A DNA stretch of 36,095 bases from Bacteroidota bacterium. Its GTDB lineage: Bacteria > Bacteroidota > Bacteroidia > Chitinophagales > Chitinophagaceae. Each line of letters begins with the position of its first letter. The stretch's first letter is position 1. Under the pieces are notes generated by a model. It ran no database searches and was not told the DNA's origin. It saw nothing but the letters and a program-made list of their open reading frames with translations. Shown here in pieces: positions 1 to 36,095 of the stretch. The translations under genes and the position numbers were made by a program. The stretch is from positions 1 through 36,095 of the forward strand of contig RDXK01000104.1 of the NCBI GenBank assembly GCA_004292605.1, in the 5' to 3' direction.

Positions 1-690
1 GGCTGTTTTATGCTCATGAACACGGGTGAAAAAGCCATTATTTCCCGGCATCAATTACTCACCACTGTAGCGTGGAAAATAGGTAATCAGGTACAGTACG
101 CCTTGGAAGGATCTGTGTTTATTGCCGGTGCCGTAGTGCAATGGTTAAGAGATGGTTTGCAAATTATCCGTTCCTCATCCGAAGTAGAATTGCTTGCGAA
201 ACAAGTAGTAGATACCGATGGTGTTTATATGGTTCCTGCCTTTGCTGGTTTGGGTTCGCCGTATTGGAACCAAGAGGCACGGGGTGCCATTACCGGCATC
301 ACTCGGGGTACCACACAGGCTCACATTGCGTTAGCCAGCATTCAAAGTATTGCTTTTCAAGCGGCAGATGTGGTACGGGCTATGGAGGCCGATGCTGGCA
401 TTACCATTGCCGAGTTAAGGGTAGATGGTGGTGCCACAGAAAATAACCTATTAATGCAGTTTCAGGCAAATTTGCTGCAAACAAATATTATAAAACCTAC
501 CATTACAGAAACTACTGCTTTGGGTGCCGCCTTTCTTGCTGGCTTAGCCGTTGGTTATTGGCCTAATATGGCTGCTTTACAAAGTATTTGGCAGCAGCAG
601 CAAGTATTTACACCACAAGCATCACCCGCCGATATGCAGCCGTTGCAAGATGGCTGGGCACGTGCCATTCGTTCTGTTCAAACTACCTAA
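1..690 (+). CDS. glpK: Glycerol kinase, C-terminal part (5' end outside window)
   Basis: Frame is open from base 1 ([13 protein letters not shown]...); FGGY-kinase signatures [37 protein letters not shown] and [18 protein letters not shown]; stop TAA at 688-690. Confidence 0.95.
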
Positions 691-695
691 CCGCT

Positions 696-2174
696 GTGAA
701 AAAACGAACCGAATTACTTCATACAATTCAGCAGCAGCAGGGCTTCGACATTGTTATTATTGGTGGCGGTGCCACTGGTTTGGGTACTGCTTTAGATGCT
801 TGTTTGCGTGGCCATTCCGTGTTGTTATTAGAGCAGTTCGATTTTGGTAAAGGCACCAGCAGCAAAAGTACCAAGCTAGTACACGGTGGAGTACGTTATT
901 TAGCCCAAGGCAATCTTAAACTAGTGATGCAGGCTTTGAAAGAAAGGGGCAGGCTTTTAACAAACGCCCCTAGCTGTACCTACACGCAGGAATTTGTAAT
1001 ACCCACCTACAGTTTTTGGTGGCAATGTTATTATTATATGGGATTAAAACTGTACGATATTTTAGCAGGTAGATGGAGTTTAGGTGCTACCCAATGGTTG
1101 AGTAAAAATGCCGTACAGAAAAAATTGCCCTCATTACAAACCAGCCGTTTGGTAGGTGGAATCAGCTATACCGACGGGGCTTTTGATGATACTCGCCTAT
1201 TAATGTTATTACTACAGCATGCTATAAAAAATGGTGCTTATGCTATCAACCATTGTAGCGTTACCAGCTTAATAACCAATGAGGAAGGAACCATAGGTGG
1301 AGTAGTAGCATACGATTCGGTTACCGAAACTAGCTTTAGCTGTAAAGCCAAAGTAGTGATTAATGCTACCGGTGTTTTTGCGGATAATATTATGAAAATG
1401 TCGAATGCACAGTATGTGGCAAGTATTCGACCATCGCAAGGTATACACTTGGTTATTCAAAAGAAATTTTTTGCAGGAAATGCCGCCTTAATGATTCCTA
1501 AAACTGCCGATGGGCGGGTATTGTTTGCCGTACCTTGGCAGGAAGTAATTTTAGTAGGCACCACCGATACACCCATCGACACCATCGAGCATGAACCACA
1601 AGCTTTGGACCATGAAATAGATTTTATTCTATCGCATTTTAACGAGGTAAATAGTACCCAAATAACCAAGCAAGATGTAAATGCTGTGTATGTAGGTTTA
1701 CGGCCGTTGTTACAGCAAAAAAATGCTGCTTCTACCGCCGTGCTAAGTAGAGACCATGCCATTATTATTAATGAAGAAAAATTATTAACTGTTACAGGTG
1801 GTAAGTGGACTACCTACCGCAAAATGGCGGAGGATGCTGTAAATAATGCTGCCTTTTTGGGCAATTTGCCCAAGCAAGCTTGTGCTACCGCCAACTATAC
1901 ATTAACAGTACACACGCAGGATGTATTTGCAATCACAAGTTCGCAACTATCGCAGCAGCAGGTAGCTTATTATGTGCAGTATGAGATGGCTTATACCGTG
2001 GAAGATGTATTGGCTCGGCGTACCCGACTATTATTTAAAAACGTACGGCAAGCACTAGCTATAGCACCACAAGTGGCGGAGTGGTTACAAGCACTTCATC
2101 AAGAAACTGATGCATGGCGTACTAAGCAGCTGCAGCAGTTTACTGAGCTGGCAAAAAAATATTCACTTCATTAA
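696..2174 (+). CDS. glpD: Glycerol-3-phosphate dehydrogenase (FAD-dependent)
   Basis: DIVIIGGGATGLGTALDACLRGHSVLLLEQFDFGKGTSSKSTKLVHGGVRYL is a GlpD N-terminus; the probable GTG start at 696 follows the glpK stop. The track start at 588 lies inside glpK. Confidence 0.93.
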   Translation: MKKRTELLHTIQQQQGFDIVIIGGGATGLGTALDACLRGHSVLLLEQFDFGKGTSSKSTKLVHGGVRYLAQGNLKLVMQALKERGRLLTNAPSCTYTQEFVIPTYSFWWQCYYYMGLKLYDILAGRWSLGATQWLSKNAVQKKLPSLQTSRLVGGISYTDGAFDDTRLLMLLLQHAIKNGAYAINHCSVTSLITNEEGTIGGVVAYDSVTETSFSCKAKVVINATGVFADNIMKMSNAQYVASIRPSQGIHLVIQKKFFAGNAALMIPKTADGRVLFAVPWQEVILVGTTDTPIDTIEHEPQALDHEIDFILSHFNEVNSTQITKQDVNAVYVGLRPLLQQKNAASTAVLSRDHAIIINEEKLLTVTGGKWTTYRKMAEDAVNNAAFLGNLPKQACATANYTLTVHTQDVFAITSSQLSQQQVAYYVQYEMAYTVEDVLARRTRLLFKNVRQALAIAPQVAEWLQALHQETDAWRTKQLQQFTELAKKYSLH

Positions 2175-2186
2175 ACCCTACAACAT

Positions 2187-2903
2187 ATGAACTTTTTTAT
2201 AGCTGAATTGGTGGCCACTTGCGTATTAATATTTTTAGGCAATGGAGTAGTGGCCAATGTAGTTTTAAAAAATACCAAGGGCCATGCTGGTGGCTGGCTT
2301 GTAATAACGGTGGGCTGGGCAATGGCTGTATACATGGCCGTACTAGTGGCACAGGGTAGTGGCTTGGCCGTACACATGAACCCGGTGTTTACCTTACTTG
2401 CCGGGGTGAATAATACCATTACGTGGCAGCAGGTTATTTGGCAACTATTGGGGCAGTTTACGGGTGCTGCTTTGGGTGCCTTGTTGGTGTTTGTAACCCA
2501 TTATAATCACTTTACCCAAACAGAAGATGCAAGTACGAAATTGGCTTGTTTTGCTTGTATACCCACTACCCAATACAAGGCTTCCAACTTTTTTAATGAA
2601 GCTATCTTTACAGCCTTGCTAGTGCTAGCTGCTAAGTGCATACAAAGTCCGCCCAGTGGTTCTGTAGGTAGTATTTCTGCTCTGCCCATATCGCTGGTGG
2701 TACTAGGTATTGGTACCAGTTTAGGTGGTACTACTGGCTATGCCATTAATCCGTTTAGAGATGCTGCTCCAAGGTTAGTACATACGCTGCTTCCGGTTTT
2801 TAAGAAGGATGGAAGCCAATGGAGTTATGGCGTGATACCGCTTACCGCCCCCTTTGTAGGAGGCTTAGCAGCCAACGAATTATTTAAGTATTTGCAGTGG
2901 TAG
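2187..2903 (+). CDS. glpF: MIP/aquaporin family channel (glycerol facilitator-like) with non-canonical NPA motifs
   Basis: Six-TM MIP-like protein in an operon with glpK-glpD; half-helix motifs are HMNPVFT and GYAINPFRD. Confidence 0.85.
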   Translation: MNFFIAELVATCVLIFLGNGVVANVVLKNTKGHAGGWLVITVGWAMAVYMAVLVAQGSGLAVHMNPVFTLLAGVNNTITWQQVIWQLLGQFTGAALGALLVFVTHYNHFTQTEDASTKLACFACIPTTQYKASNFFNEAIFTALLVLAAKCIQSPPSGSVGSISALPISLVVLGIGTSLGGTTGYAINPFRDAAPRLVHTLLPVFKKDGSQWSYGVIPLTAPFVGGLAANELFKYLQW

Positions 2904-3534
2904 GTTTCTCGTAAAAATTAGTAATCACGTTTTGTATAAACGCTGTTATTTCATCACGGCCTTGTTTGGTAGTAGCACTGGTGGTAAAACTCTGTGGCAA
3001 AAACTGCCAAGTTTCTAGCATCTTATCTAAAAAAGCTCGTACGTTTCTAGTGGTGGCCATAGGTTTATTTTTATCGGTTTTGGTAAAAACCAAACAAAAA
3101 GAAATGCCTTGCGTACCCAAATAATGTACAAACTCTAGGTCAATAGGCTGTGGTGTATGCCTGCTATCTACCAGTACAAAAACAGCACTTAGGTTTTTAC
3201 GTTTGGTTAAATAATTATCAATCATGGTCTGCCATTTAGCCCGTTCCTTTTGGGCTACTTTTGCATAACCATACCCCGGTAAATCCACCAAATACCAATT
3301 TTGCTTTGGCTTTTTTTCGGTGATTCTACTTTCAATTACAAAATGATTGATCAATTGTGTTTTGCCGGGTGTGGCACTTGTTTTTGCTAATCCATGTTTT
3401 TGAACCAACATGTTTATTAGCGAGCTTTTACCCACATTACTTCTACCAATAAATGCAAACTCTGGCCTGTCTGCCTTTGGGCATTTTTCTACGTCGGCGT
3501 TAGATATTAGGTACTCGGCTTTACTTATAATCAT
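2884..3534 (-). CDS. engB: Ribosome biogenesis GTP-binding protein YihA/YsxC/EngB
   Basis: G1 GRSNVGKSSLIN, G3 DLPGYGYAKV, G4 TKTDK; typical length. Confidence 0.95.
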   Translation of the reverse strand: MIISKAEYLISNADVEKCPKADRPEFAFIGRSNVGKSSLINMLVQKHGLAKTSATPGKTQLINHFVIESRITEKKPKQNWYLVDLPGYGYAKVAQKERAKWQTMIDNYLTKRKNLSAVFVLVDSRHTPQPIDLEFVHYLGTQGISFCLVFTKTDKNKPMATTRNVRAFLDKMLETWQFLPQSFTTSATTKQGRDEITAFIQNVITNFYEKPTTANT

Positions 3535-3536
3535 GC

Positions 3537-6422
3537 TTATGGTTTGTTTACTAAAACGGAATAAATGGCATCGTGTATTTGACTACGAATATTGAGCTTT
3601 CCTAACAAGTTATTGTCGGCCCCTTGTGGGTGTACTCTGTTACTCAAAAATATGTACAGTAATTCATTATCTGCGTCGGCCCAAACACAGGTACCCGTAA
3701 ATCCTGTATGGCCAAAAGTATTGCTACTTACATATTTGGCTGGGTAAGCTTCCTTGCGGGTAGCATTATCTTTTTCAGGTTTGTCGAAGCCCAAACCACG
3801 GCGACTGATACTGCTTTGGTAGGCGGTAAAAAGTTCAATGGTGGCAGCGTTTAAAAAACGTTGGTTGTTTCTTTCGCCCTTGTTTAAAAGCATTAAGTAA
3901 AGCTGAGCTAAATCTTTCGCATTGCTAAATAAGCCTGCATGGCCGGCAACACCACCTAGCATAGCGGCACCTGGGTCGTGCACGTATCCATGAATCAATT
4001 GCTGCCTAAATGCTTTTTCTTTTTCAGTTGGGGCGATGGTATTGATGGGCAAATACTGCAAAGGTGTAAAGTTGGTGCTATGCATTTGTAGTGGCTGGTA
4101 AAACGTTTCATGCACATATACATCCAATGGTTTTCCAGTGAGTTTTTCTACTATTTTTCCTAGCAGAATAAAGTCGTTATCGCTGTAAACATATTTTACC
4201 TCGCTGGCTACCTTACTAGTTTGAATACGTTTATACATGGTATCTAACCAGCTATTTTTCATATATAAATTTTCCGCAACAGGTACGGAAAAATTGGCCG
4301 ACGCTGTTTTACTGTACAAAGCTGGGTTAGGGTTACCTGTAATGGTGTCAATGGTTTCCCGGTAAAAAGGTATCCATGCTACTAGGCCCGCTTGGTGAGT
4401 AAGAATATCCTTCACGGTAATATTGGCTTTGTTGGTATTGGCTAACTCTGGTAGTAGCGATGCTAAGTTTTGGTTAAGGGTAATTTTACCTTCATCGTAC
4501 AGTTTCATAATAGCCATAGTAGTGGCGCTAGTTTTGGTTACGCTAGCTAAATCGTATACGGTTTCCCTAGTTACCGCGGTTCCACCTTGGTACATAGTAT
4601 TGCCAAAGCCTTGCTGATACACAATATTGCCTTTATGTGCCACCAGTACTACGGCACCGGGTGTAGCTTTTTCGGCAATAGCTTTTTCTACTATCGGGCT
4701 AATGGCATTTTGTAATGCACTGGTAGTTTTGCTAGTTTCTGTAGGAAGTACTTTGGTGCCAAAAGGTAATTCAGGCGTTACAGTTACAGGCAGCGTGCCT
4801 ACAGGTGTAAGCGTATTGGTTAGTACTTTAAACGCAGCGTTATGGGTATACTCATCATCCTCATAAGCCAATAAAATATTTTCTGCGTTAGCAATATTTT
4901 TTAGTGCGTAGGGGTTGCCAAATACCACAAACTGAACCTTTGATTTCTCGCTTAGTTTTTGCAAGCTTTTTACCACCGTTTCCGATAAGGAGAAATTGTT
5001 TTGTGGGCGGCGACTGTATTTATGCCAGCCTACTACAATGGTGTATTTGTTTTTTATTTTTCTCAGTTTTTTGTCGATGGTGGCACTATCATTACTGGAT
5101 ATATAAAACATTTTTGCCCCTAAACTTTCCATGCCTTTAGCAAAGCTGTTGGCACTATCTATACCAATGCCTACATAGGCCAAGCGTTTGTCCTTTTGTA
5201 CGGGAAACGCAATGGTTTTATTGGTTCTTACAAGGGTTATGGCCTGCTCTGCTAGTTGCTTGCGTAAATCTTTCGTGTACAAATTCAAATCGGTGGCAAG
5301 GTTCGTAGTATCTATCGGCGAAACTTTGTTTAATCCTAAATTATACTTAGCCAGCAATGCTCTTTTTACCTTACTATCTAGTTCGGCTTGCGATAGTCTG
5401 CCCGTAGTAATGGCATTCATTACTTTTTGAATACTTCCGGGAATATCACCAGGCAAGCAAAGCATATCGTTACCAGCTATTAAACTTTCGGCACTTGCTT
5501 CGCCGGCGGCGTAAAACTTGGCTACACCTTTCATATCTAAAGCATCGGTAAAGGAAAGGCCTTTATAGCCCAGCGTATTACGCATTAAATCTGTCACATT
5601 ATTTCTAGAAATACTGGTAGGTTTATTAGGAGTGGAATCAATAGCGGGAATAGATAAATGTGCCACCATTACACTGCCTACACCTGCATTAAATAATTGC
5701 TTAAATGGGTACAGCTCTAAGGAGTCAAGGCTGGCTAAGCTTTTTTGAATAATGGGTAAATCGTAATGACTATCTACCGCCACATCGCCATGCCCGGGAA
5801 AATGTTTGGCACAGGCCATTACGCCTACATCCTGCATGCCCCGCATATAGGCTATCCCAAAATTGGCCACCTTGTATTTGTCTTCACCAAAACTTCTATC
5901 GTTAATTACGGGATTATTAGGGTTGTTGTTAATGTCAATATCTGGTGCGTAGTTTACATGTATGCCTATTCTTTTGCATTGCAGGCCTACTGCTTTTCCA
6001 AAATCGTATACAAGGCGAGTATTGGGCAAAGCACCCATCATTAGCTGGCGTGGAAAATTAATTACACTATCTAGTCGCATACCTAACCCCCACTCACCAT
6101 CTATAGCTATCATTAATGGTATGGTACTCAACTGCTGAAATTCATTGGTAAGTAAGGCTTGGCGTATAGGCCCACCTTGAAAAAAGCATAAGCCCCCAAT
6201 TTTGTATTTAGTAATTAGCTGGCGTAACTCATTGGTATGGGCAATGCCTAAATTACTATGTGCCCTTACCACCATTAATTGGGCTATTTTTTGCTCCTGT
6301 GTAAGGGTGTTAAAAATACTATCTACCCAAGCTTTTGCGGGTTCTGATTCTTGTAAAAAAGCTTGTGCATTTAATCCATTTGTCTGCCAAATTAGTATGG
6401 CTAAAAACAACCATTTTTTCAT
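3537..6422 (-). CDS. GH3 (NagZ-like beta-N-acetylhexosaminidase) fused to a C-terminal serine beta-lactamase-like domain
   Basis: N-terminal CAKHFPGHGDVAVDSHYDLP (NagZ catalytic loop); C-terminal SVTK (SxxK), YSDND (YxN) and HTG motifs; signal peptide. Confidence 0.92.
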   Translation of the reverse strand: MKKWLFLAILIWQTNGLNAQAFLQESEPAKAWVDSIFNTLTQEQKIAQLMVVRAHSNLGIAHTNELRQLITKYKIGGLCFFQGGPIRQALLTNEFQQLSTIPLMIAIDGEWGLGMRLDSVINFPRQLMMGALPNTRLVYDFGKAVGLQCKRIGIHVNYAPDIDINNNPNNPVINDRSFGEDKYKVANFGIAYMRGMQDVGVMACAKHFPGHGDVAVDSHYDLPIIQKSLASLDSLELYPFKQLFNAGVGSVMVAHLSIPAIDSTPNKPTSISRNNVTDLMRNTLGYKGLSFTDALDMKGVAKFYAAGEASAESLIAGNDMLCLPGDIPGSIQKVMNAITTGRLSQAELDSKVKRALLAKYNLGLNKVSPIDTTNLATDLNLYTKDLRKQLAEQAITLVRTNKTIAFPVQKDKRLAYVGIGIDSANSFAKGMESLGAKMFYISSNDSATIDKKLRKIKNKYTIVVGWHKYSRRPQNNFSLSETVVKSLQKLSEKSKVQFVVFGNPYALKNIANAENILLAYEDDEYTHNAAFKVLTNTLTPVGTLPVTVTPELPFGTKVLPTETSKTTSALQNAISPIVEKAIAEKATPGAVVLVAHKGNIVYQQGFGNTMYQGGTAVTRETVYDLASVTKTSATTMAIMKLYDEGKITLNQNLASLLPELANTNKANITVKDILTHQAGLVAWIPFYRETIDTITGNPNPALYSKTASANFSVPVAENLYMKNSWLDTMYKRIQTSKVASEVKYVYSDNDFILLGKIVEKLTGKPLDVYVHETFYQPLQMHSTNFTPLQYLPINTIAPTEKEKAFRQQLIHGYVHDPGAAMLGGVAGHAGLFSNAKDLAQLYLMLLNKGERNNQRFLNAATIELFTAYQSSISRRGLGFDKPEKDNATRKEAYPAKYVSSNTFGHTGFTGTCVWADADNELLYIFLSNRVHPQGADNNLLGKLNIRSQIHDAIYSVLVNKP

Positions 6423-6440
6423 TATTCAAAATATATGTGC

Positions 6441-6448
6441 CAAATGTA
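6441..6448 (-). promoter_or_regulatory. Bacteroidota-type -7 element TACATTTG for the GH3/beta-lactamase gene
   Basis: Minus-strand TACATTTG (plus CAAATGTA) 19 nt upstream of the ATG at 6422. Confidence 0.45.
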
Positions 6449-6493
6449 AACTTTTACTAGGGCTATAAAAAAGGCATAGGTGAAAAGGAACAA

Positions 6494-6501
6494 TATCTTT
6501 G
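6494..6501 (+). promoter_or_regulatory. Bacteroidota-type -7 element TATCTTTG for the gldA-like gene
   Basis: Exact TAnnTTTG inside the extended ORF; supports a start at ATG 6519 rather than 6480. Confidence 0.55.
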
Positions 6502-6518
6502 CTGAAAATAGTAGGGGT

Positions 6519-7421
6519 ATGGCCATAGAAGTACATGGGCTGGTAAAGCGTTTTGGTACACAAGTAGCGGTGAACAATATTAGTTTTTCTGTAAACCAAC
6601 AGGAGATAGTAGGTTTTTTGGGCCCTAACGGTGCTGGTAAAAGCACTACTATGAAAATAATTACGGGTTATTTGCAAGCTAATGAAGGCAAGGTGCTAGT
6701 AAATGGTTTGGATGTTCAAAAAAATACTCTGGAGGTTAAAAGAAGTATTGGCTACCTGCCAGAAAGCAATGCACTTTACCATGATATGTATGTGAAGGAG
6801 TATTTAAAATTTGTAGGCAAAATTTACCAAGTAAACCAATTGCCTGCACGTATAGCAGAAATAATAGAATGGATAGGCTTGGGGGTAGAACAGCACAAGC
6901 AAATTGGTCAATTATCCAAAGGGTATAAACAGCGGGTAGGTTTGGCAGCGGCTTTACTGCATAACCCACCTATATTGGTATTAGATGAGCCCACAAGTGG
7001 TTTAGATCCCAATCAAATAATAGAAATAAGAAATATTATTCAGCAGCAAGGGCAAACCAAAGCGGTGCTATTTAGCTCGCATATTTTACAGGAGGTAGAA
7101 GCTATTTGCCATAAGGTAGTCATTATTGCCAAAGGCGAGGTAAAAGCCAACGATACTTTAGCCAATTTGCAAGCCTTATCGAACAAAAAAATAGTTCGAG
7201 TGGTTTTTGAAGAAAGTATTGAGGCAGAATGGCTTCAGCGCCTGCCAAGTACCGTAGCAGTGAATAAGAAGCCGCAAGGAGTTTGGGAGATTACTACACA
7301 AAACATGGCCGCTACCAAAAAGGAAATTATGCATTTAGCCGTAGAACAGGAATTTCATATTGCGGAACTGCAAGCAGGTAACCATGCACTAGAGAATATT
7401 TTTGCAAGTATTACAAAATAA
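6519..7421 (+). CDS. gldA: ABC transporter ATP-binding protein, GldA-like (gliding motility)
   Basis: Walker A GPNGAGKST, signature LSKGYKQRVGLAAALLHNPPILVLDEPTSGLDPNQIIEIR; GldA-like overall; start chosen after the promoter motif. Confidence 0.82.
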   Translation: MAIEVHGLVKRFGTQVAVNNISFSVNQQEIVGFLGPNGAGKSTTMKIITGYLQANEGKVLVNGLDVQKNTLEVKRSIGYLPESNALYHDMYVKEYLKFVGKIYQVNQLPARIAEIIEWIGLGVEQHKQIGQLSKGYKQRVGLAAALLHNPPILVLDEPTSGLDPNQIIEIRNIIQQQGQTKAVLFSSHILQEVEAICHKVVIIAKGEVKANDTLANLQALSNKKIVRVVFEESIEAEWLQRLPSTVAVNKKPQGVWEITTQNMAATKKEIMHLAVEQEFHIAELQAGNHALENIFASITK

Positions 7422-7425
7422 GAAT

Positions 7426-8085
7426 ATGCTTACACAACAAACGTTGCAATTTTTGGCCGATTTAAAGGTGAATAACAATAAGCCTTGGTTTGATGAAAAC
7501 AAGAAACGTTATACCGCAGCCAAGGAAAATTTTCAGCAATTGGTTGGTGCTGTACTTACGGAACTTGCCGGTTTTGATACCAGTCTTGCTCATTTAGAAG
7601 TAAAGAACTGTGTTTTTAGAATTAACCGAGATGTTCGTTTTAGCACCGATAAATCGCCTTACAAAACCAATTTTGGCGCTAGCTTTTCCGCAGGCGGTAA
7701 AAAAATTGCCACGGCTGGGTATTATATGCATATTATGCCCGGAGAAAGCTTTTTTGGAGGAGGATTTTATATGCCCGAGGCGGAAGACTTAAAACGCATA
7801 CGCCAGGAAATAGATTATAATTTTAGCGAATTTCAAGGCATTATTACGGAACCTAATTTTGTAAAACAGTATGGTACGCTAAGTGTGCCAGAAGGTATGA
7901 AACTAGCCCGACCGCCAAAGGGATACACGCCAGATAATGAGGCTATTGAATTTTTGAAATTAAAAGGATTTATTGCTACAAAAAGTTTTACCGATGTAGA
8001 GGTTACTAACAAACAATGGGTGGCTAAAGTAGTAAGTGCCGCAAAGGCTTTGCAACCATTGATTGACTTTTTGAACAGAAGGTAA
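7426..8085 (+). CDS. DUF2461 domain-containing protein
   Basis: LKVNNNKPWFDENKKRY, FRINRDVRFSTDKSPYKTNFGA, PGESFFGGGFYMPEAEDLKRIRQEID are DUF2461/TIGR02453 hallmarks. Confidence 0.9.
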   Translation: MLTQQTLQFLADLKVNNNKPWFDENKKRYTAAKENFQQLVGAVLTELAGFDTSLAHLEVKNCVFRINRDVRFSTDKSPYKTNFGASFSAGGKKIATAGYYMHIMPGESFFGGGFYMPEAEDLKRIRQEIDYNFSEFQGIITEPNFVKQYGTLSVPEGMKLARPPKGYTPDNEAIEFLKLKGFIATKSFTDVEVTNKQWVAKVVSAAKALQPLIDFLNRR

Positions 8086-8091
8086 TGACTA

Positions 8092-8126
8092 CAAAAAAAA
8101 TAGGCCTGCCCTAAAAAGAGCTGGCC
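8092..8126 (-). terminator. Intrinsic terminator of ECF cassette 1
   Basis: Minus strand GGCCAGCTC-TTTTTA-GGGCAGGCC (one mismatch) followed by TATTTTTTTT. Confidence 0.7.
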
Positions 8127-8168
8127 GTTGCTAACCTATGAAAAACACCGAGTTTATAATACTGTTTA

Positions 8169-8603
8169 TTAAAATTTTTCTCTCATTCTTGGAGCCTGAC
8201 GTTCACCACCATTCATTTTTCTGAGCTGTTGGCGCTGTTCTAACTCCTTTTTCAAAGCATCTTTAAAATTTCGCTCCATTGTGTAAATTCTATTTACTCG
8301 AGCGTCATCGTTCAATACCTTTTTAAAATCCAATTTAAAACGTTTCCTTACTTCTAAAGCTTTTTCTTCAAAGGCTAATTCATCCTGCAAATGATCTTTG
8401 CGGTGTTGTTTTAGCTCAGTGGAATAAGAATTATAAACCGGCCAAAAGCGTTGGGCTTCGTCTGGTGTTAAATTCAACTCTTTTGAAATAAAGGCAATTT
8501 TAAGAGCTTCTATTTTGTTTTGCCTATCAGTGTTTCCTGATTGTGCATTGCAAATGTAGATACTTATTACAAATAAAAAAACAGAACTTAAAAAATGTTT
8601 CAT
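8169..8603 (-). CDS. Periplasmic Spy/LTxxQ-like protein (ECF cassette 1)
   Basis: Signal peptide MKHFLSSVFLFVISIYICNAQ; helical LNLTPDEAQRFWPVYNSY...; start at ATG 8603 avoids overlap with the upstream gene. Confidence 0.65.
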   Translation of the reverse strand: MKHFLSSVFLFVISIYICNAQSGNTDRQNKIEALKIAFISKELNLTPDEAQRFWPVYNSYSTELKQHRKDHLQDELAFEEKALEVRKRFKLDFKKVLNDDARVNRIYTMERNFKDALKKELEQRQQLRKMNGGERQAPRMREKF

Positions 8604-8616
8604 AATTAATATAAAA

Positions 8617-9303
8617 TTAAATCTCTTTAATGTTTTTTTCAGCCGCTTCCATTTCTTGCAAATATTGCTGAATTTCTTCATCGCTAATCATCTCAAAACT
8701 ATGGTCGGCATCTTCTGTAGTATTTTCCTGTACCGCTGTATTGGTAAGTAAATGCACTACATCGTTATGGTTTAAATACTGCTGAATTTCTTCGTCACTC
8801 ACTTGTTCTATACCTTGTGTACTAGCTAAATTTTCTACATTTTCCGTACGGCTGTAAAATATAATAGCAGTACTAAATAAGCCCGCTATCAATACCGCAG
8901 CAGCCGCCCATTTTAACCAACTTTGTTTGGAAAAAGCAACTAATTTACTCTTAGGTTTTGCCACCGTTAAAGGCTGTATATTTTCAAAATACTGAGCCGG
9001 TACATGGTAAGGCATTTGCTTGGTAGCTTGTGCAAGTGTAGGTAAATGGGTTTCCACTTCAGTACCACTTTCGCTAAAGCGAATGGCTTCTAAAATTTGA
9101 GTAGGTAATTGTTCAAAATAATTAGCAGGTGCTTGAAAACTTGCACCTTCCGCCGCTACTTTCATTTTGCTATGCAGCAATATTCTATCTGCCAACTGTG
9201 GAAAATAACCTTCTTCCACGGTAAAAGCGTTGGCTATACCGCTAGCTAACAACGGGTATTGAAGCTCGGTTAATTCGTTTTGTATGGTAGAATTCGGTTT
9301 CAT
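8617..9303 (-). CDS. Putative anti-sigma factor-like single-TM protein with a repeated SDEEIQQYL motif
   Basis: One TM (WLKWAAAAVLIAGLFSTAIIFYS); located directly after the ECF sigma gene; two SDEEIQQYL repeats after the TM. Confidence 0.6.
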   Translation of the reverse strand: MKPNSTIQNELTELQYPLLASGIANAFTVEEGYFPQLADRILLHSKMKVAAEGASFQAPANYFEQLPTQILEAIRFSESGTEVETHLPTLAQATKQMPYHVPAQYFENIQPLTVAKPKSKLVAFSKQSWLKWAAAAVLIAGLFSTAIIFYSRTENVENLASTQGIEQVSDEEIQQYLNHNDVVHLLTNTAVQENTTEDADHSFEMISDEEIQQYLQEMEAAEKNIKEI

Positions 9304-9337
9304 ACTATTGTTAAAGACTGTTAAAACGGAAAATGGT

Positions 9338-9883
9338 TTAATGATTTCTAATAAACTCCTCTATTTTTTTTGCCGCATGATGGTAACTTGCTTTTAACGC
9401 TCCCTCGCTGGTTTCTAAAATTTCACTCATTTTTTCGTACGGCATTTCATCAAAATACCGAAGGTTAAAAACCAGTTTTTGCTTATCGGGCAATTGCTGT
9501 ATAGCCAATTGTAGTTTCCATTCCAGCTTGTTGGCATCAAAAAAACTATCGGCCTTTACCTTATTGGTCATGGTTTCTGCCACATCATCCCAGGTACTTG
9601 TAGCGGTTCGTTTTTGCTTTTCTAAAAAAGTTAAACTTTCGTTGGTGGCTATACGGTACAGCCAGGTGTAAAGCTGACTATCCTCTCTAAAATTGGCCAA
9701 ACTTTTCCAAACCTTTATCATCAAGTTTTGCAAAACATCATTGGCATCCTCATGTTCCACCACCATACGCCGTATATGCCAGTACAGTTTTTCCTGGTAC
9801 TTTTTTATTATTTGCGTAAAAGCCTGTTCACGGGTGGCTTCATTGGCAAATGCCATTAGTAATTCTTTATCATCAGCATGCAT
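9338..9883 (-). CDS. ECF-type RNA polymerase sigma factor
   Basis: Region 2 DANDVLQNLMIKVWKSLANFREDSQLYTWLYRIATNESLTFLEKQKR; region 4 QLPDKQKLVFNLRYFDEMPYEKMSEILETSEGALKASYHHAAKKI. Confidence 0.93.
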   Translation of the reverse strand: MHADDKELLMAFANEATREQAFTQIIKKYQEKLYWHIRRMVVEHEDANDVLQNLMIKVWKSLANFREDSQLYTWLYRIATNESLTFLEKQKRTATSTWDDVAETMTNKVKADSFFDANKLEWKLQLAIQQLPDKQKLVFNLRYFDEMPYEKMSEILETSEGALKASYHHAAKKIEEFIRNH

Positions 9884-9930
9884 ACTTGCTAAATTGGAGT
9901 GTTAAAATTACCGTTTCGGGGTGTAGTATA

Positions 9931-9956
9931 GACGAGGGTTTGCCAGCTAGGTTTAA
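9931..9956 (-). promoter_or_regulatory. Candidate ECF-type promoter TTAAAC-N16-CGTC upstream of ECF sigma gene 1
   Basis: Plus GTTTAA 9951-9956, 16 nt, GACG 9931-9934, about 48 nt upstream of the ATG at 9883. Confidence 0.5.
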
Positions 9957-10027
9957 AACCCCTGCTGGTTTTATTAACTATTTTGCAGTAACATTTGGTT
10001 TACTTTGCACCTGAAATATTCCGTGGT

Positions 10028-11101
10028 ATGATGCATAATTTCAATTCCGGCCCCTCTATTTTACCCGCAAGCGTTTTACAGCAAGCGGCTGCAGGCATAC
10101 AAAATTTCAATAATTCTGGACTATCCATTTTAGAAATTGGTCATCGTACTCCTTTGTTTGAAGAGGTGCTACACACTGCCCAAACTTTGGTGAAGCGGCT
10201 TTTAAACTTACCCCAACATTACGAGGTTTTGTTTTTACACGGTGGTGCCACTACGCAGTTTTTACAAATACCCATGAATTTTTTAGATACCCATGCTACT
10301 GCCGTTTATTTTAATAATGGCATTTGGGGCAAAAAAGCAATAGAACAAGCCCAAGCTTTTGGCAATGTTTACGTAGCTGCCGATGGCTCCGATAAAAAGC
10401 ATGCCTATATTCCTAAAAATTACACCTTATCCAAGCAAGCCGCTTATGTGCATATAACTAGTAATAATACGGTGGAGGGTACACAATGGCATCAATTTCC
10501 GGATACCGATTTGCCCTTGGTGGCCGATATGAGTAGCGATATTTTTAGCCGACAGTTAGATTACTCCAAGTTTAGCCTTATTTACTGTGGGGCACAAAAA
10601 AATATGGGCGCCGCTGGCGTAACCATGGTGGCTATTGACCCACAAGCGTTTCCTACCATAAGTAGGCCTATACCCGCCATGCTACACTACCAAACACATA
10701 TTAATAATGGTAGTATGCTCAATACGCCACCTGTGTTTGCAGTATATGTAGCCATGCTTACCATGCAATGGATACAGCAGGAAGGTGGTTTGGCGGTGAT
10801 GGAACAGCGAGCCATAGAGCGTAGCACAAAAGTATACCAAGCTTTAGATGCTTTACCCGCATTTATACCTACTGTAGCCAAGGAAGATAGAAGCCATATG
10901 AACATTGTATTTACCACACAAAACCCTGCATGGGAGGAACTATTTTTACAGCGTTGCAAACAGGAAAATATGGTAGGTGTAAAAGGTTACCGTACCGTGG
11001 GTGGCTGTAGAGTGAGTTTGTACAATGCTATAGATATGCAAAGTGTAGATGCATTGGTAAACCTACTGCACCAGTGTAATGATGATTTTTTAAAGAAATA
11101 A
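10028..11101 (+). CDS. serC: Phosphoserine aminotransferase
   Basis: MHNFNSGPSILPASVLQQAA, LFLHGGATTQFLQIPMNF, YCGAQKNMGAAGVT (PLP Lys), GYRTVGGCRVSLYNA; ATG at 10028. Confidence 0.95.
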   Translation: MMHNFNSGPSILPASVLQQAAAGIQNFNNSGLSILEIGHRTPLFEEVLHTAQTLVKRLLNLPQHYEVLFLHGGATTQFLQIPMNFLDTHATAVYFNNGIWGKKAIEQAQAFGNVYVAADGSDKKHAYIPKNYTLSKQAAYVHITSNNTVEGTQWHQFPDTDLPLVADMSSDIFSRQLDYSKFSLIYCGAQKNMGAAGVTMVAIDPQAFPTISRPIPAMLHYQTHINNGSMLNTPPVFAVYVAMLTMQWIQQEGGLAVMEQRAIERSTKVYQALDALPAFIPTVAKEDRSHMNIVFTTQNPAWEELFLQRCKQENMVGVKGYRTVGGCRVSLYNAIDMQSVDALVNLLHQCNDDFLKK

Positions 11102-11103
11102 CT

Positions 11104-12333
11104 ATGATAACAATAAGTGCGTTTAAAGCATTACGTCCACAACCGCAATTGGCAAAACTAATTGCCAGTCGCCCGTACGATGTGCTCACTAGTGCGGAAG
11201 CCCGGCAGGAGGTAATAGGAAATCCGGATAGTTTTTTACACATCACCAAAAGTGAGGTAGACTTACCTGAAACCACCGATATACATACCGATGTAGTGTA
11301 CCAAAAAGCTGCGGAAAATTTACAGGCTTTTATAAAAAAAGGGGTGCTTTTTCAGGAAGATAAACCCTGCCTGTACATTTATGAATTAACCATGAATGGC
11401 AGAACACAAACGGGTTTGGTAGCCGGTAGTAGCGTGAACGATTATGAAAATAATTTAATAAAAAAACATGAATTTACCCGCCCTGAAAAGGAGCAGGATA
11501 GAATAAACCATATAGCCACCGCAAGGGCACAAACGGGTAATGTGTTTTTAGCCTACAGAAATAATGCTGGGGTAGATGCTATTATAGCTCAATGGAAACA
11601 AACCAAATCGGCCGTATACAAATTCACTGCGGAAGATGGTATTGTCCATGCCATTTGGGTAATTAATAACGATGATACCATAGCGGCCATCACCCAATTG
11701 TTTGCTACCGAAGTGCCTTGCACCTATATTGCAGATGGGCATCATAGGGCGGCAAGTGCAGCAAAAGTTAGAGCTGCTTTGGGCACACAAGCCAGCGAGG
11801 AGAGCAATTATTTTTTAACTACCTTATTTCCTGCTAACGAGCTGTATATAATGGATTATAACCGTGTGGTGAAAGATTTAAACGGCCACACAACGAAGGA
11901 ACTTCTCCATGCTTTGGCGGAAAAATTTACCATTACACCTTCAGGTAAGCAAAGTGTAAAACCAGCGCAAGCCCATGAAATAGGTTTGTACGTAGCAGGC
12001 CAATGGTACCAGTTACACGCTAAGGAAAATACCTTTACTACCGATGCAATTGGCGTGTTAGATGTAACCATATTACAGAACAATATTTTTACACCTTTAT
12101 TAAATATTGTGGATCAACGCACCGATAAACGTGTAGATTTTGTGGGGGGGATTAGAGGTATTGGTGAGCTGGAAAAAAGAGTAGATAGCGGCGATATGGC
12201 TGCAGCTTTTAGTTTGTATCCTGTTTCCATAGAACAATTATTTACCATTGCCGATACGGGTAATGTAATGCCACCAAAAAGTACTTGGTTTGAACCCAAA
12301 CTTAGAGATGGATTGCTAACACATTTAATTTAA
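11104..12333 (+). CDS. DUF1015 family protein
   Basis: ALRPQPQLAKLIASRPYDVLTSAEAR, HEFTRPEKEQDRINH, YIADGHHRAASAAK; immediately downstream of serC. Confidence 0.9.
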   Translation: MITISAFKALRPQPQLAKLIASRPYDVLTSAEARQEVIGNPDSFLHITKSEVDLPETTDIHTDVVYQKAAENLQAFIKKGVLFQEDKPCLYIYELTMNGRTQTGLVAGSSVNDYENNLIKKHEFTRPEKEQDRINHIATARAQTGNVFLAYRNNAGVDAIIAQWKQTKSAVYKFTAEDGIVHAIWVINNDDTIAAITQLFATEVPCTYIADGHHRAASAAKVRAALGTQASEESNYFLTTLFPANELYIMDYNRVVKDLNGHTTKELLHALAEKFTITPSGKQSVKPAQAHEIGLYVAGQWYQLHAKENTFTTDAIGVLDVTILQNNIFTPLLNIVDQRTDKRVDFVGGIRGIGELEKRVDSGDMAAAFSLYPVSIEQLFTIADTGNVMPPKSTWFEPKLRDGLLTHLI

Positions 12334-12337
12334 TAGT

Positions 12338-13336
12338 ATGAAACTAGTAGTAGGGTTATTGATAGCCTTAGGTATCTATAGTAATGCACAATCGCAAACC
12401 AGTGATAGTGTCATTTTTGCTCAAAGTATGCAGTTTATGCGGGAAGGCGACTATGAAAACAGTGCCTTACTATTACAACGTTTGCACAGTGCTAACACGG
12501 CTAATTTTGATTATATTAAACAATTTGCATTTGTAAGTTACCTACGGAAAGATTATGCTAAGGGTCTTGAGCTTGGAAAAAGCTTACTAGCTAATCCAAA
12601 GGCCGATGTAAATTGTTTTCAAATTGTAGCTAATATTCACAGTGCTTTGGGCGATAATAAGCAGGTAGAAAAAACACTGAAAAAGGGATTAGAAAAATTC
12701 CCTTCCAGTGGTTTATTGCTGAGTGAATTAGGTGAGTATTATGCACTAGATGGTAAACCCACGCAAGCCGTTCAGCTATGGGAAAAAGGTATAGCTGCCG
12801 AGCCACGGGTAGCTAGTAATTACTTTTTTGCGGCACAGTATTATGCCCAATTTAATGAGCCGGTAAAAGCCATGGTGTACGCAGAAACTTTTATAAATAT
12901 TGAAAAACTTACGGAGCGTACTACTACCGCCCGAAATATATTGTTGAATGCTTACAAGAAAGTGCTAGTGCCTGTAACCGATAAAACTACGGGGTACACG
13001 GCCGAAGCGGGTTTGTATAATGCCATAGGCACACAAATACAAAAAAATGCCTACACTACTATGCAGGGTATTACTGCTGCTACCTTACATACTTTACGCA
13101 CCGAATTTTTACAGCAATGGGTAGAAGGTAATTTGGCTAGTAAATACGGCAGTGTACCTGTATTTAGTTTTTGGCAGGAATTACAAAAGGCTAATTTGTT
13201 TGAAGCCTATAACCAGTGGGTATTGGGCAGTAGTAACGCGGCAAGCTACGCTGCATGGGTAGATAAGAACAAAGCCGTAAACGATCAATTTTTTAAATTT
13301 TATCGCAACCATATTTTTAAAACAAGTGTTAAGTAA
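12338..13336 (+). CDS. TPR-like repeat exported protein
   Basis: Signal peptide and helical repeats (MREGDYENSALLLQRLHS..., KGLEKFPSSGLLLSELGEYYALDGKPTQAVQLWEKGIA). Confidence 0.7.
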   Translation: MKLVVGLLIALGIYSNAQSQTSDSVIFAQSMQFMREGDYENSALLLQRLHSANTANFDYIKQFAFVSYLRKDYAKGLELGKSLLANPKADVNCFQIVANIHSALGDNKQVEKTLKKGLEKFPSSGLLLSELGEYYALDGKPTQAVQLWEKGIAAEPRVASNYFFAAQYYAQFNEPVKAMVYAETFINIEKLTERTTTARNILLNAYKKVLVPVTDKTTGYTAEAGLYNAIGTQIQKNAYTTMQGITAATLHTLRTEFLQQWVEGNLASKYGSVPVFSFWQELQKANLFEAYNQWVLGSSNAASYAAWVDKNKAVNDQFFKFYRNHIFKTSVK

Positions 13337-13349
13337 AAAAAAGTAAACA

Positions 13350-13970
13350 ATGAAACAAGTAAGTTTTTTAGCCATTGCGGCCGTAGTATTAGCCTCATGC
13401 GGGGGCAACAGTACCGAAACCACTAACAATACCACCACGGTAACCGTATCTACCGGTGCAGATACACTTAGGGTAGATACCACAACCTCAGTAGTAAATT
13501 GGGTAGGTTCTAAGCCTACTGGCAAACACACAGGTACCATTAGCTTATCTAGCGGTTATTTATTAGCCAACGATACAGCTTTGCTAGGTGGTAAAATAGT
13601 TTTGAACATGAATACCATTAATACAACCGATTTAACTGGTGGTGAAAAAACTGATTTGGATAATCACTTAAAGGATGGCGACTTTTTTGATGTAGCCAAA
13701 TTTCCTACTGCTGAATTTGAAATTGCAAGCGTAGGTACCGATAGTTTAGGTGCTAAGCAATTAACGGGTAATTTAACCTTGAAAGGTATAGCCAAGCAAG
13801 TGGTATTCCCAGTTACTTATAGCTACACTGCTGGTGTACTTACTGCTAAAGCGGCTACTACCATCGACAGAAGTTTATGGGGTGTAAGCTACTCTGGTTC
13901 TAAAACACCATTAGATTGGGTTATTAGTAAAGAAGTGCCTTTAGAAATTGTACTTGTAGCCAAAAAATAA
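13350..13970 (+). CDS. YceI family lipoprotein
   Basis: Lipobox AAVVLASCGG; SVVNWVGSKPTGKHTGTISLSSGYL..., NHLKDGDFFDVAKFPTAEFEI are YceI hallmarks. Confidence 0.9.
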   Translation: MKQVSFLAIAAVVLASCGGNSTETTNNTTTVTVSTGADTLRVDTTTSVVNWVGSKPTGKHTGTISLSSGYLLANDTALLGGKIVLNMNTINTTDLTGGEKTDLDNHLKDGDFFDVAKFPTAEFEIASVGTDSLGAKQLTGNLTLKGIAKQVVFPVTYSYTAGVLTAKAATTIDRSLWGVSYSGSKTPLDWVISKEVPLEIVLVAKK

Positions 13971-13985
13971 GAATGTATTCTAACA

Positions 13986-14018
13986 AAAAAAGCTCCGAAA
14001 TTTTCGGAGCTTTTTTTT
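13986..14018. terminator. Bidirectional intrinsic terminator
   Basis: AAAAAAAGCTCCGAA-ATT-TTCGGAGCTTTTTTTT between convergent genes. Confidence 0.9.
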
Positions 14019-14028
14019 GGTAAAGTTC

Positions 14029-14907
14029 TTACCAATTGCTTAACCGTACACCAATTACGTAAGGTGTTTGGTCTAATCCAGTTCTATCGGCTTTGTGTAA
14101 ATTATTAAAGCTGTAGCTGCCGTATAAACGTACCGGGCCTAAACCTAATTCAGCAATGGCAGCAAAACGCCAAGGTTCTAAATTCATGGTGCCTCTGTCT
14201 TTTACTTTGCCACGCTCATTACTTACTTGCTTGTTACGGGCTGCTATTAAATAACCTGCACTTACACCTACACTTGCACTAAGGCCACGGCGTTTGCTAG
14301 GGTCTAAATTAAAGTTTAGCATTACAGGTACAGTTAAATATCCGGCGTATAATTTGTTTTTGCTAAAGCTAATACTATCGTTATGCACAAAGGGTTGTGG
14401 GTTATTTCTAAAGCTAATATTAGTAGAGTAGCGGAAGTTATACATTTCTAAACCTAAGCCATATTTCAAGTTTACTTTGCTTTTATATAGGCTGCGACGC
14501 TGCATAAAAAACCAAAGGTTTACGTTGGTAGATTTTGCATTATTCAGGCGAAAACTATTTTGGTTTACAGGCGTACCATTGGGGAAGGTTCTAAAATATC
14601 CTACGCTTTGTGCAGCAGCGTAGTTAGTACGGTCTACCACATTGGCAAAGCCAAGATCCAGTATCCACCAGTTGGTACTTACTTCCTTCACCACACGACG
14701 GTTACTTTTACCTACCGATATGGTAAACTGTTTGTCATCGGTTTTGGTTACGGTACTATTGCCACCATCTTTTTGTTTTTTGATGATTACAAAGTTGCCC
14801 ACACGTATAGTATCTGGTTCATTTTTTTTGGTAGAATCGCTGGTGTTTTGGGCGTTTAAGTTTAGGCAATACAATGCACTTACTGTTACAAGTAAAAGAG
14901 ATTTCAT
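14029..14907 (-). CDS. Outer membrane beta-barrel protein (PorT-like) of ECF cassette 2
   Basis: Signal peptide; alternating beta strands, KYGLGLEMYNFRY, YLTVPVMLNFNLDPSKRRGLSASVGVSAGYLIAARNKQ, C-terminal PYVIGVRLSNW. Confidence 0.7.
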   Translation of the reverse strand: MKSLLLVTVSALYCLNLNAQNTSDSTKKNEPDTIRVGNFVIIKKQKDGGNSTVTKTDDKQFTISVGKSNRRVVKEVSTNWWILDLGFANVVDRTNYAAAQSVGYFRTFPNGTPVNQNSFRLNNAKSTNVNLWFFMQRRSLYKSKVNLKYGLGLEMYNFRYSTNISFRNNPQPFVHNDSISFSKNKLYAGYLTVPVMLNFNLDPSKRRGLSASVGVSAGYLIAARNKQVSNERGKVKDRGTMNLEPWRFAAIAELGLGPVRLYGSYSFNNLHKADRTGLDQTPYVIGVRLSNW

Positions 14908-14921
14908 ACAATAAAATTTAG

Positions 14922-16043
14922 TTATTTAACGGTTTTGTTCTTGGGGTCTATTTCAAAATTAGCAACCTGTATAGGTTCGTTACCAATGCTAGGTTTATTG
15001 GCAGGCCTTCCAATTCCTAAAATGTTTCCGGCACGTTTTAGAAGCGATTTTACTTTTGTTTTATTCAGTTCTAATGCTCCTACATACATGCTGTTATCCT
15101 CATCGGTATTTACTATGTTATACGCCCCACTGTTAGAAATGTTACTGGCGGTTACTAATTTTTTTTCATTATTTATTTCTAGTTCGTTCGCCTCTAACAA
15201 ACGCACTTTTTGCATAGCTGTTTCCATGCTAGCATCGGCTAAATCATCTGTAGCAGCATTGGTTAGTGGGCTCTCTGTGGCGGCCAACTCGGTATTGGTA
15301 GCTGCATAGTTGGTAGTAACCGGTATAGGCTTTGGTGCTACAGTGCTTGTTTTTGCGTTACGCTTATCTATGGTAGGTGTTACCACTGCTACCACCGTTT
15401 CCTTACTAGTATTTTGGGTATTAGCAGGGTTGGTAGCTGGTTTTATGTTGGTATTCGACTCCGCTTTGGTTTCTTTAGTTATTGCCACTGCCTTGGTACC
15501 ACCCTGCGTAGTTTTATCGCTGGCTAAATATTGATAGCCTTGTACTAAACAAATACCTACCACCGCTGCGGCCATACTAAAACGTAGTAAAAATGGTATT
15601 ACACGGGTATTTTTTTCTTCGCCACGTAATAGCTGTTTTTTGTAGGGATAAACGATTTTTTCGGCTACCAATTTCGTTTTGTTATACGCTATAAAACTGG
15701 CTTTATAGGCCGGCTCGGTTTCTACAAATTGCTCCACCGCTAGCTTTTCCTCGGTAGATAATTCACCATCTACATAAGCTGCAAAAAACTGTGTATAGTT
15801 TTCAGCGTTGATCAATGGTTCTTTACTTAATAAACTCGCTTTGAAATTTTCTGGCAGGCTCAGTTGCTCATCGCCCAAGGCATCGGGCTGTAAGTACACT
15901 TGTTGCAATAGTTCGTACTCCTGCTGTGCAAACGGATTTTGCTGTATAAACGCCCATACCACGGCTTGCTCCTCGGCCGACAATTCATTGTCTAGCAGCA
16001 GCAGCAAATATGTTTCGTAGTTATGTTCGTTAATAGTTATCAT
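14922..16043 (-). CDS. Putative anti-sigma factor-like membrane protein with a duplicated N-terminal domain
   Basis: Downstream of ECF sigma; NYETYLLLLLDNELSAEE and NYTQFFAAYVDGELSTEE repeats; TM FLLRFSMAAAVVGICLVQGYQYLA. Confidence 0.65.
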   Translation of the reverse strand: MITINEHNYETYLLLLLDNELSAEEQAVVWAFIQQNPFAQQEYELLQQVYLQPDALGDEQLSLPENFKASLLSKEPLINAENYTQFFAAYVDGELSTEEKLAVEQFVETEPAYKASFIAYNKTKLVAEKIVYPYKKQLLRGEEKNTRVIPFLLRFSMAAAVVGICLVQGYQYLASDKTTQGGTKAVAITKETKAESNTNIKPATNPANTQNTSKETVVAVVTPTIDKRNAKTSTVAPKPIPVTTNYAATNTELAATESPLTNAATDDLADASMETAMQKVRLLEANELEINNEKKLVTASNISNSGAYNIVNTDEDNSMYVGALELNKTKVKSLLKRAGNILGIGRPANKPSIGNEPIQVANFEIDPKNKTVK

Positions 16044-16050
16044 GTAATAT

Positions 16051-16536
16051 TTATAGTACGTTTTCTCTTTTCACAATAAAGTTTTTCAAAATTGTACGTG
16101 CCCTGTGTAGGTATACTTTCACTTGGCTTTCGCTTAGGTTCATTATTTCGCCTATTTCTTGGTAATTATAGCCTTCATAATCTTTCAGCATCACTAAACT
16201 GCGTTGCGTTTCGTTTAGCTGGTTCAGTGCTAACTGTAAGGTTTTTTTCAATTGAGCGGAAGGCTGTGCTGTAGTACCATCTAGATGTGTAAAATCGTCT
16301 TGAATTACGGTTCGCTTTGCTTTTCGCGTATGATCAATCATTTGATTATACGCTATAGTAAATAGAAACGATTTTGCCGTACTGGCATCTACCGTTTCTC
16401 GGTTTCGCCATAATTTTTCAAAAGCGGTTTGTACCACATCCTTCGCATCCTCTTTATGACGGAGATTTTTTACAATAAAACGAAACACACCATCGGCATG
16501 GGCGTGTACACATTCGTTGTATTGTTGTTCTGTCAT
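16051..16536 (-). CDS. ECF-type RNA polymerase sigma factor
   Basis: HKEDAKDVVQTAFEKLWRNRETVDASTAKSFLFTIAYNQMIDHTRKAKR; LNETQRSLVMLKDYEGYNYQEIGEIMNLSESQVKVYLHRARTILKN. Confidence 0.94.
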   Translation of the reverse strand: MTEQQYNECVHAHADGVFRFIVKNLRHKEDAKDVVQTAFEKLWRNRETVDASTAKSFLFTIAYNQMIDHTRKAKRTVIQDDFTHLDGTTAQPSAQLKKTLQLALNQLNETQRSLVMLKDYEGYNYQEIGEIMNLSESQVKVYLHRARTILKNFIVKRENVL

Positions 16537-16556
16537 ATTACAATTACTGTATCTGT

Positions 16557-16592
16557 TACGTAATACTACGTTTAATGTTACAGTTTGTTACA
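16557..16592 (-). promoter_or_regulatory. Two overlapping candidate ECF promoters, TGTAAC-N16-CGTA, offset by 10 bp
   Basis: Plus GTTACA 16587-16592 / TACG 16567-16570 and GTTACA 16577-16582 / TACG 16557-16560, each with exactly 16 nt between; upstream of the ECF sigma ATG at 16536. Confidence 0.6.
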
Positions 16593-16676
16593 AGGTGTTA
16601 ACATTTTTTTTGCATTTGTACTAAATCCAACCTTCTTCGTACTGCGTAACTAATGGTATAAAAATTAAAATTAGTT

Positions 16677-17228
16677 ATGAAAAAAGTATTCAAAAGCGTA
16701 TTTGCCCTAGCCTTAGCCGTAGTAACCACAGCCGGTATTGCCCAAGAAAAAACAGTAATGGTAGGCGGTGCCGCTATGTACCCAAGTAAAAACATCGTGG
16801 AAAATGCTGTAAACAGTAAGGACCATACCACATTGGTAGCTGCTGTGAAAGCTGCCGGATTGGTAGAAACTTTACAAAGTGCTGGTCCGTTTACTGTATT
16901 TGCACCTGTGAACGATGCATTTGCTAAACTACCTGCAGGTACTGTAGAAACTTTATTGAAGCCAGAAAACAAAGCAAAATTGGCTGGCGTACTTACTTAC
17001 CACGTAGTAGCTGGTAAAATTAACAGTGGCGACTTGGTAAAATTAATCAAAGAAAATGGCGGAACATTTACTGCTAAAACCGTAGCTGGTGGCGAATTAC
17101 AGTTTACCTTAAAAGGCAAAAATGTATTGGTGAAAGATGCGAATGGTGGCGTAGCTACTGTAACTATAGCCGATGTAAACCAAAGCAACGGTGTAATTCA
17201 TGTAATTAATAAAGTATTGTTACCATAA
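16677..17228 (+). CDS. Secreted fasciclin (FAS1) domain protein
   Basis: [78 protein letters not shown]. Confidence 0.95.
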
Positions 17229-17286
17229 TAGTATTACCTACTATGTGAAACTAGGTGTGTTTAGGGGTTTGTGTGAGTGAAAGGAA

Positions 17287-17313
17287 AGGTTGCCCATGTG
17301 GCAGCCTTTTTTA
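17287..17313 (+). terminator. Intrinsic terminator after the fasciclin gene
   Basis: AGGTTGCC-CATGT-GGCAGCCT followed by TTTTT. Confidence 0.75.
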
Positions 17314-17380
17314 TTTTGCCGTACTTTGCCGGTGCTACAAACTTGTTGCGTTCACTGTTTTGTAGTTAAACTAACGGCAA

Positions 17381-18019
17381 ATGATTAAAAAATACAGTGT
17401 GGCGGTTTGTCTATTATTGTCGGCTCTACTGCTGGTAGTGGCTGCATCCCAATACCCGGGAGGTTCTTTGTTCGATAAACATTCCGAGGGTTTTCAATGG
17501 TCGAAGAATTTTCTTAGTAATTTATTCCAGCCTGTAGCCTTCAATGGTTTGCCCAACCCTGGCCGTATATGGGCATTATGGGGCATGGCCTTTCACTCGG
17601 TAGGGTATGGTTTATTTTTTATTCATTCCGCTGCCAAATTGGTAACAAAGGGTTGGTCGGTTGCTTTACGGTATATAGGATTTGCCAATATTGTATTTAT
17701 TTTTTTGCTAGCCACACCGTACCATGATGTTGGTACTATATCTATTGTACTTACGTTAATGGGTTTGTTTGTTATCACCGTGTTTGTGTTTCCCACTAAG
17801 CAGCCCGCCCTTATTACATTGTGTGTGGTTTGCCTTGTTTGTTATTATGCCTTTTTTTTGGCGTATGGATTAGGGTATTTGCCTTGGGCCATGATTTTAC
17901 AAAAAGTGTATGTGGCGGTTTCCCTTATTACCGTTGTTTGCTTGGAGTATTTTTTTCAAAAAAATAATTTGGCGGCTACTGTAGTATCCAGCCAAAAAAC
18001 GGTTGTTCGCAAATCATAG
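17381..18019 (+). CDS. Multi-pass membrane protein, DUF998-like
   Basis: Several TM helices; YPGGSLFDKHSEGFQWSKNFLSNLF near the N-terminus. Confidence 0.55.
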   Translation: MIKKYSVAVCLLLSALLLVVAASQYPGGSLFDKHSEGFQWSKNFLSNLFQPVAFNGLPNPGRIWALWGMAFHSVGYGLFFIHSAAKLVTKGWSVALRYIGFANIVFIFLLATPYHDVGTISIVLTLMGLFVITVFVFPTKQPALITLCVVCLVCYYAFFLAYGLGYLPWAMILQKVYVAVSLITVVCLEYFFQKNNLAATVVSSQKTVVRKS

Positions 18020-18079
18020 TCAGCCGTTATGCAATCGGTCGGTAGTACATTGGGCTAGCTAGCTTACGCAGTTTAGCTA

Positions 18080-18087
18080 TACATTTG
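18080..18087 (+). promoter_or_regulatory. TAnnTTTG element (TACATTTG) 4 nt before the VanZ ATG
   Basis: TACATTTG-GGGT-ATG. Confidence 0.45.
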
Positions 18088-18091
18088 GGGT

Positions 18092-18547
18092 ATGAATCAT
18101 TCTTACCAGCAAGGGCCGTTGGGTAACACGGGTAGCAAGCGTTCCACCATAGTGGCGGCACGTGTACTAGCTATAGTTTGGTTTAGTTTTATTACGTATT
18201 TGTTTCTATTACCGGGCAAAAAATTGCCACAGTGGGGCTGGACCAAATGGGTAGCTTTTGATAAATGGGTACATGCTGGCTTTTTTGCTATTGCCACCGG
18301 CCTATTTATTGTGGGCTTTAGTGCTATTCAAAAAAACAACCGTCATATCTATCTACTTGTAAGCATATTGGTATATGGTGTGGCCATTGAGTTTATTCAA
18401 TTGTATTGTATTGAAAACCGATCCTTCAGCTGGGTAGATATTGTATTTGATTGGTTAGGGGCATATCTAGGTTTTACATGGAGTTACCAATGCTTAGAAA
18501 AAAAGAAAAATTTTAACAAATGCGAAAGTGTTCGTAGTTCAAAATAA
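18092..18547 (+). CDS. VanZ family membrane protein
   Basis: FITYLFLLPGKKLPQ..., FDKWVHAGFFAIATGLF, AIEFIQLYCIENRSFSWVDIVFDWLGAYLG. Confidence 0.85.
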   Translation: MNHSYQQGPLGNTGSKRSTIVAARVLAIVWFSFITYLFLLPGKKLPQWGWTKWVAFDKWVHAGFFAIATGLFIVGFSAIQKNNRHIYLLVSILVYGVAIEFIQLYCIENRSFSWVDIVFDWLGAYLGFTWSYQCLEKKKNFNKCESVRSSK

Positions 18548-18552
18548 TTTCC

Positions 18553-18560
18553 TAGTTTTG
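18553..18560 (+). promoter_or_regulatory. TAnnTTTG element (TAGTTTTG) for the PDZ gene
   Basis: Exact TAnnTTTG, 34 nt before the ATG at 18595. Confidence 0.4.
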
Positions 18561-18594
18561 ATGTACGAAATTTTTAGTAGATAAATTTTTATAC

Positions 18595-19656
18595 ATGAAA
18601 AAAGTACTTACAAGCATTGCCATGGTAGCCTTAACAGTAGCGGCCATAGCACAGGAAAAGCCCATGGTAGAATTGCGATTAGATACTGCTAAACCAAAAG
18701 CAGGTAGCGAACGTCAATCGATTGTTATAAAAACCAAAGGTGAGAAACCCGAAAAAATGGTGATAGAAGTAGATGGCGATAAGGTAACCATCAACGGCAA
18801 GCAAGTAGACGATTTTAATGGCGGCCAAGTAAACATCCGGAAATATAACAATGATGTTCGGGTATTTGAAATGCCAGATGTAAAGGAAATGCTTGGTCGT
18901 ATCCGTCCGGAAGAAATTGAAAGTATCAATATTACTAAAGGGTTTAATCCCGAAAAACCTCGTCGGGCACGTTTGGGTGTTTCTACGGAAGCTACCAGCG
19001 AAAAAGGGGCTAGAATCACCGAAGTATCTGAAAATTCAGCTGCCCAAAAAGCAGGTTTGCAAAAACAAGATATTATTACAAAAATTGATAAGCGTACGGT
19101 TTCGTCCCCGTCGGATTTATCTAATATCATTGGCGATTACGATGCAAAAGCTAAAGTAGATATTACGTATTTGAGAGATGGCAAAACCAAATCGGCTAAG
19201 GCGGTGTTAGATTCTGCTTCAAAAGCCACTTCTTATCGTTTCTCAGAGTATCGTTCGGCACCTTGGGGTTCGTATAATATGGATAAGAACTACTCAGAAG
19301 TTCCAAATTTTCCAGCTTTTCCACGTGGTGCCACTTCTATAAACGGCAATATTTTCTACCGAGGATCTGGACCAAACAAACCTCGTCTAGGTATTGAAAT
19401 CGAAGATTTGCCTGTAGGCGAAGGCGTGAAAGTAATTGAGGTGGAAGAAGAATCGGTAGCGGAAGCCGCCGGATTAAAAGAAGAAGACATCATTACTACC
19501 ATCAACGGTACCAAAGTAGCCGATGTAGATGCTATGAAGGAGCAACTACGTGGTGCCAAACCAGGCGATAAACTGGTAGTGGTATACACTAGAAAAGGTG
19601 AACAAAAATCTACCACCATCACGTTCCCTAAACCAATTAAGAAAGCAAACTTGTAA
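18595..19656 (+). CDS. Exported protein with two PDZ domains and no protease domain
   Basis: RLGVSTEATSEKGARITEVSENSAAQKAGLQKQDIITKID and RLGIEIEDLPVGEGVKVIEVEEESVAEAAGLKEEDIITTINGTKV. Confidence 0.9.
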   Translation: MKKVLTSIAMVALTVAAIAQEKPMVELRLDTAKPKAGSERQSIVIKTKGEKPEKMVIEVDGDKVTINGKQVDDFNGGQVNIRKYNNDVRVFEMPDVKEMLGRIRPEEIESINITKGFNPEKPRRARLGVSTEATSEKGARITEVSENSAAQKAGLQKQDIITKIDKRTVSSPSDLSNIIGDYDAKAKVDITYLRDGKTKSAKAVLDSASKATSYRFSEYRSAPWGSYNMDKNYSEVPNFPAFPRGATSINGNIFYRGSGPNKPRLGIEIEDLPVGEGVKVIEVEEESVAEAAGLKEEDIITTINGTKVADVDAMKEQLRGAKPGDKLVVVYTRKGEQKSTTITFPKPIKKANL

Positions 19657-19682
19657 TTAAAGTGAGGTTTAATAACGGCAAG

Positions 19683-19715
19683 GTCCTGTTGCATATGCAG
19701 CGGGACTTTTGTTTT
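19683..19715 (+). terminator. Intrinsic terminator after the PDZ gene
   Basis: GTCCTGTTGCA-TA-TGCAGCGGGAC (11 bp with G-T wobbles) then TTTTGTTTT. Confidence 0.8.
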
Positions 19716-19726
19716 ACTGCAAAAAC

Positions 19727-19734
19727 TATCTTTG
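19727..19734 (+). promoter_or_regulatory. TAnnTTTG element (TATCTTTG) 4 nt before the gatB ATG
   Basis: TATCTTTG-CCAA-ATGATG. Confidence 0.55.
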
Positions 19735-19738
19735 CCAA

Positions 19739-21193
19739 ATGATGATTACCGATTTGTACGATGTAGTGATAGGTTTAGAGGTACACGTACAATTAAATAC
19801 CACCACCAAATTATTTAGTGCCGATGCCAATTTGTTTGGTGCACAGCCCAATACACATACTAGCCCCATCACATTGGGTCATCCTGGTTCGGTTTTATTT
19901 TTGAATAAAGAAGCCATCACCAAAGCAGTACAAATGGGTATTGCTTGTAACTGTACTATTACCGAGTACAATTACTTTGCTAGAAAAAATTATTTCTACC
20001 CAGATTTACCAAAGGGCTACCAAATATCGCAGCATACCGTGCCCATTTGTGTGGGTGGCCAAGTATATATTCATTTACCAGAAGGTGGTAAACACATACA
20101 GCTAAACAGAATTCATTTAGAGGAAGATGCCGGTAAAAGTATACACGATGCTAACGATGCCTATACCTTACTTGATTATAATAGAGCGGGTGTGCCACTC
20201 ATAGAAATTGTAACAGAACCTTGTTTACAATCGGCCGAGGAAGCTTACCAATACCTTACCGAAATTAGAAAACTAGTACGTTGGGTAGGTGTAAGCGATG
20301 GCAATATGGAAGAAGGTAGTTTACGCTGCGATGCCAATATTTCCTTGAAACCAAAAGGTGCTACCACGCTTGGCACCAAGGTAGAAGTGAAGAATTTGAA
20401 CAGCATACGCAATGTGAAAAAAGCCATTGAGGTAGAGGTAGAACGTATGGCAGCTTTGCTACAAGAAGGTGAACCAATAGTACAGCAAACCCGCAGTTTT
20501 AATGCGGATAACGATACCACTTTTGCCCTGAGAGATAAGGAAGAGGCGAACGATTATCGCTATTTTCCTGAACCCGATGCTGCTCCTTTTTTAGTAACAG
20601 ATGAAGTAGTAAAAACTATACAGCAATCGTTGCCACCATTGCCCTATACGTTGTACCAAGAGTTCACAAAAGCGTACGCACTTTCGCACTATGATGCCTT
20701 ACAGCTTTTGGCCGACAAAGGAATAGCTACCTACTTTACACAAGTAGTAGCGGAACAGCCTTTTTATAAAACAGCCGTTAATTTTATTTGCGGTCCTTTA
20801 AAGGCAGTATCTCAGTTACACCAAGGCGATACCGTATTTCCTTTGCCGGTAGCTACTACTGCCGCAATAGTACAATTGATACATAACAAGGAGTTGAGCT
20901 TTTCCGTAGTTACAGAAAAATTATTGCCGTATTTATTGCAGCATCCTAGCGATGCGGTTACGGTAGCAGTTGAAAAATTAGGACTAATAGAAAATACTGA
21001 TGATGCCGATGTATTGGCCTGGGTAAACCAAGCTTTAACCAACCATCCCGATAAAGTAGCAGCCTACTTAGCAGGTAAAAAAGCGGTGTTAGGTGCCTTA
21101 TTGGGTGAGGTAAAAAGGTTGAGTGCTGGTAAGGCGAACCCACAAAAAATTCAAATATTATTAGAGCAACAATTACAATTATTAAAAAAATAA
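19739..21193 (+). CDS. gatB: Asp-tRNA(Asn)/Glu-tRNA(Gln) amidotransferase subunit B
   Basis: YDVVIGLEVHVQLNTTTKLFSADAN, LGHPGSVLFLNKEAI, YFYPDLPKGYQISQ, EVKNLNSIRNVKKAIEVEVER. Confidence 0.97.
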   Translation: MMITDLYDVVIGLEVHVQLNTTTKLFSADANLFGAQPNTHTSPITLGHPGSVLFLNKEAITKAVQMGIACNCTITEYNYFARKNYFYPDLPKGYQISQHTVPICVGGQVYIHLPEGGKHIQLNRIHLEEDAGKSIHDANDAYTLLDYNRAGVPLIEIVTEPCLQSAEEAYQYLTEIRKLVRWVGVSDGNMEEGSLRCDANISLKPKGATTLGTKVEVKNLNSIRNVKKAIEVEVERMAALLQEGEPIVQQTRSFNADNDTTFALRDKEEANDYRYFPEPDAAPFLVTDEVVKTIQQSLPPLPYTLYQEFTKAYALSHYDALQLLADKGIATYFTQVVAEQPFYKTAVNFICGPLKAVSQLHQGDTVFPLPVATTAAIVQLIHNKELSFSVVTEKLLPYLLQHPSDAVTVAVEKLGLIENTDDADVLAWVNQALTNHPDKVAAYLAGKKAVLGALLGEVKRLSAGKANPQKIQILLEQQLQLLKK

Positions 21194-21194
21194 T

Positions 21195-22331
21195 ATGAAA
21201 CAGTGGTTATTATACGTATTGCTACTAAGCGTAGTAGCTTGTAAGCAGCAAACAGCCAACGGAGTGCTAGAGGTAAGTGGTACGGTAAAAGGCGGTAATG
21301 GCAAAAAAATATATTTACAGGAGTTGCCCTATAATGCCGCTGAACCCATCAATATAGATACCACTACGGCTGACGATTTAGGTAAATATGTTTTGAAAGC
21401 CAATGTAAAACAAGAAGGCATTTACAGGGTAGCCGTAGAGGGCGGTCCGCAAGCGGTATTTATAAACGACGAAAACGAGCTAGAAATAAATTTAGCGATG
21501 AACGATTTTAGACGCCCCACCATAAAAGGTTCGGATGTTTCTAATAGTTTATATGCTTTTTTTGAAAACTACCGCAGGCAGGATAGCTTGGTAAACACTC
21601 AAAAAATTCAAGCCGATAGTTTAGTGGCGTTACCTGGTGGTGATAGCTTGGCTAAACTGCTGTTAACGCAAGCTGCTAATAATTTTACAGCACTCAATAC
21701 TTCCATCAAGGAGTTTGCCTTACAAACCAATAGTGGTGCCGCTGCTTTTTACGTATTGGCCCTTGGTGGTAGAACCATGCCTACAACTGAATTATCGGCC
21801 ACGGTAGCCCGTGTAGCCGATAAGTTTTCTAAAAATGAGGGACTGCAAACGTTGAAACAGAATTTAGCAGCCCGTGTAGCGGAAGAAGCCAAAGTAGCGG
21901 CTAAACCCGTGAGTTTTGTGGGCACTGCGGCGCCAGATTTAACTATGCCCGATGTAAATGGGAAAAATATTAGCATTAGCAGCTTTAAAGGCAAGTTTGT
22001 ATTGGTAGATTTTTGGGCAAGTTGGTGTGGCCCTTGCAGGCAGGAGAACCCTTTTGTGGTAGCTGCTTATAATAAATTTAAAGACAAAAATTTTACCATC
22101 TTAGGAGTAAGTTTAGATAATGATAAAGCCAAGTGGCAAGCGGCTATTGCGAAGGACGGATTAGCATGGAGCCATATGAGCGATTTGAAACAGTGGGAGA
22201 GTGCGGCAGTAGCACCCTACCGTATAGAGGGAATTCCTTTTAATGTATTGGTAGACCCCACAGGTAAAATTATTGCCGAAAACCTACGTGGAGCAATTTT
22301 GGAACAAAAGCTTGCAGAGGTGCTGAAGTAG
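21195..22331 (+). CDS. TlpA-like thioredoxin-fold lipoprotein with DUF4369-like N-terminus
   Basis: Lipobox VVACKQ; FKGKFVLVDFWASWCGPCRQENPFVVAAYNKF; VDPTGKIIAENLRG. Confidence 0.9.
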   Translation: MKQWLLYVLLLSVVACKQQTANGVLEVSGTVKGGNGKKIYLQELPYNAAEPINIDTTTADDLGKYVLKANVKQEGIYRVAVEGGPQAVFINDENELEINLAMNDFRRPTIKGSDVSNSLYAFFENYRRQDSLVNTQKIQADSLVALPGGDSLAKLLLTQAANNFTALNTSIKEFALQTNSGAAAFYVLALGGRTMPTTELSATVARVADKFSKNEGLQTLKQNLAARVAEEAKVAAKPVSFVGTAAPDLTMPDVNGKNISISSFKGKFVLVDFWASWCGPCRQENPFVVAAYNKFKDKNFTILGVSLDNDKAKWQAAIAKDGLAWSHMSDLKQWESAAVAPYRIEGIPFNVLVDPTGKIIAENLRGAILEQKLAEVLK

Positions 22332-22442
22332 AGTGAGAAGTGGTATTTATAGCCCAATGCATGTTTTTGTGTAAGTACACAGTTTTGTATTGACTGAAGA
22401 TGATTAGCTTCACAGTATCTCATCATCATAAACAGTTTTCTT

Positions 22443-22634
22443 ATGGTCAAAGAATTAGGATTAATTATAGGTGTAGTGGCCTCTTTTGTGTTGTATTTTT
22501 TTACGTTTACAAGAATGGAAAAGCTCGCCTTAGCAAAGCCAGCAAAACTACGTTACACATACCTAACATTATTGATTCCGGTACTAGGGTTTGCATTGGT
22601 TTATAGTACCAAGCCCGGAAGAATAGTATCGTAA
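22443..22634 (+). CDS. Small hypothetical two-TM membrane protein (63 aa)
   Basis: Two hydrophobic segments separated by a basic loop; plausible but short. Confidence 0.45.
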   Translation: MVKELGLIIGVVASFVLYFFTFTRMEKLALAKPAKLRYTYLTLLIPVLGFALVYSTKPGRIVS

Positions 22635-22755
22635 GATGCATTTAGCATGTAATAGGTTGAGGGTATGTACAACACTCTATTACCATAAATGATGTATAAG
22701 TGTATACGTTTGGTAGGTATGGTAACATGAATATTTTGTACAAGAAATCATTGAA

Positions 22756-22794
22756 ATAAAAAGCGTCGATAGAATTTTCTATCGACGCTTTTTT
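22756..22794. terminator. Bidirectional intrinsic terminator
   Basis: AAGCGTCGATAGAA-TT-TTCTATCGACGCTT (perfect 14-bp arms) flanked by A and T runs. Confidence 0.9.
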
Positions 22795-22842
22795 ATAGCT
22801 ATGAATGGTTTGATGGATTACCCATGCTGCTAGGCTAACGTT

Positions 22843-25695
22843 TTATAGCTGCATACCCATGCCACCGCTACGCTGTGCACGCCTAAACATATTGTTCATA
22901 AAGGCTGGCATTTGACCATTTTGTCCACCAAATTTCCGAAGGTTATACGTAAAACTTATTAGGAAATAACGGCGTATTACATTGGTGCTTACATCCTGTA
23001 TGGTATTATCCGTAATATTTCTAGTTACGCTTCGGTTTTGGTTCAATAAATCGTACACACCTAATTTAATTTCACCTTGTTTTTTCTTAAATATTTGCTT
23101 GGCTACACTCATGTTCCAGATGGGAATATTTTGGTTAAATGCAGCACTTCGGCCACGGGTTAAAGTGTAATCAAATTCGTTGGCCCATAACCAACCTTTT
23201 GGCAATATCACGGTGGCATCTACACCTAACAACTGGGTCCAAAAATTTGCGTTCTGCTGTGGTTGTAAAGTATAAGTAGCACTATTAAAATTAGTAGTAC
23301 TGGTAAAATTTAAGTCGAGCTTTTCTTTAATGTTGGTATTAAAGCTAAAGGTTTGGCCTACCCCTATATTATGGGTAAAGTTTTTAGCATTGTTTACCAA
23401 ACTTACATCTTGCAAATAAGTAATATTGGTAGAGAAGCCCAGATTGCCTTTTAGTTTTTTAATAGGTATACTCTTGTTTACAAAGCCGGTAATATTATAC
23501 GCTCCGTTTAAGTTTACTGGTTTGGTAATGGTACCACCCACAGGTGTATACTCTATGGCATTTACTATTTTGTTTGTAGTAACATTACCATTTACGCCTA
23601 CAAAAAAGTTAGAAAAAGTAAATATGTTTATTTTGGAATAAAACATGCTAAATGTGTGTACAAATTCCTGCTTTAAGGCTGGGTTACCCATGGTTATAGC
23701 AAGCGGGTTACTATTGTCTATCACAGGTTGTAATTGCGATACAGATGGTTGATTGGTTCTTCCTCTATAGTTTACCCGTAGTGTTTTATTTTTTGTAAAG
23801 GTGTAAGTAAGGTTGGCCGTAGGAAAAAGGTTTATAAACTTTTGTGCCAGTGTACTATCCTTGGTTTTATTATAGCTTTCTATTTCTGTAAACTGTACAC
23901 CCAAGCCCGCTGTAGCACTTAAGCTTTTGGTTTGTATGCGGTAGCTAGTAACTACCCTGTTGCTGGTGTTAGTATTCTTAAAATTGTTACTCAAATTCGG
24001 CACTAAAATATCGTGTGTATTGCTGGCTTTATTGAAGTTAAATACTGAGCGATTATTAAAGTTTAGATTTTGCGAGTAAGCATAGCTTATTTCTATCTGT
24101 TGGTTTTTGGTGATGGGTTCCGTATAGGCTACGTTGGTGCTTATGTTTTGGCTGCGAGTATCTGAGGTAGATTTTTGGTTAATAGTATCAGTTACTAATT
24201 GCCCCAAATTATTGTTTCGCTGTATGGTAGTAAAGCTAAAACCTGTTCTATCATTTTCGCTACCGCCTAAAACAGTATTGAAGGAAATAGTACGACCACG
24301 TTTTTTGAATTTATGCCTAAACGTAGCATCTATATTACCGTTGTAGCCATAGCTTTTGCTAGTGGTAACAGCGTTGCTTGCATTGAGTAAATTAAACTTT
24401 CCACGGGTGGTAGAGCTAATAGTTTCGTTGCTATTGTCGCTATTTTGATAAGTAAAATTTGGACGAATAATCAACGCATTCGCCGAATCGAAATTGGTTT
24501 CTATATTATAGTTAAAACGATGATTTTGATTGCTATTGGTAGCATTGTTTTGGCTACTTTGAAATAAAGAGGAATCGTTTATCAGCAAATTCTCAGTAAG
24601 GGTATTTTGTATTCTGTCTATTCTACTATTGTTATAAAAATAGCTACCATAGGCATCGGTTTTTTTACCCCATTTGTCACGCATATTTAAGCCACCTGCC
24701 CATATAGTTCGTATACCATTATTATTGGCGCCGCCTACTAGGTTTTGCAAAAAACTTTGCGATACATTGGCTCCGCCACCTCGGCCGCCGCCGCCCATCA
24801 TCATCATGTTACCACCACCGCCGCTGTTCATTACGCCTAAAATATCTTGTAAGCTAAATCCTTGGCGATTTACATTGTTGGCCTGGGCTATTATACTGAG
24901 TTGTTTTTCATTGTTAAAGCGGTTTAGGTTTAAGGAGTTTTCGTATCGGCCATCGGTGCCACCACCTACTGCTACTTTACCAAAATAGCCTTTGCGTTTA
25001 TCTTTTTTGGTGGTTATGTTAATGGTTTTTGTACGGTTACCATCATCAAAACCCGTAAAGGCACTTTGATCGCTCTGTGCATCATACACTTGAATTTTAT
25101 CTACTATATCGTTGGGTAAATTTTTAGTAGCTAGGGTAGGGTCATCGCCAAAAAACCTTTTACCATCTACTAGTACTCGTTGCACCGTTTCGCCTTGGGC
25201 TTTTATGCTACCATCTTTAGCTACTTCTACACCAGGTAGTTTTTTTAGTACATCTTCTACAGTGCCATTGGGCTTGGTTTTGAAGCTGCCGGCATTGTAT
25301 TCTATGGTATCGTTTTTTATGGTAATGGGCGATTGCGATACCGTAACGTTACCTAAATCTTTTGCTATCATTTGTAGGTAAATACTGCCCAGCTGCACCA
25401 CGGGTTTTTCCGTGGTAATTACAATGGATTGGTAGTAGGTAGCATAGCTTTGGTAATTTACCATCAGTAAATGTTTACCCACAGGTATATTGGCTATAGA
25501 GAATTCCCCTTTATCGTTCGATAAACCAAAGGTAATCAGGGTGCTATCTGCCGCATCTAATACATTTACCGTAGCAAGTTTTAGGGTTTGTTTGGCCAGG
25601 GTATCTTGTAAATTTCCTTTTAATACACCAATGTTTTGTGACTGAGCTAAGATGGATACCAAGCAGGTTAGTAGTACGCTCAATAATATTCGCAT
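22843..25695 (-). CDS. TonB-dependent receptor-like outer membrane beta-barrel protein with a carboxypeptidase-regulatory-like N-terminus
   Basis: Signal peptide; VEDVLKKLPGVEVAKDGSIKAQGETVQRVLVDGKRFFGDDPTLATKNLPNDIVDKIQVYD plug; long beta-barrel; start at ATG 25695. Confidence 0.9.
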   Translation of the reverse strand: MRILLSVLLTCLVSILAQSQNIGVLKGNLQDTLAKQTLKLATVNVLDAADSTLITFGLSNDKGEFSIANIPVGKHLLMVNYQSYATYYQSIVITTEKPVVQLGSIYLQMIAKDLGNVTVSQSPITIKNDTIEYNAGSFKTKPNGTVEDVLKKLPGVEVAKDGSIKAQGETVQRVLVDGKRFFGDDPTLATKNLPNDIVDKIQVYDAQSDQSAFTGFDDGNRTKTINITTKKDKRKGYFGKVAVGGGTDGRYENSLNLNRFNNEKQLSIIAQANNVNRQGFSLQDILGVMNSGGGGNMMMMGGGGRGGGANVSQSFLQNLVGGANNNGIRTIWAGGLNMRDKWGKKTDAYGSYFYNNSRIDRIQNTLTENLLINDSSLFQSSQNNATNSNQNHRFNYNIETNFDSANALIIRPNFTYQNSDNSNETISSTTRGKFNLLNASNAVTTSKSYGYNGNIDATFRHKFKKRGRTISFNTVLGGSENDRTGFSFTTIQRNNNLGQLVTDTINQKSTSDTRSQNISTNVAYTEPITKNQQIEISYAYSQNLNFNNRSVFNFNKASNTHDILVPNLSNNFKNTNTSNRVVTSYRIQTKSLSATAGLGVQFTEIESYNKTKDSTLAQKFINLFPTANLTYTFTKNKTLRVNYRGRTNQPSVSQLQPVIDNSNPLAITMGNPALKQEFVHTFSMFYSKINIFTFSNFFVGVNGNVTTNKIVNAIEYTPVGGTITKPVNLNGAYNITGFVNKSIPIKKLKGNLGFSTNITYLQDVSLVNNAKNFTHNIGVGQTFSFNTNIKEKLDLNFTSTTNFNSATYTLQPQQNANFWTQLLGVDATVILPKGWLWANEFDYTLTRGRSAAFNQNIPIWNMSVAKQIFKKKQGEIKLGVYDLLNQNRSVTRNITDNTIQDVSTNVIRRYFLISFTYNLRKFGGQNGQMPAFMNNMFRRAQRSGGMGMQL

Positions 25696-25711
25696 AAATT
25701 TAATTATGAGG

Positions 25712-25719
25712 CAAAAATA
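25712..25719 (-). promoter_or_regulatory. TAnnTTTG element (TATTTTTG)
   Basis: Minus TATTTTTG, 16 nt upstream of the ATG at 25695. Confidence 0.45.
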
Positions 25720-25811
25720 GCATGTATTTGCCTTACTTACGATACCGTTCGTATAAATTATTGTTGGTTGTTGTACGGCCATATTTTAACTTGCGAGCAA
25801 ACGATAGTAGT

Positions 25812-26438
25812 ATGAATATCAAAAACTTAGTATTAGGAAGCATGCTTTTTTTAGCCGCTTGTGGCGGAAATACACAGTTACAAAAGTCGTGGTCCGACCC
25901 TGAAACCACCGTGGATGTACGGAAGCTAAACAAGGTATTGGTGGTGGCCCACATGAAAGATGAAACCAGCCGACGTACCGTAGAAGATGAAATGGTACAG
26001 TTTTTACAAGGAAAAGGAAAACAATCGTACAATATACTTACCCAAAACATTAGCAAAAACAACGAGGAAGCCATTAAAAAACAAATTGAAGGCGAAGGCT
26101 TTGATGGCGTAGTAATGCTTCGTTTGGTAGATGTGGAGAAGGATGTAGACTATACACCCGGTACTTACAATACCATGCCCATGTACCATAGATCGTTCTG
26201 GCCATACTACTGGAATAGTTATAATATGTATTATACACCTGGCCATTACACCACCACTAAAAATTATAGTGTAGAAACTAAAGTGTACTCGTTAAAACAG
26301 GATAAACTAGTGTTTACGGCACTTACTAATACCGGTAATCCTTCTAACGTTACCGACTTAGTAAAAGGTGTTACCAAAACAGTGTATAATGAAATGATTA
26401 AACAAGGTTTTTTAGCAAATGCTACACCCGTAAAATAG
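25812..26438 (+). CDS. Lipoprotein (DUF4136-like) with an aromatic/Met-rich loop
   Basis: Lipobox MLFLAACGG; QKSWSDPETTVDVRKLNKVLVVA; NTMPMYHRSFWPYYWNSYNMYYTPGHY segment. Confidence 0.65.
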   Translation: MNIKNLVLGSMLFLAACGGNTQLQKSWSDPETTVDVRKLNKVLVVAHMKDETSRRTVEDEMVQFLQGKGKQSYNILTQNISKNNEEAIKKQIEGEGFDGVVMLRLVDVEKDVDYTPGTYNTMPMYHRSFWPYYWNSYNMYYTPGHYTTTKNYSVETKVYSLKQDKLVFTALTNTGNPSNVTDLVKGVTKTVYNEMIKQGFLANATPVK

Positions 26439-26463
26439 AAGATTTTAATAACTCATTGAATTC

Positions 26464-26496
26464 ATACCGCTGTAACCCTACAGCGGTATTTTTTTG
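26464..26496 (+). terminator. Intrinsic terminator
   Basis: ATACCGCTGTA-ACCC-TACAGCGGTAT then TTTTTTT. Confidence 0.9.
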
Positions 26497-26562
26497 GATA
26501 GATGTGAACGATTTACCAACACAACAATGGCATTGAACGATACAATTTTTTGATAGTCACAC

Positions 26563-27486
26563 TTACTTTTTATTTACCAGTGCCACACCCAGTAGTATTA
26601 TTACCAAACAAACAAGTTCTGCCAGGCCAATAGTTTCATGGGTGGCAAAACCAATCATTAATGCCACTAGCGGTATGCCATAAGCCACCATACTAGCAAA
26701 AATATAGCCTGCTTGTTTTACCAATTTATAAAACAAAACACTAGCCAAACCCGTACCTACTACACCCAATAGCACACTGGCAAAAACACTTATAAAAATA
26801 GGGTTGTGTAAGGCGGCCTGCCAAGTATCGTCGGCCTGCTGAACGGTTTGTATACTTTGTGCTAACAGCGAAAAAAATTGATTAGCATATAAAAACAATC
26901 CTGTGGGTATTAGCAGCGCTGCAAACGCAATACTCACAATATCAAGCGATGTAATGGCTTTTAACTTAGTACCTACCATACATAGATTAATGCCATATAA
27001 AAGGGTGGCTAATACTACCAATAATGCATACCAGCTTTGCCCACCACTAAACGATTTTCCGGATAGTATGGGCAGCAGTATCAGCGCCAATAATCCTAAT
27101 AAAATACCCGCCCATTTAGTAAGTGTAGCCTTGTACTTAAAAAAGCTAATACCTACCACTATGGTAAACAATGGCGTAAGTGCATTTAAAATACCTGCTA
27201 GCGATGCATTGATACGTGTTTCGGCTACACAAAATAAAAAAGCAGGAAACAAGCTACCTATACAGCCAGAAAGTATAATGGTAGGCCAATAGTGTACTGG
27301 TACTCGCTTGATGGCAAAAATGGCCCTTGGGGCAAAAACCAAACCCGCCGAAAACACCCGTAGCGCTGCTACTTGATACGCCGTAAGGGTGCTGCCACCA
27401 CCCATACCTATTTTCATTAATTCAAAACTACTACCCCAAATAAGGGAAAGCAGTAAAAAAAGTACCCACTTACCGTATTGCTGCAT
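26563..27486 (-). CDS. EamA/DMT family transporter
   Basis: About 10 TM helices, LIWGSSFELMKIG, two EamA halves; start at ATG 27486 preferred over 27519 (TM1 begins immediately and a -7-like element precedes it). Confidence 0.88.
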   Translation of the reverse strand: MQQYGKWVLFLLLSLIWGSSFELMKIGMGGGSTLTAYQVAALRVFSAGLVFAPRAIFAIKRVPVHYWPTIILSGCIGSLFPAFLFCVAETRINASLAGILNALTPLFTIVVGISFFKYKATLTKWAGILLGLLALILLPILSGKSFSGGQSWYALLVVLATLLYGINLCMVGTKLKAITSLDIVSIAFAALLIPTGLFLYANQFFSLLAQSIQTVQQADDTWQAALHNPIFISVFASVLLGVVGTGLASVLFYKLVKQAGYIFASMVAYGIPLVALMIGFATHETIGLAELVCLVIILLGVALVNKK

Positions 27487-27597
27487 TTGGTAAAAGTAGG
27501 GAGGCTTTAGCATAGCCACACTACTGCCTTAAATAATGCTTGAAATGCCCATGCCAAACAGTTTATACTTTATTTTGCTGCTATAAAACTAAAAACT

Positions 27598-27975
27598 ATG
27601 CTAAAAGATTTTAAAGATTTTGCCATGCGAGGTAATGTGATAGACCTTGCAGTGGGTGTGGTAATAGGTGGTGCTTTTGGTAAAATAGTGTCGTCCTTGG
27701 TAGATGATATTATTACACCAGCTATTTTAACGCCAGCTTTAGAAGCCGCTCATTTAAAAAACCTAAGCGAACTTGTAATACCCGGCACCGCTATTAAGTA
27801 TGGTAATTTTATAAGTACCTGCATATCGTTTACCATTATTGCATTCGCCTTATTTTTAATAGTTAAAGCGGCCAACGCTGCTAAAAAGAAGGAAGAAGCA
27901 GCCCCTGCAGCACCGCCTGATCCTACACCTACTGAGGCGTTATTGGCGGAAATTAGAGACGCTCTGAAAAAATAA
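27598..27975 (+). CDS. mscL: Large-conductance mechanosensitive channel
   Basis: MLKDFKDFAMRGNVIDLAVGVVIGGAFGKIVSSLVDDIITPA. Confidence 0.97.
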   Translation: MLKDFKDFAMRGNVIDLAVGVVIGGAFGKIVSSLVDDIITPAILTPALEAAHLKNLSELVIPGTAIKYGNFISTCISFTIIAFALFLIVKAANAAKKKEEAAPAAPPDPTPTEALLAEIRDALKK

Positions 27976-27994
27976 CATTTCTTTAAATATTCCT

Positions 27995-28002
27995 TATATT
28001 TG
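27995..28002 (+). promoter_or_regulatory. TAnnTTTG element (TATATTTG) upstream of a terminator-like hairpin
   Basis: Exact TAnnTTTG; hairpin begins 4 nt downstream. Confidence 0.45.
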
Positions 28003-28005
28003 TGA

Positions 28006-28036
28006 GGTGTGTAGAAAATTCTACGCACCTTTTTTT
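28006..28036 (+). terminator. Intrinsic terminator hairpin (mscL terminator or DUF3078 leader attenuator)
   Basis: GGTGTGTAGAA-AA-TTCTACGCACC (one G-T wobble) then TTTTTTT. Confidence 0.85.
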
Positions 28037-28058
28037 CAAACTTTCTACTAAACGGCAC

Positions 28059-28994
28059 ATGAGAAAAACGTTACTAGCTGCTATTGGCTTATTGGCCTGC
28101 ACCTCATTAGTATGGTCGCAAGACAAAGCAAAGGCAAAAACTCCCAAACCAAAAAAAGTAAAAACAGTTACTCCTAGCGTATGGCAAAAAGGTGGTAATA
28201 TTTCAGTAGCATTATCGCAAACAGGCGGACAGAACTGGACGCCCGGAGCCGATAAATTCACTTTATCTGCCAATGGTTTATTGTATTTATATGCCAACCA
28301 AACCAAAGGAAGATTCCATTTTGATAACTGGGCCGATATTAACTACGGTATGCAAAACAGCGATGCCCACGGTATTATTAAGAACGATGATAAACTAGAT
28401 GTGGTTAGCCGCTGGAGCCGTGAAATAGGTAAAAAGAACGACGGTAAGCGTTACTGGCGTTATAGTTTACACAACAATTTTAGAACCCAATTTACCGATG
28501 GATACATGTATAGCAATGGCGAAAGAACCCGTGTTTCTGGGTTTATGGCGCCGGCTACTTTCCTAATTTCTCCAGGTGCTGGCTATAGCTGGGCTAACAA
28601 ATTTTATTTCCACATATCACCTTTTACACCACGCTGGGTAATAGTAGCCAACAGGCCTTATGAACTAGCTGGCAAGTACGATGTAATGCCTACAAGAGAA
28701 GTACGTATTGAAGGCGGTGCTTTTGTTAGTGCTAGCATCAACACACCATTGGGTAAGCATTTGAGCATTCGCAGCCGTGTAGATGCGTTTAGCGATTACT
28801 TAAATAATAAGCCAACCAATGTAGATGTATTTTGGACCAACACTTTATACCTACAAGTGAGCAAGCACTTAGGTGTAGTATACAACTTCGATTTACAGTA
28901 CGATGATAACACACGTATTTTTGGCCCATTGGGTAACCGCCCTGGCACCCAAGTAAAATCTATTTTTGGCGTGGGTTTGAATGCTAAATTCTAA
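28059..28994 (+). CDS. DUF3078 domain-containing protein
   Basis: Signal peptide MRKTLLAAIGLLACTSLVWSQ; WQKGGNISVALSQTGGQNWTPGADKFTLSANGLLYLYANQTKG... barrel-like; start at ATG 28059. Confidence 0.82.
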   Translation: MRKTLLAAIGLLACTSLVWSQDKAKAKTPKPKKVKTVTPSVWQKGGNISVALSQTGGQNWTPGADKFTLSANGLLYLYANQTKGRFHFDNWADINYGMQNSDAHGIIKNDDKLDVVSRWSREIGKKNDGKRYWRYSLHNNFRTQFTDGYMYSNGERTRVSGFMAPATFLISPGAGYSWANKFYFHISPFTPRWVIVANRPYELAGKYDVMPTREVRIEGGAFVSASINTPLGKHLSIRSRVDAFSDYLNNKPTNVDVFWTNTLYLQVSKHLGVVYNFDLQYDDNTRIFGPLGNRPGTQVKSIFGVGLNAKF

Positions 28995-29019
28995 GAGAGA
29001 AAATTTTATAGATATAATG

Positions 29020-29052
29020 AAATCCCGATTTTAATCGGGATTTTTGTTTTTT
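29020..29052 (+). terminator. Intrinsic terminator
   Basis: AAATCCCGAT-TTTA-ATCGGGATTT then TTGTTTTTT. Confidence 0.85.
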
Positions 29053-29062
29053 ACAATCAATC

Positions 29063-29863
29063 ATGGCTAGTAATAATAATTACCAAATTAAGTTAGCACA
29101 ATTCGAAGGTCCGTTCGATTTGTTGCTATTTTTTATAGAACGAGATGAGCTAGATATTTATAATATTCCCATCACACAAATTACCAACGATTTCTTAGCC
29201 TTTATACATGCCCAAGAAAAACTGAATATAGAGCTAAGCAGCGAGTTTATTTTGTTTGTAAGCAGCCTTATGCGTATAAAAGCTAAAATGCTAATACCAC
29301 GCAAGGAAGTAAATGAGCACGGACAAGAAATAGATCCACGACAGGAATTGGTAGACAAAATATTAGAATACAAACGATTTAAGGAAGCCGCCGTAGAACT
29401 GGCCGATTTAGAAACCATCCGCCAAATGATGGCCAAACGCGGTAATTTACAAAAGGAGCTAGCTGGTATAGGTGAGGAAGCTGCCGAAGGAACCGAAATA
29501 CAAAGCATTACGCTGTTTAAACTAATGAAAACCTTTGAGCGAGTAATGCAGCGTTTGGAAGAAAAGAACAACAAACCGGTGCACACCGTAATTAGGTACA
29601 ATTTTACCATGGAGGAAAGCAGGGAATACATGCTAACCATTGTACAAAAAGGCAAATCGCTTTCTTTTGAAAAAGTATTTGAAGCTTGTGAAACTAAAAT
29701 TCACGCTATTTTCTTGTTTTTATCGCTGCTGGAATTATCGCAACAGCGTTTTATGACCTTACTAGTAGGCGAAGGAAAAAATAACTTTTTAGTAGAGTGG
29801 AACGAAAAGCGAGATGAGGAATTAGGTTTGCAAGCTCCACCTCCTACCTTATTTGCGGTATAA
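29063..29863 (+). CDS. scpA: Segregation and condensation protein A
   Basis: YQIKLAQFEGPFDLLLFFIERDELDIYNIPITQITNDFLAFI; SSLMRIKAKMLIPR; VTFLFLSLLEL-like C-terminus. Confidence 0.95.
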   Translation: MASNNNYQIKLAQFEGPFDLLLFFIERDELDIYNIPITQITNDFLAFIHAQEKLNIELSSEFILFVSSLMRIKAKMLIPRKEVNEHGQEIDPRQELVDKILEYKRFKEAAVELADLETIRQMMAKRGNLQKELAGIGEEAAEGTEIQSITLFKLMKTFERVMQRLEEKNNKPVHTVIRYNFTMEESREYMLTIVQKGKSLSFEKVFEACETKIHAIFLFLSLLELSQQRFMTLLVGEGKNNFLVEWNEKRDEELGLQAPPPTLFAV

Positions 29864-29865
29864 TA

Positions 29866-30387
29866 CTAGCTGGTATACAGCTCTAACAATCCATCGGGCA
29901 GGCTAAGCTCAATGGTTTTGGCCGCATGGTTTACCGCTATCAAGGTTTCTTCGTGTAGGGGAAGTAAGGCTTCGTGCCCTTGGTAGGTAATTTGCAATAA
30001 TATTTGGTGTGGCTGTTCTATCACGGCCTCTACTTGGCCCAGTACTTTTTCCTCTTCTAGCACGGTAAAACCTATAAAACCTATAGCTGCGTTTTTGGGT
30101 GTTATCCGCCTAAAATCGGCATCGGTTAACCAAACTTGTTTTTGTAACAGGGGTTTTACAGCTTCTTTGGTAGGTACACCTTCCAGCGATACAATGGTTT
30201 CTGTGGTAGATTTTGCCTTAGCCTTGGTAATAAAAAAAGGTACCAATTTATCTTTCGTAGTTTCTACAAACAGTACGGTAACCTTGGGTAACGCTGTTTT
30301 GGTTTGTAAACTATGTACCAAAATAATTTCACCTGCTACGCCAAAGCTGGCGGCTATTTTACCTATATGTATATGTTCGTGCTGCAT
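29866..30387 (-). CDS. rimM: 16S rRNA processing protein RimM
   Basis: HIHIGKIAASFGVAGEIILVH, PRC-barrel-like C-terminus, downstream of rpsP; start at ATG 30387 (the track start at 30426 lies inside the terminator hairpin). Confidence 0.9.
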   Translation of the reverse strand: MQHEHIHIGKIAASFGVAGEIILVHSLQTKTALPKVTVLFVETTKDKLVPFFITKAKAKSTTETIVSLEGVPTKEAVKPLLQKQVWLTDADFRRITPKNAAIGFIGFTVLEEEKVLGQVEAVIEQPHQILLQITYQGHEALLPLHEETLIAVNHAAKTIELSLPDGLLELYTS

Positions 30388-30397
30388 AAAATGGTAT

Positions 30398-30435
30398 AAA
30401 AAAATATCCCGAACTGTTTGGTACAATTCGGGATA
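30398..30435 (-). terminator. Intrinsic terminator-like hairpin between rpsP and rimM
   Basis: Minus strand TATCCCGAATTGT-ACCAA-ACAGTTCGGGATA (one mismatch) followed by TTTTTTT. Confidence 0.75.
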
Positions 30436-30455
30436 AAAGCTGATAAACAGAAATA

Positions 30456-30899
30456 CTAACCTTCCGCTTGTTCGCCGCCTTGGTTTTCTACCTTGCGTAC
30501 TACAGGCTGGTTTTTGCGAGCTACACGCTGTTTGCGGTGCTCTTCGTTTCTGCGTTTAATGTTGTTCTCATGCTCTTCGTGCCAAGCCTGAAACTTCGTC
30601 ATAGCGGTTGCTTCATCAAACAAACCTAATTTAACACCACGTAAAAGGTGTTTTAGGTACAATACGCCTTTGAAGCTTAAAATTCTACGAACGGTATCCG
30701 TAGGCTGTGCACCTTTGTGCAACCATTCTAAAGCTTTTTGACGATCAAGATTGATGGTAGCAGGCACTGTAAGTGGGTTGTAAGTTCCTAACTTTTGGAT
30801 AAACTTACCGTCACGTGGTGCACGGGCATCGGCTACTACGATGAAATAGAACGGACGCTTCTTGCTTCCGTGTCTTTGTAATCTCATTTTTACTGCCAT
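30456..30899 (-). CDS. rpsP: 30S ribosomal protein S16
   Basis: [43 protein letters not shown]. Confidence 0.98.
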
Positions 30900-30952
30900 G
30901 TTAAATAGAAATTTAGCGGCTAAAAAAATTGGTTAATAAAAAATATGGACTG

Positions 30953-30960
30953 CAAATATA
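30953..30960 (-). promoter_or_regulatory. TAnnTTTG element (TATATTTG) for rpsP
   Basis: Minus TATATTTG, 53 nt upstream of the rpsP ATG. Confidence 0.5.
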
Positions 30961-31038
30961 GGGTTCCTACTGAATTTTATCGTACCATTTACATAAGAAT
31001 TTATATTAATTGCTCATTTTAACTCAATTTTACGCCCG

Positions 31039-33195
31039 ATGGGTAAGCGTAGGATTTTTACGAATGTATTGCTGCATATAAAAACCATAGCCGGTTGGGC
31101 ATGCGGTATTTTATGTGCTACTCCGGTATTGGCTCAGTTTAATTTTGTGGGCAGTGCCCAAAGTATTTCTAACAATTGCGTACAGTTAACCAACGATGTG
31201 GTTAATCAAACGGGTGCTGTTTGGTTTAACCAACAGATTGATTTAAGCCAAGATTTTGATATACGATTACAAGTGCTTTTTGGTAATAGAAATGGTGCCG
31301 GGGCAGATGGTATTGCTTTTGTAATACAACGCCAAAGTACCAATGCAGGCAGTTCTGGCGAGGGGCTTGGCTACCAAAATATCACACCTAGTTTGATAGT
31401 AGAGTTTGATACCTTTAGAAATACCAATCAGGGCGACCCCGACAATAGGCATATGGCCATTATGCAAAATGGTAACCCCAACCATGCATCGGCCCTTACT
31501 CCTACGGTAAGTATTTTGCCAAGTGGTTTACCTGCCGATGATGGTTTGTACCATGATGTTCGTTTTACTTGGAATGCTACTTTACAAAGGCTACAAGTAT
31601 GGGTAGATTGCCAAATACGCTTATCGTATTCAGGAAATATTGTAGCTTCTATTTTTAACGGTAACCCCTTAGCTTTCTGGGGCTTTACTGCGGCTACTGG
31701 TGGTATAGTAAACAGGCACCAAGTGTGTAATATAAGTAACTCACAATTTAACCCTTTTTCTCGTACTATAACTGCTTGTGCTGGAGCTGCTACTACATTA
31801 ACAAGTTCTGTAGTAATGAATAACGCTAGCTATTTGTGGGAACCAAACATAAATTTAAGTGGCAATGCTGCATCGCAGGTAACGGCAACAGCAGTACAAA
31901 ATCAGCAATACATTTGTACCATTACCGATAACTGTTATGGTGGTACTATAAGAGATACCATAAACCTGCAGGTGATTCCAAAGCCTGCAACACCTACACC
32001 CACAGCACGGCCCGATAGTTTATGCCAAGGCCAACCTTTGGAAATAAGTGTGCCCACTTTACCCAATGTGGTGAATGTGTGGACCTACCCAAGCGGTGCA
32101 ATTTTTGCGGCCGATACACTACGCTTTGCTAGTGCCCCAGTAACGGAGTCGGGCTTGTTTAGAGTAGCTGCTAATAGAGGTGGCTGTGTAAGTGATACTG
32201 GCAGTGTACGGGTACATATTTCGCCATTTGTACGTTTGGCAGTTCCGTACGATTTACAGGTTTGTTTGGGCCAAACTGCACTGCTTAGTGCCGGCCAAGC
32301 CATACCGGGTTATAGTTTTAGCTGGACTGGCCCTAACGGATTTACAAGTACCCAGCCCGTGCCCGCTGTACCTATTACAAGTTTTCAAGATACTGGATTG
32401 TACAAAGCGGTAGTTACCAGTGGTATATGTAAAGATAGTACCACCGTAAGGGTTGTTTTAGGTACCTCACCTGTTGTAAATTTTATAACCAACGATACCA
32501 CCATTTGTAAGCCGGATAGTTTTTTATTAAGACTCACTACTAATGTACCAAACCTAATTTTTACGCCGGATACAGCGGTAGCCACAGTAAATGGAAACTA
32601 TTTTTTTGTGGGAAACGATAGTGTAACATTGGTAGCCACTGCTGCTAACGGATCGTTTTGTTCTACCTCCGATACCATACGAATAGCGGTGAATAAACGC
32701 CCATTAGCAAATGCAGGTAGAGATACTACTATATTAGCAGGCAACAGTGCTAGATTACAAGGATTGATTGACGGAACGCTACCCAGTTTTACTTGGAGTA
32801 ATACAGCTAGCTTATCGAATCCATTTGCCTTAAATCCTATTGCTATGCCTTTACTTACTACTCGCTATGCACTTACAGTTACAAGTCAGCCTTGCGGAAC
32901 GGTTAGCGACACTGTGCAAGTACGTGTTTTGCAGCGTATAGAAATACCTAATAGTTTTTCGCCCAATGGAGATGGGATTAATGATACATGGCTGATTGAT
33001 GGATTGAATTCTTATGCCAATGCCACCGTACAAGTGTTTTCAAGAAACGGCTCGTTGATTTTTGAAAGTAGAGGCTATCCCACACCATGGAACGGTACTT
33101 ATAATGGAAGCAAATTGCCCGCTGCCACCTATTATTATGTAATTAAGGTACCTGATACCAACGATTTATTAAGAGGTTGGATTTTATTGCTGTAA
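31039..33195 (+). CDS. Secreted L-type lectin-domain protein with Ig/PKD-like repeats and gliding-motility-associated (type B T9SS) C-terminal domain
   Basis: GNRNGAGADGIAFVIQRQSTNAGSSGEGLGYQNITPSLIVEFDTFRN (lectin); C-terminal IPNSFSPNGDGINDTWLIDGLNSYANATVQVFSRNGSLIFES...YPTPWNGTYNGSKLPAATYYYVIKV. Confidence 0.93.
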   Translation: MGKRRIFTNVLLHIKTIAGWACGILCATPVLAQFNFVGSAQSISNNCVQLTNDVVNQTGAVWFNQQIDLSQDFDIRLQVLFGNRNGAGADGIAFVIQRQSTNAGSSGEGLGYQNITPSLIVEFDTFRNTNQGDPDNRHMAIMQNGNPNHASALTPTVSILPSGLPADDGLYHDVRFTWNATLQRLQVWVDCQIRLSYSGNIVASIFNGNPLAFWGFTAATGGIVNRHQVCNISNSQFNPFSRTITACAGAATTLTSSVVMNNASYLWEPNINLSGNAASQVTATAVQNQQYICTITDNCYGGTIRDTINLQVIPKPATPTPTARPDSLCQGQPLEISVPTLPNVVNVWTYPSGAIFAADTLRFASAPVTESGLFRVAANRGGCVSDTGSVRVHISPFVRLAVPYDLQVCLGQTALLSAGQAIPGYSFSWTGPNGFTSTQPVPAVPITSFQDTGLYKAVVTSGICKDSTTVRVVLGTSPVVNFITNDTTICKPDSFLLRLTTNVPNLIFTPDTAVATVNGNYFFVGNDSVTLVATAANGSFCSTSDTIRIAVNKRPLANAGRDTTILAGNSARLQGLIDGTLPSFTWSNTASLSNPFALNPIAMPLLTTRYALTVTSQPCGTVSDTVQVRVLQRIEIPNSFSPNGDGINDTWLIDGLNSYANATVQVFSRNGSLIFESRGYPTPWNGTYNGSKLPAATYYYVIKVPDTNDLLRGWILLL

Positions 33196-33252
33196 TATTT
33201 TCAGCTGGCAAATTAGTACTTGCAAAACATAGCAAAGATGGATTGTTACAAT

Positions 33253-33283
33253 AAAAAAGGGCTACCAAACGGCAGCCCTTTTA
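33253..33283. terminator. Bidirectional intrinsic terminator
   Basis: AAAAGGGCT-ACCAAACGGC-AGCCCTTTT between convergent genes. Confidence 0.8.
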
Positions 33284-33305
33284 TGTGGAACTAAATGTTA
33301 ATTAC

Positions 33306-36095
33306 TTAAAACCAACTACCATAAAATGCTTCATTGGTAGTAGCATGGTTTTTACCAAACTTTCTGCGGCGGCTGGTACGCTTAATTCTATGTACTACCA
33401 AGGTGTACACAATGAGTAGTAATAATATGGGTGTAAGCGGTGGTATGCCCAACATGCTTACCCACTTACCACCAAACATACGCTGCATAGGCCTGCGTAA
33501 ACGTTCTGCTATTAGGTACATGGCTGGTACAATAATCAGCGTCATGAAGAAGGCAAATGCCAAACCGAAAATGATGGTCCAGCTCAATGGCTTCCAGAAA
33601 ACAGCATTATCGCCACCAAGGAAAATATGCGGATCTAATTCGGCAAATAGCGTTACGAAATTGATATTAAAACCTACTGCCAATGGTATCAATGCTAGTA
33701 TAGCTGCTACGGCTGTAAGTAGTACGGGAATAATACGTGTTTTACCTGCTTCTATTACAGCTGCACGTGTTTTCATACCACGGCCACGAAGCTCATCGGC
33801 AAATTCTATCACTAGGATACCGTTCTTAACCACAATACCTGCCAAACCTACAATACCAATACCCGTCATTACTACACTCACTTCCATTTTGGTAATACCA
33901 AACCCTAACAACACACCAATTACCGAGAAGATAATTTCACATAAAATAATGATGGGCTTGCTGATAGAGTTAAACTGTAATACGAGGATAAATAAAATCA
34001 ACGCAAGGGCTATTAACAAAGCTTTGAAAAGGAAGGCCCCTGTTTCTGCCTGTTGCTCACCTTCACCGGTTTGGCGTAACAATACGCCTTCGGCTTTGCC
34101 TTTAAAATTATCGATGGCTTTGGTAATTTCTAAGTTTACTGCGGTAGGTGTATAACCGTTCAATACATTACTACGTAGCGTAATAACACGTTTTTGGTTT
34201 TTACGTTTTACACTACCTAAGGTACTGGTTAATTCTGCTTTTACTAATGAGCTGATAGGTAGACTTTTAATTTGCCCGCCCGATGCAAAATCTCTAAAAG
34301 TAATTCGCATATTCAAAAGATCCACCAAATTGTTACGTTGTACTTCATCGTTTCTCAATTGAATTTTATATTCCTCCTCGCCATCTTTCACTTTGCTTAC
34401 TTCTTTTCCAAATAAAGCCGTACGCAAGGCCAAGCCAATTTGAGCACTAGAAACACCTTGAATCAAGGCACGTTCTCTATCTACGGTAAGGGTTACTTCA
34501 GGATTTTTTAAATCCACATCCATCTTCAATTCTTCCACACCCGGTATTTGAACAGAGTCGAGATAGTTTTTCAAATTCACGGCAGTTTTGATCATGCCAT
34601 CAAAATCTTCACTTACTATTTCTATGTTCACCGGAGGGTCGGTTGGTGGTCCGCTGCTCTCTTGGTCTACACTTATTTCTGCACCTACTATACCTTTCAT
34701 GCTTTCGCGAATGCTATCCATAAAAGGCTTGGTAGATTTACCATGACGAAGTTCAAACTCCACAAAGTTTACTTGTATTCTACCTAGTTCGCTTCGGGTA
34801 CTTCTATCGCCACTGGCGGGGTCGCTTGCACCCACGGCCACGTTGGTAATTACACTTTCTACTATCGGGTTCTTCTTGCCATTTTCCATATCGAGTAGTT
34901 TGTATACTCGTTTTTCTAACACTTGCGTTACACTATCCGTGTATTCTACTCGGGTACCTACGGGTAACTTTAAGTAAACATATACTTGGTTAGGATCGCC
35001 TTTGGGGAAGAAAACTACAGGTACATTTCTAGCACCAAAAAATAGGAAAGACACAATAAATAAACCAATGGTAGCCAGTAATAAAAATACCGGACGATAG
35101 CCTACTAAACTCCAGCGAAGTAGTGTTTCATAATGGCTCATGATCCACGGTAGGGCTTTGTTCTGGAAATTATGTATTACCCTATCTAGTACGAAATGAT
35201 TCAATAAAACCAATAGTACAAAGAAGATAAGAAGGTTACCCCAAAACGTAATACCAGTAACATCTAACACAATACCTAAGGCTAAAGCTATCCATAACCC
35301 TGGCTTTTTAAATATGCTGAATTTATTGGGTTTAGCATCTGGGTGTTCCTCGTGGTTCATAAAGTCTACCGCAAAAACAGGGTTCATGATAAACGCTACT
35401 ATCAAGGATGCTGTTAGCGTGAATATGAGCATGGTAGGTAAGTACACCATGAATTTACCAATAATACCCGGCCAGAATAACAATGGCACAAAGGGGGCAA
35501 GCGTGGTAAGTGTACCTGCTAATACTGGAATAAATACTTCGCCAGCAGCTTCCATAGCAGAACGTTCGGTAGATATTTTTCCTTTGCCTTCCGTAAAAAT
35601 TCTGTGTGTATTTTCTATTACCACAATAGCATCATCCACTATAATACCAAGGCCAAATAGTAGGGCAAATAGTACTATAAAGTTGAGGGTTACGTGTGTA
35701 CCCACAATTAAATCGGCCGCTGGTAAAAATAGAAATGCTACAAACATACTTAGCGGTACACTTAGTGCCACGAAGAAGGCGTTTACCACACCCATGAAGA
35801 ACATGAGAATGATGAGTACCAGTATAAAACCGATAACAATACTGTTTACTAAATCCTGAAAAGATATTCTTGTTTTGTTACTTAAATCGCCCGTGATTAC
35901 TACATCTAAATCTTTCGGGAACTGTGTTTGCTGTAGTTCCGAAACGGCCTTTTTAATATCATCAGATGTTTCAATTAAGTTTTCACCGCTACGTTTAATA
36001 ATGTTTAGGGTAATTACCTTTTTACCATCTAAACGGGCAAAACTTTCGTTTTGTTTGGTGGTATCTTTTACGGTGGCAATATCCTTTAAATACAC
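33306..36095 (-). CDS. Efflux RND transporter permease subunit, N-terminus outside window
   Basis: GLGIIVDDAIVVIENTHRIFTEG, GIVGLAGIVVKNGILVIEFADELRGRGM, RIIPVLLTAVAAILALIPLA; ORF open to the window edge. Confidence 0.93.
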   Translation of the reverse strand: MYLKDIATVKDTTKQNESFARLDGKKVITLNIIKRSGENLIETSDDIKKAVSELQQTQFPKDLDVVITGDLSNKTRISFQDLVNSIVIGFILVLIILMFFMGVVNAFFVALSVPLSMFVAFLFLPAADLIVGTHVTLNFIVLFALLFGLGIIVDDAIVVIENTHRIFTEGKGKISTERSAMEAAGEVFIPVLAGTLTTLAPFVPLLFWPGIIGKFMVYLPTMLIFTLTASLIVAFIMNPVFAVDFMNHEEHPDAKPNKFSIFKKPGLWIALALGIVLDVTGITFWGNLLIFFVLLVLLNHFVLDRVIHNFQNKALPWIMSHYETLLRWSLVGYRPVFLLLATIGLFIVSFLFFGARNVPVVFFPKGDPNQVYVYLKLPVGTRVEYTDSVTQVLEKRVYKLLDMENGKKNPIVESVITNVAVGASDPASGDRSTRSELGRIQVNFVEFELRHGKSTKPFMDSIRESMKGIVGAEISVDQESSGPPTDPPVNIEIVSEDFDGMIKTAVNLKNYLDSVQIPGVEELKMDVDLKNPEVTLTVDRERALIQGVSSAQIGLALRTALFGKEVSKVKDGEEEYKIQLRNDEVQRNNLVDLLNMRITFRDFASGGQIKSLPISSLVKAELTSTLGSVKRKNQKRVITLRSNVLNGYTPTAVNLEITKAIDNFKGKAEGVLLRQTGEGEQQAETGAFLFKALLIALALILFILVLQFNSISKPIIILCEIIFSVIGVLLGFGITKMEVSVVMTGIGIVGLAGIVVKNGILVIEFADELRGRGMKTRAAVIEAGKTRIIPVLLTAVAAILALIPLAVGFNINFVTLFAELDPHIFLGGDNAVFWKPLSWTIIFGLAFAFFMTLIIVPAMYLIAERLRRPMQRMFGGKWVSMLGIPPLTPILLLLIVYTLVVHRIKRTSRRRKFGKNHATTNEAFYGSWF

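Follow-up and report, generated by a model that had tools for sequence, protein, structure and literature searches.

A doubled ECF-type promoter motif in front of a conserved sigma factor gene cluster of Chitinophagaceae

The hallmarks of ECF sigma factors include promoters with AAC and CGT boxes, a co-transcribed anti-sigma factor, and autoregulation (PMC8103513). In the DNA analysed here, a stretch of 36,095 nucleotides from a member of the Chitinophagaceae (contig RDXK01000104.1 of assembly GCA_004292605.1; hereafter the window), the region 5' of an ECF sigma gene carries the motif TGTAAC-N16-CGTA twice, in overlapping copies that are 10 bp apart. Is this region a promoter of the sigma gene, which other genes would it serve, and what is the meaning of the second copy?

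The sigma gene cluster and its motif copies

The genes around the motif are the following:

16051-16536, minus strand: ECF sigma factor gene, 161 aa (Pfam Sigma70_r2 and r4_2; TIGR02937)
14922-16043, minus strand: anti-sigma-like gene downstream of the sigma gene, 373 aa, with a zf-HC2-like N-terminal part
14029-14907, minus strand: outer-membrane beta-barrel gene (Pfam OMP_b-brl_2), third of the conserved cluster
16677-17228, plus strand: fasciclin-domain gene (Pfam Fasciclin), the divergent neighbour

The product of 16051-16536 is an ECF sigma factor, i.e., a short protein in which Pfam finds sigma regions 2 and 4 only (Sigma70_r2 at residues 10-76 and r4_2 at residues 100-148 of 161). It scores 83.3 bits against TIGR02937 (cut-off 42.9), and its start codon is conserved in orthologues. 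The 373-aa protein is a putative anti-sigma factor, judging from its position and a weak Pfam match to zf-HC2 (25.0 bits at a cut-off of 22.2), with one likely membrane span near residues 148-172 (assigned by eye). Homologues of this protein are present in 108 of 110 sigma loci and those of the beta-barrel protein in 98 of the 110, some of these loci being cut short.

Two side observations concern these gene families. In its N-terminal part, the anti-sigma-like protein contains an internal repeat, the two segments of which begin around residues 4 and 78 (local score 67; 500 shuffles gave at most 49). The repeat gives the impression that a helical unit of the anti-sigma type was duplicated. Elsewhere in the window, a second, unrelated ECF sigma gene (9338-9883, minus strand, within 8169-9883) is followed downstream by two genes without identity, one of which is a possible anti-sigma candidate by position.

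The sequence elements that matter for the promoter are these:

16567-16592, minus strand: promoter copy A, exact match, with the -35 box TGTAAC at 16587-16592 and the -10 box CGTA at 16567-16570; TGTAACAAACTGTAACATTAAACGTA
16557-16582, minus strand: promoter copy B, exact match, with the -35 box TGTAAC at 16577-16582 and the -10 box CGTA at 16557-16560; TGTAACATTAAACGTAGTATTACGTA
16596-16605, plus strand: third 10-bp unit TGTTAACATT, without a CGT partner at N16; promoter-matrix score -11.7
15121-15146, minus strand: possible internal promoter in the anti-sigma gene, AGTAAC-N16-CGTATAAC, ca. 220 nt 5' of the beta-barrel gene

A pattern search found both minus-strand copies with their 10-bp offset exactly where the initial annotation had placed them, and the three plus-strand 10-bp units described at 16576-16605 are likewise present. 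Copies A and B are the only zero-mismatch occurrences of TGTAAC-N16-CGTA in the whole window. The third unit was rejected as a third promoter due to its lack of a -10 partner at N16 and its negative matrix score in that register.

Conservation of the promoter and its candidate targets

The initial annotation had proposed an ECF-type promoter and pointed to orthologous sigma genes as the place where the motif should recur. We examined 150 nt of upstream DNA at 110 orthologous loci, 106 of them distinct, and this proposal was borne out: 100 of the 106 distinct upstream regions contain GTAAC-N16/17-CGT, or 99 of 105 without the window's own, and one of the six exceptions has a full match further upstream than these 150 nt (locus L012 of genome G027). 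The spacer is N16 in 87 of the 99 orthologue sites and N17 in the other 12. While GTAAC and CGT are fixed in the 87 N16 sites by the definition of the search, the surrounding bases were free to vary and are nevertheless conserved, with a T 5' of GTAAC in 86 sites and an A 3' of CGT in 84. Downstream of CGTA, position 3 is an A in 86 sites, and position 4 is usually a C (63 sites) or else a T (20 sites). Conserved boxes and flanks at orthologues are the signature expected for an autoregulated ECF sigma factor (PMC8103513), and on these sequence comparisons the motif is a genuine promoter signature of the ECF type. What had been a guess from a single sequence has thereby become a promoter consensus from ca. 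100 orthologues of an uncharacterised Bacteroidota ECF sigma family. The likeness to SigW/SigX/SigM promoters that had been drawn at the outset holds for the boxes and for nothing beyond them.

Scored with the orthologue matrix, copies B (16.8) and A (11.9) both fall below the family median of 29.5. The top score in the window (18.9) belongs to the internal site in the anti-sigma gene (region 15110-15149), which is also found in G001, the sole other genome of the genus that was compared, in the same reading frame; its presence there may be explained by coding conservation. A full match at a comparable position occurs in genome G006, in a different reading frame.

Which other genes carry the motif? 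The genome-wide scan for TGTAAC-N16-CGTA by which the initial annotation had hoped to define a regulon gave 10 exact matches in the window's own genome, most of them inside coding frames, compared to 12 for a reversed control pattern. Because the bare pattern is not enriched over its control, it cannot define a regulon, and the extended -10 region is needed. We therefore searched 150 family genomes with the extended motif TGTAACWW-N14-CGTAHHAC and obtained 82 matches, compared to 35 with the reversed pattern as a control. Of these matches, 79 were placed: 40 are located 5' of the sigma gene, 14 are located 5' of genes for secreted proteins of the DUF2807 type, 12 fall within open frames, and the remaining 13 are of other kinds; the latter two classes hold plausible targets, so the 14 DUF2807 genes may be an undercount. 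In the window's own genome, two extended matches (on contigs C71 and C256) precede two of its three DUF2807 genes, and the third has no good motif match nearby. The DUF2807 label derives from Pfam for five proteins, three of which belong either to the 14 or to the window's genome and its closest relatives, and from phmmer similarity for the rest. DUF2807 proteins adopt the Toastrack fold (DUF2807/DUF4097/DUF2154) of Lia/PSP envelope-stress systems (PMC11237479), and their recurrence as targets fits an envelope-stress sigma factor. The targets of the motif thus point to an envelope-stress regulon and would tie this sigma factor to proteins whose role is poorly known outside of Lia/PSP-type systems.

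Several further matches were noted in passing. In genome G004, close matches lie before the gene of an ABC-transporter ATPase and that of an FtsX/MacB-like permease, which was named by eye (loci L122 and L156). Family motif matches at three other loci (L224, L232, and L238) precede genes for similar small proteins of ca. 140-150 aa that share IKLSALW and YGDYFELYVP-like stretches and may be a further recurrent target. A bare TGTAAC-N16-CGTACAGC (L117; genome G000, contig C195) lies ca. 107 nt 5' of a gene whose product, small and secreted, has Gly/Trp/Asn-rich repeats and matches no Pfam family.

What these comparisons show directly is that the motif exists, that orthologues conserve it, how the genes are ordered, and which targets recur. 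We consider it likely, at a probability of roughly 0.8, that this DNA serves as the autoregulatory promoter of an operon of ECF sigma, anti-sigma, and outer-membrane protein genes that is conserved in Chitinophagaceae-type Bacteroidota. This reading is supported by the motif at 99/105 orthologues, the joint retention of sigma and anti-sigma-like genes (108/110), the excess of the extended motif over its control (82 versus 35), and its positions before sigma genes (40/79), DUF2807 genes (14), and two of the three DUF2807 genes of this genome. The low scores of both copies relative to the family median, the lack of enrichment of the bare motif, and the weak assignment of the anti-sigma protein count against it. 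In such an operon, the anti-sigma protein would release the sigma factor, presumably on envelope stress, and RNA polymerase with this sigma factor would bind TGTAAC-N16-CGTA and amplify expression of its own operon, i.e., the sigma gene probably switches itself on by positive autoregulation. The same form of the polymerase would also switch on the genes of secreted DUF2807 proteins.

Possible origin and use of the second copy

While the mechanism outlined above is ordinary, the doubling of the promoter is unusual and lineage-specific. Two overlapping sites are found at no other orthologue, a second site in the relatives scores 3.6 at best (compared to 11.9 for copy A), and G001 has one site. 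A tandem search that allowed up to two mismatches in 399 genomes of the family and 399 of the order (overlapping sets with ca. 680 distinct genomes) found a perfect match only in this genome; all others had two mismatches each and were about as frequent as control matches. The doubling is therefore real but confined to this lineage, and we rejected the tandem as a conserved trait given that the orthologues examined are single-site and the exact tandem is unique among these ca. 680 genomes. Of the tandem autoregulated start sites suggested in the initial annotation, the ECF promoter stands, but their doubling is limited to this one genome.

Copy B is the orthologous, ancestral site. Outside the core, 20 of its 40 bases are identical to those at the one G001 site, compared to 11 of 40 for copy A, and a pairwise alignment also pairs copy B with the G001 site. 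A MAFFT multiple alignment instead set copy A against the site of the relatives, but we favor the pairwise alignment and the non-core identity. Copy A is an extra, weaker, overlapping match restricted to this genome, probably a recent addition that offers a second register facing the same side of the helix. The polymerase would be unable to occupy both copies simultaneously, and copy A may either add a weaker start 10 nt upstream or simply be tolerated.

That copy A has no effect and arose beside a working copy B by short-repeat slippage or by chance has, in our view, even odds. Its restriction to one genome, its low matrix score, and the resemblance of the -35 region to a 10-bp tandem duplication are all in line with such an origin. 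However, if only the -35 region had been duplicated, this would not explain why a CGTA lies at N16 from the added -35 box. Simulations with a first-order Markov model also put the probability that another exact core falls within 150 nt on that strand at only ca. 1.3e-4, though short-repeat slippage could raise it.

This low chance probability favors the view that the sigma factor uses both copies, as active promoters that overlap and have predicted starts 10 nt apart, which we regard as possible but would bet against. In both, the -35 and -10 cores are complete and separated by N16, as in most orthologues, and the start codon is 21 or 31 nt away, inside the family range of 16-92 nt. Neither copy is ideal, with one G in the extended -10 region of each: in copy A directly 3' of CGTA, where it is absent from every N16 orthologue, and in copy B at the last extended -10 position. 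A second register might offset the weakened extended -10 of each copy, or it might provide two leader lengths, which we estimate at roughly 12 and 22 nt. However, no relative has kept two sites, copy A has the weakest extended -10 region, and copy B may suffice alone given that the same G is tolerated at its position in 2 of 12 N17 orthologue sites. As an overlapping copy that is specific to this species, copy A amounts to a small natural experiment on promoter duplication inside a likely positive feedback loop.

It is very improbable that the three phased TGTTAC-like units instead act as an operator through which one regulator would control the divergent fasciclin gene as well, as had also been suggested: the plus-strand units do recur every 10 bp and are overlapped by a loose primary-sigma-like box (TGCATTTG at 16611, TTG at 16585), but the fasciclin gene adjoins the sigma gene in this genus only (among 110 sigma loci), no plus-strand match in the window faces it, the repeats are absent in G001 despite a divergent fasciclin gene there, the third unit has no -10 box, and what the family conserves is the -35/-10 pair with its spacer, not the repeats. 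The fasciclin gene is probably not a target of the motif.

Comparison with known systems

The best-scoring specific model for the sigma protein of the window is the GFO_1088/PG0214 family of ECF sigma factors (NCBIfam NF058625), where its 107.3 bits stay below the curated cut-off of 130. In the open-access literature searched, we found no description of the motif or of DUF2807 proteins as ECF targets. The most far-reaching interpretation would be an apparently undescribed module of sigma, anti-sigma, and beta-barrel proteins, conserved in Chitinophagaceae and their relatives, that controls secreted DUF2807 (Toastrack) proteins via TGTAAC-N16-CGTA promoters with an extended -10, the second register having evolved in this species to tune its feedback; taken as a whole, we consider this unlikely.

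The autoregulated operon that we favor resembles canonical autoregulated ECF promoters in its boxes, their spacing, its position before the sigma gene, and the putative anti-sigma gene downstream, but differs from them in that a second copy overlaps at a 10-bp offset and that autoregulation is a prediction here (PMC8103513). Within the Bacteroidota, start-site mapping in Flavobacterium psychrophilum revealed SM6 promoters with a conserved CGT -10 box, one of which lies before an ECF sigma/anti-sigma pair (PMC9723704). The likeness to these promoters that we noted concerns the -10 box and this placement; the SM6 targets include type IX secretion genes, whereas DUF2807 genes are the recurrent targets here. 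Lia/PSP systems share Toastrack-fold proteins in a setting of envelope stress, and some of them have an operonically linked sigma factor (PMC11237479); in contrast, the ECF sigma factor described here has a promoter motif of its own, and its candidate DUF2807 targets are unlinked to it.
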